Positions 1 through 64,000 of a stretch of DNA of 64,000 nt are shown here, piece after piece; positions within the stretch are counted from its first letter, which is position 1; every line of letters begins with the position of its first letter. The DNA lies in contig NZ_CP031946.1 of the NCBI RefSeq assembly GCF_003443535.1, positions 620,001 to 684,000 of the forward strand, read 5' to 3'. This DNA is from Ruegeria sp. AD91A. GTDB taxonomy: Bacteria > Pseudomonadota > Alphaproteobacteria > Rhodobacterales > Rhodobacteraceae. Both the position numbers and the translations under genes were made by a program. Below the pieces are notes generated by a model that saw only the letters and a list, made by a program, of their open reading frames with translations, was not told where the DNA came from and searched no databases.

Positions 1-566
1 GCAGTTTCCGGCAAACACCAGAATCTCGTGATAGATGCCGAAACTGAAGATTGCGGTGCCTTGCACTGTGGCGACATGTAGTCCGCGGCCGCGTAACTCG
101 TGCACAACTGCATTGCCAGTCACGATGGCGGCTTAGGATGAAGTGCCGAAACCGCTATACGAGCACCCCGCAAGCGAGGCGCAGATCAATGGCGCAACTG
201 GCAATATATTTCTCGAAAACGTCAATCAATGAACCTTAAAACACTGCTTCTTATTCTGATCGGAAGTTTCCCTACGTCAACTCGTGGGCATGCGAATACT
301 GTTGAAGCGTTCCGAGACATTGTGGGGCTTTGTTTTTCGGGTTCGTCCCTTTTGTCAGGGGCGTGTTTTTCGGTGCCGGTGATCATCACGCAAGCGCGTA
401 ACTGCGCCAATTTTCAGCGTTTTCGCTCTGAGGGCGTGACAGCCCCTGTTCTGCGCGCTAGCATTCATGTGTGTGCATCTTTCAGCACATGCATTGTTTG
501 CGCGCGGTCAAGCCGCGCCTGGATTTTGAACGGATTATAACAGGGCCATCGTGGGGAGCGGACTGG
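1..566. other. Left edge without a convincing gene
   Basis: No complete gene is supported here. On the minus strand bases 123 to 1 form an open frame that runs off the left edge; it begins at a GTG and reads like protein (41 residues, ending in a stretch with SFGIYHEI), so it may be the start of a gene lying further left, but there is no clear ribosome binding site and I do not recognise it. On the plus strand bases 229-540 could encode a short protein with a signal-peptide-like start (MNLKTLLLILIG) followed by low-quality sequence; it looks more like a remnant than a working gene. Confidence 0.3.
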
Positions 567-1550
567 ATGGATCTGAGAGAATACACAAGACACTATGCAG
601 TTCAGGACAACAGATTGGCTGCACTGAGCTATTTTGGCACGTTTGCGGCGTATTTCGCATCGCTGGCTTTGGCGATCGTATTCGTGGATCGCTGGTACAT
701 CATGATCCCGGCCGGGGTTGTCTTCGCTTTTTCGGCAGTACGCCTTTATGTGCTGCAACATGATTGCGGGCACCACTCCCTGTTTGAAACGCGAATGCAA
801 AACGAATGGGCGGGGCATGGTCTGTCCCCCTTCACCTTTGCGCCGTTCGAGGTGATGAAGCAGAACCACAATCTGCACCATGCGGGCATCGGCAACCTTG
901 AGCATCGCGAGACCGGCGAAATTCACACCATGACGTTGCGAGAATGGAATAACGCGGATTGGAAAACACGTTTGTTTTACAGGCTGTATCGCAACCCTTT
1001 CATTCTGGTTCCGGTCGGTGCCTTGTTCACATACTTCATTCGCTACCGCTGGCCCAAGAATACTGTGCGCTTCGGTGTCAAAGGCGTTTTGCTGCACAAT
1101 GCTTCGATCATTGTGTTTTTGGGCCTGTTATATCTGATCGCGGGCATGACCGGTATTTGGGTCTGGTTGGTGTTTTCGTTTCTGGGCGGAATGCTGGGTG
1201 TGTTCCTTGTGTATCTGCAACACAACTTTGAAGACACCTATTGGGATCGCCGTCCTGACCTGAACCCGCAGACTGCGGCGCTACATGGGTCTTCCGCGCT
1301 GGATTTCGGATGGTGGTTCGATACCGCCGTAGCCTGCATCACGCTACATGACATCCACCACTTCAATGCACGTATCCCCTCGTATCGGTTGCGGGCCTGC
1401 CACTATAACCTGCCGCCTGAATTCACCCCTCGTCGGATCAAATTTCCCGAGGCAGTAGCGGCTTTGAACCTCAAGCTTTGGGATGAGGATGGGAAACGCC
1501 TCGTGCCATTCCCGAAAAATGACCAAACCGCTGGGCTGGCGCATAGCTGA
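567..1550 (+). CDS. Membrane fatty acid desaturase
   Basis: Integral membrane di-iron desaturase that introduces a double bond into an acyl chain. All three histidine boxes are visible: HDCGHH at about residues 65-70, HNLHH at about 101-105 and HDIHH at about 261-265, separated by hydrophobic membrane segments as in delta-12-type enzymes. The start at 567 is preferred because GGGGAG lies 9 bases upstream; an in-frame ATG at 471 would add 32 residues but lacks a ribosome binding site. The gene stands alone. Substrate and bond position cannot be read from sequence; membrane lipid remodelling is the likely role. Confidence 0.85.
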   Translation: MDLREYTRHYAVQDNRLAALSYFGTFAAYFASLALAIVFVDRWYIMIPAGVVFAFSAVRLYVLQHDCGHHSLFETRMQNEWAGHGLSPFTFAPFEVMKQNHNLHHAGIGNLEHRETGEIHTMTLREWNNADWKTRLFYRLYRNPFILVPVGALFTYFIRYRWPKNTVRFGVKGVLLHNASIIVFLGLLYLIAGMTGIWVWLVFSFLGGMLGVFLVYLQHNFEDTYWDRRPDLNPQTAALHGSSALDFGWWFDTAVACITLHDIHHFNARIPSYRLRACHYNLPPEFTPRRIKFPEAVAALNLKLWDEDGKRLVPFPKNDQTAGLAHS

Positions 1551-1643
1551 GCCATCGGATCTGAGAAGGCAAGCGCTGAACTTGCGGATATGCATATCCA
1601 GTGTATATGCGATGAGGCAGGGCGATGGAGAAAGGACCCTTGG

Positions 1644-2264
1644 ATGACTGTAGTGACCGACGTTAAAGGTGTGGGAGAGGCGCTGAAAAAAGCCCTTGCT
1701 GCCAATGGCTTTAAGACCGCAGAAGCGATAGCGAAGGCGTCACCTGCAGATCTGGTCAAGGTTCCTCGGGTCGGTGAGAGCCGAGCCGCCGTATTGATCG
1801 AAGCCGCAAAAGCGGCAATAGCCGCAACGCCCCCTGCGGGAAAGACTGGGCGGCGCAAGGCACCGGCACGAAAGCCGGCGGCCCAGAAGCCAACAGCTGC
1901 AAAACCAGCTGCCCGGAAGCCGGCGACACGAAAAGCCGCCCCGCGCAAGACAGTGGCTGCTGTAGCGGCCGAAAAACGGGCTGAAGAAGCTGCACGCAAG
2001 GCGGCTGAAGAACAAGCGGCGGCTGAAAAAGCCGCAGCCGCAGCCAAGAAAAAGGCCAAGGCCAAGGCGAAAGCTGAAAAAGCTTCAAAGAAACGCAAAG
2101 AAATGGAAGCAGTGTTTTCCAAGGCCAAGGATAAGGTGAAGGCAAAGTCCAAGAAGGACAAAAAATCGAAGAAGGACGACAAGAAAAAAGACGCCAAGAA
2201 GGGCGAGAAAAAAAGTGACAAGAAGAAAAATCGCAAGAAGGGAAAGAAAAAGGCGAAGAAATAA
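1644..2264 (+). CDS. HhH protein with histone H1-like lysine-rich tail
   Basis: Predicted nucleoid protein of 206 residues. Residues 1-60 resemble a tandem helix-hairpin-helix unit (motifs VKGVGEALKKAL and VPRVGESRA) that binds the DNA backbone. From about residue 65 the protein is almost only Ala, Lys, Pro and Arg, with KPAAR-type repeats, then an AEK-rich stretch that may be helical, and finally a run of nearly pure Lys with Asp and Gly, as in bacterial H1-like proteins. Start chosen at 1644 because AAAGGA ends 7 bases upstream; the longer frame from 1590 has no such site. Function in DNA compaction is inferred from composition. Confidence 0.75.
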   Translation: MTVVTDVKGVGEALKKALAANGFKTAEAIAKASPADLVKVPRVGESRAAVLIEAAKAAIAATPPAGKTGRRKAPARKPAAQKPTAAKPAARKPATRKAAPRKTVAAVAAEKRAEEAARKAAEEQAAAEKAAAAAKKKAKAKAKAEKASKKRKEMEAVFSKAKDKVKAKSKKDKKSKKDDKKKDAKKGEKKSDKKKNRKKGKKKAKK

Positions 2265-2290
2265 ATTCCTTCGCCCCCTCTTGCATAGTG

Positions 2291-2322
2291 AACCGGCGCC
2301 TGGTGGTGCCGGTTGCGTTTTT
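2291..2322 (+). terminator. Intrinsic terminator after the H1-like gene
   Basis: AACCGGC at 2291-2297 pairs with GCCGGTT at 2308-2314 around a short loop and is followed by GCGTTTTT. It ends plus-strand transcription just where the convergent serS gene stops. Confidence 0.65.
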
Positions 2323-3614
2323 CAGGCCAGTGTGCCGTCCAGTTGCAGGGTCAGTTTGCCGCCCAGATAGGGGCTTAGGACTTCGGGCAGGGTCACGGTA
2401 CCGTCCGCGTTCTGGCCGTTTTCCAGCACAGCGATCAGGCAACGCCCAACGGCCAAACCTGAACCGTTCAGCGTATGGACGTATTCCGGCTTGCCGCCAC
2501 CTTCGGGACGGAACCTTGCGTTCATGCGGCGGGCCTGGAAGTCACCACAGGTCGAGACCGAGCTGATCTCGCGATAGGTGTCCTGGCCGGGCAGCCATGC
2601 CTCGATATCAAAGGTGCGGCGCGCGCCAAAGCCCATGTCACCGGTACACAAGATGACGGTGCGGTAGGGGATGCCCAGCATTTCCAGAATGCCCTCGGCG
2701 CAGCGCAGCATGCGCTTTTGTTCTTCGTCCGATTTATCCGGATGCGTGATCGAAACCATCTCGACCTTTTCGAACTGGTGCTGCCGCAGCATCCCGCGGG
2801 TGTCTTTGCCCGCGGATCCGGCCTCGGACCGGAAGCACAGGGAATGCGCGGTGTATCGGCGGGGCAGATAACTTTCCTCGATCAAAGTGTCGTTGACGAT
2901 ATTGGTCAGCGACACTTCGGAGGTCGGGATCAGCCACCAGCCTTCGCGGGTCTGATAGCTGTCTTCGCCAAATTTCGGCAATTGGCCGGTGCCCTGCATC
3001 ATCTCGGATAGAACCAGAACCGGGCCGTTCACTTCGGTCAGCCCGTTTTCGGTGATATGGGTATCCAGCATGAACTGCGCCAAAGCGCGATGAATCCGGG
3101 CGACGCCACTGGACAGCAGCACAAATCGCGAGCCGGATAGTTTGGCTGCAGTTTCGAAATCCATGCCTTTTTGAACGGCTTCGATCTCGAAGTGTTCTTT
3201 GGGCGCGAAATCCAGTTCGCGCGGCGTACCCCAGCGGCTGACCTCGACATTGTCGTTTTCATCCGTGCCATCCGGCACGTCTTCGGCGGGCAGGTTTGCA
3301 ATTCGGATCAACTGATCTGTCAGTAGGGCGTCCAGATCCTTGGCTTCGGTCTGCATACGTGCGATCTCGGCTTTTTTCTCGGCGACAAGCGCGCGCAGAC
3401 GCTGGAACTCGGCCTCGTCTCCGCGACCTTTAGCAGCGCCGACTTCCTTGGACGCTTTGTTCTGTTCGGCTTGCGCCGTTTCGGCGGCCAGAATCTTGGC
3501 GCGGCGACTTTCGTCCAGCCTTAGCAAATCTGACGACACCGGCGCGTCCCCACGGCGCGCTAAAGCGGCGTCGAAAGCGGCAGGGTTTTCGCGAATGGCG
3601 CGGATGTCGTGCAT
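2322..3614 (-). CDS. serS: Serine--tRNA ligase
   Basis: Class II aminoacyl-tRNA synthetase that charges tRNA-Ser (and tRNA-Sec where present) with serine in the cytosol. The 430-residue length is normal. The N-terminal 100 residues are the charged coiled-coil arm that grips the long variable arm of the tRNA ([18 protein letters not shown] start is typical). Class II motif 2 is visible as FRSEAG...GMLRQHQF and motif 3 as [10 protein letters not shown] near the C-terminus. Monocistronic on the minus strand, convergent with the H1-like gene. Confidence 0.97.
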
Positions 3615-3686
3615 GTCTCAGATCCTTGAATGCGTGAATCACTGAAACCGCTTATGCACCATCTGTCGGGCGGGGTGTAGCACCGG

Positions 3687-5351
3687 TTACGACTTATCAG
3701 CCTCTTCGTGGATTTCATGCGCCAGATGTCCGTCCCATTCTTCTGCCGGGATTTTTGGTTCCGGTGGATCTGCCATGTAAGACGGCGTCATGATCTGCAC
3801 TTTGTTCTCGTTGAATACGGCGACAATGTTGCGATGCAGGTCCGAGCGAATTTTCGGAATGCTGCTGCCGCGGGTGGTATAGCCGTTGATCTGATAGTTG
3901 ATGGCGTAGTCGGCCAGCGCTGTCCACAGCACGAAAGGTTCAGGCTTGGCCTTGATCCCCTTGGTGCGGTTGGCCGCCTCGATCAGCATTGCTTCGACCT
4001 TTTCGGGCGGCTCCTCGTATCCGATGCCAACCGTCGTGTGCAGCAGCAAACCACTGCCATCTGTTTTCTTCGAGAAATTCACGACGTCCGAATTCATCAA
4101 TTGGGCGTTCGGGATCGAAATCAACTCGTTCTTGATGGATTTCAGATGCGTTTCCATGAGTTTGATCTGAACCACGTCGCCGATATGCTTACCGATCTGA
4201 ATGCGGTCGCCTATTGAAGTGGAGCGGCGATAGATCACAAACAGCCCCGCCAACATGTTGGATACGACCGAGTTTGCACCCAGCGACAGCATGGCGCCGA
4301 CCAGAATTGTCAGACCCTGGAAGGCGGCTGAGTCTGAGCCTGGGATGTAGGGAACGGCAAAGACCAGCGCGATCAGAATGACGACAACCCGCGCGATGTT
4401 GAACGTCGGATTGACCCAGTGCTTTTCAAAATCGTCCATTTCGAACGAACCGGCTTCGACCGCGTCGAAAAATACGCGCATGCCCTTGATGATGTACAAC
4501 GTGATCCATGCGATCAGGCTCAGCATAATCAGGTTCGGGATATAGCTGAGTATACCCTTGAATATCAGCAATACGGGCTCTGTCAGATATGTCAGCAGCA
4601 GTTGCGCGAAATACCGTGTTTCAGCAAAGGCCAGAAGGACGAAGGACAGGTAGTAGTAGAAGCCAAGAAAGAAGATAACCAACAGGACAAAGTTAAGCCC
4701 GTATCGGATCAGGGCGGCTATCGCTTCGGCCTGAACGCTTTTGGCCGTCGCTGTTTCAACATCCTGCAGATAACGCTTTACCAGCTTCAGAGTGCGCCGC
4801 CTGATCCGACGGTGCAGCCATAGGATAACAAGCACGAAGACGACAAAGCCAATGGTCCATCCCGCAGCTTCAATTGCACCGGATACCCGCGCCTGCTCTG
4901 TACGGTTGGAACGGTAGGCAAGGATGGCCTCTTCGATGGCCTGACCGTGGAGAAAACCGAGGACGTCCAGCTCCATCTGGTCCAGTTCGGCATCTGCAAC
5001 GGTCACGATGGATACGATCTCACCGTCGGCGCGAATGCGTATGCCCAGATCGGTCTCTTCGAAGGTGATGTCGACTGTGGGGCTTTCCGAGGCTTCGGCC
5101 ACCTCAACAATCTTGTTCTGAACGCTTTCGGCCCGTTCCGGCGCGGGCAGGGCGCTGGAGCCGCGCAAGAAGAACAACATGTCGCCGTCGACGATGACGG
5201 GTGCTTTGAAACCTTCGGTTTCTTCCGCATTGGGCTCGGTGATTTCAGCAGGTGTTTCCTGGGCCTTTAGCGGCACTGCCAGGCACAAGAGAAAAGTCAG
5301 CAGGGAAAGCAAAAGCGTCAACGATTGGAACGGCTTGTAACGAGTTTTCAT
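3687..5351 (-). CDS. MscS-family mechanosensitive ion channel
   Basis: Small-conductance mechanosensitive channel of 554 residues, probably a pressure-release valve in the inner membrane. It begins with a signal peptide (hydrophobic core, AQE cleavage region near residue 31), then a periplasmic domain of about 110 residues, several membrane helices, and the conserved pore helix and beta domain (LSLGANSVVSNMLAGL followed by YRRSTSIGDRI). The long periplasmic N-terminal part is typical of larger MscS relatives rather than the 286-residue E. coli MscS. Start at 5351 chosen because AGGGGGGA precedes it by about 3 bases; the upstream in-frame ATG at 5411 lacks such a site. Confidence 0.88.
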   Translation of the reverse strand: MKTRYKPFQSLTLLLSLLTFLLCLAVPLKAQETPAEITEPNAEETEGFKAPVIVDGDMLFFLRGSSALPAPERAESVQNKIVEVAEASESPTVDITFEETDLGIRIRADGEIVSIVTVADAELDQMELDVLGFLHGQAIEEAILAYRSNRTEQARVSGAIEAAGWTIGFVVFVLVILWLHRRIRRRTLKLVKRYLQDVETATAKSVQAEAIAALIRYGLNFVLLVIFFLGFYYYLSFVLLAFAETRYFAQLLLTYLTEPVLLIFKGILSYIPNLIMLSLIAWITLYIIKGMRVFFDAVEAGSFEMDDFEKHWVNPTFNIARVVVILIALVFAVPYIPGSDSAAFQGLTILVGAMLSLGANSVVSNMLAGLFVIYRRSTSIGDRIQIGKHIGDVVQIKLMETHLKSIKNELISIPNAQLMNSDVVNFSKKTDGSGLLLHTTVGIGYEEPPEKVEAMLIEAANRTKGIKAKPEPFVLWTALADYAINYQINGYTTRGSSIPKIRSDLHRNIVAVFNENKVQIMTPSYMADPPEPKIPAEEWDGHLAHEIHEEADKS

Positions 5352-5552
5352 TGTCCCCCCTGACGCCTGACTATAGCAAAACTGAGATATCTGCATAGGA
5401 CATATCTGCAACGTTCAAACGGTTCTTTAGGCACCTTTGTCAGGTTGTGGCCGGTCACATGACCACCTTTGCTTGCAAACACGCATTTCAAAGCATAGGT
5501 TCCGGCCAAATTTGCGGAACGGTGCCGCAAGATCTGAACAAAGGAATATCCC

Positions 5553-5840
5553 ATGGAAGGTGGCGCAATCGCCCAGTTTCTCCCGCTGATCCTGATCTTT
5601 GCGATCATGTATTTCCTGCTGATCCGTCCGCAGCAGAAGAAGATGAAGGAACATCAGGCCATGGTCGACGCCGTGCGTCGCGGGGATCAAGTTGTCACCC
5701 AGGGCGGGCTGATCGGCAAAGTGTCGAAGGTCAAGGAAGGCGACAACGAGATCGAAGTCGAGATCGCCGAAGGTGTTAAGGTGCGTGTGGTCAAGTCGAC
5801 CATTGCTCAGGTTCTGAATAAAACCGAACCCGCGAAGTAA
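5553..5840 (+). CDS. yajC: Preprotein translocase subunit YajC
   Basis: Accessory subunit of the SecDF-YajC complex that assists Sec-dependent export. The 95-residue protein has a single N-terminal membrane helix (IAQFLPLILIFAIMYFLLI), the typical RPQQKKMKEH stretch and a small cytoplasmic beta domain. AAAGGAA lies upstream of the ATG. It leads an operon with secD (33 bases downstream) and secF. Confidence 0.96.
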   Translation: MEGGAIAQFLPLILIFAIMYFLLIRPQQKKMKEHQAMVDAVRRGDQVVTQGGLIGKVSKVKEGDNEIEVEIAEGVKVRVVKSTIAQVLNKTEPAK

Positions 5841-5873
5841 ACTCGACTTACAATTCCTTGAAAAGGCAGGGTA

Positions 5874-7535
5874 ATGCTGCAAATTGATACCTGGAAGCGG
5901 GTTCTGATCTGGCTGGTCTGTGTGACTGGCCTGCTCATGGCCCTGCCAAACGCGTTTTACTCGCGGGTAGAACAATCGAACGACGCCAAGGCCGCGATTG
6001 AACTGGGCGTTGATACGCCTGAGATGCAGGCCGAAGCCGGGCAATGGCCGAACTGGTTGCCCTCATCACTGGTCAATCTGGGTCTCGACCTGCGGGGCGG
6101 TGCACATCTGTTGGCCGAAGTTCAGGTGCAGGACGTCTACGAGACCCGGATGGAGGCGATGTGGCCGGAAATCCGTGACGCCTTGCGCGATGAACGTTCA
6201 ACCGTTGGAACAATCCGACGTCCGGACTCGGCCCCTGATGAGATTCGCGTGCGCATCAGCCAACCCGAGGGCATGTCGCGGGCATTGGAGGTCGTGCGCG
6301 GTCTTGCCCGTCAGGTGCAGGCGCTGACCGGCGTCGGGGCCACGGATATCGAAGCACATGCCGATGGTGACACCCTTGTGGTTAAATTGTCCGAAGTAGA
6401 AAAGCTGGCCTCAGACGATCGCACAGTGCGTCAGTCGTTGGAAATCATCCGCCGCCGGATCGACGAAGTGGGCACCCGAGAGCCCACCATTCAGCGTCAG
6501 GGTGCTGATCGTATCCTGATTCAGGTGCCCGGCATCGGCAGCGCGGGCGAGTTGAAAGAGATCATCGGCACCACGGCGCAACTGACCTTTAACCCGGTTG
6601 CCGGACGCGGCACCGACCCGGATGCCGTTGCAAGCATCGGTGAGGAAATCGTGCCGTCGATTGACGAAAGCGGCGTTTACTACACCATTGAGTCCGCGCC
6701 GGTTGTTACCGGCGAGGAACTGGTCGATGCGCAGCCTGCGTTCGACCAAAACGGTCGCCCTGCGGTCAGCTTCCGGTTCAACACGTCTGGTGCGCGCAAA
6801 TTCGGGGATTACACCCGCGACAATATCGGAGCCCCCTTTGCCATCGTTCTGGACGATGAGGTGATATCGGCGCCCGTGATCCAAAGCCATATTCCGGGCG
6901 GTTCGGGCATCATCACCGGCAACTTTACAGTTGAGGAAAGCACCAATCTGGCCGTCCTGCTACGAGCGGGCGCACTGCCTGCAGGTTTGGAATTCCTCGA
7001 AGAACGTACCATCGGACCCGAGTTGGGGCAGGACAGTATCGACGCGGGCAAAGTCGCCACCATCGTGGCCTTTGTCGCGGTGCTGGTATTCATGGCGCTC
7101 AGCTATGGTCTGTTCGGGATCTTCGCCAACATCGCGCTGATAATCAACGTGGGCCTGTTGTTCGGTCTGCTGTCCATGATCGGAGCAACCCTGACCCTGC
7201 CGGGTATCGCGGGGATCGTGTTGACAGTTGGTATGGCGGTGGACGCCAACGTGCTGATCTTCGAACGTATTCGCGAGGAACTGAAATCCGCCAAAGGTCC
7301 GGCCCGTGCCATTGAACTAGGCTATGAAAAGGCGTTGTCGGCCATTCTGGACGCGAACGTGACGACGTTCATCACTGCTGTGATCCTGTTTGCAATGGGC
7401 AGTGGCCCTGTGCGCGGCTTCGCAATTACTCTGGGCCTTGGCATTCTGACCTCGGTCTTCACCGCGATCTTCGTGACGCGCCTGATGGTCGTCATGTGGT
7501 TCGAACGCCGTCGTCCGAAAATGATCGAGGTTTGA
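5874..7535 (+). CDS. secD: Protein translocase subunit SecD
   Basis: Inner-membrane RND-type protein that uses the proton gradient to pull exported proteins through SecYEG. The 553-residue chain shows one N-terminal helix, the LGLDLRGGAHLL motif shared by the family, a large periplasmic P1 domain, and five C-terminal membrane helices that include GMAVDANVLIFERIREEL. An AAAGGCAGGG ribosome binding site precedes the ATG. It is followed after one base by secF, so the two are almost surely translated together. Confidence 0.98.
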   Translation: MLQIDTWKRVLIWLVCVTGLLMALPNAFYSRVEQSNDAKAAIELGVDTPEMQAEAGQWPNWLPSSLVNLGLDLRGGAHLLAEVQVQDVYETRMEAMWPEIRDALRDERSTVGTIRRPDSAPDEIRVRISQPEGMSRALEVVRGLARQVQALTGVGATDIEAHADGDTLVVKLSEVEKLASDDRTVRQSLEIIRRRIDEVGTREPTIQRQGADRILIQVPGIGSAGELKEIIGTTAQLTFNPVAGRGTDPDAVASIGEEIVPSIDESGVYYTIESAPVVTGEELVDAQPAFDQNGRPAVSFRFNTSGARKFGDYTRDNIGAPFAIVLDDEVISAPVIQSHIPGGSGIITGNFTVEESTNLAVLLRAGALPAGLEFLEERTIGPELGQDSIDAGKVATIVAFVAVLVFMALSYGLFGIFANIALIINVGLLFGLLSMIGATLTLPGIAGIVLTVGMAVDANVLIFERIREELKSAKGPARAIELGYEKALSAILDANVTTFITAVILFAMGSGPVRGFAITLGLGILTSVFTAIFVTRLMVVMWFERRRPKMIEV

Positions 7536-7536
7536 C

Positions 7537-8505
7537 ATGAGACTGAAACTCGTACCCCAGAACACCTCGTTCGATTTCTTCAACCGCTGGAAGGTCTGGC
7601 TGGGCATCTCGGCCTTGATGATGATCGTGGCGTTCACGTCCTTCATGCTTCAGGGGCTGAACTTCGGCATCGATTTCCGGGGTGGCACCACAATCCGGAC
7701 GCAAAGCGCGGTTGAGATCGACGTGGGCACCTATCGTGACGCCATCGCTCCTCTGGAACTGGGCGATGTGACCATTACCGAGATTTTCGATCCGACTTTT
7801 GCGGATGACGAAAACGTTGCGATGATCCGCATTCAGGCGCAAGAAGATGCCGAGGCTGTCGAAGCTGCGACCATCACCGCCGTGGAAGAAGCGCTACAGT
7901 TGGTTGTTCCCGACATTCAGTTCGTGTCAGTGGAATCCGTCGGCCCCAAAGTCTCCGGTGAGCTGATCCAAACTGCCGTGATCGCGGTGGTGTTGGCGAT
8001 CGGCGCGGTGCTTGTCTATATCTGGCTCCGGTTCGAATGGCAGTTCGCACTGGGCGCTGTGGCGGCACTGGTTCACGATGTGATCCTGACCATCGGCATC
8101 TTCTCGGAATTGCAAATCCGCTTTGATCTGGCCATCATCGCGGCCCTTCTGACCATCGTCGGCTATTCGCTGAACGATACCGTGGTCGTCTTCGACCGGG
8201 TGCGTGAGAACCTGCGGAAATACAAAAAGAAAGACCTCAAAGAGGTGCTGAACATTTCGATCAACGAGACCCTCAGCCGGACCGTCATGACTTCGGTCAC
8301 CACGTTGCTGGCGTTGATCTCACTTTATGTTCTGGGCGGCGATGTGATCCGCGGCTTCGTTTTCGCGATGATCTGGGGCGTGATAGTGGGCACCTATTCA
8401 TCGGTCTTCGTGGCCTCGACCATCCTGCTGTGGCTGGGGGTCAAGCGCGACTGGTCCAAGCCGTCGAACACGGCGGGCAACCAGTTTGCAAATATCGATG
8501 CCTGA
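7537..8505 (+). CDS. secF: Protein translocase subunit SecF
   Basis: Partner of SecD in the proton-driven export motor; 322 residues. The motif NFGIDFRGGTTI near residue 50 and the membrane segment with GYSLNDTVVVFDRVRENL are family hallmarks. The gene starts one base after the secD stop and its end overlaps the next start codon by 8 bases (ATGCCTGA), so expression of the downstream permease is likely coupled to it. Confidence 0.98.
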   Translation: MRLKLVPQNTSFDFFNRWKVWLGISALMMIVAFTSFMLQGLNFGIDFRGGTTIRTQSAVEIDVGTYRDAIAPLELGDVTITEIFDPTFADDENVAMIRIQAQEDAEAVEAATITAVEEALQLVVPDIQFVSVESVGPKVSGELIQTAVIAVVLAIGAVLVYIWLRFEWQFALGAVAALVHDVILTIGIFSELQIRFDLAIIAALLTIVGYSLNDTVVVFDRVRENLRKYKKKDLKEVLNISINETLSRTVMTSVTTLLALISLYVLGGDVIRGFVFAMIWGVIVGTYSSVFVASTILLWLGVKRDWSKPSNTAGNQFANIDA

Positions 8506-9250
8506 GGCGTTGCAACAGGCCCTGTCCCTGCCGGGGCTGGGTTGGTTGGTACTTACCATCGGAGCCGCGGGACTTGTCCGCGGCTTCACTGGTTTTGGCA
8601 CCGCGATGATCTTTGTGCCGGTGGCCACTCAATTTCTGCCGATCGCTGATGTCGTCTTTCTGATGGCGGCGACCGGGATCGTATCGACCTTTGCGTTGGC
8701 GCCGCAGGCGTGGCGCGAATGCGACAAGACCGAAATCAGCACGATGGGCATTGCGGCGGCTGTGACCGTACCACTGGGCCTATGGATCATGGCGCAGGTC
8801 GATACCGTCGTGTTGCGTTGGATCGCCTGCGGCATCACTAGTGTGACCCTGTTGGCGATCGTCACCGGCTGGCGCTGGCAGGGGCAACTGAGGGCGGGCG
8901 GACGACTGGCTATTGGCGGAAGCGCGGGCGTGGTCGGCGGCATGACGGGTCTGACCGGACCGGTTGTCATTGTATTCTACCTTGCGAGTTCTTCGGATGT
9001 ACGCAAGATCCGCGCCAACACGATCATTTTTCTGGCGTTGCTGGATGTGGCCATCGTCTTCAGTATCCTGATCGGAGGTGCTGCGGATCTGTCGATCCTG
9101 TGGATTGTCCTGCTGCTGGGCTTGCCCTATCTGACTACAACACTGATCGGCAAGGCTCTGTTCGATCCGAAACTCGAACGGATCTATCGCGCGGCGGCTT
9201 ACTCGGTCATTCTGATAGCAGTGGTGTCCGGTTTGCCGATCCTGGATTGA
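8498..9250 (+). CDS. TSUP (TauE/SafE) family permease
   Basis: Predicted anion exporter or importer of the sulfite/organosulfonate family, 250 residues with about eight membrane helices. Two half-repeats each begin with a Gly-rich motif (AAGLVRGFTGFGTAMI near the start, GGSAGVVGGMTGLTGP in the middle), which is diagnostic of the family. ATG at 8498 overlaps the secF stop codon; a TTG 12 bases earlier is possible but less likely. Substrate is unknown; sulfite, sulfonates or related anions are the usual candidates. Confidence 0.85.
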   Translation: MPEALQQALSLPGLGWLVLTIGAAGLVRGFTGFGTAMIFVPVATQFLPIADVVFLMAATGIVSTFALAPQAWRECDKTEISTMGIAAAVTVPLGLWIMAQVDTVVLRWIACGITSVTLLAIVTGWRWQGQLRAGGRLAIGGSAGVVGGMTGLTGPVVIVFYLASSSDVRKIRANTIIFLALLDVAIVFSILIGGAADLSILWIVLLLGLPYLTTTLIGKALFDPKLERIYRAAAYSVILIAVVSGLPILD

Positions 9251-9262
9251 AGGAGGGAAGAA

Positions 9263-9616
9263 ATGCGCCTGAACCAGGTTACCTTTCCAGATGCCAAACC
9301 AGTTGATGGTTACGGCCCGGGGTTCTTCCGCATTGGCGGTGATGTGTTTGAAGGCGCAGTTCTGACGGGCCCTGCAGGACCTGCAAACTGGGGTGGGTAT
9401 GCAGACGCGCAACCACTTCTGGAATTGGCTGACGAGATTGACGTCCTGTTGATTGGTACAGGCAAAGACATGGCCCACATTCCCCAATCTTTGCGCACCC
9501 GGCTGGAGAGTGCCGGAGTCGGCGTCGAAGTCATGAATTCACCGGCTGCGTGCCGCACCTACAATGTCTTGCTCTCTGAAGGTCGACGAATAGCGCTTGC
9601 TCTGATCCCGGTCTGA
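9263..9616 (+). CDS. Mth938-like domain protein
   Basis: Small cytoplasmic protein of 117 residues from the Mth938 (DUF498) family, whose biochemical role is not established in bacteria although mitochondrial relatives act in complex I assembly. The family pattern is visible: ADEIDVLLIGTG in the middle and NSPAACRTYNVLLSEGRR near the C-terminus. A strong AAGGAGG site lies 6 bases before the ATG. In many alphaproteobacteria this gene sits beside secDF and phytoene/squalene synthase genes; here it follows secF and the TSUP gene in the same direction. Confidence 0.85.
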   Translation: MRLNQVTFPDAKPVDGYGPGFFRIGGDVFEGAVLTGPAGPANWGGYADAQPLLELADEIDVLLIGTGKDMAHIPQSLRTRLESAGVGVEVMNSPAACRTYNVLLSEGRRIALALIPV

Positions 9617-9623
9617 CGGGATC

Positions 9624-9671
9624 CTTCATCGGGCTGAAAATATCCCGGGGTGTATGAGGGGCTGGCCCCTC
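9624..9671 (-). repeat. Dispersed palindromic repeat, intergenic copy
   Basis: A 48-base element with a GAGGGGC-TG-GCCCCTC hairpin at 9656-9671, a central CCCGGGG and an outer CTTCATC. A copy in the opposite orientation lies at 33417-33465 inside the NAD(P)HX repair gene and shares the hairpin, the AAATA(T/C)CCCGGGG core and the CTTCATC end. Here it sits between the Mth938-like gene and ccmA, where it would do no coding harm and could act as a transcript end. Confidence 0.65.
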
Positions 9672-9759
9672 ACTCGGTCCTCTCTCAACAGGGCTCTCAC
9701 AACCGAACTGCGGCAAATCCCACCTTTTGCCTCTGATGACATTCCGATAAGCGGGTGTC

Positions 9760-10374
9760 ATGAGTCTGATTGTAACTGACCTGTCGATCACCCGTGGTGG
9801 CATTCTCGTCCTGGAGCATCTCAGCTTTCAGCTGCCTCCGGGCAAAGCCCTGATTCTGCGCGGACCGAACGGGATCGGTAAAACCACACTTCTGCGCACA
9901 TTGGCCGGATTGCAACCGCCGCTGGAAGGTGAGATCCAGGGGGCAGAGGATCAGATCGCATATGCGTCCCATTCAGACGGGCTGAAACCGACGCTGACAG
10001 TGACTGAAAACCTGACGTTCTGGGCTGCTGTCTTTGGCACTAACGGTATTCAAACCGCGTTGGATGCTTTCCAGCTGAATGAGTTGGCGGACCGTCACGC
10101 AGGAAACCTGTCGGCAGGTCAGAAACGGCGGCTGGGATTGGCACGAATGCTGGTCACCGGGCGGCCGATCTGGATGCTGGACGAGCCGACCGTATCGCTG
10201 GACAAAAACGCAGTGCAAATGTTCGCCGATGCGGTCCGCGCACATCTGGAGCAGGGCGGGTCGGCATTGATCGCCACCCATATCGACCTTGGTCTGGATG
10301 GCGAGGTTCTGGACGTCGGCCCGAACAAGGCCAAACCCAAACCCATTGACGATTTCGACGGAGGCTTCCTGTGA
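9760..10374 (+). CDS. ccmA: Heme exporter ATP-binding protein CcmA
   Basis: ATPase subunit of the CcmABCD complex that releases heme-loaded CcmE for cytochrome c maturation. The 204-residue protein has Walker [11 protein letters not shown], the ABC signature LSAGQKRR and Walker B IWMLDEPT. It is slightly short and ends in a Lys-Pro tail. The stop codon overlaps the GTG start of ccmB, and the five ccm genes follow in the same direction, so this is the head of the ccmABCDG operon. Confidence 0.96.
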
Positions 10375-11027
10375 TCGCCCTTTTGCTGCGCGACCTGAAA
10401 CTGGCCTTCCGTGCGGGCGGCGGGTTTGGGTTGGGTCTGGCCTTTTTCCTGATCGTGACCGTAATGGTGCCGTTTGCAGTGGGGCCACAATCCTCGCTGC
10501 TGTCCACCATTTCGCCCGGTGTGCTCTGGCTGGGGGCGTTGCTGGCGTGTCTGTTGTCTCTTGACCGTCTTCTGGCGCTGGACTGGGAGGACGGATCGCT
10601 GGACCTGCTGGCCACGGCACCGCTGCCACTGGAATCTGTTGTGACCATCAAGGCGCTGGCCCACTGGCTGACCACAGGCCTGCCTTTGGTTCTGGCCGCG
10701 CCCTTTCTGGGTGTCTTGCTTAACCTGCCAGTGCCGGGCTTCTTCTGGCTTGTCACCTCGCTGCTGATCGGAACCCCGGCCATGAGCGTGATCGGCACAT
10801 TCGGCGCAGCCCTGACCGTCGGCCTCAAGCGCGGCGGTTTGCTGTTGTCACTGTTGGTCTTGCCGCTTTACGTCCCCACCCTGATTTTCGGGGCCGAGGT
10901 CGCCCGGCGTGGGGCTACAGGGATGGACGTGCAGACGCCGTTGTTGATGTTGGCAGGGATCACGGCTGCGACGATCGCATTGTTGCCGTTTGCCAGCGCT
11001 GCTGTGTTACGTATCAATCTGCGGTGA
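10371..11027 (+). CDS. ccmB: Heme exporter membrane protein CcmB
   Basis: Membrane subunit of the CcmABC complex, 218 residues with six predicted helices. It starts with GTG at 10371, overlapping the ccmA stop by four bases, with GGAGG just upstream. [17 protein letters not shown] is a conserved CcmB stretch, and the [10 protein letters not shown] segment is also typical. Confidence 0.96.
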
Positions 11028-11088
11028 ACCGTCCTAGCTTTGACTGATGTCAATTGAGAAAACCTCCAACTCGGACTAGATAGGGCCC

Positions 11089-11862
11089 ATGACAATCGCA
11101 GCCAAAGCCAACGCCCTCTGGGAATACGCCAACCCGCGCAAGTTTCTTGCGACCAGTGAACGTGTCCTGCCGTTCTTCTGGATCGTCTCGATCATCTGCA
11201 TCGTCGTTGGGCTGGTCTGGGGGTTCTTCTTCACGCCGGACGACTACAAGCAAGGGTCGACGGTCAAGATCATCTATCTGCACGTACCGGCGGCGCTGAT
11301 GGCGATCAATTGCTGGCTGATGATGCTGGCAACTTCTCTGGTCTGGCTGGTGCGGCGTCACCATGTCAGCGCGCTGGCGGCACGGGCGGCTGCACCGATC
11401 GGGATCGTGATGACCCTGATAGCGTTATTGACCGGGGCGATCTGGGGGCAGCCTATGTGGGGCACCTGGTGGGCCTGGGATCCGCGCCTGACCGCGTTTC
11501 TGATCCTGTTCCTGTTCTATCTTGGCTATGTCGCTTTGTGGGAAGCCATAGAGGATCCGGACACTGCGGCCGACCTGACCTCGGTTCTGTGTCTCGTAGG
11601 ATCCGTGTTTGCGCTGCTCAGCCGATATGCAGTCAACTTCTGGAACCAGGGCCTGCATCAGGGCGCATCGGTCATGCGCGCGGCTGCCGTGACGGGTGCC
11701 GATACCGAAGAGAAGGTGAGTAACATCTACTTCTATCCGTTGTTGTTGTGCATCATCGGATTTGTTCTGCTGTTCATTGCGCTGGTATTGTACCGCACCG
11801 GGACTGAAATCCGCGCGCGTCGTATCAAAGCGTTGCTGGCGCGGGAAAGGGTGGGCGGATGA
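11089..11862 (+). CDS. ccmC: Heme exporter protein CcmC
   Basis: Membrane protein that presents heme to the chaperone CcmE in the periplasm; 257 residues with six helices. The tryptophan-rich heme-handling motif is visible as WGTWWAWDPRLT, together with the flanking conserved histidines in YLHVPAA and RRHHVS regions. A 61-base spacer separates it from ccmB; its stop overlaps the ccmD start (ATGA). Confidence 0.97.
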   Translation: MTIAAKANALWEYANPRKFLATSERVLPFFWIVSIICIVVGLVWGFFFTPDDYKQGSTVKIIYLHVPAALMAINCWLMMLATSLVWLVRRHHVSALAARAAAPIGIVMTLIALLTGAIWGQPMWGTWWAWDPRLTAFLILFLFYLGYVALWEAIEDPDTAADLTSVLCLVGSVFALLSRYAVNFWNQGLHQGASVMRAAAVTGADTEEKVSNIYFYPLLLCIIGFVLLFIALVLYRTGTEIRARRIKALLARERVGG

Positions 11863-12017
11863 TCCCCGATCTTGGAAAATATGCTGACGCCGTACTGTCG
11901 TCTTATGCCGTGTCCGTCGTGCTGCTTGTGGCATTGATCGTGTTCAGTGTGAAGCGAGGGCGCAAGATGCGCACTGAAATGGAAAAAATCGAACAAAGGA
12001 TTTCGCGCAATGGCTAA
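11859..12017 (+). CDS. ccmD: Heme exporter protein CcmD
   Basis: Very small membrane protein of 52 residues (starting MIPDLGKYADAV) that joins CcmABC and helps free heme-bound CcmE. It has one hydrophobic helix at about residues 15-31 followed by a basic, charged tail, which is the standard CcmD layout, including the Tyr in the segment before the helix. It overlaps ccmC by four bases at its start and ccmG by eight bases at its end, so it is embedded in the operon and easily missed because of its size. Confidence 0.92.
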   Translation: MIPDLGKYADAVLSSYAVSVVLLVALIVFSVKRGRKMRTEMEKIEQRISRNG

Positions 12018-12549
12018 GATATCGCCCCTGATGATCGCGCCGCCTTTGATTTTTGGCGCTTTCGCCGTGTTGGCCGGGATCGGTATGTTCCGTGAAGACC
12101 CCAACGCGTTACCCTCTGCCCGCGAAGGCCAACCGGCTCCGCCTGTGGTTCTGAGCGAGTTCCCGGAAAAGAAGCTGTTCGACGATGCCACGCTGCGGGA
12201 TGGAGAAGTCAAACTGGTCAACTACTGGGCCAGCTGGTGCGCGCCATGCCGTGCCGAGCATCCCAATCTGGAAGCCCTGGCTGCCGAAGGTATCCCGGTC
12301 TATGGCATCAACTACAAAGACCAGCTAGGCAACGCCGAAGCGTTTTTGACCGAGTTGGGTGACCCGTACGCCGCGATTGGCCGTGACGAGCAGGGCCGCA
12401 TGGCCTTGGATTGGGGGCTCTATGGCGTGCCCGAAACCTATGTAATCGATGGTGACGGCACCATCATCTTGCGCTTTGCAGGCCCGATTACGCAGCGTGT
12501 GATTGAAAACACTCTGCGACCGGCGTTGGAAAAAGCCGCGGGCGGTTAA
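12010..12549 (+). CDS. ccmG: Thiol:disulfide interchange protein CcmG/DsbE
   Basis: Membrane-anchored periplasmic thioredoxin that keeps apocytochrome c cysteines reduced before heme attachment. The 179-residue protein has an N-terminal anchor helix, the active site WASWCAPCRAEHP, and the cis-proline region GVPETYVIDGDG. It starts inside the ccmD stop region and closes the ccm operon. No ccmE, ccmF or ccmH lies in this window, so those must be elsewhere. Confidence 0.95.
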   Translation: MAKISPLMIAPPLIFGAFAVLAGIGMFREDPNALPSAREGQPAPPVVLSEFPEKKLFDDATLRDGEVKLVNYWASWCAPCRAEHPNLEALAAEGIPVYGINYKDQLGNAEAFLTELGDPYAAIGRDEQGRMALDWGLYGVPETYVIDGDGTIILRFAGPITQRVIENTLRPALEKAAGG

Positions 12550-12579
12550 GGCAGATCCTAAAGCCAAGCGAATGCGGGT

Positions 12580-13281
12580 CTACAGGCGATACCCTCCGGT
12601 CACGCCCAGAACCTCTCCGGTTACGAATCCCGCCGCGTCCGAGGCCAGAAACCGAACGACGCTGGCGATGTCTTCGGGTCTTCCGATCCGGCCCAGAGCC
12701 GTTTCCTTGACGAAAAGCGATGTCAGATCGTCTGGACGGGGGGCTTCGGGGATGTTGATGGCGCCCGGCGCAACCGCGTTGACACGGATGCCCTCCGGGC
12801 CAAGCTCTTTCGCCATTGCGCGTGTCCAGAGGTTCAAAGCGGCCTTGCTTGCCCCATAGGTCACGGCGTCGCGCGGTGGCAGTGTCGCGTTCATCGACGA
12901 AATGCTGACGATTGATGCGCCGCGGTTCAAATGCGGCAATGCCGCAGCCAGCAACGCGGCGGGGGCCAGCAGATTGAGGTCAAGAATAGCGTGATGGTCT
13001 TCAACCCTGAACGCTTGTTTCGGAGTGGCGCGAACAAGACCGGCGTTGTTCACGATCACGTCCAGTCGTCCGAAGTGATCGATGACCTTTTCGACGACCT
13101 GGGTGGGTTGGTTGTCTTCTGTCAGGTCCGATTGAATTGCCAGAACGTCGTCTTTCAGCACTTCAGAATCCGGCTGGCTGGCCAACCAGGTGAAGGCGAC
13201 ATGGTGATCTCGGCTCAGGTCTTCGACTATTGCCCGCCCGATCCCACGGGCACCACCGGTTATCAGTGCAACTTTTTCCAT
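12580..13281 (-). CDS. SDR-family oxidoreductase
   Basis: NAD(P)-dependent short-chain dehydrogenase of 233 residues. Rossmann motif TGGARGIGRAI is at residues 8-18, the NNAG motif follows, and the catalytic Ser plus YGASKAA (Tyr and Lys) are present in the second half, as is the PG motif (NAVAPGAINIP). The substrate cannot be told from sequence. It lies convergent with the ccm operon and downstream of the BCCT genes on the same strand. Confidence 0.9.
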   Translation of the reverse strand: MEKVALITGGARGIGRAIVEDLSRDHHVAFTWLASQPDSEVLKDDVLAIQSDLTEDNQPTQVVEKVIDHFGRLDVIVNNAGLVRATPKQAFRVEDHHAILDLNLLAPAALLAAALPHLNRGASIVSISSMNATLPPRDAVTYGASKAALNLWTRAMAKELGPEGIRVNAVAPGAINIPEAPRPDDLTSLFVKETALGRIGRPEDIASVVRFLASDAAGFVTGEVLGVTGGYRL

Positions 13282-13344
13282 GAACTCAGATGACCGGCAA
13301 AGCGCCCAGGATTCAACGTTGTTTTTTGCGCTGTCGAAATGCTG

Positions 13345-13434
13345 TCACTTGCGCAGCAATATCCAGAGCATTGCCGCGATGAACGCAAAGGTGACAAGGT
13401 TCATCAGAGTGTCCGTGAGATCACCGATCAACAT
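13345..13434 (-). CDS. 29-residue membrane peptide coupled to the BCCT gene
   Basis: A tiny frame encodes a 29-residue peptide that begins MLIGDLTDTLMNLV and ends in LLRK. Its middle is one hydrophobic helix long enough to span the membrane and it ends with basic residues. The ATG lies inside the last codons of the BCCT carrier gene (overlap 14 bases) and a GAGGGG site inside that gene sits 5 bases upstream, so translation should be coupled. This arrangement suggests a small accessory subunit or regulator of the carrier. It was found by reading the sequence; function is inferred from context only. Confidence 0.6.
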   Translation of the reverse strand: MLIGDLTDTLMNLVTFAFIAAMLWILLRK

Positions 13435-14923
13435 TGCGTTGCCCCTCCTCTCTGAGCCCGCGGAACAAGCACACCATCAGCAGGACTGAAATGAAGACAA
13501 AGGGCAATGCGCCAAGCGAGATGAGGATCTTCACCGAGTCCACGGATCCCGAAAGGATCATCGCGACACTCAGCAGCCCAAGCAATCCCCCCCAGATCAG
13601 CCGGACGCGCGGCGGGGGATTCTCGTCCCCGCCCGTCGAGAAGGTGCCCAGAACAAATGCCGCACTAACGACGCTGGTTACAATGAACAGAAAGGCGGCC
13701 AGTACCGTGGCAAGTGTCGTAATCACAGACAGTGGAAGCCGGTCGAGCAGGACGAAGGTTACACGTTCAATATTTGTCTGCGTATAGGACAAGAGTTCGC
13801 CAGCGCCATTGAGCGCCTCGAACAGGCCAATGCCACCAAATGCACCGAACCAGAGGATTGAAAACAGGGTGGGGGCGAACAACACTCCGATCACGAATTC
13901 CCGTATCGTGCGACCGCGAGATATGCGGGCGACAAAGACGCCCACAAACGGACCCCAGGCGATCCACCAGACCATGTAGGTAAGTGTCCAATCACTGAAC
14001 CATCTGGTGACGTCATCGCCGAAGAACGTAAAAGTCTGAAAGCCCCTGGGAATGACGTTGGTGACATAGTCCCCGAACCCCTGAACGATGGTATTCAGAA
14101 GGTATTCAGTGGGGCCAAGGACCACCGTGTAGGCAACAAGGCCGATTGCGATCAGCATGGCGGCATTGGACAAGCGCGCCATACCTTGACCCAGGTCGAT
14201 CAGGAGTGCCGGGATATAGGCCGCGACCATTGCCAGAAACACGGCGCCAATCAGAAGGGCGCCGACGGTTTCACGACCGCCCAGAACGGCGATGCCGTCT
14301 GCCACCTGAAATACGCCCATGGCCATGGAACCGCCGACACCAATGGCAATGGCGATGATCGCCATGAAATCCGAAAGCCATCCGACACGTTCAGCCCAGC
14401 GTTCGCCGGGAAACAGGCTTTTGATCGGCGCGCTGACCATCATCCCGGTGCCGCGCCGAAAACTGAAAAAGGCGATGGAAAGCGCGGTTGATCCGTATAT
14501 GGCCCAAGCGTGTAAGCCCCAGTGAAAGTTCGTCGCCAGCATGGCTTGTTGCGCCGCGATGAAATCCGGTGCCATACCGTTGATAAAGTTGAAATGGGTC
14601 AACGGTTCCGCCACTGCCCAAAACAGCAGGCCGACGCCCATGCCCGCAGAAAACAACATCGAAATCCATGTAGCCGTGGAAAACTCTGGTTCCTCGTCAT
14701 CCCGGCCAAGGCGAATATTGCCATAGGGTGAAAAGGCCAGAAATAGGCATCCGATCAACATGCCCGAAGCGGCGAGCATCACGAACCAGCCGCGGCTGTG
14801 GAAGGTCTGTTGGACAATGCCACTGGCCCAGGTCACCAGACTTTGAATGTCCACGACGCCCCATATCCCGATCACTGCAATTACGCTGAGCGAACACACC
14901 AGCAGGGCGTTGGGTTTCTTCAT
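13421..14923 (-). CDS. BCCT-family betaine/carnitine/choline-type transporter
   Basis: Secondary transporter for quaternary ammonium or related osmolytes (betaine, choline, carnitine; some roseobacter members take up DMSP). The 500-residue protein has about twelve membrane helices and the family signatures SAGMGVGLLFWAVAEP and NFHWGLHAWAIYG, plus the Trp-rich substrate box (TYMVWWIAWGPFVG). Start at 14923 is preferred; the upstream extension of 35 residues is basic and not typical. The gene is downstream of acnA on the same strand but separated by a terminator. With dddP in the same window, DMSP is a reasonable but unproven substrate. Confidence 0.9.
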   Translation of the reverse strand: MKKPNALLVCSLSVIAVIGIWGVVDIQSLVTWASGIVQQTFHSRGWFVMLAASGMLIGCLFLAFSPYGNIRLGRDDEEPEFSTATWISMLFSAGMGVGLLFWAVAEPLTHFNFINGMAPDFIAAQQAMLATNFHWGLHAWAIYGSTALSIAFFSFRRGTGMMVSAPIKSLFPGERWAERVGWLSDFMAIIAIAIGVGGSMAMGVFQVADGIAVLGGRETVGALLIGAVFLAMVAAYIPALLIDLGQGMARLSNAAMLIAIGLVAYTVVLGPTEYLLNTIVQGFGDYVTNVIPRGFQTFTFFGDDVTRWFSDWTLTYMVWWIAWGPFVGVFVARISRGRTIREFVIGVLFAPTLFSILWFGAFGGIGLFEALNGAGELLSYTQTNIERVTFVLLDRLPLSVITTLATVLAAFLFIVTSVVSAAFVLGTFSTGGDENPPPRVRLIWGGLLGLLSVAMILSGSVDSVKILISLGALPFVFISVLLMVCLFRGLREEGQRNVDR

Positions 14924-14988
14924 AGCGATTGGTTTCCGTTGATGACCTTGCCTAACAGTTTCAGGTTTTCGAATAAATGACCAGAATA

Positions 14989-15019
14989 CAAAAAACCCCC
15001 GGCAGATGGCCGGGGGTTT
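14989..15019 (-). terminator. Terminator of acnA
   Basis: AAACCCCCGGC at 14993-15003 pairs perfectly with GCCGGGGGTTT at 15009-15019 around a five-base loop. Read on the minus strand it is followed by TTTTTTG, a classic intrinsic terminator just after the acnA stop codon. Confidence 0.9.
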
Positions 15020-15041
15020 GAATTGCATGCTTTGCTATCGG

Positions 15042-17732
15042 TTATGATGCCTTTGCAAGATTGCGCAGGACGTAATGCAATACGCCACCGTTTTCGATGT
15101 ATTCAATCTCGGGCGCGGTATCGATACGGCATTTCAGGGTGATGGTCTTTTCGGTTCCATCGCCAAAAACGATGGTGCAGGGGACTTCCTGTAGCGGCTC
15201 GATTGTATCCAGCCCGTGTATCGAAACGATTTCATCCCCCTTCAGCCCAAGGGTTTTGCGGTTGTCGCCTCCTGTGAACTCGAACGGAATGACACCCATA
15301 CCAACAAGGTTCGAACGGTGGATACGCTCAAAGCTCTCGGCGATTACGGCCTTCACGCCCAGCAGCGCCGTGCCCTTGGCCGCCCAGTCGCGGCTTGAGC
15401 CCGCCCCATATTGCTCGCCACCGAATACCACCAACGGGGTGCCATTCGCCTGATAGGCCATCGAGGCGTCGTAGATTGACGTCTGTTCGCCGTCCGGACC
15501 CTTGGTGTAACCGCCTTCGACGCCGTCCAGCATCTCGTTCTTGATGCGAATGTTGGCGAATGTGCCGCGCATCATCACCTCGTGGTTGCCGCGGCGTGAT
15601 CCATATGAATTGAATTCACGCGGCTGAACCTGACGTTCGATCAGGTACTGGCCTGCGGGCGAAGTCGTCGCGAATGACCCAGCAGGTGAGATGTGGTCGG
15701 TCGTGACCATGTCACCTAGAATGGCCAGAACCTTGGCGCCTTCGATGTTGGAAATCGTGCCTGGTTCGGGGCCCATGCCCTGGAAATAGGGCGGGTTCTG
15801 GATATAGGTCGATGTCGGTGGCCAGTCATAGGTTTCTGCATCAGTGGTTTCAACCGATTGCCATTTTTCGTCCCCTTTGAAAACGTCGGCGTATTTCGAC
15901 TGGAACGCTTCGCGCGTGACGGTCCGTTCGACCAATTCCGCGACCTCGTGTTGGGTAGGCCAGAGGTCTTTCATATAGACGTCATTGCCGTCCTTGTCCT
16001 GACCGATCGGCTCGGATGTCAGGTCAATATCCATGGTGCCCGCCAGCGCGTACACGACGACCAGAGGCGGCGAAGCCAGATAGTTGGCCCGCACATCGGG
16101 CGAGATCCGACCTTCGAAGTTGCGGTTGCCCGACAAGACCGAGGTGGCAACAAGATCGCCCTCCGCAATTGCCTCCGAGATTTCTTTCTGGATTGGCCCC
16201 GAGTTGCCGATACACGTGGTGCAGCCATATCCCACGAGGTTGAAGCCGATCTTGTCCAGATCCTCCTGCAGGCCCGCGGCCTCCAGGTAAGCGGACACAA
16301 CCTGCGAACCTGGTGCCAGCGAGGTTTTGACCCAAGGTTTACGATCCAGACCCAGCGCGGCTGCCTTGCGCGCCACAAGGCCCGCTCCGATCATCACATA
16401 AGGGTTCGAGGTGTTGGTGCAGGAGGTGATCGAGGCGATCACGACCTTACCCGATTCCATGCCATAGTTTTCGCCTTTGACCTCAATCTGTTTGCCCATC
16501 GGGCGCTTGAAGGTCTCGGCCATTTCCCTGGTGAAAGCAGCTTTGGCGTCGGTCAGCGCGACATAATCCTGCGGGCGTTTGGGCCCCGAGATCGCCGGAA
16601 CAATAGTGCCCATATCCAGGGACAGGGTGTCGGTGTAGATCGGCGCGTAGTTCTCGTCACGCCAGAAACCGTTTTCCTTGGCGTAGGCTTCAACCAGAGC
16701 GACACGATCTTCGTCGCGCCCTGTGTTGCGCATGTAGCGCAGCGTTTCGCCGTCGATTGGGAAAAAGCCACATGTTGCACCGTATTCCGGTGCCATATTG
16801 GCGATGGTCGCGCGGTCGGCCAGCGGTAGACGATCCAGACCTTCGCCGAAGAATTCAACAAACTTGCCGACAACGCCTTTTTCGCGCAACATTTCCACGA
16901 CTTTCAGAACCAGGTCGGTGCCGGTGGTGCCTTCGACCAGATCGCCGGTCAGTTCAAAGCCCACGACTTCGGGGATCAGCATCGAGATTGGCTGACCCAG
17001 CATTGCGGCCTCGGCCTCGATCCCGCCAACACCCCAGCCCAGAACGGCCATGCCGTTAACCATGGTGGTATGGCTGTCAGTGCCAACCAGAGTGTCAGGA
17101 TAGGCGACTTCGTCGCCGTTCTGGTCAGTATCGGTCCAAACGGTCTGTGCCAGATATTCAAGGTTCACCTGGTGGCAGATACCGGTGCCGGGGGGAACTA
17201 CACGGAAGTTGTTGAACGCGCCCTGACCCCATTTCAGGAACTGGTACCGTTCCATGTTGCGTTCGTATTCGCGGTCCACATTCATCTGGAACGCACGCGG
17301 GTTGCCGAATTCGTCAATCATGACCGAGTGGTCGATGACCAGATCGACCGGGTTCAGCGGGTTGATCTTTTGCGCGTCGCCGCCCAGCGCCTTGATGCCG
17401 TCCCGCATCGCGGCCAGATCCACAACGGCCGGAACGCCGGTGAAATCCTGCATCAGTACACGGGCCGGACGATAGGCGATCTCGCGCGGGTTCTTCCCGC
17501 CTTTGGCACCCCATTCGGCAAAGGCTTTGATGTCATCGACCGAGACCGAGAACCCGTCATCCTCGAACCGCAACATGTTTTCCAGCACTACCTTGAGTGC
17601 GGCAGGCAGTTTGGAGAAATCGCCCAGGCCCGCCTCTTGCGCGGCGGGGATGGAATAATAGGAAATGGATTTACCATTCACGCTCAGACTGCGGCGCGTA
17701 TTGGCGGTATCCTGTCCGACTTTGATGGGCAT
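15042..17732 (-). CDS. acnA: Aconitate hydratase AcnA
   Basis: Iron-sulfur enzyme of the TCA cycle that isomerises citrate to isocitrate. Length of 896 residues matches AcnA/IRP-type aconitases. The 4Fe-4S ligands are visible: one Cys in [11 protein letters not shown] and two in [13 protein letters not shown]. The swivel domain motif [13 protein letters not shown] near the C-terminus is also clear. The start at 17732 (MPIKVGQD) has GGGAGG upstream; six extra residues are possible from 17750. The promoter must lie in the 225-base gap shared with the divergent DUF1223 gene. Confidence 0.98.
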
Positions 17733-17834
17733 CTGTGGCCTCCCTCTCAAATGACTTGGATTTTAGGATTTGCTGAGTGTTATCTGCATCACCAAGGCCC
17801 AGTGTTCAAGGTCGAACAGGCGTTGAGAGGTAAA

Positions 17835-17853
17835 TTTGTATACTATTGTACAC
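17835..17853. promoter_or_regulatory. Possible operator between acnA and the DUF1223 gene
   Basis: In the divergent gap the sequence TTTGTATACTATTGTACAC contains two offset six-base palindromes, GTATAC and TGTACA, arranged as an imperfect dyad. Such TGTAYA repeats are typical of GntR-family operators. The assignment is by pattern only. Confidence 0.3.
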
Positions 17854-17957
17854 TTTTTTCCTTGAGGGCGTGTGTCAATGTCTCAAGAAACCTTGATTGG
17901 CCGTTGAGCGTCAAAGCAGCTATCCCTGAGACCCAACCGCTCAACCCGAGAGTTCTC

Positions 17958-18659
17958 ATGTTCAGATCCATTGCATTGACCACCGTGTTTTCCTGTTTTG
18001 TGGCGGCACAGGTCGCGGCCGAGGAAGACCCGGTGGTGGTCGAACTGTTCACGTCTCAGGGGTGTTCATCCTGCCCGCCGGCGGATCGGATCATGCATGA
18101 TCTGGCCAAGCGGGACGACGTCATAGGGCTGGCTTTGCATGTCGACTACTGGGACTATATTGGCTGGAAGGACGAATATGCAGACCCTGATCATACGCTC
18201 CGGCAGCGGGCTTATGCCCGCGAGGGGGGGCGATCGATGATCTACACACCGCAGATGGTGATCAACGGGCAGCACGATATTGTCGGGGCGCAAGCCCGGG
18301 AACTTGATCAATTGATCGAAGCGCATCTGAAAGCAGCACTCGAAGCGTCGGTGACTGCCATTCGCTCAGCCGATGTGGTGACAGTGGATGTCACTCCAGT
18401 TGAGTTGCCGAAAGAAGAAACCTACGACGTGCATGTCGTTCAATACTCACCTATGCGGCACGCATCGATCCGTCGTGGAGAACTGGCCGGGCACGAGTTA
18501 GACTATGCCAATGTCGTTGAGGCCTGGCAGATTGCAGGGCAATGGGATGGAACTGCACCGCAAACATTCGCGGTTCAGCTTGGTTCAGATTTGCCGGCTG
18601 TCATTCTGGTGCAAAGGGCAGGTCATGGGCCGATTGTTGCCGCGACCCGAGTCAAATGA
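17958..18659 (+). CDS. DUF1223 thioredoxin-like secreted protein
   Basis: Exported protein of 233 residues with a signal peptide (cleavage near AAQVAAEE) and a DUF1223 domain. The domain opens with VVELFTSQGCSSCPPAD, a thioredoxin-fold segment whose two cysteines sit as CSSC, followed by HVDYWDYIGWKD and YTPQMVINGQ, all hallmarks of the family. A periplasmic redox or copper-related role has been suggested for relatives but is not settled. It is convergent with the acyltransferase, with stop codons directly adjacent. Confidence 0.88.
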   Translation: MFRSIALTTVFSCFVAAQVAAEEDPVVVELFTSQGCSSCPPADRIMHDLAKRDDVIGLALHVDYWDYIGWKDEYADPDHTLRQRAYAREGGRSMIYTPQMVINGQHDIVGAQARELDQLIEAHLKAALEASVTAIRSADVVTVDVTPVELPKEETYDVHVVQYSPMRHASIRRGELAGHELDYANVVEAWQIAGQWDGTAPQTFAVQLGSDLPAVILVQRAGHGPIVAATRVK

Positions 18660-19583
18660 TCAGGGCATCTCTTCAGGCTTGATTCCCAATCCATTCCAAT
18701 GCTTCCAGCGTCGGTGAATCCAGAACCATTGCCCCATATGCTGCCGTACCATCTTTTCCAGATCGTCGTTGGTGAATTGGGTCATCGTTTTCGGGTCCGT
18801 ATGTGGCACCGGTTCATGCAGAACGATCTCAAAATCGAGGCCGTTGGGCTGCCGTACCGCGTAACACGGAATCAGCTCGGCTTTGTATTTTATCGCCAAT
18901 TCGGCGTTCAGCACGGATGTCACGGCGGGTTTGCCAAAAAACGTCAGCTCTTCACCGCCCATTGCGTGAAGATCGGATACGATGGCAATGATCCCGCCCT
19001 TTTTCAGCGAGCGCACCATTTCGACCATTCCGCGCCGTCCCTGTTCGAACATCGGGGCGCCTGTCTTGTAGAAGGCTTCGACATAAGCGTCGTTGAAATA
19101 CGGGTTGGCCATCCTCCGATACAGGCAGCCGATGGGCTGACCGCTGTAGGTTTGCAGGGCGATACGCGCGGCAAGGTAGTGACCGAAATGGGCCGTAATC
19201 ATCATGACCGGACGACCCTCGGCAATAGCCGCGTCAAACGCTGCGATACCTGGTCCTGAAATCTTGGCCTTGCTCTGACGTTCGATAAAGTCTTCCGGAG
19301 AAAAATGCTCCATGATCGCACGACCGGCATTGTCCGGCACATCGCGGCAAATCTGCCTAACTTCGGCTTCAGGCAAGTCTGGGCACGTCAGCTTCAGATT
19401 TCGACGGACACGTTTGCGAAACCCGACAACAGGTGCCAGAAACCGCACGATGGCGCCCATTGTTGCAATACGCCGTTCGTAGGGAATCATGCGCATAATG
19501 CCGATGACCCCCTGTAGAAACAGATTGGCGACATAGTATTTCCCAAGCTCAAACCGGCTGAGCTCCGACTTTTCAACGGGCAT
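18660..19583 (-). CDS. LpxL/LpxM-type lysophospholipid acyltransferase
   Basis: Inner-membrane acyltransferase of 307 residues related to the lipid A late acyltransferases. The catalytic motif HFGHYLAAR (HX4D/E-like position) follows MMITA at about residue 131, and QGRRGMVEMVRSLKKGG plus FFGKPA correspond to conserved acceptor-binding blocks. The protein lacks an obvious signal peptide but has a hydrophobic N-terminal segment. It may acylate lipid A or, as in some roseobacters, an amino-lipid; the acceptor cannot be told from sequence. Confidence 0.85.
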   Translation of the reverse strand: MPVEKSELSRFELGKYYVANLFLQGVIGIMRMIPYERRIATMGAIVRFLAPVVGFRKRVRRNLKLTCPDLPEAEVRQICRDVPDNAGRAIMEHFSPEDFIERQSKAKISGPGIAAFDAAIAEGRPVMMITAHFGHYLAARIALQTYSGQPIGCLYRRMANPYFNDAYVEAFYKTGAPMFEQGRRGMVEMVRSLKKGGIIAIVSDLHAMGGEELTFFGKPAVTSVLNAELAIKYKAELIPCYAVRQPNGLDFEIVLHEPVPHTDPKTMTQFTNDDLEKMVRQHMGQWFWIHRRWKHWNGLGIKPEEMP

Positions 19584-19720
19584 GGAGGTGTCTCACCGCG
19601 TGTTGCGAATTGCTGAGACAGACATACAGCCCGATGCCTGCAAGCTCAAGCGCCCAGGCGGGCAGAATGCCTGAACCTGCATCAGGTGATCGGACAGCGC
19701 AAAACTCCTAGTTTCACATA

Positions 19721-20821
19721 TCAGGCCGTATCTTCCTCATCATCTTTTTCGATCAGAGTAATTGAACCGGCGTCGACCAGAGTGCGAATGGCGGCAACGA
19801 CCTGTGTCATGGCGTCTTCGGCCTCTGTTTGCTTGACACGACCACGTTCGGCCATTTCCTCGCGCAGATTGTCGGCCATGCGGGACGAAATGTTTGACAG
19901 AATGAATTCAACAGAAGCCTTGTCATCATCAGCGGCGGCACCCGCCAGCGCCGCGACAAGAGCCGGCTGTTCCACTTCGCGCAGGATGGCGGGAACCTCG
20001 CGGGCAGCAATGCGGCTTGAGATATGGGCAAAGGTGAAGATCGACTGGCGCACCAAATCCGCAAAATCGGCGTCGTCCTCGTCAAGTGCGTTCAACAAGT
20101 CGTCTCGTGTAGCGGCCGGCGACTGATTCAGGATCGCGCCGACCCTCGCGCCGGGACCATTGTCGAAAGCCTGAGCAGGCTGCTGATCCAGTTGCGCGGC
20201 CAGCGACCAGCCAATGCGCTCAACCGCTTCGGGGGTGACATTTGTTGTTTTCGAGATGGCATAGGTAATTCGTCGCGCAACCGGGCCCGGCATGCGGCCC
20301 AGCATCTGTGCCGCCTGTGCGGTATCCATTTTTGAAAGCATGACAGCCGCCACTTCGGTGCTTTCCGCCTGAGCCATGGCCGCCAGATCCTCAATGGGTA
20401 CGTCACGCAAGCGTTGCCATGGATCGCCGATCTGGCGCACCCCGGCGAGCTTGCGCAGGCGCGCGGCAGTCGATGGTGCGATCTTTCCGTTCACCGCGTC
20501 CAATGCACCTGCAAGCCCATGTGGAAATGCCAGCCCGATGTTGTCCAGTGCATCGCTGAATTCCTGGGCCACTGCGCCCAGAGTTGCGCGATCCACAAGG
20601 CCCATTTGCCCAAGCTGATGGGTCAACGTCTCTTGCAGGTCGTCGGGCAATTCCTCAAGCGGAATATCGGCGCCTTCGTTCAACAGAAGGCGCACGACAA
20701 CGGCCGCTTTTTGCCGGCCGGTCAGTGTTCGCGGAACAATTTGCGGCGCGCCGTCATCCCCTGCAGCAAGAGGGGCTGACCCCCCATTTGCCATTTGTAT
20801 CAATGCGTTTGTGTCCTGCAT
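19721..20821 (-). CDS. fliG: Flagellar motor switch protein FliG
   Basis: Rotor protein that transmits torque from the stator to the flagellar MS ring. The 366-residue protein has the N-terminal, middle and C-terminal FliG domains; the C-terminal torque helix is clear as SNISSRMADNLREEMAERG, where E. coli has SQRAADILRDDLANRG, so two acidic torque residues are Glu instead of Asp. Start at 20821 (MQDTNALIQ); ten further residues from 20851 are possible. No other flagellar gene is in this window, so the gene is separated from the main flagellar cluster. Confidence 0.88.
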   Translation of the reverse strand: MQDTNALIQMANGGSAPLAAGDDGAPQIVPRTLTGRQKAAVVVRLLLNEGADIPLEELPDDLQETLTHQLGQMGLVDRATLGAVAQEFSDALDNIGLAFPHGLAGALDAVNGKIAPSTAARLRKLAGVRQIGDPWQRLRDVPIEDLAAMAQAESTEVAAVMLSKMDTAQAAQMLGRMPGPVARRITYAISKTTNVTPEAVERIGWSLAAQLDQQPAQAFDNGPGARVGAILNQSPAATRDDLLNALDEDDADFADLVRQSIFTFAHISSRIAAREVPAILREVEQPALVAALAGAAADDDKASVEFILSNISSRMADNLREEMAERGRVKQTEAEDAMTQVVAAIRTLVDAGSITLIEKDDEEDTA

Positions 20822-20890
20822 CTGCCCGTAGTGCCAAAAATTCCGAACCACGGGCAGATTAGAGAGAGTCGGGTTAAATAACCCTGAAGC

Positions 20891-21433
20891 TCAGTAGTTG
20901 TAGGTCAACCCTGTCCGGATGGCGGCGCGCAGGGACGCCTCGGCCCACGTTCCTTCGCCGCCGCGGGCTTTGATCTCACGCCATTGCTCGATTGCCAGAT
21001 CGGTTTTGCCTTCGGCTACAAAGCCTTGCGCCATGTAGCTGCGCGCCAGAAGATTGTCGGGATTGGCATTGATGGCATTCTGATAAAAGACGTTCGCCAG
21101 CTCCAACTCGCCCATCTTGCGGTAGGTAAAGCCCCAATAGGTCAGCACGCGGTCATTGTCCTGATCCATGATCCGCAGGATATCCTGAGCGTGCCCATAC
21201 TGCCCGTCATAGGCCAATTCGCGGACGGCATCGTATAGCTGATCATCCGATAGATTGGTTTTGTTGGGTTTGACGCACCGACCTCTGGATTCGTCGTAGA
21301 CCCGACCGAACAAACACTTCTTGGTAGTATTCGTCGGTTTCGGCGGGCTGCTGCTGTCGCCGCCTGCGGCATGGACCACAGGGGCAAAGGCGAAGGCTTG
21401 CAAAGCAAGGGCTGAAGCTAACAAAAGGCGCAT
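20891..21433 (-). CDS. Secreted TPR-repeat protein
   Basis: Exported protein of 180 residues. A signal peptide (MRLLLASALALQAFAF, cleavage near VHAAG) is followed by a short Cys-containing linker (KKCLFGRVYDESRGRC) and two or three tetratricopeptide repeats: an ILRIMDQDNDRVLTYWGFT unit, a GELELANVFYQNAINANPDN unit and a final EGKTDLAIEQW unit. Likely a periplasmic scaffold for protein contacts; the partner is unknown. Confidence 0.82.
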   Translation of the reverse strand: MRLLLASALALQAFAFAPVVHAAGGDSSSPPKPTNTTKKCLFGRVYDESRGRCVKPNKTNLSDDQLYDAVRELAYDGQYGHAQDILRIMDQDNDRVLTYWGFTYRKMGELELANVFYQNAINANPDNLLARSYMAQGFVAEGKTDLAIEQWREIKARGGEGTWAEASLRAAIRTGLTYNY

Positions 21434-21536
21434 AATCCTACTCCGTTCTCGGGGCTGCTCTCAAAATCATAGTGCGATCTACAAAAAAGCTAACAGTTGA
21501 ACGGTTGCTTTTATTCACAAGTCGGACAGAAATTCG

Positions 21537-21689
21537 TCAGCTGTTGACCGATTTCGTGCAGCTTTGCGTTTCAGTGTCCCAAGTTGTGCCCGGTGCGCAG
21601 GATTGCGTCTGTTTGGAATGCGCGCTGCATGCAAGGCCGGCAGATGCCACGCAAATAAGTGCAAGTGAGCAAAGAACGGTACGGATCAT
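21537..21689 (-). CDS. Small secreted Cys-rich protein
   Basis: A 50-residue exported peptide starting MIRTVLCSLALICVASAG. The signal peptide may end at a lipobox-like LAC, so it could be a small lipoprotein. The mature part holds a CAPGTTWDTETQSC unit, a short disulfide-bridged motif also seen in other roseobacter secreted proteins; the TPR protein just downstream on the same strand carries a similar CLFGRVYDESRGRC unit. A GGGGAGAGG site precedes the ATG by 4 bases. Function is unknown. Confidence 0.65.
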   Translation of the reverse strand: MIRTVLCSLALICVASAGLACSAHSKQTQSCAPGTTWDTETQSCTKSVNS

Positions 21690-21740
21690 GGTGCCTCTCC
21701 CCAAAAGATCGTCCACAGAATAGCCGATTTCGGGCGGTCT

Positions 21741-21780
21741 GGCAAAAACAAGGCCCGGCCTGCGCATTGCAGACCGGGCC
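21741..21780 (-). terminator. Terminator of purB
   Basis: GGCCCGG and CTGC on the left pair with GCAG and CCGGGCC on the right with one mismatch. The run of five A at 21744-21748 on the plus strand gives a T-run on the minus strand, ending purB transcripts before the small secreted gene. Confidence 0.75.
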
Positions 21781-21806
21781 GTGCGAAGGGGGCGTCGACA
21801 CGTACC

Positions 21807-23111
21807 TTATTCGCCGAATACCCGGGCGAAGATCGTATCCACGTGCTTGGTGTGATAGCCGAGGTCGAATTTCTCTTCGATTTCTTCGGGGCTGAGCGCG
21901 GCAGTCACATCGGTGTCCGCCAGCAGTTCCTCTTTGAAATCGGTGCGGTGTTCCCAAACCTTCAGCGCGTTGCGCTGGACCATGGCATAGGCATCCTCAC
22001 GGCTGACCCCTGCTTGGGTCAAGGCCAGCAGAACCCGCTGGCTCATGACAAGGCCTGGGAATTTGTTCATGTTTTCCAGCATGTTTTCGGGGAAGATCAG
22101 CATCTTGTCGATCACGCCAGTCAGGCGGGCCAGCGCAAAATCCAGAGTGATCGTGGCATCCGGCCCGATCATGCGTTCGACCGACGAGTGCGAGATATCG
22201 CGTTCGTGCCAGAGGGCCACATTCTCCATTGCCGGGATCACAGCTGCGCGCACCATGCGCGCCAACCCGGTCAGGTTCTCGGTTAGCACTGGGTTTTTCT
22301 TGTGCGGCATGGCCGAGGAGCCTTTTTGACCCATCGAGAAGAATTCTGCGCCCTCCAATACCTCGGTCCGCTGCATGTGGCGGATTTCGATAGCGATGTT
22401 TTCGATACTGCTGGCGATGACGCCAAGCGTCGCAAAGAACGCCGCGTGCCGGTCGCGCGGAATCACCTGGGTGCTGATCGGTTCGGGCACAAGACCCAGT
22501 TTGTCACAGATATGTTCCTCGACTGCGGGATCGATATTGGCGAAGGTGCCGACGGCGCCGCTGATCGCGCCAGTTGCGATTTCCGAACGGGCATCGCGCA
22601 TGCGGGACAGGTTGCGGTCCATCTCGGCATAGAACCGGGCAAAGGTCAGGCCCATTGTCGTGGGCTCTGCGTGAATGCCGTGGCTGCGCCCGATGCGTAC
22701 CGTGTCCTTGTGTTCAATCGCGCGGCGCTTGAGCGCTGCCAGAAGCCCTTCGAGATCGGCGATCAGGAGGTCGGCCGCGCGCGTCAGCTGGACGTTGAAG
22801 CACGTGTCCAGCACGTCCGAGCTGGTCATGCCCTGGTGCACAAACCGGGCCTCTTCACTGCCAACATGTTCAGCGAGATGGGTCAGGAAGGCGATGACGT
22901 CATGTTTGGTGACGGCTTCGATCTCGTCGATGCGGGCGACGTCGAACTCCACATCCTTGGCTTTCCAAACAGCTTCTGCATTCTCACGCGGGATCACGCC
23001 CAGATCGGCCATGGCATCGCAGGCGTGGGCCTCGATTTCGAACCAGATGCGAAACTTGGTTTCGGGCGACCAGATGGCAACCATGTCAGGGCGGGAATAA
23101 CGGGGAATCAT
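21807..23111 (-). CDS. purB: Adenylosuccinate lyase
   Basis: Purine enzyme that acts twice: it cleaves SAICAR in the IMP pathway and adenylosuccinate to AMP. The 434-residue length is normal. The fumarase/aspartase-superfamily signature is present as GSSAMPHKKNPV, along with TSSDVLDTCFNVQ and the catalytic-His region GRSHGIHAEPTT. Start at 23111 (MIPRYSRPDM) is the usual N-terminus; the open frame continues upstream without a plausible start. Confidence 0.97.
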   Translation of the reverse strand: MIPRYSRPDMVAIWSPETKFRIWFEIEAHACDAMADLGVIPRENAEAVWKAKDVEFDVARIDEIEAVTKHDVIAFLTHLAEHVGSEEARFVHQGMTSSDVLDTCFNVQLTRAADLLIADLEGLLAALKRRAIEHKDTVRIGRSHGIHAEPTTMGLTFARFYAEMDRNLSRMRDARSEIATGAISGAVGTFANIDPAVEEHICDKLGLVPEPISTQVIPRDRHAAFFATLGVIASSIENIAIEIRHMQRTEVLEGAEFFSMGQKGSSAMPHKKNPVLTENLTGLARMVRAAVIPAMENVALWHERDISHSSVERMIGPDATITLDFALARLTGVIDKMLIFPENMLENMNKFPGLVMSQRVLLALTQAGVSREDAYAMVQRNALKVWEHRTDFKEELLADTDVTAALSPEEIEEKFDLGYHTKHVDTIFARVFGE

Positions 23112-23199
23112 TGGCGGCAGCACCTTTATGTGATTGGGATGAGGCGTTGGCGCGGGGTTTAGCCGCCTGTGCGCAAGGGAACAAGATGTGAGAGCAGGT

Positions 23200-23532
23200 A
23201 TGAGACGGTTTGCCCTGTTTTTCGCCCTTTGGCCGGGTGTTTTGGTCGCCGGAGACTTCCAGAAACTGTCCGGAGAGGAAATCCTGACGACCTTGGCGGG
23301 CAAGAAGCTGGAATACGGCGCGGGTGTTTGGCAGGTTTTTGAAGCCAGCATGACCACGCAGTATTTCTCGGGCGGGCCCAGTGTCGGGCGCTGGGCGGTG
23401 AGAGGGGATCAATACTGCTCGACATGGCCACCTGCCGATTTGTGGGCTTGCTACGACGTCTGGCGAAATGGGGAAGCGATCCGTTTCGTTGATGATGCGG
23501 GCGGCCAGACCGTCGGGGTCTATGCGAAATAG
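23200..23532 (+). CDS. Small secreted protein of unknown function
   Basis: Exported protein of 110 residues with a signal peptide (MRRFALFFALWPGVLVAG) and a compact mature domain. It contains LSGEEILTTLAGKKLEYG, GRWAVRGDQYCSTWP and ACYDVWRNG, a pattern common to a family of alphaproteobacterial secreted proteins with two conserved cysteines. I cannot name a function. A GTG at 23188 could add four residues. Confidence 0.65.
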   Translation: MRRFALFFALWPGVLVAGDFQKLSGEEILTTLAGKKLEYGAGVWQVFEASMTTQYFSGGPSVGRWAVRGDQYCSTWPPADLWACYDVWRNGEAIRFVDDAGGQTVGVYAK

Positions 23533-23705
23533 ATGTCATGCGTTTGTCTGCAAGTTGGGGTGCGATGCTTGCAAAAGTCAGACAACATGTGTGGGGAACG
23601 GCAATACCAGAACGTGGTTTTCTTGGGTCTTTGCAACGCAGTGCTGGACAAGTCGCTCTTTCAGGGGTCAAGCTGAAGGCGAAGAAATTATCAGGTTATT
23701 GAGAT

Positions 23706-24266
23706 ATGCGTTTTTTATCATCTCCAATTCTTGCCGCTTGCGCCGCTGTCTGGCTGGGTGGGGCAGGATCAGCATTGGCCGACACTCCGGTGACATATAC
23801 CGATGATGGTCGCGCGCTGTTTCGGTTCGACGTGCCCGATTTCTGGGTGCTGCGCACAGGCGGCCCGCGAGAGATCGAAGACACCGGGTTGGATGATCCG
23901 CGTGCGGTGGCACGGGTTATGGGGCTGCGTCCCGTAACGGACGATATGGTCTGGATGGGCTTTGTTTCGCCTGCCGGAGTTGCAACCATCCAGGATGGTG
24001 TCCGGTACTTGCAGGATATCGACAAGTTTCTGGTTAAAGACCCGACCATCACCAGCACCAGCGACACCCGCATCGGCGGGTTGCCCGCCCGGGTCTATCG
24101 CGGGACCGGGCGCAGGGATGGCAAGGGAGTGAGCTTTACGGCCACCATCATTGACTTGCCGCGCAACCGCGTCGCCATAGCCGTTGCTATTTTGCGTGAT
24201 GGGGCAAACCCGGATTATGCTGACGATCTGAATGCCGTATTCGCGTCGTTCCAGTCGCTTCAGTGA
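23706..24266 (+). CDS. Secreted hypothetical protein
   Basis: Exported protein of 186 residues with a signal peptide ending near GSALADT. The mature domain resembles small periplasmic proteins of the PsbP/DcrB kind only in general form: an alternating beta-rich domain with a FDVPDFWVLRTGG segment and a C-terminal DDLNAVFASFQSL helix. I do not recognise a named family. It is followed 10 bases later by a lipoprotein gene on the same strand. Confidence 0.6.
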   Translation: MRFLSSPILAACAAVWLGGAGSALADTPVTYTDDGRALFRFDVPDFWVLRTGGPREIEDTGLDDPRAVARVMGLRPVTDDMVWMGFVSPAGVATIQDGVRYLQDIDKFLVKDPTITSTSDTRIGGLPARVYRGTGRRDGKGVSFTATIIDLPRNRVAIAVAILRDGANPDYADDLNAVFASFQSLQ

Positions 24267-24276
24267 GGGGGGTAAG

Positions 24277-24600
24277 ATGAGCTTTAGACTGATCAAACGG
24301 ATTTCCCTCGCATTGGGGCTGGGGGCTGCGACTTTGTCGCTGTCGGCCTGTGACGGTGTAACAGTTGGCGTCGGATACGGGTATGACCCGTTCTATGACT
24401 CGATGCTGTGGAACGATTACTACCGCCGTGACATCAATGTGGATATCAATCCACCGGACCGGCCAAATCGTCCAGATCGACCAACGCGGCCGGATCGTCC
24501 GAAACCACCGGTTGCCAAACCGCCTGCGCGGCCAAGGCCCCCAACGGCGCGGCCACCTGCCGCGCGCCCGCCGATACATCGGCCATCGCCACGCCGCTGA
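24277..24600 (+). CDS. Proline-rich lipoprotein
   Basis: Predicted lipoprotein of 107 residues. A signal peptide ends in the lipobox LSAC at about residue 28. The mature chain opens with a Tyr/Asp-rich part (YGYDPFYDSMLWNDYYRR) and ends in about 50 residues of RPxRPD/PPxARP repeats, an extended cationic chain that could bind the cell wall or other polyanions. GAGGGGGG lies upstream of the ATG. It probably forms a transcription unit with the preceding secreted protein. Confidence 0.65.
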   Translation: MSFRLIKRISLALGLGAATLSLSACDGVTVGVGYGYDPFYDSMLWNDYYRRDINVDINPPDRPNRPDRPTRPDRPKPPVAKPPARPRPPTARPPAARPPIHRPSPRR

Positions 24601-24634
24601 TGGCATGAGGGCCGCCAGTCTGGCGGCCTTCCAT

Positions 24635-25849
24635 TCAAGGAAGAAGTTCGGTTGTTATATGTGCCGAGCCTTCGAGTGTCCGGTGAACCGGACATTTGTC
24701 TGCGATCTCTAACAAGCGCTGTTTTTGTTCCTGATCAAGCGGGCCACTCAGGCGGATTTTGCGGCGGAACTGATCCACTTTGCCCTCATTTGCCAAACCA
24801 GCATCCTGAGCATGAACTTTGTCATGGCAAACATCGACGCTGACACTGGTCAGTGGCCAGTGTTTGCGTCGCGCATACATTCTTATCGTCATGGACGTAC
24901 AGGCGCCGAGACCGGATGAGACAAAGCCATAGGGCGACATGCCCTTATCCGTGCCGCCATAGGACACCGGTTCATCTGCAACTGCATGATGGTGCGGACC
25001 TGCCTGAATATCCTGCATGAAGCCATTCGGATCCGCCTCTGTCACGCGAACGACACCTTCCGGTGCACCAGGAGGTGGCGCAGGTGGGCAAAGTTTCAGA
25101 TAGCGCGAGACCCAAGCCGAGATGACATCCGCGGCATATTCAGCGTCAGAGGCCCGCGTGATCAGGTGATCGGCATCGTCGAGGGTGACGAAGCTTTTTG
25201 GGTGCTTTGCCGCCAGAAAGATGGTGCTTGCGTTGTCGATATTGACCGTTTCGTCCCGAGGGGCGTGCAGGATCAGCAGAGCGGCCTTGAGATCAGCGAT
25301 CGAGGCAGACAGGGCCGATCCCGCAATGTCGTCCACAAACGCTTTGCCAATTCGAAACGGGCGTCCGCCCAAGGTAACCTCGGCGCTGCCGTCCTGTTCG
25401 ATCTGGGGCAGGGCATCCTCAAAATGATGGGACACATGAGAGGGATCGGCCGGTGCGCCCAAGGTGACTACGGCCTTAACCGTCGGAATTCCGGCACGCG
25501 CCCGCAAAACCGCTGCGCCGCCAAGCGAGTGACCGATCAACAGGGCAGGGGCCATGTTTCGTCCGGCCAGATATTGCGCGGCCGAGATCAGATCCTCGAC
25601 ATTCGAAGTGAAGGTGGTGTTGGCGAACTCTCCTTCGGAGTGACCCAGGCCGGTAAAGTCGAACCGAAGCACTGCAATTCCCATGGCCGCCAGACGGGCC
25701 GAAATGCGCCGGGCCGCAGGTATGTCCTTGGAGCAGGTGAAGCAATGGGCAAACAGGGCCGTCGCAAGGACCGGACCATCCGGCAAATCCAGCCGCGCGG
25801 CCAATTGGCTGCCGTCATGTCCGGCAAAAGTGATGCGTTCCGTGGGCAT
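24635..25849 (-). CDS. Alpha/beta hydrolase fused to OsmC-like domain
   Basis: Two-domain protein of 404 residues. Residues 1-255 form an alpha/beta hydrolase with the nucleophile elbow GHSLGG, an Asp in HAPRDETV and a His in DDADHLI. Residues 270-404 form an OsmC/Ohr-type domain with two cysteines in GLGACTSMTIRM and ADKCPVHRTL, the pair that reduces organic hydroperoxides in that family. Fusions of this kind are known in many proteobacteria, with the hydrolase often poorly characterised. AAGGAG lies 6 bases before the start at 25849. Likely a detoxification enzyme. Confidence 0.9.
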   Translation of the reverse strand: MPTERITFAGHDGSQLAARLDLPDGPVLATALFAHCFTCSKDIPAARRISARLAAMGIAVLRFDFTGLGHSEGEFANTTFTSNVEDLISAAQYLAGRNMAPALLIGHSLGGAAVLRARAGIPTVKAVVTLGAPADPSHVSHHFEDALPQIEQDGSAEVTLGGRPFRIGKAFVDDIAGSALSASIADLKAALLILHAPRDETVNIDNASTIFLAAKHPKSFVTLDDADHLITRASDAEYAADVISAWVSRYLKLCPPAPPPGAPEGVVRVTEADPNGFMQDIQAGPHHHAVADEPVSYGGTDKGMSPYGFVSSGLGACTSMTIRMYARRKHWPLTSVSVDVCHDKVHAQDAGLANEGKVDQFRRKIRLSGPLDQEQKQRLLEIADKCPVHRTLEGSAHITTELLP

Positions 25850-26041
25850 GTCGGCTCCTTGAGCGGTTCCGGGAAACATCCCCAATACTGTGTTCAAGGC
25901 CGCCGGGTCACAACCCTTATGTCAAACGCGTCACGTGAAGGTGAGAACGAAGCGAGCGGTTTGCGATCTGACAGATGCCTGAGGTGAGTGGCAGAAGCGG
26001 TCGTAACTCTGGGGTAGGTTGGAGGAACATCAAATATTGTG

Positions 26042-26061
26042 ATGTTTGCTGCAACAAACAT
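26042..26061. promoter_or_regulatory. Possible operator upstream of a small membrane protein
   Basis: ATGTTTG at 26042-26048 and CAAACAT at 26055-26061 form a perfect 7-bp inverted repeat with a six-base spacer, 65 bases before the start of the small membrane protein gene at 26126. It may be a repressor or activator site; the protein that would bind is not known. Confidence 0.35.
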
Positions 26062-26125
26062 TCGTTTCACTTATGGTGCTGCCAGGCCCATCTACTGACC
26101 ACAGCAATTGATAAAGGAGACACAG

Positions 26126-26320
26126 ATGACACATGCAGACGCCGCCGCACACCTTCCCAAGATACTTCCAGGTACAGTCCTGGCGATTGTTCTGGCTGGC
26201 CTTTTGGGCTTCGCCGTCGGGCAGTCCCGGCCCGTTGTCTTCAGCGGGCCTCAGGATCAGGTAAGTCCAACTGTCGAAGACTGGCACGGCAACGTTCGCC
26301 GGTCGCATTGGTCAGAATGA
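26126..26320 (+). CDS. Small single-helix membrane protein
   Basis: A 64-residue protein with one membrane helix (ILPGTVLAIVLAGLLGFAVG) at about residues 11-30 and a hydrophilic tail. A strong AAAGGAG site lies 7 bases before the ATG, which is good support that it is translated. It is convergent with dddP; the two stop codons lie in opposite arms of one small hairpin (TGAGGC-TTTG-GCCTCA, 26318-26333). Function is unknown. Confidence 0.65.
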   Translation: MTHADAAAHLPKILPGTVLAIVLAGLLGFAVGQSRPVVFSGPQDQVSPTVEDWHGNVRRSHWSE

Positions 26321-26330
26321 GGCTTTGGCC

Positions 26331-27674
26331 TCAATCGAGTCCCATCAATCGGGCATCGAAGGGGTATTTCGTCAGGTTTTCATATCCGTCTTCGGTTATG
26401 AGAACCTGGTCCTCCAATTTGATACTGAAATCGCCGCCGACTTCGCCCACGCAGGCCTCGACACACAAGACCATTCCAGGTTCCAGCGGATAATCGTAAG
26501 CCCCCTCAACCGCCTTGTCCGGATAAGCAACCAGCGGCCATTCATCGCAAAGGCCGACGCCGTGCATCAGGCAGCCATATTTCTGCGCCTGAAACTTTTC
26601 GTCCAGCCTGTGGGAATTTGCAGTCAGTTCAGGGATCATCACGCCGGGTTTGAGCATTTCCATATTGGTCATGATGTGCTCATGCGCGTGTTGCATGGCG
26701 TAGATCATGTCTTCGCGCGGCTTCTGATCGCCAATCCACCAACTGCGGGAAATGTCGACGCAAATCCCGTAAGATCCAATAAGGTCGGTGTCGAACGAGA
26801 TGATCTCGTTCTGCTGGGTGATGCGTGGGCCGCATTCCTGAAACCAAGGGTTGGTCCGCTGACCCGAAGCCAGCAGGCGGGTTTCGATCCACTCTCCACC
26901 ACGCTTGATGTTTTCGGCGTGAAGAACAGCCCAGATATCATCTTCTGAGGTCTTGCCATCGCCAACATTGGCACGGGCAAAATTTTCCATTTCAGCAACG
27001 GCAGTTTCGCAGGCATGGCTGGCGCAGCGCATGGCGAGGATTTCGTCGGGCCCTTTGACGGCGCGGGTCTTTTCGGTCAGCTCTTCGCCTTCCATGATGT
27101 CGAACCCCTGCGCCTCAAGCGCGCGCAATCCGTGCAGCATGATTTTGTCGACAGCCAGACGTTTGTTGCCGCCGCTGTGTTCTTCAACCAGCATGCGTAC
27201 CTCGTTCGAGAATACATCCGCGGCCACGTCAACCTTGTCGCCCCGGTCAAAGTAAAACAGGTCAGCGCCAGAGCGCTGCTCGCGTACAAGTGGGTTGAAG
27301 GTGCTGAGGAAGGGTGAGTTCTTGTAATCCCAGATCACCATATAGCCATCCGCACACAGCAGGACCGCCCGAAACGGATTGTGGGTGTTCCACAGCTGCA
27401 TGTTCGTGCTGTCGGTGGCATAGCGGATATTCAGCGGGTCAAAAATCAGCAAGCCACCAAAGCCGCGGTCCACGATGGCCTGCGTCAGCCGCTTCCAGCG
27501 GTGTTCCCGCATCCGTGCCAGATTGGGAAGCTCCAGCCCCGCAGCAGCCCATTCGTCAAACGCAAGCTGCGTCGGCCCAATCTCGATCCTGTCATTTTCG
27601 TTTGGCGTACCGTCGCCCAACGTCGCGCCTTGGCTGGGGTCAATCTTGCGCGTGTCTCGGTAGTGCTGGTTCAT
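26331..27674 (-). CDS. dddP: DMSP lyase DddP
   Basis: Metal-dependent enzyme of the M24 peptidase fold that cleaves dimethylsulfoniopropionate to dimethyl sulfide and acrylate. With the start at 27674 (MNQHYRDTRK, 447 residues) the residues described for the Ruegeria lacuscaerulensis enzyme fall exactly at their published numbers: Asp295, Asp297, Asp307, His371, Glu406 and Glu421 as metal ligands, Asp377 as the catalytic base and Tyr366. This separates it from ordinary Xaa-Pro peptidases. It stands alone, convergent with a small membrane protein gene and divergent from a DUF3445 gene. Function should be real, though DMS release depends on expression. Confidence 0.95.
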   Translation of the reverse strand: MNQHYRDTRKIDPSQGATLGDGTPNENDRIEIGPTQLAFDEWAAAGLELPNLARMREHRWKRLTQAIVDRGFGGLLIFDPLNIRYATDSTNMQLWNTHNPFRAVLLCADGYMVIWDYKNSPFLSTFNPLVREQRSGADLFYFDRGDKVDVAADVFSNEVRMLVEEHSGGNKRLAVDKIMLHGLRALEAQGFDIMEGEELTEKTRAVKGPDEILAMRCASHACETAVAEMENFARANVGDGKTSEDDIWAVLHAENIKRGGEWIETRLLASGQRTNPWFQECGPRITQQNEIISFDTDLIGSYGICVDISRSWWIGDQKPREDMIYAMQHAHEHIMTNMEMLKPGVMIPELTANSHRLDEKFQAQKYGCLMHGVGLCDEWPLVAYPDKAVEGAYDYPLEPGMVLCVEACVGEVGGDFSIKLEDQVLITEDGYENLTKYPFDARLMGLD

Positions 27675-27797
27675 GGCTGGCCTCATTGCTTGTTCCAACT
27701 ACAATTCATCTGCCGGAAACAATCGTCTGAGAAAAATGCGACGGCGAGGTTGTCGTTTTCGACCGACAAGAAAAGCTGCGCGTGCTAAGCCACTGGT

Positions 27798-28541
27798 ATG
27801 AAGCGTATTCTACAAAACAAAATCCCATATGATGTCGGCAACCCACGCGCTTTGCCGGGTATTCAACCTGCAACCATGGAAAGCTGGCTGCATCAGGATG
27901 AGGCCTTTGCCGACCAGATGCAGCGCCGCGAGGAAGTGTTGGCTGAGCGGCGTGACGACGTTCTCGCGCTCGATCCTCAGGCCAAGCCTGCTGCCGTGGA
28001 ATTACTGGATCTGGTGCTGATGCAGATCTATCCCACGGCCGGTGCAGAGGTCGTACGACCGGACGGTGTATCAGTCGCGATCGACCGGGATCGTCCGCTT
28101 GATACGCTGTGCAGGCTGGTACAGGAGGATTTTTGCATCCTGCAGAAACGGGCAGATGAACATGTACTAAAGGGTGCCATACTGTGTTTTCCCGCCAGTT
28201 GGCGTTTGTCTGAGAAATTCATGCGACCGCTGATTGATATCCACGTGCCCGTGGAAAGCTATGATGCCAATCTCGCGAAGCGGGTGCAGAGGCTGTTTGA
28301 CGGTATTCAACCCGGCCGCCCGCTTTGGCGCTTCAATGCCCTGTGGTACGAAGACCCGGAGCTTTTCCAGCCTCGCAGTGCCAGTGAGCCGCGCGAAATA
28401 CGGGACCGGCGTCAGGCGTCTTATCTGCGAAGCGAGCGGCAGACGTTATTGCGTTTGCCGAAAACCAACGCGGTCGTGTTTTCCATCCACACATACGTTC
28501 TGGCCGCAAACGCGATCCCGGAAACGGAAAACCCCGCCTGA
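27798..28541 (+). CDS. DUF3445 (heme-dependent oxidative N-demethylase-like) protein
   Basis: Cytoplasmic protein of 247 residues from the DUF3445 family, whose characterised members include heme oxygenase-type N-demethylases and the dimethylamine monooxygenase subunit DmmA. Recognisable parts are LVQEDFCILQKR, GAILCFPASWRLSEKF, PLIDIHVPVESYD and WRFNALWYEDPELF. It is shorter than DmmA and lacks the partner genes dmmBCD, so the substrate is open. It is divergent from dddP with 123 bases between starts. Confidence 0.8.
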   Translation: MKRILQNKIPYDVGNPRALPGIQPATMESWLHQDEAFADQMQRREEVLAERRDDVLALDPQAKPAAVELLDLVLMQIYPTAGAEVVRPDGVSVAIDRDRPLDTLCRLVQEDFCILQKRADEHVLKGAILCFPASWRLSEKFMRPLIDIHVPVESYDANLAKRVQRLFDGIQPGRPLWRFNALWYEDPELFQPRSASEPREIRDRRQASYLRSERQTLLRLPKTNAVVFSIHTYVLAANAIPETENPA

Positions 28542-28549
28542 TGGCGGGG
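28527..28549 (-). terminator. Terminator after the 28578-29489 gene
   Basis: CCCCGCC at 28532-28538 pairs with GGCGGGG at 28543-28549 around TGAT. On the minus strand it is followed by TTTTCC. The stop codon of the DUF3445 gene lies in the loop, so the hairpin may also stop plus-strand transcripts. Confidence 0.65.
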
Positions 28550-28577
28550 CCTCCTAGGAGGGTCTTCGGTAATTCTT

Positions 28578-29489
28578 TTACATGCCCAAGGCGCCAGCTA
28601 CATCTGCTAACGCGTTACTAGCGTTCAGCGCGAAAATGGCGAAAGTGAACACAAGCACCTGTGTGTTGAGGCGGAAATCCTCGCCCCGGATCAGGTTGAC
28701 TGCGGCCATCGATACGGCAATCGGTGCCGAAACGCTGGCCAATACTCCGGTCATGCACCAGCTGCTGAGACGGAGGATGTCGCTTGGCCTGTCATCTTCC
28801 TCGGTGATGGCAGCGCCGGGTTCATTCTGGCCTGGCAGGTCGGCTTCGTCGCTTCGAAAAGCGATGCTGAGCAATTGTTCATCCGTCAGTTGAATCGGAC
28901 GCGCGGCAGGAGCAAGAGGGGCGCTGATCGCGTCATCCTGTTCCGTCTGTTTCACCCCGGCGAACTGTCCGGTCAGTGACTGAAAGATTTGCTTGCGGTC
29001 CCGCGTTGCCCTGCTTGGTGTCAGCGTGTCAAAGGCGCTCATGAAATGCTCAACGGTAAGAACCGTGTGCGGTGATAACCATTCGACCCGCCGGGTCGAA
29101 CAGATATCGACCATACGATACAGTGTAACCACCAGCATCAGTTCGGATATCTCGGCGTCATCCAAAAGTGGCGAGACTGGCGTGATCGTTAGTACCAATC
29201 TGTTTTGCGGATGCGACACGCGGGGCCTTGCCATGGTTTTCAACCCCGCGGCGCGATCCATGCGCTCGTAACGGTCTTGCTGTTCGGAGGCGCCGGTATC
29301 CAGAGTCATACGTACAAGATACTGGCTCGAGACGATGCTGGCCTCGGTTGCGCTGAGCAGGGTCTTGCGTTCGACCAGATGACCGTAGTCTTCCAGCGTC
29401 GTGGCAACGATAGATCCAAAGCGCTCTATCGCGCCGGTTGCGTCGCCGTCAAATTGCAGGCCGCCATGGTAGCTGTGCTTCCGAGCCAC
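28578..29489 (-). CDS. Hypothetical membrane protein with N-terminal soluble domain
   Basis: I do not recognise this 303-residue protein. The first 220 residues are soluble, with a conserved-looking middle (RLVLTITPVSPLLDDAEISEL) and an acidic low-complexity linker; the C-terminus has two hydrophobic segments (about residues 240-260 and 275-300) that may anchor it in the membrane. Start is a GTG at 29489 with AAGGAC upstream; no in-frame ATG is near. A terminator lies just after the stop. It looks like a lineage-specific roseobacter protein. Confidence 0.6.
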   Translation of the reverse strand: MARKHSYHGGLQFDGDATGAIERFGSIVATTLEDYGHLVERKTLLSATEASIVSSQYLVRMTLDTGASEQQDRYERMDRAAGLKTMARPRVSHPQNRLVLTITPVSPLLDDAEISELMLVVTLYRMVDICSTRRVEWLSPHTVLTVEHFMSAFDTLTPSRATRDRKQIFQSLTGQFAGVKQTEQDDAISAPLAPAARPIQLTDEQLLSIAFRSDEADLPGQNEPGAAITEEDDRPSDILRLSSWCMTGVLASVSAPIAVSMAAVNLIRGEDFRLNTQVLVFTFAIFALNASNALADVAGALGM

Positions 29490-29686
29490 TGCCCCGTCCT
29501 TTATTACGTTCTGTTAGCTAGAGGCTAGCACCTCTTCTTGGAGAGAATTGGGCGAAAAATGCAAAAAAGTGAAATTTCCCGGCGATTGGTTACGCTTTGG
29601 AAACCAAGCAACTAAAGGCTTTTGTTTGTCACTGTGGCGGAAATGTGGCGAAATCGGGCGCAGCACGTGTTGCCGGTGCGGCGGGG

Positions 29687-30475
29687 CTATTTGTCGATTC
29701 GGGCGCCCATGATTGCGATGGATTGCTGATAGACAGAGGCTGCATTCCACTGCTGCAAGACGCGATAATTTGGTTCTCCGGGTTGATAGCCGCGCCCTGG
29801 CTTCCACCCTTTCTTTCGAAGAAAATTAGCGGTTGAGGCCAGTGCATCCGTCATGTTGTAGAAATCCACGCGCCGGTCCCCGGTGGCATCGACACCATAG
29901 GTCAGGGCGTTGCCTGGCAGGAATTGTGTGTGGCCCAGCTCGCCATGTTTTGCCCCTTTTGTCGCCATCGTAATGCTGCCCATGTCGACCAGTTTCAGTG
30001 CCCCAATTGCGTGGGGAATGAAGAACTCGGATCGGCGACAATCATAGGCCAGTGTTGTGATTGCGGAAACAACCTGACTGTCGCCCATGAAATTGCCAAA
30101 GCCGGTTTCCATGCCGTGAATGGCGATCAGAACGCCGGCAGGTACACCGTATTGCCGCTCAAAGGCTGCATAGTAGTTCGGATTGGCGGCTTTGCGTTTG
30201 CGGCCCTGTGCGACAATTGTATCGGCCCCTCGAACTCGCATGAATTTGTCCAGCGAGTATTTAAAGCTCTTCTGATTGCGATCCGCAGCAATCGTCCGCG
30301 AAGCATACTGTGTCTGAGACAGCGCTTGCAGCCCCTTCTTTTTTACCCCCGCCTTGCGTGCCTGTTTGGCAAAATCTGCCTTCCAAGCCTCGAACCCTGC
30401 GCTGGTGTTCCCGCAGGGTGCGGCCAGAACCGGGGAGGTCAGGGAAAGGGCAAGAATGGTGGCTAGGCGAAACAT
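29687..30475 (-). CDS. Lytic murein transglycosylase (MltB/SLT_2 type)
   Basis: Exported enzyme of 262 residues that cleaves peptidoglycan between MurNAc and GlcNAc with 1,6-anhydro product. A signal peptide ends near VLAAP. The catalytic Glu is in IHGMETGFGNF, and the family motif GHTQFLPGNAL (Q-F-x-P) and FYNMTDALASTANFL follow. It lacks the C-terminal peptidoglycan-binding domain of larger members. Monocistronic. Confidence 0.9.
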   Translation of the reverse strand: MFRLATILALSLTSPVLAAPCGNTSAGFEAWKADFAKQARKAGVKKKGLQALSQTQYASRTIAADRNQKSFKYSLDKFMRVRGADTIVAQGRKRKAANPNYYAAFERQYGVPAGVLIAIHGMETGFGNFMGDSQVVSAITTLAYDCRRSEFFIPHAIGALKLVDMGSITMATKGAKHGELGHTQFLPGNALTYGVDATGDRRVDFYNMTDALASTANFLRKKGWKPGRGYQPGEPNYRVLQQWNAASVYQQSIAIMGARIDK

Positions 30476-30541
30476 GGGCGTAATCCGATGAAATTGAAAT
30501 CTGCGGTTAGCCTAGCGTGGGCTGCGTCTCGGGCAAAGCGG

Positions 30542-31189
30542 TTAGTAAAGGTCCAACTCGCCCTTTTCCCTTAACGTTTCGAACCATTCCTCAGGGGTGG
30601 CCTTGATGTGGGCGTGTTTCACCATCATTGCATTCATGTTTGGCAGGTTGGTCGAGTCCGGCCAGTCTTCGGGCTGCCACAGGTGCGAGCGGATCACACA
30701 TTTCGGACAGTGTGCGAATGCAGTCTCGACATGAATGAGCAGGGCAAGTTTGGGTGGGTGTTCGTCAACGGCCATACTATCCAGCAACTGGGGGGCGGTA
30801 CAAATGCGGGCTGTGCCGCGAATGCGGAGCGTCTCCATCTTGCCTGGAACAAAGAAGATTACACTGACGCGCGGGTCCTTCAGAACATTGTGGAACGTAT
30901 CCACGCGTTTGTTGCCCGGTCGATCGGGGATCGCGATCAGCGTATCGGACAGCACCTGAACAAAGCCGGGCGGGTCGCCACGGGGGGAAACATCAAGGTG
31001 CCCGTCCGGGTTGGCCGATGCGATCAGGCAAAACGGTGAGATCGCGATGAAATCGCGGCACATCTGATCGAGTGAGGACAACTCCTTGGCAACGATCTGT
31101 GGCAGCGGATGGCCAGAGATCCGTCTCAGTTCCTGTTCGGATGTCACAAGGTTTGAGAATTTCGAGAAAGGTGAAGTATTGCGAGGCAT
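30542..31189 (-). CDS. Pyridoxamine 5'-phosphate oxidase-family FMN-binding protein
   Basis: Split-barrel flavin-binding protein of 215 residues similar to the MSMEG_1061 group. The conserved stretch FCLIASANPDGHLDVSPRGD is followed by LIAIPDRPGNKRVDT and VSVIFFVPG, all typical of that group. The C-terminal part has CPKCVIRSHLWQPEDW, a Cys pair also common there. It most likely binds FMN or F420-like cofactor and acts on small molecules. Start at 31189 (MPRNTSPF). Confidence 0.85.
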   Translation of the reverse strand: MPRNTSPFSKFSNLVTSEQELRRISGHPLPQIVAKELSSLDQMCRDFIAISPFCLIASANPDGHLDVSPRGDPPGFVQVLSDTLIAIPDRPGNKRVDTFHNVLKDPRVSVIFFVPGKMETLRIRGTARICTAPQLLDSMAVDEHPPKLALLIHVETAFAHCPKCVIRSHLWQPEDWPDSTNLPNMNAMMVKHAHIKATPEEWFETLREKGELDLY

Positions 31190-31270
31190 GCTGTTGTCTC
31201 CGATCGGGAGTTTTCTCACCAGTCTGTTGGAACAAAGGCGGTGCGTCAAATCTTGTGGGCGGAAATGACA

Positions 31271-31292
31271 AGGGCGCCCAAACGGGCGCCCT
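31271..31292 (-). terminator. Terminator of glnA
   Basis: AGGGCGCCC at 31271-31279 pairs with GGGCGCCCT at 31284-31292 around AAAC. It lies directly after the glnA stop codon; the T-run on the minus strand is weak (TTGTCATTT). Confidence 0.6.
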
Positions 31293-31315
31293 GACAATTC
31301 GTTCCAGTACTCAGC

Positions 31316-32722
31316 TTAGCAGCTGTAGTACATACCGTACTCCACCGGGTGCGGCGTGTGCTCGTAGGTTTCCACCTCTTCCATCTTCAGTGCGATGTAG
31401 CCGTCGATCTGGTCTTTGGTGAACACATCGCCCTGAAGCAGGAAGTCGTGATCGGATGCCAGAGCTTCCAGAGCCTCGCGCAAGCTGCCGCAGACGGTCG
31501 GGATGTCAGCCAGTTCCTCGGCGGGCAAGTCGTACAGGTTCTTGTCCATCGCCTCGCCGGGATTGATCTTGTTCTTGATGCCGTCCAGGCCGGCCATAAG
31601 CAGGGCGGCAAACGCCAGATAGGGGTTGGCTGCCGGATCGGGGAAGCGCGCTTCGACACGTTTGGCCTTGGGGCTTTCGGTCCATGGAATACGCACACAA
31701 CCTGAACGGTTGCGTGCCGAATAGGCGCGCAGAACAGGGGCTTCAAACCCGGGGATCAAGCGCTTGTAGCTGTTGGTCGACGGGTTGGTGAAGGCGTTCA
31801 GGGTCTTGGCGTGTTTCAGGATACCGCCGATGAAGTACAGCGCCTCGTCCGACAGGTCGGCGTATTTGTCGCCAGCGAACAGCGGCTTGCCGTCTTTCCA
31901 GATCGACATGTTCACGTGCATGCCGGTGCCGTTGTCACCTGCGATCGGCTTCGGCATGAACGTGGCCGATTTGCCGTAGGCGTGCGCGACGTTGTGGATG
32001 ACGTACTTGTACTTCTGCAACTCGTCGGCCTGCTTGGTCAGGCTGTCGAAGATCAGGCCTAGCTCGTGCTGGCACGAGGCCACTTCGTGGTGGTGCTTGT
32101 CGACCTTCATGCCCAGGCGCTTCATGGTCGACAGCATTTCCGAACGCAGGTCCTGAGCTTCGTCGATGGGGTTGACCGGGAAGTAGCCGCCCTTGACGCC
32201 CGGACGGTGGCCCATGTTGCCCATCTCGTATTCGGTGTCGGTGTTCCACGACGCATCTGTTGCATCAACTTCGAAGGATACTTTGTTGATGCTGTTTGAA
32301 AAACGAACGTCATCAAACAGGAAGAATTCAGCTTCGGGGCCCATGTAGGCAACGTCACCGATACCGCTGGACTTCAGGTAGGCTTCGGCTTTCTGCGCGG
32401 TTCCGCGCGGGTCGCGGCCATAGGCTTCACCGGTGTCGGGTTCAACGATCGAGCAGTGCAGACACAGTGTCTTTTCAGCATAGAACGGGTCGATATAAGC
32501 CGATGTCGTGTCGGCGATCAGTTTCATGTCCGAGTTTTCGATCGACTTCCAGCCTGCAATGGACGAGCCGTCAAACATGAAGCCTTCTTCCAGGAAGTCT
32601 TCATCGACCAGATCGACGTCCACCGTCACGTGCTGCAGCTTGCCGCGCACGTCAGTGAACCGGATGTCGACATAGGCGACGTCTTCTTCGCGGATTGTAT
32701 TGAGAACTGCGTCTACGCTCAT
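31316..32722 (-). CDS. glnA: Glutamine synthetase type I
   Basis: Dodecameric enzyme that makes glutamine from glutamate, ammonia and ATP, the main route of ammonium assimilation at low nitrogen. The 468-residue length is typical. The N-terminal loop FDGSSIAGW, the ATP-binding region [14 protein letters not shown] and the adenylylation tyrosine in NLYDLP are clear, so activity is likely controlled by GlnE. It lies 41 bases after glnB in the same direction, the usual glnBA operon of alphaproteobacteria. Confidence 0.98.
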
Positions 32723-32763
32723 TCCCTTGGTCCTTCTGATAGATGTGTCAGTAATCTTGTGGG

Positions 32764-33108
<345 letters not shown>

Positions 33109-33273
33109 TCACCTTGAATGGTTGTCTCAGGGGCAGTGATCACGTCTAAGATCGGGCGGCAATGTGATTGCGATATCGTGCGGGTCGGAACGCTTGGAAA
33201 AACGGCTTGGCGCTAATTTTTGAGCGATATGCACAAAAAGTAATCAAAATAGAATCGAGCGAGGGGTGAAAGG

Positions 33274-34875
33274 ATGGAATTGCTGACAGCGGCACAGATG
33301 CGGACCATCGAGCAAGCCGCCATCACATCCGGTGAGGTGACCGGTCTGGAGCTGATGGAGCGGGCCGGGCAGGGTGTTGTTGACGCGATTTTCGAGGAAT
33401 GGCCGGTGTTGGACAGGCGAGGGGCCAGCCCCTCGCGCTCCCCGGGGTATTTGGGGCCAGATGAAGAGGATCCGCTGCGCGCAGTGGTGCTGTGCGGACC
33501 AGGCAACAACGGAGGTGACGGGTTTGTTGTGGCGCGGCTTTTGCTGGAGCTGGGGTGGGAGGTTGAGGTGTTTCTTTACGGGAACCCGGAAAAGCTGCCA
33601 CCGGATGCGCGGGTGAATTATGAGAGATGGGAAACAAAGAACGAAGTTCGCGTATTCGCCGTCGACCGCGCCCCGTTAGAGGATGATTTTCTTCGGTTTC
33701 CGAATGAAATTGACCTGGTGGTCGACGGGGTTTTTGGCACGGGTCTCACCCGACCATTTGCCGGTGTGTTTTCCATGTTGGCAAACGCACCGGCTAGAAC
33801 CCTGCTGCGAGATCGAGGCGTAAAGGTCGTCGCAATTGACGCGCCAAGCGGCTTGTGCGCCGACAGTGGTCGCATTCTTGGCAATGCGATAGTTGCAGAC
33901 ATGGCGGTGACGTTTCACAGCAGAAAGCTGGGGCATGTGCTGGGTGATGGTCCGGTAACCTGCGGAACGGTACGAACCAAGTCGATTGGCCTCGAAACAT
34001 GGGAGGACAGTCAGATCGTTCACATGGCCCATCCCGACAGGATGAAGCTTTTGAAAGCTTCGGTCGACCACAAATATTCGCATGGCCACGCTTTGATCCT
34101 GTCCGGAGGCTCGGGCAAAACAGGTGCTGCGCGATTGGCGGCGCGGGGGGCTTTGCGGATTGGGGCGGGTCTGGTGACGCTGGGCGTGCCGCCGTCAGCG
34201 CAGACGGAAGCGGCCAGCCAGATCACGGCCCTAATGTTGCAGCGGGTGGACGGGACCGATGATTTGTCCGAAATACTGGAGGATACGCGCCTGAATGCGC
34301 TTTGCCTGGGGCCTGCGCTAGGATTGGCGAGGGCGCAGGCACTTGTGCCTATGGCCTTGGCCGCACGGCGGGCAACCGTGTTGGATGCGGATGCTCTGTC
34401 AGCCTTTGCCGAGGATCCCGACACCCTGTTCGCGCATTTGCACGGCAAATGTGTACTCACCCCGCATGGCGGGGAATTCGCCCGGTTGTTTCCGGATGTT
34501 GCCGGGGAGATGAACGCGCACCCGACCAAGGGACCGGCGTATTCCAAGGTGGACGCAACGCGTGCTGCTGCAAAACGAGCTGGGTGCGTGGTTCTGTTCA
34601 AGGGTCCGGACACGGTGATCGCTGCGCCAGACGGACGATGCGTGGTCAACGCGGCCGTATACGAAAGAGCGGCCCCCTGGCTGGCTACCGCTGGGGCCGG
34701 CGATGTGCTTGCAGGATTCATCGCAGGTCTGCTGGCGCGAGGTTTTTCGCCGATACAGGCGGCGGAAACTGCGGCGTGGTTACATGTGGAATGCGCGCGC
34801 CAGTTCGGGCCGGGTTTGATCGCGGAAGATTTGCCGGAACAGGTGCCGGACGTTTTGAAAAAGTTGAATATCTGA
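33274..34875 (+). CDS. Bifunctional NAD(P)H-hydrate epimerase/dehydratase
   Basis: Repair enzyme for damaged NAD(P)H, with an N-terminal epimerase domain (YjeF_N) and a C-terminal ADP-dependent dehydratase domain. The epimerase motif GPGNNGGDGFVVARLL is at about residues 75-90, and the dehydratase nucleotide-binding motif ATAGAGDVLAGFIAGLL is near the end. Length is 533 residues. Residues 48-65 are foreign in character: they are encoded by a palindromic repeat (33417-33465) that also occurs at 9624-9671. The insertion keeps the frame and falls before the epimerase motif, so the enzyme may still work. Confidence 0.93.
   Translation: MELLTAAQMRTIEQAAITSGEVTGLELMERAGQGVVDAIFEEWPVLDRRGASPSRSPGYLGPDEEDPLRAVVLCGPGNNGGDGFVVARLLLELGWEVEVFLYGNPEKLPPDARVNYERWETKNEVRVFAVDRAPLEDDFLRFPNEIDLVVDGVFGTGLTRPFAGVFSMLANAPARTLLRDRGVKVVAIDAPSGLCADSGRILGNAIVADMAVTFHSRKLGHVLGDGPVTCGTVRTKSIGLETWEDSQIVHMAHPDRMKLLKASVDHKYSHGHALILSGGSGKTGAARLAARGALRIGAGLVTLGVPPSAQTEAASQITALMLQRVDGTDDLSEILEDTRLNALCLGPALGLARAQALVPMALAARRATVLDADALSAFAEDPDTLFAHLHGKCVLTPHGGEFARLFPDVAGEMNAHPTKGPAYSKVDATRAAAKRAGCVVLFKGPDTVIAAPDGRCVVNAAVYERAAPWLATAGAGDVLAGFIAGLLARGFSPIQAAETAAWLHVECARQFGPGLIAEDLPEQVPDVLKKLNI
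33417..33465 (+). repeat. Palindromic repeat inserted in the coding sequence
   Basis: GAGGGGC-CA-GCCCCTC (33419-33434) forms a 7-bp hairpin, followed by CCCCGGGGTATTT and an end GATGAAG. It is the inverted counterpart of the intergenic copy at 9624-9671. Here it is read as protein, adding about 17 residues (RGASPSRSPGYLG and neighbours) to the NAD(P)HX repair enzyme. Confidence 0.65.
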
Positions 34876-35183
34876 GTGGGTTGGGCGTGGAACGGCTCAA
34901 TTCGCGGCGAGTCGGCGGAAATTCGCCGTCAAGGTCCGCGTCAATGCAGACCGAATGTTTGCCAGACGCATAGCCGGAGGCCACAATTCATTTGCACAAT
35001 TTGCTGTAAACTTGTGGTAAGATTCGTAACTGTATGATTTATAATGTTAAATGGTCGCGTATTCGATGAGATCTGTTGCGAATTTGCAATGTTTGCGAGG
35101 GAGTGAATGCGGACCACTGGAACGCTCGCAGTTAGTAAACAATTGGACATTACCTGAACCCCGAACCTTTCATGGTGAGTGAA
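34876..35183 (+). promoter_or_regulatory. Porin leader region
   Basis: A 308-base gap with AT-rich sequence ahead of the porin gene. TATAAT at 35040-35045 is a perfect -10 element; no matching -35 at the ideal distance is clear (TTGTGG at 35012-35017 is 22 bases away). An imperfect inverted repeat GTCGGCG-N6-CGCCGTC lies near 34910-34930 just after the preceding gene. I see no further gene here. Confidence 0.35.
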
Positions 35184-36308
35184 ATGAACCTTAACATTAA
35201 ACCGATATCAGTAGCCGCTGTTCTGACTGCGACGACCGCCATCCCGGCTGTGGCGGAAATGAAGTACGAAAACAATAGCGGCGGATATGTACTGCTGTAT
35301 GGACAGCTGCACCCCGCCTTGATCTCGGTGGATGACGGACAGGATACCGAGACCCGAGTTCTCGACAACGATCTGTCGAACAGCCGTGTCGGCCTGCGTC
35401 TTGTGCAGCCATATGGAAGTAACGAGTTCCAATTTTGGTTTGAAACAGGCCTTGGCCTGCCGGGGTCGGCGTCGGCCGATCAATTCGGAACCAACGCAGA
35501 TGGTTGGAATCGTGAAGACATTCGCCACGTGGATTTTTCGCTGAAAGGTGGCTACGGCAAGTTTTCGGCAGGTCAGGGCAGCATGGTCGCTGATGGAGCC
35601 GCAGAGGTTGATCTGTCATATGTCGGAACCGCGCTGTATTCGTTTACCAACGATGAAAATGCAGGGTTCTTCTATCGCGACACGACCGGTTTTCTGAGCG
35701 GTATTACGGTTGGCGACAGCTCAAGCAACTTTGACGGCGCGCGCCGTGGACGGGTGCGGTATGATACCCCAGCCATCAACGGGTTTTCGGCCGGTTTTGC
35801 TTATGGTCAGAACATTTTGTCCAGCAGCGATGATGACGATTATTACGACGTCGGCCTGTTCTATGAAAACACCTTTGCTGGCGGTGTGGAATTCGCGGCA
35901 GCCGTTGCCTATTCGGTGCGCGAACGCGATGACAATTCGGGCGACCGCAAAGACACCATTGGTTCGGCGTCTGTTCTGCTGCCCAGCGGTTTGGGCTTTA
36001 CGGTTGCAGGCGGTACGCGCGACGATGACCAGGCCGGTGCTACGGATCCGAACTATTGGTATGGTAAGATCTCGTACGAAGGCAACTGGGTGTCCTGGGG
36101 CAAGACCGGCGTCGGCATCGACTATTATGATGGCTCGGATTTCGAGAGCAACGGCTCGGATACCAAAGCCTGGGGTATCGCGGTCGTGCAGAAGGTCGAG
36201 GCGTTCAATACGGATGTTTACCTGAAATACCGCAACCACGATTTCGATGACGGCACATCCTTTGACAACAACGAAGCATGGGTTCTGGGCGCACGCTGGA
36301 AGTTCTGA
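35184..36308 (+). CDS. Outer-membrane porin
   Basis: Trimeric beta-barrel porin of the general Gram-negative type, 374 residues. A signal peptide ends near AIPAVAEM. The mature chain is a series of alternating amphipathic strands with many Asp and Gly in turns, ends in Phe (LGARWKF) as expected for BamA recognition, and includes SRVGLRLVQPYGSNEFQFWFE typical of strand two and three. Start at 35184 is preferred (GGTGAG upstream); ATG at 35172 would add four residues. Confidence 0.88.
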   Translation: MNLNIKPISVAAVLTATTAIPAVAEMKYENNSGGYVLLYGQLHPALISVDDGQDTETRVLDNDLSNSRVGLRLVQPYGSNEFQFWFETGLGLPGSASADQFGTNADGWNREDIRHVDFSLKGGYGKFSAGQGSMVADGAAEVDLSYVGTALYSFTNDENAGFFYRDTTGFLSGITVGDSSSNFDGARRGRVRYDTPAINGFSAGFAYGQNILSSSDDDDYYDVGLFYENTFAGGVEFAAAVAYSVRERDDNSGDRKDTIGSASVLLPSGLGFTVAGGTRDDDQAGATDPNYWYGKISYEGNWVSWGKTGVGIDYYDGSDFESNGSDTKAWGIAVVQKVEAFNTDVYLKYRNHDFDDGTSFDNNEAWVLGARWKF

Positions 36309-36329
36309 TCGTCTGACTGATCCAAGCGC

Positions 36330-36361
36330 GAACGCCCTGGTTTCCGGGGCGTTCTTTTTTG
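36330..36361 (+). terminator. Terminator of the porin gene
   Basis: GAACGCCC at 36330-36337 pairs with GGGCGTTC at 36347-36354 and is followed by six T. Standard intrinsic terminator just after the porin stop codon. Confidence 0.85.
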
Positions 36362-36492
36362 CGGTTTTGGTGATCAAATACCACTGGATTCAGCCTTTGC
36401 CCCTTGCGCGTGGGCGGCTGGGCAAATAGAAGGCGTCAAATTTGCCCGGCGCGCCCTTTTTGCGCGCCCCGAATCCTATGGGGACTACCATA

Positions 36493-37824
36493 ATGCAGGT
36501 TACCGAGACGCTGAACGAAGGTCTGAAACGTGGCTACAACATCGTTGTGTCCGCAGCCGAGCTGGACGAGAAGGTCAACGAAAAGCTGACTGAAGCGCAG
36601 CCGGAAATCGAAATGAAAGGTTTCCGCAAAGGTAAAGTGCCAATGGCGCTGCTGAAAAAGCAGTTTGGCCAACGCCTTTTGGGCGAGGCGATGCAGGAAA
36701 CCATCGATGGCGCCATGAACAAGCATTTCGAAGACAGCGGTGACCGCCCCGCGCTGCAGCCCGAGGTCAAGATGACCAATGAGGACTGGAAAGAAGGCGA
36801 TGACGTTGAAGTCGCCATGTCCTATGAGGCGCTGCCAGCGATCCCGGAAGTCGACCTTAAATCGGTGAAGCTGGAAAAACTGATCGTCAAAGCTGATGAT
36901 GCGGGCGTCGAAGAAGCGCTGAACAACCTGGCCGAAACCGCTCAGGACTTCAAAGCGCGCCGCAAGGGGTCGAAGGCCAAGGACGGAGACCAGATCGTGT
37001 TCGATTTCGTCGGTAAGGTTGATGGCGAAGAATTCGAAGGTGGTTCGGCAGAAGATTACCCGTTGGTTCTGGGCTCGAACAGCTTCATCCCGGGCTTCGA
37101 AGAGCAGCTGGTTGGTGTGAAAGCCGAGGAAGTAAAAGACGTCAACGTCACGTTCCCTGAGGAATACGGTGCCGAGCATCTGGCCGGCAAAGACGCTGTT
37201 TTCACCTGCACCATCAAGGAAGTTAAAGAACCGGTTGCAGCGGAAGTGAACGACGAACTGGCTAAGAAATTTGGCGCCGAAGACCTGGAAGCCCTGAAAG
37301 GCCAGATCGCAGAACGTCTGGAAGCCGAATATGCCGGCGCGTCGCGCGCTGTGATGAAGCGTGCTCTGCTGGACGTATTGGATGAGAAAGTCTCGTTCGA
37401 TCTGCCGCCGTCGCTGGTTGAAGCCGAAGCAAAGCAGATTGCGCATCAGCTGTGGCACGAAGAAAATCCTGAAGTCGAAGGCCACGACCACGATCCGATC
37501 GAGCCCACGGACGAGCACATTAAGCTGGCCGAGCGCCGCGTGCGTCTGGGCCTGTTGTTGGCTGAACTGGGCCAGAAGGCCGAGGTTGAAGTTACTGACG
37601 CCGAGATGACACAGGCGATCATGAACCAGGCGCGCCAGTACCCGGGTCAGGAACGTCAGTTCTTTGAGTTCGTGCAGCAGAACGCGCAGATGCAACAGCA
37701 ACTGCGAGCGCCGATCTTTGAAGACAAGGTTGTCGATTACGTGTTGGAACTGGCTCAGGTCACTGACAAGGAAGTCAGCAAGGACGACCTGCAGAAAGCT
37801 GTTGAGGCACTGGAAGAGGAATAA
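36493..37824 (+). CDS. tig: Trigger factor
   Basis: Ribosome-associated chaperone and peptidyl-prolyl isomerase that meets nascent chains at the exit tunnel. The 443-residue chain starts [13 protein letters not shown], contains the ribosome-binding signature GFRKGKVP at about residue 45, an FKBP domain in the middle ([14 protein letters not shown]), and a long helical C-terminal domain rich in Glu and Gln. Start at 36493 is the conserved one; the longer frame from 36442 is not. Confidence 0.97.
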
Positions 37825-37856
37825 TCCTCTTCCTTCCCTTCATCAGGAGAAGGGAC

Positions 37857-37891
37857 AAAAAAACGGAGCCGCCTGAAATCAGACGGCTCCG
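37857..37891 (-). terminator. Terminator of luxI
   Basis: CGGAGCCG at 37864-37871 pairs with CGGCTCCG at 37884-37891, with further pairing inside. Seven A at 37857-37863 give a T-run on the minus strand, so this ends the leftward luxR-luxI transcripts and may also limit trigger factor read-through. Confidence 0.85.
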
Positions 37892-37925
37892 CATGGGTGG
37901 CTTTTGTATCTATGAGGTGAGGGGG

Positions 37926-38780
37926 TCAGGCCTCATGAGCAAAAGCACGGGGGGTTTCTAAAAGAGCGGTTCTTTGCTCTGGCGTGAAAGTATCCGTGAG
38001 CGCTTCGATCAGCTTAAGGACGTCCTGCCGTTCAGCTTCCGTTTTTGCAGCGCTCATCTGTTCCACAAAGTATTTCTCGAGGTCGGTAAGTGGTTTGTGA
38101 TCCTGGTTCGCCGGGTTTTGTTCTGCGGCTTTCTTCGCGGCAAACAGATCCAACGCCTCTTCTTCGTCCATAAAGACATCGTTGTGAATGCCCGCAAACT
38201 CACGCAGGCCGGCGATGCGTTCTTCCGTGCAGTCCAGCAGAGCGGCCAAGGCATGAACTTTGCCCATTGGCACTGTTTTGCCGACATAGTCGTATGGAGC
38301 GCAGTTCGAACGCTTCAGCACCCGATCCATGACCGGATCGATCACGGTGATGATGTCCTGAATACCTGCATTCTTTGCATATTCCAAAGATCCTATCATC
38401 AACTCGCACGTTGCGTATGAGACCGAGTTCTTTTCTTTGCCACGAGTGAGACGTTGCGTGTCTACGCAGAAGCGGGTCGATTCCCACATGGTTGCGCTGC
38501 GAAGTGGTGCTTCGCCACAAAGAATCGACGAAAAGACATCCGACAACATGTGAGGTCCGGTGGTCTGGAGGGCACGCACGGCTGCGACGACATTCCCCTC
38601 GTCGTCGAGTCCGATTACATATGCCGGGTCCAGGTGATCGAACTCGTCGATTTCTTTTCCGTCTTGAATGTTAACGTCCCATCCTAGACGTCCCCCAAAA
38701 ACACGTGCTCTCAACTCGAACATTTCGTCAAGAACTTCGCTGAACAAATGTCTGTTCAGGCCATCTACCACGATGATCAT
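37926..38780 (-). CDS. luxI: LuxI-type acyl-homoserine lactone synthase with C-terminal extension
   Basis: Quorum-sensing enzyme that makes an acyl-homoserine lactone from SAM and an acyl carrier. The invariant LuxI residues are in place: Arg24, Phe28, Trp34, Glu43, Asp45 and Asp48, with WESTRFCVD further on carrying the Glu and Arg of the active site. At 284 residues it is about 70 longer than typical LuxI proteins; the extra C-terminal part is charged and predicted helical (EKYFVEQMSAAKTEAERQDV). A GAAGGGGG site precedes the ATG. It lies just downstream of a luxR gene in the same direction, with a dyad between them. Confidence 0.93.
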   Translation of the reverse strand: MIIVVDGLNRHLFSEVLDEMFELRARVFGGRLGWDVNIQDGKEIDEFDHLDPAYVIGLDDEGNVVAAVRALQTTGPHMLSDVFSSILCGEAPLRSATMWESTRFCVDTQRLTRGKEKNSVSYATCELMIGSLEYAKNAGIQDIITVIDPVMDRVLKRSNCAPYDYVGKTVPMGKVHALAALLDCTEERIAGLREFAGIHNDVFMDEEEALDLFAAKKAAEQNPANQDHKPLTDLEKYFVEQMSAAKTEAERQDVLKLIEALTDTFTPEQRTALLETPRAFAHEA

Positions 38781-38801
38781 TTCTTCCCCCTTCGAGTGGT
38801 T

Positions 38802-38827
38802 GTTCGGTAACCTTGAAGTTACCGGAC
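38802..38827. promoter_or_regulatory. Lux-box-like dyad upstream of luxI
   Basis: CGGTAAC at 38805-38811 and GTTACCG at 38818-38824 form a perfect inverted repeat with spacer CTTGAA, 20 bases in total; the outer GT and AC (38802-38803, 38826-38827) extend it past one mismatch. The right size and place for a LuxR-type operator, 25-45 bases before the luxI start codon. Confidence 0.6.
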
Positions 38828-38887
38828 TCGGGGAGTTTTTCTATTGGGGGTTTCCCGTATTTTGGCGAAATTTGGCGTTTTTTTTGT

Positions 38888-39589
38888 TTAACTTGGGGTA
38901 ATAAGCCCAATTGCAATCGCCCGGCCAACGGCCTGAGGGGTGGTCAGCGCACTAAGCTTTTCTCGGCTGGAACGCAAGTGCACTTCTACGGTTCGGTGCG
39001 AAATAGACAAAATATCGCCGATGTCCTGTTGCGATTTCCCTGCCGCGACCCACTGCAAAATCTCTGTTTCACGTCTGGAGAGCGTTGGATGATACAGCGC
39101 GCTGGTCAATTCGTCCGACGAAACGACGTTGTCATGGATGTGCACCGCCATGGACTGCAAGTCACTGATGACATGCGTGTATAGCTTGCGCCATTCCTCT
39201 TTGCTGCAGTTGCGCGTTGCGCTCAACAGGCCGATATCCCCGTAGGGACCGCGCACGGGTATTGTAACGCCTTGGTTGGGCAGTCCAAAATCATGGGCAT
39301 CCCGGAATACACGTTGGAAGTCAGGGCTGCGCTCCAAGCGGCTCCAATCCACTGGCGCAATGCTGCGGCGGGCCATATGGATGGTCGGGTCGATCATGAT
39401 CAGACCCTGGTTTGTGTAGTGCTCATTCCAGGCATCGTCATACGTCACAAAGCCGGCCACCGTGCCAGCAGCAGGGTTCATGCCAGCATAAGCGGCATGA
39501 TCCATGTCATGCTTCTCACAGATTTGCCTTAGAAATTCGGTGTAACGAACCTCGGAATCCGGCAGTGTGCTCAGATCGACAATTTCCAT
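38888..39589 (-). CDS. luxR: LuxR-family quorum-sensing regulator
   Basis: Transcription factor of 233 residues with an N-terminal autoinducer-binding domain and a C-terminal LuxR HTH. The pocket residues Trp and Tyr/Asp are seen in DAWNEHYTNQGLIMIDPTI and the VTIPVRGPYGDIGLLS stretch; the HTH is LSRRETEILQWVAAGKSQQDIGDILSIS followed by TVEVHLRS. Start at 39589 (MEIVDLST). It precedes luxI on the same strand by 107 bases and likely regulates it with the AHL product. Confidence 0.93.
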   Translation of the reverse strand: MEIVDLSTLPDSEVRYTEFLRQICEKHDMDHAAYAGMNPAAGTVAGFVTYDDAWNEHYTNQGLIMIDPTIHMARRSIAPVDWSRLERSPDFQRVFRDAHDFGLPNQGVTIPVRGPYGDIGLLSATRNCSKEEWRKLYTHVISDLQSMAVHIHDNVVSSDELTSALYHPTLSRRETEILQWVAAGKSQQDIGDILSISHRTVEVHLRSSREKLSALTTPQAVGRAIAIGLITPS

Positions 39590-39825
39590 GTGGTGCCTAC
39601 TAGCTGCGGCCCATCTTACAGCTCGATGGTGTCGTCGAGCATGCATATAACACAGAGTGGAACCCGTTTACCTCACCGAGTCAGAACACCACACTTTCCT
39701 AAACATGACAAGGCGAGGTACTAATTGTCTGCGCATTTCAAAATATTGAGACATTCAATAGAACATTTTTGTCACTATTCGGTAAAAAGTGCTAAAATCA
39801 CGCGGCTTTCTGACGCCAATCACCG

Positions 39826-40311
39826 TCAGTTGGCGGATTTCAGTCCAGTTTCCACCAACAACCCGCGCGCTTTGGCCTCGGGGTAAAACCCTTTGGCATA
39901 GAGAAATATGGCCCGATCCTGATTGCCATCAGACAGAAGCCAGGCGCCGCGAAGGTATTTCCCGGCAAACTCGAGGTTGGTGTCCGCGTCCAACAGGCCT
40001 TTGGCGTTTCCGGTGTATCCCATAGAGCGCGCGGTAGCCGGAAGGATCTGTAGCAGGCCGTAATAGGGGCGGTTGACGGCCCAGGGGCGATGTGTGCTTT
40101 CGCGAATAGCCAGCTTGTGAACAAGCTCTCGCGGAAGCTGGTAGTGGTCTGCCCATTTGTTGATCGACGCGCGAAGTTCCGGCGTTTCGTTTGGATAAAG
40201 CGGAGGGTTGAATAGCGGTGTTTCTGCCTTGGATACTACTCCTGCACTGCAAGCAGCCATCGGTGCTGTCAATAAGAGTGCCAAGAAATTGCGACGGGTG
40301 AACGAGGACAT
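39826..40311 (-). CDS. Transglycosylase SLT-domain Tat lipoprotein
   Basis: Exported lytic transglycosylase-like protein of 161 residues. The N-terminus has a twin-arginine motif (TRRNFLALLL) and a lipobox-like MAAC, so it is a Tat-exported lipoprotein candidate. The SLT fold is seen in LAIRESTHRPWAVN (catalytic Glu in RES) and YYGLLQILPATARSMGY, then ADTNLEFAGKYLRG. It probably cleaves peptidoglycan. Start at 40311 is the first good ATG before the Tat motif. Confidence 0.85.
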   Translation of the reverse strand: MSSFTRRNFLALLLTAPMAACSAGVVSKAETPLFNPPLYPNETPELRASINKWADHYQLPRELVHKLAIRESTHRPWAVNRPYYGLLQILPATARSMGYTGNAKGLLDADTNLEFAGKYLRGAWLLSDGNQDRAIFLYAKGFYPEAKARGLLVETGLKSAN

Positions 40312-40411
40312 TTTTTCTCCGGACTTCGAGTGGCAATGATATGGCCTGAGTATTTTGCTGCAAGATTGTGGATGGAGTTGGGCTGAAATTTGCTGGTTTG
40401 GCTCGGAAACA

Positions 40412-40440
40412 CAAAAAAGGCCGCGCTGAAGCACGGCCTT
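40412..40440 (-). terminator. Terminator of the rpsF-rpsR-rplI operon
   Basis: AAGGCCG at 40418-40424 pairs with CGGCCTT at 40434-40440 around a ten-base loop; the A-run before it gives TTTTTT on the minus strand. It lies just after the rplI stop codon. Confidence 0.8.
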
Positions 40441-40464
40441 AATAGTATTCGAAGCGTCGCCGGA

Positions 40465-41085
40465 TCAGGCTTTGGCTTCGTCTTCCTCAGCAGGGGCTGC
40501 TTCCGAAGCCAGCTCTTCGTCCTCGGACGCGGCCGAGCCGATGTCGTCAAACAGTTCAGCAATCTCGAATTCAGCGGCTGCTTCTTCTTCTGCGGCCAGT
40601 TCCTGGATCGATTTGCCCGAGGCTTGCAGTTCGGCTTCTTCTTCCGAACGCGCCACGTTCATTTTGATTTCGACTTCGACTTCGGGGTGCAGCTTGACTG
40701 CAACAGAGTGCAGGCCCAGCTCCTTGATCGGATTGATCAGGATAACCTGCTTTTTGTCGACGGTGAATCCGGCTTCGGTTGCAGCGTCTGCGGCGTCACG
40801 CGGGGTGACCGAGCCGTACAGAGCACCTGCATCTGATGCAGAGCGAATCACGACGAATTGCTGTCCGTCCAGCTTTTCAGCCAGTGCTTCAGCTTCTTTC
40901 TTGGTTTCCAGGTTGCGTGCTTCCAACTGCGCTTTCTGGGCTTCGAACGACGCGATGTTGGCGTCCGATGCGCTCAGGGCTTTGCCCTGGGGCAGCAGGA
41001 AGTTTCGGGCGTAGCCGGACTTTACGTCAACGACGTCGCCCATCTGACCCAGTTTCGCAACGCGTTCGAGAAGGATAACTTGCAT
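40465..41085 (-). CDS. rplI: 50S ribosomal protein L9
   Basis: Large-subunit ribosomal protein that binds 23S rRNA at the L1 stalk base. The signature [13 protein letters not shown] is near residue 25, and the two domains are joined by the long helix ([25 protein letters not shown]). At 206 residues it carries a C-terminal acidic extension (EEEAELQ... to the end), common in alphaproteobacterial L9. It is the last gene of rpsF-rpsR-rplI; 12 bases separate it from rpsR. Confidence 0.97.
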
Positions 41086-41097
41086 GTCAATCTCTCC

Positions 41098-41325
41098 TTA
41101 CTTCACGGCGTAGGGCAGCAGGGCGAGGAAGCGGGCGCGCTTGATAGCACGGGCCAGCTCACGCTGCTTTTTCGCCGAAACGGCGGTGATGCGGGATGGA
41201 ACGATCTTGCCACGCTCAGAGATGTAGCGCTGCAGCAGACGGGTGTCTTTGTAATCGATCTTCGGCGCGTTCTCACCCGAGAACGGGCAGACCTTGCGGC
41301 GGCGGAAAAATGGTTTTGCGGCCAT
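41098..41325 (-). CDS. rpsR: 30S ribosomal protein S18
   Basis: Small-subunit protein of 75 residues that binds with S6 to the platform. Sequence [24 protein letters not shown] at the N-terminus and [21 protein letters not shown] are the S18 signature. It is translated between rpsF and rplI. Confidence 0.98.
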
Positions 41326-41353
41326 GGTTTAGTGTCCTTTTCTCAGGCGTTGA

Positions 41354-41707
41354 TCAACGACGCTCGCGGCGGTCGCCACGCTCGTCACGCTTCTGCATCT
41401 GAACCGACGGGCCATCGGTGTGGCCATCGACCTTGATGGTCAGAACGCGCATGACATCGTCATGCAGACGCATCAGGCGTTCCATTTCCTGAACCGCACC
41501 CGAGGGGGAATCGGTTTTCAGAAAGGCATAGTGGCCCTTGCGGTTCTTGTTGATCTTGTAGGCCATCGTCTTGACGCCCCAATACTCGCTGTCGACAAGC
41601 TTGCCGCCGTTGTCAGCCAGAACGGTGCCGAAATGTTCGACGAGGCTTTCCGCCTGCGCGTTGGACAGATCCTGACGCGCGATCATTACATGCTCATACA
41701 GTGGCAT
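41354..41707 (-). CDS. rpsF: 30S ribosomal protein S6
   Basis: Small-subunit protein of 117 residues that pairs with S18. MPLYEHVMIARQDLSNAQAE is the typical start and WGVKTMAYKINKNRKGHY the RNA-binding core; the tail is rich in Arg, Asp and Gln. Start at 41707 rather than 41713 matches the family. It heads the operon, and its mRNA leader carries an S6:S18 autoregulatory hairpin (41745-41815). Confidence 0.97.
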   Translation of the reverse strand: MPLYEHVMIARQDLSNAQAESLVEHFGTVLADNGGKLVDSEYWGVKTMAYKINKNRKGHYAFLKTDSPSGAVQEMERLMRLHDDVMRVLTIKVDGHTDGPSVQMQKRDERGDRRERR

Positions 41708-41744
41708 GTGCACTCCTGTTTATATCAAGGCGCATTTCATAGGC

Positions 41745-41815
41745 GGGGCCATCCGGTCCTTCGCGACCCTGCCACGAGAGGCTGCGCGATTCATTTGATT
41801 GCGAAGGATGGCCCC
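41745..41815 (-). ncRNA. S6:S18 ribosomal protein leader motif (rpsF 5' UTR)
   Basis: On the minus strand the RNA has GGGGCCAUCC-UUCGC (41815-41801) pairing with GCGAA-GGACC-GGAUGGCCCC (41764-41745). The two arms match perfectly over 15 pairs except for a five-base bulge on the 3' side that spans a CCG. A hairpin with a CCG in an asymmetric bulge upstream of rpsF is the known S6:S18 binding motif, which copies the platform rRNA site. It ends 38 bases before the rpsF start codon. Confidence 0.7.
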
Positions 41816-41991
41816 GTATACACGTTTGAACTACAGGAGCAAGCCCTGCCACATGTGCCTTTGAGACGCCGCCCATTTTCCTTTGGGCCGCCCAATTGCT
41901 GACGCTTTTCGGCTCAAAGTTGTTTTGCATACCGGACGTTACCCGGAACGAAACTGAAATTCGACAGTAACCTGATAAAGGGTGAAGTGTT

Positions 41992-42510
41992 ATGACCGCG
42001 ACAAATACAAACACATACCGGGAAGAAGCGGCAAGCTCGCGCTTTGAGCATTCGGTGCCGGTAATGATCGCCTTTGCGCCAAACTGGAAGGCCCGTTTGA
42101 TCCTGGCGCGGTTGGTAGGAGCGTTCCTGATCTTTTCGGCGTTTTCGATGTGGCTCATGCCGGGTTCGATCGTTGGCGCAGATGTCTGGCCGATCAAGAT
42201 GGTGGCCTCGATGCTGTTTCTGATCGTCGGTGTCAGTTTGCTGACGATTGAAGTCCTTGATCAGCGCCCGGATGCCTATTTTGATCCGATACGTCGTGAA
42301 GTCCGTGTTCTGCAAAAGAACGAGGACGGGCGTCCGCAGACGGTGTTGCGCCGCAGCTATGAGTCGCTGGGTGGCGCACGTTTTGAAGAAAACGAAGTTC
42401 ACCTGTTTGATGTGGACGGAAGCCTTTTGATGAAGCTGCCCCTTGAATCGGCGGATGTCAGCCGAGCGCTGAAGGGACAGCTGAGCAAGAGCGTAACAAT
42501 TTTCGGCTGA
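41992..42510 (+). CDS. Hypothetical membrane protein
   Basis: A 172-residue protein with two membrane helices (about residues 37-57 and 69-89), a hydrophilic N-terminus and a C-terminal domain with FDPIRREVRVLQKNEDG and YESLGGARFEENEVHLFD, a beta-rich part that may form a PH-like barrel. I do not recognise the family. A strong terminator follows. Confidence 0.6.
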   Translation: MTATNTNTYREEAASSRFEHSVPVMIAFAPNWKARLILARLVGAFLIFSAFSMWLMPGSIVGADVWPIKMVASMLFLIVGVSLLTIEVLDQRPDAYFDPIRREVRVLQKNEDGRPQTVLRRSYESLGGARFEENEVHLFDVDGSLLMKLPLESADVSRALKGQLSKSVTIFG

Positions 42511-42559
42511 ATTTTATTCTGTTCAAAAAGGAACAGATGCTGTGACTCGAAAAAGGTTG

Positions 42560-42588
42560 TGTGCCGCCGATAGGCGGCACATTTTGTT
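42560..42588 (+). terminator. Terminator after the 41992-42510 gene
   Basis: TGTGCCGCC at 42560-42568 pairs perfectly with GGCGGCACA at 42573-42581 around a GATA tetraloop, then TTTTGTTT. Strong intrinsic terminator ahead of the YceI gene. Confidence 0.85.
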
Positions 42589-42635
42589 TGTAAGCAACCC
42601 AGACGGTTTGCATTCACAAAAACGCGGAGATTGTT

Positions 42636-43208
42636 ATGAAATCCACCCTTCTTGCTGCTGCACTGGCCGTGTCGGCGACCACGGCATTCGCCAGCGCCGA
42701 GAAATACGTGTTGGACTCGAGCCACAGTCAGGTTGTCTTCAGCTATGACCACTTGGGCTTTTCAACCACAACCGGCATGTTCTCGGGTTTTGAGGGCGAA
42801 ATCATGTTTGATCAGGAAGATCCCGCCGCCTCCAGCGTAAGCGTATCCATGCCGGTACTGGAAATGTTCACTGGCTGGAAACCGCGTGAAGATCACTTCA
42901 TGACCGAGGATTTCTTTGGTGCGGTTGAGGGCGATCTGATCACCTTTACCTCGACGGGTATCGAAGTGACGGGTGAAAACACTGCCAAGATCACCGGCGA
43001 CCTCACCATGAACGGCGTGACCAAGTCCGTTGTTCTGGATGCCAAATTGAACAAGGTTGATACCCATCCAATGGCAAACAAGCCATGGGCCGGTTTCAAC
43101 GCCACCACAACTCTGGTCCGTAGTGAGTTTGATTTGGGCCAGTTCGCACCGTTTGTCAGCGACGAAGTGCAGGTGCAGATCTCGGTCGAAGCGCAAAAAG
43201 CCGAATAA
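42636..43208 (+). CDS. YceI-family periplasmic protein
   Basis: Exported lipocalin-like protein of 190 residues that binds polyisoprenoid-like lipids. A signal peptide ends near AFASAEKY. The YceI fold is marked by YVLDSSHSQVVFSYDHLGFS at the mature N-terminus and repeated strands such as SSVSVSMPVLEMFTGW and FNATTTLVRSEFDLG. It is convergent with a gene in which a YceI domain is fused to cytochrome b561. Confidence 0.92.
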   Translation: MKSTLLAAALAVSATTAFASAEKYVLDSSHSQVVFSYDHLGFSTTTGMFSGFEGEIMFDQEDPAASSVSVSMPVLEMFTGWKPREDHFMTEDFFGAVEGDLITFTSTGIEVTGENTAKITGDLTMNGVTKSVVLDAKLNKVDTHPMANKPWAGFNATTTLVRSEFDLGQFAPFVSDEVQVQISVEAQKAE

Positions 43209-43227
43209 TCGCAAGACAACGAACAAT

Positions 43228-43264
43228 AAAACCGCCGGTGATAGGATCACCGGCGGTTTTTTTG
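43228..43264. terminator. Bidirectional terminator between YceI genes
   Basis: ACCGCCGGTG at 43231-43240 pairs with CACCGGCGGT at 43248-43257, followed by a T-run on the plus strand and preceded by AATAAA on the same strand, so it can end transcripts from both convergent genes. Confidence 0.85.
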
Positions 43265-43266
43265 CA

Positions 43267-44493
43267 TTACTGTCCGCGAGACGCAGCGAGTTCTACGGTC
43301 ACTGTTACGGTGAAGCCGAGCGAGTCTTCTGTGGGCTGTGATGTGCCTACGTCAAAATCCAACCGGTTCAGGTCAACCGAGCCAGCCATGGTCGCGGTGC
43401 CGTCCTGAAGGTCCAGCGAAAAGGGGAGTGTGATATCGATCGTCTTGTCACGGATTGTCAGCGGTCCGCGTGCTTCGTATCCGCTTTCGGTTCTGAAAAG
43501 GTCAGCTGTGAACTGGGCCGTCGGAAACTGGGCGTTGTCGAAGAAATCCGCCCCCATGGCCTGTTCAGTTACGGTTCCGAGGCTGAGAGATCCTATTGCA
43601 ATCGTGACTTCGGCGGACCCGGCCGGGCCGGGGTCAGTGGGTTCGTCAAAAGCAATTGCGGCCGTCCAGTCGGAGAACGAGCCGGTGACAGGGCTGCCCA
43701 ATTGCGAGATCGTAATGGTCAGGGTGCCGTTCTGAACCTGCCAGTCTGATTGCACCTCGGCCAGTTGGACATCGGCGTCATCATCGTCGGCCTCACGTGC
43801 AAACTCGCCAGAGACCCAGCCGCCGGTGAGGGCAAGCGCCCAAACGGCCACCGCGGCGACGGCGGGGACAAGGGAATGGTGCTGCCGTGGAGGCTCCGGT
43901 GCGTCAGACCCACCCGGCAACATCCTGCGTAACGTGCTGTCTTTGTCTATGACGTGATGCTTCAACGCTCCGGCAACATGCAGGACCAGCGCGCCGACGA
44001 GCGTCCACATGAACAGCCAATGCAGAACGCCTGTCACCTCGGCCACAATGGTTGATTTCGGTACAAAAGGCAGATTTTGGCCGAAGGGCCAGAGGATTGG
44101 AGCAAACCCTTCGGTTGCGGCGTGGTGCACCCAACCGGTGAGTGGCACAAGCACCAGTGACCCATAGAGAAGCCAGTGGACAGTTTCGGCGGCGAAAGCC
44201 TCGGGCTTGTTGTCGGCATTCAACAGGCCGGGCTTGGTTTGCGTGAAGGCCCATACTATCCGAGCCAAAGCAACGAAGAACACGGTGACGCCAACGGTTT
44301 TGTGCAATGAGAATATGCGCGCCGCGCGTGCGATTTCGGCCTCGCTTGGGGCTGTGGGGGCATGCAATACGGCGTAGGCCAGGTTGTCCGCGATCCAGCC
44401 GAGCGGCAGGGCCGTGAAGATCAGCAACGCGGTGAGCCAGTGAAACGTCTTTGCGACACTTCCGTAGCTTGAGAAGGAATTGGTCGAGGCCAT
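43267..44493 (-). CDS. Cytochrome b561 fused to a YceI domain
   Basis: Two-domain protein of 408 residues. Residues 1-180 form a cytochrome b561 membrane domain with four helices and heme-ligand histidines in FHWLTALLIF, SLHKTVGVTV, HHAATEG and LHVAGALKHH regions. After a linker and one more membrane helix, residues 230-408 form a periplasmic YceI domain (DFFDNAQFPTAQFTADLF, LPFSLDLQDGTATMAG). The fusion suggests electron transfer tied to an isoprenoid or quinone ligand in the periplasm. It faces a stand-alone YceI gene across a shared terminator. Confidence 0.88.
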   Translation of the reverse strand: MASTNSFSSYGSVAKTFHWLTALLIFTALPLGWIADNLAYAVLHAPTAPSEAEIARAARIFSLHKTVGVTVFFVALARIVWAFTQTKPGLLNADNKPEAFAAETVHWLLYGSLVLVPLTGWVHHAATEGFAPILWPFGQNLPFVPKSTIVAEVTGVLHWLFMWTLVGALVLHVAGALKHHVIDKDSTLRRMLPGGSDAPEPPRQHHSLVPAVAAVAVWALALTGGWVSGEFAREADDDDADVQLAEVQSDWQVQNGTLTITISQLGSPVTGSFSDWTAAIAFDEPTDPGPAGSAEVTIAIGSLSLGTVTEQAMGADFFDNAQFPTAQFTADLFRTESGYEARGPLTIRDKTIDITLPFSLDLQDGTATMAGSVDLNRLDFDVGTSQPTEDSLGFTVTVTVELAASRGQ

Positions 44494-44667
44494 GGGTGCA
44501 ACGCTCCGGGATTCTGTGCTGCGCCCAAGTTAAGGTTATCGGAGGTCGGCACAAGTAAGCGCTTGTGCACAGCCAAGGTGCCAGAATGCAGAACACAGGC
44601 AGTGCTTGTGCCAGACGATCAGTCAGTTTACACCCCGCCGCAACCTGACATCATCCATGAGGTTGCA

Positions 44668-45606
44668 ATGACACTCGCGTTCGTTTTTCCGGGGCAGGGC
44701 GCCCAGACCATCGGTATGGGCAAAGCACTGGCCGATGCCTATCCGGCGGCACAGGCCGTCTTCGATGAGGTGGACGAGGCACTGGGAGAAAAGCTGAGCA
44801 GCGTAATCTGGGAAGGCGACATCGCCGATTTGACGCTGACTCAGAATGCTCAGCCGGCTCTTATGGCAACATCCATGGCGGCGATGCGAGCGCTGGAAAC
44901 CGAAGGTGTTTCGGTCAATAAGGCGACTTTTGTGGCGGGCCATTCTTTGGGCGAATACTCGGCTCTTGCAGCTGCAGGGGCTTTGTCGATCGCGGACACC
45001 GCGCGCCTGTTGCGCACCCGTGGTCAGGCGATGCAAAGTGCCGTACCCGTAGGCGAGGGTGCAATGGCGGCCATTCTTGGATTGGATCTGGAGGCGGTAC
45101 GCGCCGTAGCAGAAGAAGCCGCGCAGGGAGAGGTCTGTCAGGCTGCCAATGACAACGATCCAACTCAGGTCGTTGTGTCCGGTTCCAAGGCTGCTGTCGA
45201 GCGTGCCGCCGAGATTGCCAAAGAGAAAGGCGCAAAACGTGCCGTTATGTTGCCTGTAAGTGCCCCATTTCACTGCGCGCTGATGCAGCCTGCGGCAGAT
45301 GTCATGGCGGAAGCGCTTGCTGCCGTCGAAGTAAAGGTGCCCTCGGTACCTTTGGTGGCCAATGTACGCGCCCAAGCAGTCAGTGATCCGGATCTGATCC
45401 GCCAGTTGTTGGTTGAACAGGTGACGGGTTCGGTTCGCTGGCGTGAAAGCGTGCAGTTCATGGCGGCGCAAGGCGTGACTGAGACATGGGAAATCGGTGC
45501 TGGCAAAGCGCTGTCCGGCATGATCCGCAAGATCGATCGTGCCATTTCAGGCAAGGCTGTCGGCACCCCGGAAGATGTTCAAAAGGCCATTCAGGCCGAA
45601 TCGTAA
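44668..45606 (+). CDS. fabD: Malonyl CoA-acyl carrier protein transacylase
   Basis: Loads malonate from CoA onto ACP for fatty acid synthesis; 312 residues. Starts MTLAFVFPGQGAQ; the active Ser is in GHSLGEYSALAA and the His in PVSAPFHCALM. Start at 44668 matches the family. First gene of the fab cluster here: fabG starts 42 bases downstream, with acpP and fabF further along. Confidence 0.97.
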   Translation: MTLAFVFPGQGAQTIGMGKALADAYPAAQAVFDEVDEALGEKLSSVIWEGDIADLTLTQNAQPALMATSMAAMRALETEGVSVNKATFVAGHSLGEYSALAAAGALSIADTARLLRTRGQAMQSAVPVGEGAMAAILGLDLEAVRAVAEEAAQGEVCQAANDNDPTQVVVSGSKAAVERAAEIAKEKGAKRAVMLPVSAPFHCALMQPAADVMAEALAAVEVKVPSVPLVANVRAQAVSDPDLIRQLLVEQVTGSVRWRESVQFMAAQGVTETWEIGAGKALSGMIRKIDRAISGKAVGTPEDVQKAIQAES

Positions 45607-45648
45607 GCTCAAAACGCGTCGTGGCCGGCGCACCAAGAGGAAAACCGA

Positions 45649-46386
45649 ATGTTTGATTTGAAAGGTAAGAATGCGCTGATCACTGGTGCTTCGGGCGGCA
45701 TCGGAGGCGATATTGCACGCGCGTTGCATGGTGCTGGCGCAGCGGTTGGATTGTCCGGTACACGGGTCGAACCTCTGCAGGCTCTGGCAGACGAACTGGG
45801 CGAACGCGCGCATGTGTTGCCGTGCAATCTGAGCGATCCGGAAGCCGTTGAGGCGTTGCCAAAGCAAGCGATCGAAGCAATGGGATCGGTGGACATCCTT
45901 GTGAACAACGCTGGTATCACGCGCGATAACCTGTTCATGCGCATGTCCGATGAGGAATGGCAGAGCGTGATAGACGTGAACATGACCTCGACGATGAAAC
46001 TGTGCAAAGGTGTGATCCGGGGCATGATGAAGTCACGCTGGGGTCGGATCGTGAATGTCTCGTCCGTGGTGGCCGTAATCGGTAATCCGGGTCAGGCGAA
46101 CTATGCGGCGTCAAAAGCCGGAATGATTGGTTTTTCCAAGGCCTTGGCGCACGAAGTTGCAACCCGCGGAATTACGGTTAACGCCGTGGCGCCGGGTTTT
46201 ATCACGACGGCAATGACCGAGAAGCTGACCGAGGAACAGAAAAAGGGTCTGCTGTTGAAGGTTCCGGCGGGTCGCATGGGTGATCCCGAAGAAATTGCGG
46301 CGGCGGTTCTGTATCTTGCCAGCCCAGAAGCCGGCTATGTTACTGGAAGCACCTTGCATGTGAACGGCGGTATGGCCATGTTGTGA
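45649..46386 (+). CDS. fabG: 3-oxoacyl-ACP reductase FabG
   Basis: NADPH-dependent SDR enzyme that reduces the keto group in the fatty acid cycle; 245 residues. Has TGASGGIGGDIAR at the N-terminus, NNAGITRDN, and the catalytic pair in YAASKAGMIGF, and ends in HVNGGMAML, all typical of FabG. Confidence 0.96.
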   Translation: MFDLKGKNALITGASGGIGGDIARALHGAGAAVGLSGTRVEPLQALADELGERAHVLPCNLSDPEAVEALPKQAIEAMGSVDILVNNAGITRDNLFMRMSDEEWQSVIDVNMTSTMKLCKGVIRGMMKSRWGRIVNVSSVVAVIGNPGQANYAASKAGMIGFSKALAHEVATRGITVNAVAPGFITTAMTEKLTEEQKKGLLLKVPAGRMGDPEEIAAAVLYLASPEAGYVTGSTLHVNGGMAML

Positions 46387-46412
46387 TCGCCACAGGGGCG
46401 GCGCGAAAGCGT

Positions 46413-46440
46413 TTGCCTCTAGCGTCGACTATGCTATAGG
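46413..46440 (+). promoter_or_regulatory. Possible acpP promoter
   Basis: TTGCCT at 46413-46418 and TATAGG at 46435-46440 are separated by 16 bases in the 206-base gap between fabG and acpP. A separate promoter for the highly expressed acpP is common. Assignment by pattern only. Confidence 0.35.
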
Positions 46441-46592
46441 CGGCGCATCTATGCGGGGCCGGTTGTTCAGGTCGGCCTTCGACTTCCCGGTTCGCCGGGA
46501 CCCAAACCGCCCGAAACGGGCAAATCAAAGCCAACCCGTGCGGGCAAGGGCAGAATCGGGCAGACCGCCCTGTAAAGGAATGAGGAATAGAC

Positions 46593-46826
46593 ATGAGCGA
46601 CGTCGCAGATCGCGTTAAGAAGATCGTTGTTGAGCACCTGGGTGTTGAAGAAGATAAAGTCGCGGAAAACGCGTCCTTCATCGATGATCTGGGCGCAGAC
46701 AGCCTGGACACCGTTGAACTGGTCATGGCCTTCGAAGAAGAGTTCGGCATCGAAATCCCCGATGATGCAGCCGAAACCATCCAGACCTTCGGCGACGCGG
46801 TCAAGTTCATCAGCGAAGCGTCCTAA
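46593..46826 (+). CDS. acpP: Acyl carrier protein
   Basis: Small acidic carrier of 77 residues that holds acyl chains on a phosphopantetheine arm. The attachment Ser is Ser37 in [12 protein letters not shown]. Strongly acidic, four helices, as expected. It is followed by a terminator. Confidence 0.98.
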
Positions 46827-46846
46827 GCGTTTCCTTCTGATTAAAA

Positions 46847-46882
46847 GCGGCGCTTCCGGGCAACGGAGGCGCCGTTTTTTTG
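46847..46882 (+). terminator. Terminator of acpP
   Basis: CGGCGCTTCCG pairs with CGGAGGCGCCG around GGCAA (one mismatch) and is followed by seven T. Typical intrinsic terminator after acpP. Confidence 0.85.
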
Positions 46883-46964
46883 TGCCCGCTCAAAATTCAT
46901 GCTTGCGCGTTTATATTCGGATACGCACTGTTTCCATTGAGGCAAAATTCAAAGTGGACAGGGC

Positions 46965-47504
46965 ATGATAAGATCCACTCCCATGATAAATACCGCGCGT
47001 TTGACACTGTGTGCCATGCGCCCGGAGGACTTTGACCGGTTCGCCGAGATCTGGCGGGACCCGTGCGTTGTCCAGCACATCGGCGGCTCACCCCGTTCAC
47101 GTGGCGAGGCGTGGGATTCATTTTTGCGCAACGCCGGACATTGGCAGATGGCCGGGTTTGGTCAATGGGGTGTGCTTCAGCAGTCGAATCGAAAGCTGAT
47201 TGGACAGGCCGGTTTCTTTTACGGAAACCGTCGGATGGGAGAGGATTTCGACGGCTTTCCCGAGGCAGGCTGGGTTCTGGCCCCTGAGGTACAGGGGCAG
47301 GGCTTGGGATATGAGGCGGCGAAGGCTGCTCATGACTGGTTTGACCGGGTGATTCCCGGGCCTTTGGTCGCGATGGTGAACGCGTCGAATTCCTCGTCGC
47401 AGAAGCTTGCCAAAAAGCTGGGCTATGTATTGATGCGTGAAGGGGTGTATAATGAAACCCCGGTGCACTTGTTAAGGCGCAACGGCCCACCTGCGTTCGC
47501 GTAA
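46965..47504 (+). CDS. GNAT-family N-acetyltransferase
   Basis: RimJ/RimL-type acetyltransferase of 179 residues that transfers acetyl groups from acetyl-CoA to an amine, possibly a protein N-terminus. Recognised by TARLTLCAMRPEDFDRFAEIW at the start, the pyrophosphate-binding part EVQGQGLGYEAAKAAHDW and the NASNSSSQKLAKKLGY loop near the end. Start at 46965 has GGACAGGG upstream; the inner ATG at 46983 lacks such a site. Substrate unknown. Confidence 0.88.
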   Translation: MIRSTPMINTARLTLCAMRPEDFDRFAEIWRDPCVVQHIGGSPRSRGEAWDSFLRNAGHWQMAGFGQWGVLQQSNRKLIGQAGFFYGNRRMGEDFDGFPEAGWVLAPEVQGQGLGYEAAKAAHDWFDRVIPGPLVAMVNASNSSSQKLAKKLGYVLMREGVYNETPVHLLRRNGPPAFA

Positions 47505-47627
47505 ATCCGCCACTTCAACAGTATGCCGCAAAATGGCCAAACTGTGCCGATCCCGGTAATATTGGGAGGGCGTTCCAAGTGTATGCTGCCGAGGATTTTC
47601 AGAGCGATTGAGCGGAGGACCGAGCTC

Positions 47628-48371
47628 ATGAGGATATACCCCACTATGGAACTGCAGAACGGCCGGTGTGTCACGTTGGACAAAGGTCGTTTGGACAACT
47701 CTATGATTTGGCATGTAAACCCGGTTGAGACAGCGCGAAGCTGGGCCGAGGCGGGTGCCGAATGGATGCACCTGACCGATTTCGACGCGATTGAGGGCAA
47801 AGATACCAACGTCGAATTGATTGAAGAGATTATCCGAGCGGCCGAAATTCCGGTTCAGTTGGCGGGTGGTATGCGGACACGTGAACAGGTGGAACGCTGG
47901 ATCGACAAAGGGGTCGGTCGTGTCGTGATCGGCACGCTGGCAGCGCGCGAGCCGAATCTGGTCAAGGAACTGGCCAAGCTTTACCCGGATCAAATCGTGC
48001 TATCGGTTGATGTCTGGCAAGGTTTTGTGATGACGGATGGCTGGCGCAGCCAAAGCGCATTCACGCCCGAAGCGTTTATCGACGCGTTCGAAGATGCGCC
48101 GTTTGCCGCCATCGTAGTGACGGATATCGACAGCGACATGGATGACGTCGAGGCTCAGCTTGGTTTGATCTCGGGGCTTGCCGGACATTCGCGCACTCCG
48201 GTGATCGCAAGCGGGGTTGTGCGCACTGCAGACGATATCTCGCGGCTGGCGTATATTCCCAATATCTCGGGTGCGATCGTAGGGCGTGCATTGTTTCACA
48301 AGACACTTGACCTGACGGATGCTCTGGAAATGGCAAAATCGGCACATGAGCCGGTGGCACAGTTCCAATAA
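47628..48371 (+). CDS. Divergent HisA-family (beta/alpha)8-barrel protein
   Basis: A 247-residue paralogue of the histidine-pathway isomerase HisA, lying outside any his operon between a GNAT gene and fabF. The barrel pattern (NPVETARSWAEAGAEWMHLTD, QLAGGMRTREQVERW, VVIGTLAAREPNLVKEL) fits HisA, but catalytic Asp8 is replaced by Glu (YPTMEL), the RDGT segment after TDI reads DSDMDD, and SGGV of the second phosphate site is SGVV. Asp128 is kept. A different substrate is likely. A GGAGG site precedes the ATG. Confidence 0.75.
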   Translation: MRIYPTMELQNGRCVTLDKGRLDNSMIWHVNPVETARSWAEAGAEWMHLTDFDAIEGKDTNVELIEEIIRAAEIPVQLAGGMRTREQVERWIDKGVGRVVIGTLAAREPNLVKELAKLYPDQIVLSVDVWQGFVMTDGWRSQSAFTPEAFIDAFEDAPFAAIVVTDIDSDMDDVEAQLGLISGLAGHSRTPVIASGVVRTADDISRLAYIPNISGAIVGRALFHKTLDLTDALEMAKSAHEPVAQFQ

Positions 48372-48377
48372 ACCGCT

Positions 48378-48409
48378 CCGCCCTTTCAGCAGGACGCGTG
48401 AAAGGGCGG
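48378..48409 (+). terminator. Hairpin after the HisA-like gene
   Basis: CCGCCCTTTCA pairs with TGAAAGGGCGG over 11 bases with a ten-base loop. No clear T-run follows, so it is a weak terminator or an mRNA-end structure. Confidence 0.5.
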
Positions 48410-48553
48410 GCACCTCTTCCAATCGTTGAAAACAGTATAGTTTCGGGTGATAGGCGGCGGGAAGCCTCCTTGAAGTCGCCGTTGCTCTTGCCCCCGCACC
48501 CCGGGCCGGGGTAAGAGCGGTTCTCATAACAGGAAGCAGGCAAGAGGCACTTC

Positions 48554-49819
48554 ATGCGCAGAGTCGTTGTTACCGGTCTTGGATTGGTCACTCCTTTGGC
48601 CAGCGGGGTCGAGGAAACCTGGTCGCGGCTGTTGGACGGAGAGTCCGGCGCTGGTCCTATCACGCATTTTGATGCGGAAGGCAGTGGCGTCACCACGACC
48701 TACGCCTGTGAGGTGCCGCGCGGGGATGGTACCAACGGAACGTTCAATCCTGATGACTGGATGCCGCCGAAAGAGCAGCGCAAAATTGAAGACTTCATCC
48801 TGTATTCCATCGCGGCCGCAGAAATGGCCTGCAAGGATGCGAACTGGTTGCCCGAAGATGAAGAGGACCGCCTGCGAACAGGTGTTCTGATCGGTTCAGG
48901 CATCGGTGGTTTGGGCTCGATCGCCAACACCGCCAATCTGATCCGTGACAAGGGCCCGCGCCGGGTGTCGCCGTTCTTTATTCCAGGTGCTCTGATCAAC
49001 CTGGCGTCAGGTCAGGTGTCGATCCGTCATGGCTTCAAGGGACCCAACCATTCGGTCGTGACGGCGTGTTCCACCGGTGCCCACGCTATCGGCGACGCCA
49101 GCCGTATCATCCGTGCAGGTGACGCAGACGTTATGGTCGCAGGTGGCGGCGAAGGCTGCATCTGCGAGATCGGCATCGCCGGGTTCAACGCTTGCAAGGC
49201 GTTGTCGACCAAATATGCCGATAACCCCAAGGCGGCCAGCCGCCCTTATGACGTGGACCGTGACGGGTTCGTCATGGGCGAAGGTGCAGGCATCGTCATT
49301 CTGGAAGACTATGAGCACGCCAAGGCCCGCGGTGCGAAGATTTACGCTGAGGTGCTGGGCTATGGTATGTCGGGTGACGCTTATCACATCACCGCGCCTT
49401 CAGAAGATGGCGACGGGGCTGAACGCTCGATGCGGGCGGCGCTGCGCAGTGCGGGGCTGGAGCCAAAAGATCTGGACTATATCAACGCGCATGGCACCTC
49501 GACCATGGCAGATACGATCGAGCTGGGCGCGGTTGAGCGTTTGCTGGGGGATCATGCCGGGAATGCGACCATGAGCTCGACCAAGTCGGCAACCGGTCAC
49601 TTGCTGGGTGCTGCGGGCGCGATCGAGGCGATCTTCTCGATTTTGGCGATCCGTGATCAGGTAGCCCCGCCGACAATCAATCTGGACAATCCAGCAGTGG
49701 AGACCCCGATCGATTTGGCTCCGAACGCAAAACGTGAGCGTGAGATCAATGTGGCCCTGTCGAACTCGTTCGGGTTTGGCGGCACCAATGCCAGCGTGAT
49801 CTTCGGAAAGGCCAGCTAA
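48554..49819 (+). CDS. fabF: 3-oxoacyl-ACP synthase II (KAS II)
   Basis: Condensing enzyme of fatty acid elongation, 421 residues. The catalytic triad is clear: Cys in VVTACSTGAHAIG, His in INAHGTSTMADTIE and His in KSATGHLLGAAGA. Starts MRRVVVTGLGLVTPL. The mltG gene starts immediately after its stop codon, so the two are co-translated. Confidence 0.97.
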   Translation: MRRVVVTGLGLVTPLASGVEETWSRLLDGESGAGPITHFDAEGSGVTTTYACEVPRGDGTNGTFNPDDWMPPKEQRKIEDFILYSIAAAEMACKDANWLPEDEEDRLRTGVLIGSGIGGLGSIANTANLIRDKGPRRVSPFFIPGALINLASGQVSIRHGFKGPNHSVVTACSTGAHAIGDASRIIRAGDADVMVAGGGEGCICEIGIAGFNACKALSTKYADNPKAASRPYDVDRDGFVMGEGAGIVILEDYEHAKARGAKIYAEVLGYGMSGDAYHITAPSEDGDGAERSMRAALRSAGLEPKDLDYINAHGTSTMADTIELGAVERLLGDHAGNATMSSTKSATGHLLGAAGAIEAIFSILAIRDQVAPPTINLDNPAVETPIDLAPNAKREREINVALSNSFGFGGTNASVIFGKAS

Positions 49820-50977
49820 ATGTGGCGGGCCATTGCTTCGAACGCGCTGACCATTCTGGTGGTCGGCCTGTTCATGATGGGCGGGCTAATCCTTTGGGGG
49901 CAGAGCCAGTACAAGGCCGAGGGCCCGCTTGAAACCGCAATCTGCCTTCAGGTCAGAAGCGGATCGAACATGACGCGTGTCAGTCAGCAGCTGGAAGAGC
50001 AGGGCGCCATCAGCAGTGCCACGATCTTTCGGATGGCGGCTGACTACACGGATCGGGCGCAGCAGTTGAAAGCCGGTAGCTTTCTGGTACGGGAAGGTGC
50101 GTCGATGGAGCAGATCATCGACGAGATCACCAGCAGCGGTGCCAGCACCTGTGGGTCTGAGATTGAGTATCGTATCGGTGTGACGCGCGCTCAGACCCGT
50201 GTTCGCGAGTTGAACCCTGCGACCTTGGATTTCGTCGAAATCGCGTCGTTTGATCCGTCGGGAGAAGAGGTGCCTGAGGCCTATAACGAGAAACGCAATG
50301 AGGCGGACACGCGTTACCGCGTATCACTGGCCGAAGGTGTGACCTCGTGGCAGGTGGTCGAGGCGTTGAAGGCATTTGACGCTTTGACAGGTGAGGTGAG
50401 CGAAATACCTGCTGAGGGTATGCTGGCGCCTGACAGTTACGATGTTGTGGCTGGTCAGGACCGTAACGTCATTCTGCAGGCGATGCAGGACAAGCAACAA
50501 TTGCGGATCAACGCCGTTTGGGAAAGCCGCCAGGACGGGTTGCCGCTGGAAAGCCCCGAAGAAATGCTGATCCTTGCGTCGATCATCGAAAAGGAAACCG
50601 GAGTTCCGGAAGAGCGCGGGAAAGTGGCCAGCGTTTTTGTGAACCGGCTGAAACAGGGGATGCGGCTGCAGACGGACCCGACCGTCATCTATGGCGTTAC
50701 CAAGGGGCAAGGCACGTTGGGCCGCGGGCTGCGTCGCAGCGAGCTGAACAGGCCAACGCCATGGAACACCTACCAGATCGACGGCTTGCCGCCGACGCCG
50801 ATTGCCAATCCGGGCTTGGCCAGCCTTGAAGCTGCTGTTGCGCCGGATGACACGGACTTCGTGTTCTTCGTTGCCGATGGTACGGGCGGCCATGCGTTTG
50901 CCGAGACTTTGCAGGAACACAATCGCAATGTCGCCAAATGGCGCGAGATTGAAGCAGAGCGGAATTCGGGGAATTAA
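49820..50977 (+). CDS. mltG: Endolytic transglycosylase MltG
   Basis: Inner-membrane enzyme that cuts nascent peptidoglycan strands and sets their length; 385 residues with one N-terminal membrane helix. The YceG domain carries the catalytic Glu in ILASIIEKETGVPEER, followed by VASVFVNRLKQGMRLQTDPTV, and a C-terminal block with RPTPWNTYQIDGLPPTPIANPG. It starts one base after fabF, an arrangement also seen in other bacteria. Confidence 0.96.
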   Translation: MWRAIASNALTILVVGLFMMGGLILWGQSQYKAEGPLETAICLQVRSGSNMTRVSQQLEEQGAISSATIFRMAADYTDRAQQLKAGSFLVREGASMEQIIDEITSSGASTCGSEIEYRIGVTRAQTRVRELNPATLDFVEIASFDPSGEEVPEAYNEKRNEADTRYRVSLAEGVTSWQVVEALKAFDALTGEVSEIPAEGMLAPDSYDVVAGQDRNVILQAMQDKQQLRINAVWESRQDGLPLESPEEMLILASIIEKETGVPEERGKVASVFVNRLKQGMRLQTDPTVIYGVTKGQGTLGRGLRRSELNRPTPWNTYQIDGLPPTPIANPGLASLEAAVAPDDTDFVFFVADGTGGHAFAETLQEHNRNVAKWREIEAERNSGN

Positions 50978-51011
50978 CCGGAACGAAATCTGGTTTCGTT
51001 CTTAGTGTTAC

Positions 51012-51048
51012 GCCAACGCCGGCTTGTGACCCGGCGTTGGCCTTTTAT
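51012..51048 (+). terminator. Terminator of fabF-mltG
   Basis: GCCAACGCCGG at 51012-51022 pairs with CCGGCGTTGGC at 51031-51041, then CTTTTATT. It ends the plus-strand unit before the convergent helicase gene. Confidence 0.8.
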
Positions 51049-51062
51049 TGTGCAGGCCGACC

Positions 51063-52328
51063 TTACGCCGCAGGGCGTTTGCCGCGTGGGCGACGCCGTT
51101 TGTTTGCTGCGGGTTTTCCTTCCCCGTTGGCGGGTTTGGGTTTGAACCCCCGGCGGCGGTTGCTCGGGCGGCGCGCCGGTTTTTCAGGTTGCACAGCTTC
51201 TGGCATCGAGCCACTGGCAACTGGGATCTCGATCTTCATCAGCTTTTGGATCTGACGCAGCAGATCAACTTCTTCCGGGGAGCAGAAGGCGATGGCTTCG
51301 CCCTCGCGCCCAGCTCGGGCGGTGCGCCCGATACGGTGGACGTAGTTGTCAGGCACCTCGGGCAGGTCAAAGTTGATCACGTAGGCGACGCCCGGGATGT
51401 CGATGCCTCGGGCCGCAACGTCGGTGGCCACCAGAATGTTGATTTCACCCGCGCGGAACGCCTTGATCGCGCGATCGCGCTGACCCTGGCTTTTGTTGCC
51501 GTGGATGGATGCGGCGTTATAGCCGTCAGCTACAAGGCCCTTCATCAGCCGTTCTGCACCATGTTTGGTGCGGGTAAAGACCAGTGTCAGGGCATCCACA
51601 TCTTTCGACAGGATTTCACGCAGCTTGATTGGTTTTCCGGGTTTGGAAACGAAGTGCAAAGACTGCGTAATCTTGTCCGCCGCTTTGCCCGGAGGCGAGA
51701 CCTGCACCCGCTGCGGGTTGGTCAGGTAGGCGCGGCTGAGTTCTTCCATCTGCTTCGGCATGGTGGCCGAAAACAGCATGGTTTGGCGTGGAGTGCCCAG
51801 TGCCGGCGCGATTTTGCGCAGTGCATGGATAAAGCCAAGGTCGAGCATCTGGTCAGCTTCGTCCAGCACCAGATGGCGTACCGCTCCGAGATTTACTGCA
51901 CCACGTTCCATCAAGTCTATCAGGCGACCCGGTGTGGCGACCAGAATATCAGTGCCACGAGAGAGGATCATTATCTGTTTATTGATCGACTGGCCGCCTA
52001 CAACGGTGGCCACGCGCAGCTTGGTGCCCTTCGTCAGGGTACGGAGGCTGTCGGCGATCTGGTTCACGAGTTCGCGGGTGGGCGCCAGGATCAGCGCCTT
52101 GGAGGTTTTCGGATCTGGCTTACCAGACTGGGCCAGAAGGTGATCGATCAGAGGCAGGCCAAAAGCCAGTGTCTTGCCGGTGCCGGTTTGAGCCAGTCCC
52201 AGAATGTCGTGACCATTCAGAGCAAGCGGAATCGCCTGGTTCTGGATCGGTGTGGGTTGAGTGAAATTGGCGCGTTTAAGTGCCTCGTTCAGTGCCGGGG
52301 CAAGGCCCAGCATATCAAAGTCGAACAA
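51063..52328 (-). CDS. DEAD-box RNA helicase (RhlE-like)
   Basis: ATP-dependent RNA helicase of 421 residues used in ribosome assembly or RNA turnover. All motifs are visible: Q motif (PTPIQNQAIP), AQTGTGKT, PTRELVNQI, DEAD (LVLDEADQML), SAT, and HRIGRTARAG. The C-terminal tail is basic (RRPRGKRP). The start is a TTG at 52328 with AAAGGA 7 bases upstream; an ATG five codons later is the alternative. Confidence 0.93.
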   Translation of the reverse strand: MFDFDMLGLAPALNEALKRANFTQPTPIQNQAIPLALNGHDILGLAQTGTGKTLAFGLPLIDHLLAQSGKPDPKTSKALILAPTRELVNQIADSLRTLTKGTKLRVATVVGGQSINKQIMILSRGTDILVATPGRLIDLMERGAVNLGAVRHLVLDEADQMLDLGFIHALRKIAPALGTPRQTMLFSATMPKQMEELSRAYLTNPQRVQVSPPGKAADKITQSLHFVSKPGKPIKLREILSKDVDALTLVFTRTKHGAERLMKGLVADGYNAASIHGNKSQGQRDRAIKAFRAGEINILVATDVAARGIDIPGVAYVINFDLPEVPDNYVHRIGRTARAGREGEAIAFCSPEEVDLLRQIQKLMKIEIPVASGSMPEAVQPEKPARRPSNRRRGFKPKPANGEGKPAANKRRRPRGKRPAA

Positions 52329-52653
52329 ATAACTATCCTTTACAGCCCGAGGCGTTGGCCCGCGGACAGGTCATGAAGGGTCGCTCGTGGGCGACCGGCA
52401 GGGGTTGTGCGAGACCTCGGAACGAGCAGGTGCATCCTGCGCCATCCGGCCGTCGCGTCAAGAACCCTGCGTGATGGGGAACTGGAATGATAAACTGGCG
52501 CTGTGGGGCGGACCAGGTCCGCTCGGGCTCACGCTTCAGCGCAGTGATGGTAGGCACATGAGGGTTCGGTGGTGGAATGTCAAGCGCGGTTAAAAATTCG
52601 GGTGATCTTCCGGGTTGAAAAAGGCACTGTTCAAGGCGGCAGGCAGTAGGTGA
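52329..52653. other. Gap between the helicase and the HxlR-like gene
   Basis: A 325-base stretch with no supported gene. Short open frames on both strands lack ribosome binding sites and family resemblance. The helicase promoter should lie in its first part, but I cannot place it. Confidence 0.4.
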
Positions 52654-53190
52654 TCACAGTGGCAAGCCAACTGCTCTGCTGATCTCTTTTCCAGCATTCA
52701 CGGCCTGATAGGTTGGAAATGGCATCCTCTCGGCAGTGTCAATGTTGCGCTGGATCCAGTTTCGTTCTTCCAGCTGGTGAAGGGATGAGGACAGCGCCCG
52801 ATCTGTAATGATCGTGAGGCCCGATTTGATTGCCGAGAAACGATGAGGGGTGCCTGCCAGCGCCAGAACTGGCACAGTCCATGTTTTTCGTAGAAGTCTG
52901 GTTTCATCCTCAGTTCGGGCGGTTGTAATTATCTTGCTGGCGACTGACGCGGCTTCGATTCCGGTTGGAGTCAGTCGAAATTCTGAACGTAGAGGATGCC
53001 CGTGACCGGGATTTCTTTCGATCATTCCTAGTTCAATAAGATGAGCAAGGCTGGTTGCAAAGGCCGTTCGGCTTGCGTTGGTTGCGGCCAAAAGCGGGGC
53101 TTGTCGGCCCGGAACTTTGGCGTGCAGCAGGGCAAGAATGTTCAGTGACCAAGCCCGAGATGTCAGCTTGACAAGTGTATTGATGTCCAT
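52654..53190 (-). CDS. Transcription regulator with two tandem HxlR-like domains
   Basis: Predicted DNA-binding protein of 178 residues. Both halves look like HxlR-type winged helices: the first (WSLNILALLHAKVPGRQAPL to FRLTPTGIEAA) and the second (WTVPVLALAGTPHRFSAI, then SSSLHQLEERNWIQRN and YQAVNAGKEIS) each show the W-x-L-L start, the L..L...G.I.R turn and a wing. A duplicated HxlR in one chain would give a built-in dimer. It is divergent from a VOC gene with only 39 bases between starts, which hold a perfect dyad. Confidence 0.75.
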   Translation of the reverse strand: MDINTLVKLTSRAWSLNILALLHAKVPGRQAPLLAATNASRTAFATSLAHLIELGMIERNPGHGHPLRSEFRLTPTGIEAASVASKIITTARTEDETRLLRKTWTVPVLALAGTPHRFSAIKSGLTIITDRALSSSLHQLEERNWIQRNIDTAERMPFPTYQAVNAGKEISRAVGLPL

Positions 53191-53194
53191 AAAG

Positions 53195-53207
53195 TATAGT
53201 AGCTATA
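53195..53207. promoter_or_regulatory. Dyad operator between the HxlR-like and VOC genes
   Basis: TATAG-TAG-CTATA is a perfect inverted repeat in the 39-base divergent gap. Its place, over both promoters, suits autoregulation by the divergent regulator. Confidence 0.5.
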
Positions 53208-53229
53208 TTTTTGAAAAAAAGGAAGCCTT

Positions 53230-53607
53230 ATGCCTCTCGTTTCATTGAAAAACACTATAACACTTGCGATGTCCGTGCAGGATCGACATGCCAGCGCAGA
53301 TTGGTATGCCGTCAATCTCGGGTTTGAGCTTATCCACCACATTGATGAAGCGGGATGGAGCGAAATGCGGACGAATGTCGACGGAGTCACTTTGGGGCTG
53401 GGCGAACAGGCCGAAGCCTCTCCGGGGAATTGCGTGCCTGTCTTCGAAGTCGCGGATATCGTGGATGCGCGCAGAAAGTTGGAGGCGGCTGGAGTGGAAT
53501 TTGACGGTGAAACGGAAACGATTGAGGGGATGGTCAGCACGGCCACGTTCTATGATCCGGACAGGAATGCGCTGATGTTGGCGCAGGATTTGACAGGCCA
53601 GGGCTGA
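53230..53607 (+). CDS. VOC-family (glyoxalase/bleomycin-resistance fold) protein
   Basis: Small metal-binding or ligand-binding protein of 125 residues. Two beta-alpha-beta-beta-beta units are visible: ITLAMSVQDRHASADWYAVNLGFEL and VPVFEVADIVDARRKLEAAGVEF, then TATFYDPDRNALMLAQDL with a late Asp-Pro-Asp. AAAGGAAG precedes the ATG. Possible lactoylglutathione lyase or a drug-binding relative; the regulator next door probably controls it. Confidence 0.85.
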   Translation: MPLVSLKNTITLAMSVQDRHASADWYAVNLGFELIHHIDEAGWSEMRTNVDGVTLGLGEQAEASPGNCVPVFEVADIVDARRKLEAAGVEFDGETETIEGMVSTATFYDPDRNALMLAQDLTGQG

Positions 53608-53649
53608 GAGCATCTGGTAAAGGAATACTCAACACAGCGGTCGCCCTGC

Positions 53650-53702
53650 GTTGCGCTAGTGTTGCGTAACTTATTGACATTAAGTACGTAATTCCGTACT
53701 AG
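53650..53702 (+). promoter_or_regulatory. Candidate GTA operon promoter with operator sites
   Basis: TTGACA at 53674-53679 is a perfect -35 box; a weak -10 (TACTAG, 53697-53702) lies 17 bases on. The spacer holds a perfect inverted repeat AGTACG-N6-CGTACT (53683-53700). Two direct repeats GTTGCG (53650-53655 and 53661-53666), 11 bases apart, lie just upstream. The layout suits one activator upstream and one regulator over the core promoter. Factor identity is not known. Confidence 0.5.
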
Positions 53703-53728
53703 TTATGTCATGCTAGAAGAGGCGGGCG

Positions 53729-53759
53729 ACGGCCCCGGGGCGACCCGGTGGCCGTTTTT
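53729..53759 (+). terminator. Intrinsic terminator in the GTA leader
   Basis: ACGGCC (53729-53734) pairs with GGCCGT (53750-53755) and CCGGG (53735-53739) with CCCGG (53744-53748), with one bulged base and a GCGA tetraloop of the GNRA type, followed by five T. It lies between the candidate promoter and g1, so it may act as an attenuator, or it may simply end the VOC transcript. Confidence 0.7.
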
Positions 53760-53806
53760 CGCTTCTCTCGTGCGGAGAAAACTCACGCATGAGGTCACAG
53801 GCAAAC

Positions 53807-54151
53807 ATGACTTTGATTACCCCGGAAGAGCGGATTTCCCAGACGGCTGACTTGTTGCAGTCGCTTGAGAGGTCCATTCGAGATCTGCGGCAAGCAGCGG
53901 AAGAACTGCGCAAACAGATCGGAGCCGGGGAGGATGCAGATCTTGCTGGTTCAGCCAAGCAACTCGGGCAGTTAGAGGGGCTGATCCGAAGTTGTCAGAA
54001 AGTGGAGACAAGCTTTGTCGAACAACATCACAGACAAGCCGGAATTGCCCAAGGAGGGTACGCGCTCGATCTTGACCGAGCTCGGTTTGAAGTCGGGTGC
54101 AGGTTGGCTCGCCTCCGCGCCTGTTGCGGTGCAGAACAGATTTCTAAGTGA
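53807..54151 (+). CDS. GTA protein g1 (small terminase-like)
   Basis: First gene of the gene transfer agent cluster; the product, 114 residues from 53807, is largely helical and matches the g1 type now taken as the small terminase subunit, which binds DNA for packaging. Coiled-coil-like ERISQTADLLQSLERSIRDL is followed by the conserved AGIAQGGYALDLDRARFE segment. ATG at 53789 is an alternative start six codons earlier. It overlaps the next gene by 137 bases in another frame. Confidence 0.75.
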   Translation: MTLITPEERISQTADLLQSLERSIRDLRQAAEELRKQIGAGEDADLAGSAKQLGQLEGLIRSCQKVETSFVEQHHRQAGIAQGGYALDLDRARFEVGCRLARLRACCGAEQISK

Positions 54152-55430
54152 GATCGGGGAGGGGGGGCTGTGCGCCCTCCCTTTCCTGTTCGAGTTCTGG
54201 GCACTGCCGCATCAGTTGCCGCCCGAAGGCGACTGGCGGTCCTGGGTTATCATGGGTGGGCGCGGTGCTGGTAAGACGCGGGCCGGGTCCGAATGGGTGC
54301 GACAGGTGGTTGAGGGGGCTTTGCCGCTGGATCGCGGCGAGGCGTGTCGAGTGGCCTTGGTCGGTGAGACCTTTGATCAGGTGCGCGATGTGATGATCTT
54401 TGGCGATAGCGGGATATTGCAATGCTCACCGCCGGATCGTCGGCCCACGTGGAAGGCATCCGAGCGCAAGCTTATCTGGCCCAACGGGGCCGAGGCGCAG
54501 GCGTTTTCGGCGCATGACCCTGAGGGGCTGCGCGGGCCGCAGTTCGATGCGGCCTGGGTGGATGAACTGGCCAAATGGAAGAAGGCGGGCGAGACCTGGG
54601 ATATGTTGCAATTTGCCCTGCGGCTGGGGGATCGGCCGCGGGTCTGTGTGACGACCACGCCGCGGAATGTGAAGGTTCTGAAGGCGTTGCTGGCGTCCCC
54701 GTCCACCGTGACGACCCATGCGCCGACAGAGGCGAACCGGGCCAATCTGGCGGAGTCGTTTCTGGCCGAGGTCCGTGCGCGCTATGCGGGCACGCGGCTG
54801 GGGCGGCAGGAACTGGACGGGGTGTTGCTGTCGGATGCCGAGGGGGCGCTGTGGACGGGCTCGATGCTGGAGGCGGCGCGGGTCGACCGGGTGCCCGATC
54901 TGGACCGTATTGTGGTGGCGCTGGACCCGGCAGTGACGGCAGGATCAGATGCGGATGCCTGCGGGATCGTGGTGGTCGGGGCGCAACTGCAGGGGCCACC
55001 CGAGGAGTGGCGGGCGTTCGTGCTGGCTGACCGGACGGTGCAGGGCGTTGGCCCGGCGGGCTGGGCGCAGGCGGCGATTGACGCGATGGATGAGCTCGGG
55101 GCCGAGCGGCTGGTGGCCGAGGTCAATCAGGGCGGGCAATTGGTTGAGGAGGTCGTGCGGCAGGTGGACCCTCTGGTCCCGTTCCGGGCGGTGCGTGCGT
55201 CGCGTGGCAAGGTCGCGCGGGCGGAGCCGGTGGCAGCGTTGTACGAACAGGGGCGGGTGTCGCATGTCGCCGGGCTGCACGCGCTGGAGGAGCAGATGTG
55301 CCAGATGACGGCGCGCGGGTTCGAGGGGCAGGGCTCGCCTGACCGGGTCGACGCGCTGGTCTGGGCGCTGCATGAGTTGGTTGTGGGGCCTGCGGGGGCC
55401 TATCGGCGGCCTAGGGTGCGGGCTTTGTGA
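54015..55430 (+). CDS. GTA large terminase TerL (g2)
   Basis: Packaging motor ATPase and nuclease that fills GTA heads with host DNA; 471 residues. Walker A is GGRGAGKT at residues 81-88, Walker B is in FDAAWVDELAKW, and the nuclease acidic centre begins at VVALDPAVTAG and continues in LVAEVNQGG. It seems to start at a TTG (54015) within g1; the conserved ALPFLFEFWALPHQLPPEGDWRSW stretch lies after residue 50. The next canonical gene (portal) is displaced by about 1 kb. Confidence 0.9.
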   Translation: MSNNITDKPELPKEGTRSILTELGLKSGAGWLASAPVAVQNRFLSEIGEGGLCALPFLFEFWALPHQLPPEGDWRSWVIMGGRGAGKTRAGSEWVRQVVEGALPLDRGEACRVALVGETFDQVRDVMIFGDSGILQCSPPDRRPTWKASERKLIWPNGAEAQAFSAHDPEGLRGPQFDAAWVDELAKWKKAGETWDMLQFALRLGDRPRVCVTTTPRNVKVLKALLASPSTVTTHAPTEANRANLAESFLAEVRARYAGTRLGRQELDGVLLSDAEGALWTGSMLEAARVDRVPDLDRIVVALDPAVTAGSDADACGIVVVGAQLQGPPEEWRAFVLADRTVQGVGPAGWAQAAIDAMDELGAERLVAEVNQGGQLVEEVVRQVDPLVPFRAVRASRGKVARAEPVAALYEQGRVSHVAGLHALEEQMCQMTARGFEGQGSPDRVDALVWALHELVVGPAGAYRRPRVRAL

Positions 55431-55522
55431 GGGACTTTTTTCTTCAGTTTCAGAAGTCAAACAACTGCTTTTGAGATTTGAGAAGCCTGTGATCGCACTA
55501 TGCCCCGGTAAATGTACTGGAA

Positions 55523-56212
55523 TTAGTTGGAGATTTTTACTCGTTTAACCCGTACATCTCGGGAAACCATTTCGTAGCGAAATGGGTATTGAGAATATAC
55601 TCCGTGCTTAAAAAAGTACTTTTCAGGTTGAAATGCACCAGCACTCTTGGAGAATTCATAGCGCCCGGTCGCTTGGACTTTGTTATCCAGCCAAATCGTT
55701 GTGTCGAAATTTCCTTCTCCATCAAATACTACCAGAACTTTCACTTCCCGCTCTTTACCATCTAGCACGAAGCGACCGGGGGATTTTGCAGTTGAAAGCT
55801 TTCCTCGAATACAAGACTCCCCCGGCCCCGTTTTTATGTCGCTAATGAGTGCCAAGTGTCCCGATTTTGTAACATCGATCTTTAGTGGTGGCGCGCAACC
55901 ATGCCTGCCGTCGTGAATTTGAAACAGCCCAAATTTCTGACCCTTTTCGCCTGTCATGGATACGCGGCTTGTAAAAAGATATGCACCACGATGCGTTGCT
56001 GAAACCTTGTCAGTGTATATTTCCGCGCGTTGCGTGAATATACCACCAGGACAATGGTTGCTGCTGGTCTTGAACGTCCACGTTCGACCCTTTTTTGTGA
56101 TTGAGCCTTTGTCCACACCACAAGAAATGCGCCATTTATCCAGCGGATTTGCATCTACAGAAGAAGCGAAGAGGGCACATGCAAAGCCCACGACAAATGC
56201 AAATCTAAACAT
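55523..56212 (-). CDS. Secreted polysaccharide lyase-like protein inserted in the GTA cluster
   Basis: Exported protein of 229 residues on the opposite strand to the GTA genes. A signal peptide (MFRFAFVVGFACALF, cleavage near VDANP) is followed by a beta-rich domain resembling the concanavalin A-like fold of heparinase-I/glucuronan lyase-type enzymes: GLFQIHDGRHGCAPPLKIDV, VVFDGEGNFDTTIWLDNK and FFKHGVYSQYPFRYE. Base composition is AT-richer than its neighbours (about 38% G+C in the 60 bases from 55561 against about 73% from 55201). GGAG lies ahead of the ATG. Probable insertion; substrate unknown. Confidence 0.7.
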   Translation of the reverse strand: MFRFAFVVGFACALFASSVDANPLDKWRISCGVDKGSITKKGRTWTFKTSSNHCPGGIFTQRAEIYTDKVSATHRGAYLFTSRVSMTGEKGQKFGLFQIHDGRHGCAPPLKIDVTKSGHLALISDIKTGPGESCIRGKLSTAKSPGRFVLDGKEREVKVLVVFDGEGNFDTTIWLDNKVQATGRYEFSKSAGAFQPEKYFFKHGVYSQYPFRYEMVSRDVRVKRVKISN

Positions 56213-56478
56213 CAAAACTCCGGACCAACAATATTGTTTGGAATCGAGCATATCACAACGAGAGATTCTACCCAAAGCACCTTGATTGATCTTGTGTCCG
56301 TCAAGATCGGCTCTATCTGCAACGACACCATTTGAATTCGTAGCTGAATTGGGCTTGTAGCAAAGGATCAAGACTACCGTTGCCCACCCCCCGTACGCCC
56401 CATTCCCAAGCCCTAAACTTCTTTCCCTCATAACTCCTTTCAACGAGCCGGGCAGAGCGGCGGCAGAAAGGAGAACAG

Positions 56479-57642
56479 ATGGTATTCGATTTCTTGCGTC
56501 GTGGATCGGCTGGGGAAGCGCCGGAGGCAAAGGCGAGCGCGGCGGGGCCTGTGGTGGCGTGGCAGACGGGTGGTCGCGTGGCGTGGAGCCCTCGGGATGC
56601 GGTGTCGCTGACGCGGACGGGGTTTTCGGGGAACCCGGTGGGGTTTCGCTCGGTCAAGCTGATTGCCGAGGCGGCGGCGGCTTTGCCCTTGGCCCTGCAG
56701 GATCAGGCGCAGCGCTATGAGGCGCATCCCATGCTCAGCCTGATGCGGCGTCCGAATGCGGCGCAGGGGCGGGCGGAGTTGATGGAGGCCGTATTCGGGC
56801 AGCTGCTGTTGTCGGGCAATGCGTATGTCGAGGCGGTGCAGGCCGAGGAGGGGCTGCCGGTTGAACTGCATGTTCTGCGCTCGGACCGGATGAGCGTGGT
56901 GCCGGGGGCGGATGGCTGGCCCAGGGCGTATGACTATACGGCGGGGGGCAAGACACACCGTTTTGCGGCAGAGGCCATCTGTCACATCAAGTCCTTCCAC
57001 CCGCAGGATGATCATTACGGGTTCTCGCCCATGCAGGCGGCGGCGATGGCGATTGATGTGCATAACAGCGCGTCTCGTTGGTCGAAATCACTGCTGGACA
57101 ATGCGGCGCGGCCTTCGGGGGCGCTGGTCTGGAAGGGCGGTGATGGCCATGGGGTGATGGCCGAGGATCAGTTTCGGCGTCTGTCCGATGAGATTGAGCA
57201 GAACTATCGCGGGGCGCGCAATGCGGGGCGACCGATGGTTCTGGAAGGGGGGCTGGATTGGAAGCCGATGGGCTTTTCGCCCTCTGACATGGAGTTTCAA
57301 AAGACCAAGGAAGCCGCCGCCCGCGAGATCGCGTTGGCCTTTGGGGTCCCGCCGATGCTGCTGGGGATACAAGGCGACGCGACCTATTCGAACTATCAGG
57401 AGGCCAACCGGGCGTTTTATCGCCTGACCGTGCTGCCTCTGGTGACGCGGGTGGCGGCGGCGGTGTCGGAATGGCTGGCGGGCTTTACCGGTGAGGAATT
57501 GGTGCTGAAGCCCGATCTGGATCAAGTGCCTGCATTGTCGGCGGAGCGGGATGCGCAATGGGCGCGGGTTAGCGGGGCCGAATTCCTGACCGATGCTGAG
57601 AAACGCGCGCTGCTGGGGCTGCCGGAGCGTGCGGATGGGTGA
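56479..57642 (+). CDS. GTA portal protein (g3)
   Basis: HK97-family portal of 387 residues that forms the dodecameric entry ring of the GTA head. Typical blocks are LTRTGFSGNPVGFRSVKLIA, YEAHPMLSLMRRPN, LLLSGNAYVEAV and ALAFGVPPMLLGIQGDATYSNYQEAN. A strong AAAGGAG site precedes the ATG, which may be needed because the inserted gene breaks coupling to g2. Overlaps the next gene by 8 bases. Confidence 0.93.
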   Translation: MVFDFLRRGSAGEAPEAKASAAGPVVAWQTGGRVAWSPRDAVSLTRTGFSGNPVGFRSVKLIAEAAAALPLALQDQAQRYEAHPMLSLMRRPNAAQGRAELMEAVFGQLLLSGNAYVEAVQAEEGLPVELHVLRSDRMSVVPGADGWPRAYDYTAGGKTHRFAAEAICHIKSFHPQDDHYGFSPMQAAAMAIDVHNSASRWSKSLLDNAARPSGALVWKGGDGHGVMAEDQFRRLSDEIEQNYRGARNAGRPMVLEGGLDWKPMGFSPSDMEFQKTKEAAAREIALAFGVPPMLLGIQGDATYSNYQEANRAFYRLTVLPLVTRVAAAVSEWLAGFTGEELVLKPDLDQVPALSAERDAQWARVSGAEFLTDAEKRALLGLPERADG

Positions 57643-57853
57643 CGGGTATCCTCCGTTCGAATGCGCGCCGGGCCTGCGTCTGGCCGCGCATGAGCGGGTG
57701 GCCGAGATTCAGCATGCGCATTTGTGTCGGCGGCTGGATCAGATCGAAGAGATGATGGAGCGGCTGGAACGCCGGTTGTGGCTGACGGTCTATGGCGTGG
57801 CGGCGGTGATCCTGGCACAGGCGTTTCAGTCTCTGTTGGTGGTGGCGCCATAA
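57635..57853 (+). CDS. GTA head formation protein (g3.5)
   Basis: Small GTA protein of 72 residues of the RCAP_rcc01685 type. It has a short soluble part (GLRLAAHERVAEIQHAHLCRR), a heptad-like helix with QIEEMMERLERR, and a C-terminal hydrophobic helix (LTVYGVAAVILAQAF). The start overlaps the end of the portal gene by 8 bases. It is thought to be needed for head assembly; the mechanism is unknown. Confidence 0.85.
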   Translation: MGDGYPPFECAPGLRLAAHERVAEIQHAHLCRRLDQIEEMMERLERRLWLTVYGVAAVILAQAFQSLLVVAP

Positions 57854-57879
57854 GTTCAATGGGTTACATGGAGAAGTTC

Positions 57880-58425
57880 ATGGATTTGGAGCATAAATTT
57901 GCACGGTTCGGCGACGGTTTGTCGGTCACGGATGACGCGGTGATCGAGGGCTATGCAAGCCTGTTTGGGCAGGTCGATCAGGGCAGTGACGTGGTGCAGC
58001 GTGGAGCCTATCGCGGCTCGCTTGACGGGCTGGCCAAGGCGGGTCAGCGGGTCAAGATGCTGTGGCAGCACGATCCGTCCCAGCCCATCGGCGTGTGGGA
58101 CGAAGTGCGTGAGGATGACAAGGGCCTGTGGGTCAAGGGGCGTCTGCTGGAAAGCACGCAGAAGGGCCGCGAGGTGGCGGAACTGATCCGGGCAGGCGCG
58201 ATGGATGGTCTGTCGATTGGCTATCGCACCAAACGGGCCATTAAGAATGACAAGGGCCAGCGGGTCCTGACCGAACTGGAGCTGTGGGAGGTGTCCTTGG
58301 TGACGTTCCCGATGCTGCCCAGTGCGCGGGTGGCGGCGAAGGGGCGAAACCCTGACGCCGAGGAGGCCCTGCGCTGTATTGCCGACGTATTCAACGATGC
58401 CCGGCAGGAGCTGGCGCGGAACTAG
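57880..58425 (+). CDS. GTA prohead protease (g4)
   Basis: HK97-type serine protease of 181 residues that matures the capsid. Key blocks are IEGYASLFGQVDQGSDVV, RVKMLWQHDPSQPIG with the catalytic His, and MDGLSIGYRTKRA with the Ser. Start at 57880 is chosen for the GGAG seven bases upstream; ATGs at 57859 and 57868 are possible. Confidence 0.92.
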   Translation: MDLEHKFARFGDGLSVTDDAVIEGYASLFGQVDQGSDVVQRGAYRGSLDGLAKAGQRVKMLWQHDPSQPIGVWDEVREDDKGLWVKGRLLESTQKGREVAELIRAGAMDGLSIGYRTKRAIKNDKGQRVLTELELWEVSLVTFPMLPSARVAAKGRNPDAEEALRCIADVFNDARQELARN

Positions 58426-58459
58426 CGCGCCTCAAAACCACTCAGAACAGGACATGCTG

Positions 58460-59638
58460 ATGAGCAAGACCGAAACCCCGGCCTTGACCGGAGAGGGTGC
58501 GCCCCTGGTTCAGGAGGTGAAGCAGGCGATGGCTGGCTTCGTAAATGAATTCAGGGGCCTGAAAGCCGAAGTTAAAACCAAACTGCAACAGACAGAAGAG
58601 CGACTGACCATGCTGGATCGTAAATCAACTATCGCGGCACGCCCGCATCTTGCGGCTTCGATCGAGGACGGAGCCCCACATCAGAAGGCATTTGATGCCT
58701 ATGTGCGGTCTGGCGAAGATGACGGGCTGCGCGGCCTCGAGATGGAAGCCAAATCGCTGTCCTCAGCGGTCAACAGCGATGGTGGCTATCTGGTTGATCC
58801 GCAGACCGCCGAGACGATCAAGTCCGTTTTGAACTCGACGGCATCTATCCGGTCGATTGCATCGGTTGTGAATGTCGAGGCAAATTCGTTCGACGTGCTG
58901 ATTGATCACACCGATGTAGGTGCGGGCTGGGCGGATGAAAACTCGGCCACGGCGGAAACCGGAACCCCGTCGATCGATCGCATCTCGATCCAGCTGCACG
59001 AGCTGAGCGCACTGCCCAAGGCGTCGCAGCGTCTGCTGGATGACAGCGCCTTCGATGTCGAAGGTTGGCTGGCCGGGCGCATTGCCGACAAATTTGCACG
59101 CGCTGAGGCGGCGGCTTTCATCAACGGCGATGGCGTCGACAAGCCCAAAGGGTTGATGATCCACCGAGCCGTACCGAATGATGCGTGGTCCTGGGGCAGC
59201 CTGGGCTATGTTGCGACTGGTATTGATGCAGGTATTGACGCGGATGCGATTGTCGATGTGGTTTATGCACTGGGCGCGCAATACCGGGTCAATGGTACCT
59301 TCGTGATGAATTCGAAGACCGCAGGTCTGATCCGCAAGTTGAAAGACAGCGATGGCCGCTTCCTGTGGTCTGATGGTCTGGCCGCAGGTGAGCCGGCGCG
59401 TCTGATGGGGTATCCGGTACTGATCGCCGAGGACATGCCGGATGTGGCATCCGACAGTTTCTCAATTGCATTTGGTGACTTCCAGGCTGGTTACACCATT
59501 GCCGAGCGTCCTGATCTGCGCGTGCTGCGCGATCCGTTCAGCGCCAAGCCGCATGTGCTGTTCTATGCGACCAAACGCGTCGGCGGCGATGTCAGCGATT
59601 TCGCTGCGATCAAGCTGGTGAAATTCGGCACCGCCTAA
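58460..59638 (+). CDS. GTA major capsid protein (g5)
   Basis: HK97-fold coat protein of 392 residues that builds the GTA head. An N-terminal coiled-coil delta domain (MAGFVNEFRGLKAEVKTKLQ) is removed by the protease; the mature shell domain begins near KSLSSAVNSDGGYLVDPQ, with LHELSALPKASQRLLDD and AFINGDGVDKPKGLM further on. Start at 58460 fits a CAGGA seven bases upstream; 58454 is the alternative. Confidence 0.95.
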   Translation: MSKTETPALTGEGAPLVQEVKQAMAGFVNEFRGLKAEVKTKLQQTEERLTMLDRKSTIAARPHLAASIEDGAPHQKAFDAYVRSGEDDGLRGLEMEAKSLSSAVNSDGGYLVDPQTAETIKSVLNSTASIRSIASVVNVEANSFDVLIDHTDVGAGWADENSATAETGTPSIDRISIQLHELSALPKASQRLLDDSAFDVEGWLAGRIADKFARAEAAAFINGDGVDKPKGLMIHRAVPNDAWSWGSLGYVATGIDAGIDADAIVDVVYALGAQYRVNGTFVMNSKTAGLIRKLKDSDGRFLWSDGLAAGEPARLMGYPVLIAEDMPDVASDSFSIAFGDFQAGYTIAERPDLRVLRDPFSAKPHVLFYATKRVGGDVSDFAAIKLVKFGTA

Positions 59639-59641
59639 CGC

Positions 59642-59670
59642 GGGCTGAATCCGGGGGGCGCTGGCCCCTC
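59642..59670. repeat. Possible degenerate copy of the palindromic repeat
   Basis: GGGCTGAA, TCCGGGG and a GGGGCGCTGGCCCC hairpin occur in the same order as in the element at 9624-9671 but in a shorter form. It lies in the 170-base gap between g5 and g6. The likeness is partial. Confidence 0.35.
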
Positions 59671-59808
59671 GGACGGCGGGCGCGGGCCGGGGTGAGATCC
59701 TCTGCGTTGTCTAGCTGCTCCCCTCCGTCCGAGCAACGTGGGGCGGCGCGTGTCCGTCATTTTCCAAGGATGGGGCCCCGGAGGGGTCCGAGATTGCGGA
59801 GTGAGTGG

Positions 59809-60408
59809 ATGATGTTGATCGAAGAGGCCGCCATCGCGGATGCGGCGCTGCCGGTGGATCAGTTCAAGGCGCATCTGAGATTGGGCACGGGTTTTGCCGA
59901 GGATGATGTGCAGAACGAAGTGTTGAAGGGGTTCCTGCGAGCCGCCATTGCGGCGATCGAGGCACGCACCGGCACGGTTCTGATCGCGCGGAACTTCTCG
60001 TGGAGTTTGTACAGGTGGCGCGACCCATCGGGAGAGGTGTTGCCCGTGGCCCCGGTGGTTTCAGTGCTGGCTTTGACGCTGACCGACAAGAGCGGCGCTG
60101 AAACGGCTGCAGACGCCGCAACTTATCGGCTGGAGCATGATAGCCAACGGCCCCGGGTGCGTCCTATGGGATCCAGCCTGCCTGCCATCAAAACGGGTGG
60201 TTCTGCTAAGATTTCTTTTGTCGCGGGGATGGCTCAGGATTGGGGCGGGTTGCCTGCTGATCTGGGGCAGGCGGTATTGCTGCTGGCGGCGCATTACTAT
60301 GAATACCGAGATGAAACCTCATTGGGCGCGGGTTGTATGCCCTTTGGTGTCACCAGCCTGATCCAGCGCTATCGCATGGTGCGTTTCGGGGCGGGGATTT
60401 CGCAATGA
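59809..60408 (+). CDS. GTA head-tail connector protein (g6)
   Basis: Connector of 199 residues that joins the portal to the tail, similar to HK97 gp6 / phiE125 gp8. Pattern LPVDQFKAHLRLG...DDVQNEVLKGFLRAAIAAIEARTG and LPADLGQAVLLLAAHYYEYRD is typical. Start at 59809; it overlaps g7 by four bases (ATGA). Confidence 0.9.
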   Translation: MMLIEEAAIADAALPVDQFKAHLRLGTGFAEDDVQNEVLKGFLRAAIAAIEARTGTVLIARNFSWSLYRWRDPSGEVLPVAPVVSVLALTLTDKSGAETAADAATYRLEHDSQRPRVRPMGSSLPAIKTGGSAKISFVAGMAQDWGGLPADLGQAVLLLAAHYYEYRDETSLGAGCMPFGVTSLIQRYRMVRFGAGISQ

Positions 60409-60743
60409 AAACGCCGCATCTGAACCGTAAACTGGTGCTGGAGGCGCCAATGCGAAGTGCTGATGGGTCGGGGGGTTATACCGAAACATGGGCTGCGATG
60501 GGGACACTGTGGGCCGAAGTGACGGCGCGCAGTGGAGCAGAACGGCAGATCGCTGGAATATCCGTGTCGCGTGTCGGGTATCGCATCGTGGTGCGTGGGG
60601 CGCGCATGGGGTCTTCGATGCGTCCCGCGCCTGATCAGCGGTTTCGCGAGGGCAATCGGCGTTTTGTAATCCGGGCCGTGGCCGAACTTGACGCCCGCGG
60701 CAAGTACCTGACCTGTTTCGCAGATGAAGAGGTGGTGGCATGA
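60405..60743 (+). CDS. GTA head-tail adaptor (g7)
   Basis: Head closure protein of 112 residues, SPP1 gp16-like. Visible parts are HLNRKLVLEAPMRSADGSGGYTETWA and a beta-rich body ending with NRRFVIRAVAELDARGKYLTCFADEE. It overlaps both neighbours by four bases. Confidence 0.88.
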   Translation: MKTPHLNRKLVLEAPMRSADGSGGYTETWAAMGTLWAEVTARSGAERQIAGISVSRVGYRIVVRGARMGSSMRPAPDQRFREGNRRFVIRAVAELDARGKYLTCFADEEVVA

Positions 60744-61153
60744 GCTATGGCGTTTCTGCCGTTTTGCAGGCGGCCGTGTATCAGCAGCTTTCAGCGGACG
60801 CAGCAGTCAGCAGTCAATCGGGTGGCGCGATCTATGATGCAGTACCCGCAGGAACCGTGCCGCAGACCTATGTGATGCTGGGCCCGGAAGAGGTGCGAGA
60901 CGCCTCGGACCGATCAGGCACGGGCGCAATACACCGTTTCACCGTTTCAGTTGTGTCCGAGGCGGCAGGATTTGGCGCTGCTAAGACACTGGCCGGCGCG
61001 GTGTGTGACGCCTTGGAAAACGCGCCACTTAACCTGGATCGCGGTCGGCTGGTAGGGCTGTGGTTCGAGCGCGCCTCGGCCCGGCGTACCGGGACGGGCG
61101 GCACCATCCGCCAGATCGACCTGAAATTCCGCGCTCGCGTGGAAGATGACTAA
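60740..61153 (+). CDS. GTA DUF3168 tail completion protein (g8)
   Basis: DUF3168 protein of 137 residues that joins head and tail. Typical start ALQAAVYQQLSADAAVSS-like (here VLQAAVYQQLSADAAV), then IYDAVPAGTVPQTYVMLGPEE and a C-terminal IRQIDLKFRARVEDD strand. Confidence 0.9.
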   Translation: MSYGVSAVLQAAVYQQLSADAAVSSQSGGAIYDAVPAGTVPQTYVMLGPEEVRDASDRSGTGAIHRFTVSVVSEAAGFGAAKTLAGAVCDALENAPLNLDRGRLVGLWFERASARRTGTGGTIRQIDLKFRARVEDD

Positions 61154-61173
61154 GCAATCAACGGAGAGAGCAC

Positions 61174-61587
61174 ATGGCTGCCCAGAACGGAAAAGACCTT
61201 TTGGTCAAAGTGGATATGAACGGCACCGGCCTGTTCCAGACGATCGCGGGGCTACGGGCCACGCGAATCAGTTTCAATGCTGAAAGTGTGGATGTCACCA
61301 GCCTGGAAAGTCAGGGTGGATGGCGCGAGCTATTGTCTGGGGCGGGGGTCAAATCAGCTTCGATCTCCGGTTCCGGTGTATTCAGGGATGCCGGCACTGA
61401 TGAGCGTGCGCGGCAGTTGTTCTTTGATGGTGAAACTCCGGCCTTTCAGGTCATCATCCCTGATTTTGGGGTTGTTGAAGGTCGGTTTCAGGTCACCAGC
61501 ATCGAGTACGCAGGTTCGCACAACGGTGAGGCGACCTATGAGATGAGCATGGCCAGTGCCGGTGCTCTGACCTTTACGGCGCTTTGA
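61174..61587 (+). CDS. GTA major tail protein (g9)
   Basis: TP901-1-type tail tube protein of 137 residues. MAAQNGKDLLVKVDMNGTG, ISFNAESVDVTSLESQGGWRELLSG-like pattern and FQVTSIEYAGSHNGEATYEMSM are family features. Preceded by GGAGAG. Confidence 0.92.
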   Translation: MAAQNGKDLLVKVDMNGTGLFQTIAGLRATRISFNAESVDVTSLESQGGWRELLSGAGVKSASISGSGVFRDAGTDERARQLFFDGETPAFQVIIPDFGVVEGRFQVTSIEYAGSHNGEATYEMSMASAGALTFTAL

Positions 61588-61591
61588 TCCG

Positions 61592-61912
61592 ATGGCCAAT
61601 CCGTGGACAGGCGAGGTGGCGCTGACCATCGATGGCGAGCAGCGGGTGCTCAAGCTGACGCTTGGTGCTTTGGCGGAGCTGGAGCAGGAGCTGAATGCAG
61701 GATCGCTGGTTGAGCTGGTGCAACGGTTTGAGGGCGGAGCGTATTCCAGTGCGGATGTTTTGGCCCTCATCGTTGCCGGTCTGCGAGGCGGTGGCTGGAA
61801 CGTTGCCCGGGCCGACCTGATGCATGCCGAGATCGAAGGCGGCCCCATGGCTGCAGCCAGAACTGGAGCCGAATTGTTGGCGCGCGCCTTCATGGTGCCG
61901 GAGGGCACATGA
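61592..61912 (+). CDS. GTA tail assembly chaperone (g10)
   Basis: Gene transfer agent family protein of 106 residues (GTA TC type). Sequence GEVALTIDGEQRVLKLTLGAL followed by AELEQELNAGSLVELVQRF is typical. It overlaps the next small gene by four bases. Confidence 0.88.
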   Translation: MANPWTGEVALTIDGEQRVLKLTLGALAELEQELNAGSLVELVQRFEGGAYSSADVLALIVAGLRGGGWNVARADLMHAEIEGGPMAAARTGAELLARAFMVPEGT

Positions 61913-62118
61913 GCGGGTTCGACTGGCCTGCCCTGATGAGGGCCGGATTTTTGGGGCTGCGACTGACGCCGGATCAATTCTGGCGTCTGACCCCGGCAGA
62001 GCTGCGGCTGATGCTGGGGCAGGGGTCCGGCGTGTCCGCAATGAACCGGGCGGGGTTGGATGCTTTGCTGGCGGCTTATCCGGACAAGACACAAGGAGAG
62101 CGTGATGACAGATCGTGA
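61909..62118 (+). CDS. GTA rcc01693-type protein (g10.1)
   Basis: Small protein of 69 residues of the DUF2376/rcc01693 type, a partner of the tail chaperone. FDWPALMRAGFLGLRLTPDQFWRLTPAELRLML is the family pattern. Its end overlaps the start of g11 by 14 bases. Confidence 0.85.
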   Translation: MSGFDWPALMRAGFLGLRLTPDQFWRLTPAELRLMLGQGSGVSAMNRAGLDALLAAYPDKTQGERDDRS

Positions 62119-62767
62119 CGGGTTTGATGACCTGCAAGAACGTGGAGAAGCGCTGGGCGATTCCCTCGGCGATGCTGCGACTATGGCGGCGGCGTTTGAC
62201 AGCCAGATGAAGCGCATCAGTGCCGCATTTGAAGAGACCGGCAAGGATGTCGCCACGCTGGAGCGTGGCATGTCCAGCGGATTGCGCAAGGCCTTCGATG
62301 GTGTCGTTCTGGATGGGATGAGTCTTTCCGGCGCGCTGGATGTCCTGAAGAACTCCTTGATCCAAACGGCTTATGCGGCTGCGATCAAGCCGGTGACGGA
62401 TCACTTTGGCGGAATGCTAGCCAACACGGTTGGCGGGTTGGTGAAGGGAATTCTGCCTTTTGCTGATGGCGGCAGCTTCAGCCAGGGCCGGGTGATGCCC
62501 TTCGCCAATGGTGGTGTGGTCAGCGGCCCGACAACGTTTCCCATGCGCGGCGGCACCGGGCTGATGGGAGAAGCCGGGCCTGAGGCGATCATGCCGCTGA
62601 CGCGTGGGGCCGATGGCAAGCTGGGCGTGCGGACGCAGGGTGCTGGGCGTGCTGTGAATGTGGTGATGAACATTTCAACACCGGACGTTCAAGGGTTCCG
62701 CCGGTCTCAGGGGCAGATAGCGGCCCAGATGAGCCGCGCGCTGGGGCGTGGCAATCGCAATAGATAA
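62105..62767 (+). CDS. GTA tail tape measure protein (g11)
   Basis: Short tape measure of 220 residues that sets tail length. Heptad-rich first half (DDLQERGEALGDSLGDAATM) and a Gly-rich end with FADGGSFSQGRVMPFANGG and GLMGEAGPEAIMPL, a common end motif. Its shortness fits the short GTA tail. ATG at 62105. Confidence 0.9.
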   Translation: MTDRDGFDDLQERGEALGDSLGDAATMAAAFDSQMKRISAAFEETGKDVATLERGMSSGLRKAFDGVVLDGMSLSGALDVLKNSLIQTAYAAAIKPVTDHFGGMLANTVGGLVKGILPFADGGSFSQGRVMPFANGGVVSGPTTFPMRGGTGLMGEAGPEAIMPLTRGADGKLGVRTQGAGRAVNVVMNISTPDVQGFRRSQGQIAAQMSRALGRGNRNR

Positions 62768-62782
62768 ATCAGGGAGCAGCTG

Positions 62783-63415
62783 ATGAATTTCCACGAGGTG
62801 AGATTTCCCGCCAGTCTAAGCTTTGGCTCGGTCGGCGGCCCGGAACGGCGGACGGACATTGTGACGTTGGCCAATGGCTTTGAAGAGCGCAACACGCCCT
62901 GGGCCCATTCGCGCCGCCGATATGATGCGGGGTTGGGGATGCGTTCGCTGGACGATATCGAGACGCTGATTTCGTTCTTCGAAGCACGACAGGGTCAGAT
63001 GTTCGGCTTTCGCTGGAAAGACTGGTCGGATTTCAAATCCGGCAAGGCCACGGTGGACACCAGTTTCGGAGATCAGGTGATCGCCAAAGGCGACGGTACA
63101 CGCACCGAGTTTCAGTTGATCAAGACCTACCATTCGGGCGGGGTCAGCTATGCGCGCCCTATCGTAAAGCCGGTATTGGGTACAGTGCGTCTGGGTCTGG
63201 ATCAGGATGAGGTCCGCGAGGGCGTGGATTTTGATGTTGAACTGACGACGGGCAAGGTCACGTTTGCGGACCCGCCGCCGGAAGAGATCGATATCACCGC
63301 GGGTTTTGAGTTTGATGTGCCGGTGCGCTTTGACACCGACAAAATCCAGACCAGTGTCGCCAGTTTTCAGGCCGGTGATGTACCGAACGTTCCCGTGGTC
63401 GAGGTGCGCATCTGA
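62783..63415 (+). CDS. GTA distal tail protein (g12, DUF2460)
   Basis: DUF2460 protein of 210 residues in the tail tip. HEVRFPASLSFGSVGGPERRTD and FFEARQGQMFGFRWKDWSDFKS are diagnostic, then VARPIVKPVLGTV-like body. The stop overlaps the g13 start (TGATG). Confidence 0.92.
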   Translation: MNFHEVRFPASLSFGSVGGPERRTDIVTLANGFEERNTPWAHSRRRYDAGLGMRSLDDIETLISFFEARQGQMFGFRWKDWSDFKSGKATVDTSFGDQVIAKGDGTRTEFQLIKTYHSGGVSYARPIVKPVLGTVRLGLDQDEVREGVDFDVELTTGKVTFADPPPEEIDITAGFEFDVPVRFDTDKIQTSVASFQAGDVPNVPVVEVRI

Positions 63416-64000
63416 TGGCTCAAGATATACAGGGCCTGCACACGCATTTGCAGAGCGGGATGACAACGGTCTGCCGTTGTTGGGCGATCAAACGCAAGGA
63501 CGGTCAGGAATACGGTTTTACCGACCACGACATGGAGCTGAGTTTTGACGGGTTGACCTTCAAGGCCAGTACCGGCCTGACGGCCGCTGCCATCGAGCAG
63601 GCCACGGGCCTGTCCATCGACAACACGGAAGCAATGGGCGCTCTGTCTGACGCGGCCATTCGCGACGAGGATATCGAGGCAGGACGTTTTGACGGGGCCG
63701 AGGTGCGCGCCTGGTTGGTCAACTGGGCCGATCTGGATCAGCGCGTCCTTCAGTTCCGTGGTTCAATTGGTGAGTTGCGCCGCTCTGGCGGCGCTTTCCA
63801 TGCGGAATTGCGTGGCCTGACCGACTTGCTGAACCGCCCCTTGGGGCGTGTTTACCAGAAGCCCTGCACGGCTGTGTTGGGGGATCGGGCCTGCCGGTTC
63901 AACACCGACACACCGGGCTATTGGTTCGAAGGTGTGATCTCGGGTTTCGATGGCGGCACCCTTCTGCATGTTGCAGGGGGTCAAACCATTGAAGAAGGCT
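63415..64000 (+). CDS. GTA DUF2163 hub protein (g13), partial
   Basis: The frame starts at ATG 63415 overlapping the g12 stop, and runs open to the window edge with at least 195 residues. HLQSGMTTVCRCWAIKRKDG, FTDHDMELSFDGLTFKAS and CTAVLGDRACRFNTDT are typical of the DUF2163 tail hub protein. The remaining C-terminal part and g14-g15 must lie to the right. Confidence 0.9.
   Translation, partial: MAQDIQGLHTHLQSGMTTVCRCWAIKRKDGQEYGFTDHDMELSFDGLTFKASTGLTAAAIEQATGLSIDNTEAMGALSDAAIRDEDIEAGRFDGAEVRAWLVNWADLDQRVLQFRGSIGELRRSGGAFHAELRGLTDLLNRPLGRVYQKPCTAVLGDRACRFNTDTPGYWFEGVISGFDGGTLLHVAGGQTIEEG

Follow-up and report, generated by a model that had tools for sequence, protein, structure and literature searches.

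A slot for interchangeable cargo genes between the terminase and portal genes of Ruegeria gene transfer agent clusters

Introduction

Gene transfer agents (GTAs) reportedly package host DNA essentially at random, with no preference for the genes that encode the agent itself (PMC11841831, available portion), and why GTA clusters persist is debated (PMC6209664, available portion). A further question is raised by the GTA cluster of Ruegeria sp. AD91A, which lies in a 64,000-nucleotide stretch of contig NZ_CP031946.1 (the window, to which all positions refer). Its terminase-portal-capsid gene order is that of the RcGTA cluster of Rhodobacter capsulatus and relatives; the Ruegeria agent is known here from its genes alone. 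Unlike the RcGTA cluster, it has a cargo gene between g2, encoding the large terminase, and g3, encoding the portal. Is this gene an accident of one genome, or is the g2-g3 junction a place where such genes come and go? We compared the junction across the genus and beyond it, characterized the cargo and asked which mechanism would best account for its distribution.

Results

The g2-g3 slot of Ruegeria sp. AD91A

All scored GTA genes from g1 to g15 were found in the AD91A genome in the expected order (locus L131), and PHROGs matched the terminase, the portal, the major head protein and the gene at the g12 position. The original prediction had placed about 1 kb of AT-richer DNA with an opposite-strand gene between g2 and g3. 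Indeed, the interval from the g2 stop codon, ending at 55430, to the g3 start at 56479 measures 1,048 bp, exactly as located, with a GC content of 46.8% (46.7% with the g2 stop codon included). Flanking GTA genes on both sides have a GC content of ∼60–72% in 500-bp windows, which agrees with the description of a foreign gene placed among the head genes. The 3.6-kb stretch from g2 to g3 has a single match in its own genome.

Table 1. Features of the slot and its two arms in Ruegeria sp. AD91A (window positions).
Feature	Positions	Strand	Basis
g2, large terminase, left arm of slot	54015..55430	+	PHROGs terminase large subunit; ends aligned across genus
Variable cargo interval (slot), g2 stop to g3 start	55431..56478	.	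Sole variable junction of 15, g1-g15, in genus
Cargo gene, 229 aa, hydrophobic N-terminus, PL7-like polysaccharide lyase fold (predicted)	55523..56212	-	Pfam, alignment, AlphaFold2, Foldseek
Right border: conserved ∼100-bp element preceding g3 and including its ribosome binding site	56374..56478	.	In all 38 genus intervals
g3, portal, right arm of slot	56479..57642	+	NCBIfam portal_HK97

The left border of the slot is the g2 stop codon, since the g2 ends align across the genus. On the right, GAAAGGAG lies directly upstream of g3, and the ∼100-bp element was located in all 38 genus intervals, where the other copies are 82–97% identical to that of AD91A. The g3 protein itself shows 95–96% identity in the closest ∼22 genus members and 88–96% over all close matches. 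A diverged relative of the element precedes g3 in genome G036 as well, though g3 there does not adjoin g2. The element may be a leader, a promoter or a regulator site. We did not retain it as a family-wide conserved regulator site in view of its partial, weak conservation outside Ruegeria, where AGGAG occurs in 76/83, a CG[TC][AG]CGG core in 34/83 and GTTGC in 27/83. Additionally, the element holds a minus-strand micro-ORF (a MTERSLGLGNGAYGGWATG-like frame) with an ATG start in 38/38 copies and GGAG just ahead of it. We considered this frame as a leader peptide and dropped it for want of convincing signs of translation: its third codon positions are only about twice as variable as the first two, several genomes have it truncated and the ribosome-binding-like sequence lies very near the ATG.

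The slot is filled throughout Ruegeria

Among 54 Ruegeria genomes, 40 have a portal match (that of G025 being only distant), and the 38 in which both g2 and g3 could be placed, AD91A included, make up the junction sample. G036 (L052/L129), where g2 is not upstream of g3, was excluded from all junction counts. An insert lies between g2 and g3 in all 38 genomes; no slot is empty. Measured from the last g2 codon, the interval ranges from 557 to 2,971 bp, with a standard deviation of 380 bp. As a control within the cluster, the remaining 14 of 15 junctions between g1 and g15 were measured: genes there overlap or are a short gap apart, no standard deviation exceeds 8.4 bp and outliers are absent (n = 35–38).

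To place the junction in a wider setting, we examined 91 loci among 315 genera with a portal; these belong almost entirely to other genera, came from the top of the portal similarity ranking and are therefore a non-random sample. Seven of them were unmeasurable, including a duplicate of a later-measured genome and the own-genus G036. The spacer was 49–433 bp in 83 of the 84 measured; three of these 83, of 293–433 bp, may hold small genes. Thus, g2 and g3 are normally separated by a short spacer only, and a filled slot characterizes Ruegeria. The single exception outside the genus, G084 (L132), has 5,853 bp at g2-g3, with LuxR-like, polyamine ABC transporter-like and SDR-like genes as named by reading their translations.

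The region from a DEAD-box helicase gene to g1, beyond the cluster itself, is a second variable zone and spans 500–2,517 bp (n = 37). In AD91A this zone (52328–53789) contains one ORF of 178 aa on the minus strand and one of 125 aa on the plus strand present in just 12 of 39 loci.

The AD91A cargo gene encodes a PL7-like protein

The open reading frame list extends the cargo frame to 335 aa from an upstream TTG; we adopted the ATG at 56212 because homologues align from it. The resulting 229-aa protein matches Pfam Alginate_lyase2 with an E value of 3.3e-4 and 21 bits, under the 29.7-bit gathering cut-off, and we therefore describe it as PL7-like instead of filing it as a family member. Nine of ten aligned family members match Alginate_lyase2, three of which also match Polysacc_lyase. 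The ten relatives have in common a W, a C and the motifs QRAEI, FQIHDGR and YFKHGVYSQ or close variants, which we take to be the PL7 catalytic motifs. An AlphaFold2 model built on 29 sequences is almost wholly beta (pLDDT 90.9, pTM 0.85). Its top Foldseek matches in the PDB are PL7 alginate lyases (7w13, E 3.5e-9; 5zqi) at probability 1.00 and TM ∼0.57, and glucuronan lyases (7nde, 2zzj) are also in the list. The protein thus resembles PL7/Alginate_lyase2 in fold and motifs, and differs in its sub-threshold Pfam score and in an identity of at most 16% to the top 23 PDB matches. The modelled PL7-like beta jelly-roll is well supported, in keeping with the lyase link made in the original prediction, and we predict the product to be a secreted polysaccharide-lyase-like enzyme.

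Sequence searches of the PDB with the cargo protein gave no match, and neither did PADLOC, PHROGs, NCBIfam or annotated phages; a plasmid search returned one Rhizobium record (37.6%). Relatives are rare, occurring in 3 of 54 genus genomes and 11 of 394 family genomes. In genome contigs, a single-sequence search found no relative and an alignment search found 65 loci, including Ruegeria, Rhizobium, SAR116 and Pelagibacteraceae. The homologue and the portal are on different contigs in the two other genus members that have one, and among the 38 junctions only that of AD91A carries it. Two viral contigs also hold relatives. In the metagenomic phage contig L260, a 56% relative is flanked by a DNA methylase and a gpA-type terminase, which bears out the comparison with a phage moron that had been offered for this gene; for the relative, it is a true phage moron position. 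The other contig, L259 (IMGVR_UViG_2840609097_000001), is a 13.3-kb IMG/VR 'virus' with an identical cargo gene and a 100% identical portal; the GTA cluster of this strain, or of one nearly identical to it, has here been catalogued as viral.

Cargo families are diverse and shared cargo is under purifying selection

We counted ∼26 unrelated families in 42 cassettes. This is our own count from 28 BLAST clusters of ORFs, after a 73-aa ORF of L102 (probably spurious) was dropped and the two ORFs of L108 were taken as one cassette. Thirteen families score above the Pfam cut-off: methyltransferase, cation efflux, guanylate cyclase, carboxymuconolactone decarboxylase, Imm33-like, DUF4189, DUF2971, SUKH, Hint, isochorismatase, luciferase domain, short-chain dehydrogenase (SDR) and CmcI-like methyltransferase. 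Two fall below it (DUF4274 and the lyase-like gene) and 11 have no match. The Pfam scan of 27 cargo proteins found no integrase or recombinase. PADLOC, run on 27 cargo members, matched nine models, each by one member, with Pycsar-cyclase matches for the cyclase-type cargo.

The g3-proximal cargo is on the minus strand in 27 of 38 genomes. Interval GC is 45–56% in 34 genomes and 61–63% in the four with an SDR gene. Within families, cargo dN/dS was 0.04–0.23 in 21 of 24 pairs, the other three being saturated. Shared cargo is under purifying selection.

Cassettes turn over across the genus

Same-family cassettes occur in distant species, and their borders mostly coincide with those of the slot. 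Nine of 11 same-family pairs align end to end within ∼25 bp of the whole interval; the remaining two are short on the g2 side, one by 71 bp and one by ∼200 bp. By Fitch counting, cargo changed 30 times on an acnA tree of the 38 genomes, against 31.4 on average (minimum 28) with labels shuffled, and 26 times on a GTA-gene tree of 34 genomes, against 28.1 (minimum 25), in a test that has little power given the many singleton cargos. On the acnA tree the distribution of cargo is close to random, and eight of nine shared families are scattered. Only SDR forms a clade; this group, four of the 38 intervals, is clade-inherited and not AT-rich, which counts against exchange.

Recombination is centred on the slot. 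We correlated pairwise distances in 400-bp windows across 34 genomes, L130, L098, L099 and L133 being dropped for a contig too short or for missing genes. Beside the slot, where low diversity lowers the correlations, those with acnA were -0.01, 0.04 and 0.17, the three lowest of 35 windows. Over most of the cluster they were 0.2–0.56, and the next-lowest value, 0.19, occurred at +700 and also at +5,500. As one gene, acnA is a noisy marker, its own windows reaching 0.42–0.55 with the rest (three of six windows; the other three gave no value). Measured against g8-g14, the correlations showed an independent dip, which was 0.17–0.37 from ∼1.2 kb upstream to ∼1.9 kb downstream of the slot and recovered to 0.55–0.61 at g1 and to more than 0.5 downstream.

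The closest relatives of AD91A on acnA are G011 and G035. AD91A is 93.6% identical to both in g4-g5, and its g2 body and g3 are closest to other lineages. Because G011 and G035 hold a cation-efflux cassette in the slot instead, the identity of the cargo in AD91A looks recent. The recency originally proposed for the insertion thus seems to apply to the cargo and fails for the site, which is occupied in 38/38 genomes; with inserts at every one of these junctions, the idea of a one-off event was not upheld. Far from being an isolated accident, the odd gene of AD91A exemplifies a slot whose content can be swapped.

Some slots hold cassette arrays

Three genomes, G015, G043 and G045, carry more than one cassette in an array, with decayed copies of the g2 3′ end lying in between. 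The G043 array consists of an 84-aa gene, a g2 tail copy and a member of a 242-aa family, and that of G045 of a decarboxylase-like gene, a g2 tail copy and a 116-aa-type gene. The G015 array begins with a Hint gene, a decayed copy of the g3 element and a g2 tail copy, and continues with the 84-aa gene, another g2 tail copy and an isochorismatase gene. The displaced tails measure ∼100, 107, 154 and 158 bp. The cassettes of G044 and G014, each the only one in its genome, begin at the very point where the displaced g2 tails of G043 and G045 end. G015 and G043 have 533 bp in common (84-aa cassette, spacer and tail), and the next cassette differs. Side-by-side entry with duplication of the flank would leave such a structure.

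Deleted and split clusters

A close g3 is missing in 15 of the 54 genus genomes. Ten of the 54 have the same in-frame deletion junction, from g2 codon ∼185 to g15 codon ∼795 (L309-L316, L318 and L319; genomes G051, G038, G028, G025, G007, G042, G032, G039, G029 and G037), and the fusion frame is 845–848 aa in most. The nine fusion genomes placed on the acnA tree are scattered throughout it (clade of 53/53 tips). The fused parts have dN/dS of 0.06–0.08, like intact genes, in eight genomes (L318 and L319 left out). Both ends of the deletion share a GA(A/G)-leucine-GG stretch, and the g15 part is in most cases similar to alleles from nearby species, so that both recurrent deletion at a short repeat and the spread of a GTA-null allele are possible. 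Four further genomes, G030, G008, G027 and G004 (L308, L317/L322, L320 and L321), are GTA-deleted with other g2-g15 or g2-g14 junctions, and G005 is without a g2 match. In G036 (L129, L330), g1-g2 and g3-g15 are on separate contigs, and ispG-like and acetyltransferase-like genes (named by reading) lie upstream of the element preceding g3; the cluster appears as if split exactly at the slot.

Discussion

We consider it likely that the g2-g3 junction of Ruegeria is a cassette locus at which homologous recombination through g2 and g3 swaps one allele for another; fragments packaged by the GTA itself plausibly supply the incoming DNA. The exchange of cassettes is well supported; the GTA is their presumed carrier. 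A cassette, mostly of one gene, would sit between the g2 stop codon and the ∼100-bp element. Incoming DNA would bring a g2 tail, a cassette, the element and g3, and its two conserved arms would recombine with those of the recipient, replacing the resident cassette between strains and species. RecA-type exchange would thereby drive the turnover. Occasionally the incoming piece would enter beside the old cassette and leave a duplicated g2 tail between both, in an array that could later lose a member. Homologous replacement via g2 and g3 would account for the borders, the turnover and the recombination dip. The first entry of a brand-new gene is outside what this model explains.

The carrier DNA would be a GTA fragment. 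In the available portion of PMC9690577, RcGTA fragments are ∼4.5 kb and are integrated by allelic replacement; the 3.6 kb of g2, cassette and g3 would fit such a particle. Natural transformation, conjugation or phage may instead move the cassettes. More tentatively, and less probably than not, the GTA could be mobilising its own cargo: a built-in exchange cassette sized for one particle (g2 arm, cargo and g3 arm) would let the particle shuttle host-useful single genes between species by allelic replacement.

Transcription of g3-g15 past opposite-strand cargo may survive by antitermination or from a promoter in the element. In Caulobacter, GafZ is an antiterminator with which polymerase passes a terminator after the first GTA gene, GafA being homologous (PMC11150451, available portion). 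Our promoter and terminator scans were at chance level, with one promoter-like match versus 1.3 in shuffles and two terminator-like matches versus 1.4.

The explanation that competes best, although we doubt it, is that g2-g3 is a neutral landing site. As the sole sizeable spacer it could take insertions that break no gene, and the cargo would be a passenger without a link to the GTA. A spacer of 49–433 bp already exists in other genera, the other junctions of the genus overlap or are short, and the cargo functions share no common theme, as such a site would allow. However, 83 of 84 other genera have the spacer and yet no gene-sized insert, none of the 38 Ruegeria slots is empty and shared cargo is under purifying selection. 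Both readings can be combined: neutral landing may hold for the origin of the slot while cassette exchange holds for its turnover.

A role of the cargo at release, to the benefit of the GTA or of the cell that produces it, is improbable; glycan cutting would clear matrix and orphan immunity proteins would protect against factors in the lysate. That the lyase-like protein helps particles to pass capsules, as the original prediction suggested, is speculation. The PL7-like, predicted secreted protein of AD91A would suit this role, as would the SUKH and Imm33-like cargo elsewhere and the cyclase-type cargo with its Pycsar-cyclase matches; the R. capsulatus GTA tailspike TspA degrades biofilm and raises transfer (PMC13420450, available portion). 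Cation efflux, SDR, isochorismatase and methyltransferase cargo, however, has no evident link to release, just nine PADLOC models were matched, each by one of 27 members, and with 27 of 38 g3-proximal cargos on the minus strand, co-expression with the GTA is not expected for most.

Integron-like or integrase-driven insertion at the g2 3′ end is very unlikely. A fixed left border at a gene 3′ end, the displaced 3′ ends in arrays and one gene per cassette are features it would produce, and integron cassettes likewise have miscellaneous functions and form arrays, as the Ruegeria cassettes do in a few genomes. Unlike an integron, the Ruegeria slot shows no integrase or recombinase among the 27 scanned cargo proteins, is bordered by the g2 3′ end and the g3 element and holds genes on both strands. 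Moreover, the displaced g2 tails are unequal in length, which fits decay or homologous exchange and not a single att site. Least probable of all is that this lineage recently acquired, in a single event, an insertion which split and impaired the GTA operon: the AD91A gene is AT-rich, on the opposite strand and missing at the same site in the other 37 genus genomes, but wherever g2 and g3 are readable in those genomes, the same border has an insert, and AD91A keeps its scored GTA genes in order. These findings speak against a new site; GTA output in AD91A may still be weakened.

Cassette exchange through g2 and g3 thus remains our preferred reading, and the slot that it describes is akin to phage cargo sites. 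Phage morons are likewise single extra genes among conserved phage structural genes, on either strand and often of differing GC, and a relative of the AD91A cargo gene adjoins a terminase in a phage contig. That gene itself lies between phage genes, has a GC content of 46.7% and is unique at its site among the 38 genomes. Unlike morons, the cargo sits in a GTA cluster, which is not self-replicating, in a slot that is filled in 38/38 genomes and turns over across the genus; a location inside a gene transfer agent and turnover on this scale are what is unusual. The slot is real and, as far as the literature searched shows, undescribed: mostly non-subscription literature, including the available portions of PMC9836097, PMC6209664, PMC6821227 and PMC6854486, yielded no account of such a slot, nor of an insertion or a moron in a GTA cluster, and older Roseobacter GTA figures may show one.

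As Ruegeria shows, a GTA operon that looks 'broken' can be what is normal for a genus. With an interchangeable gene at one set position inside 38/38 clusters, and strong recombination around it, the genus offers a natural marker of exchange in the wild and permits a direct test of whether cargo helps to keep the GTA cluster. If the GTA does mobilise its own cargo, a useful gene inside the cluster would reward an intact g2 and g3, which would be a new answer to the question of how GTA genes are maintained.
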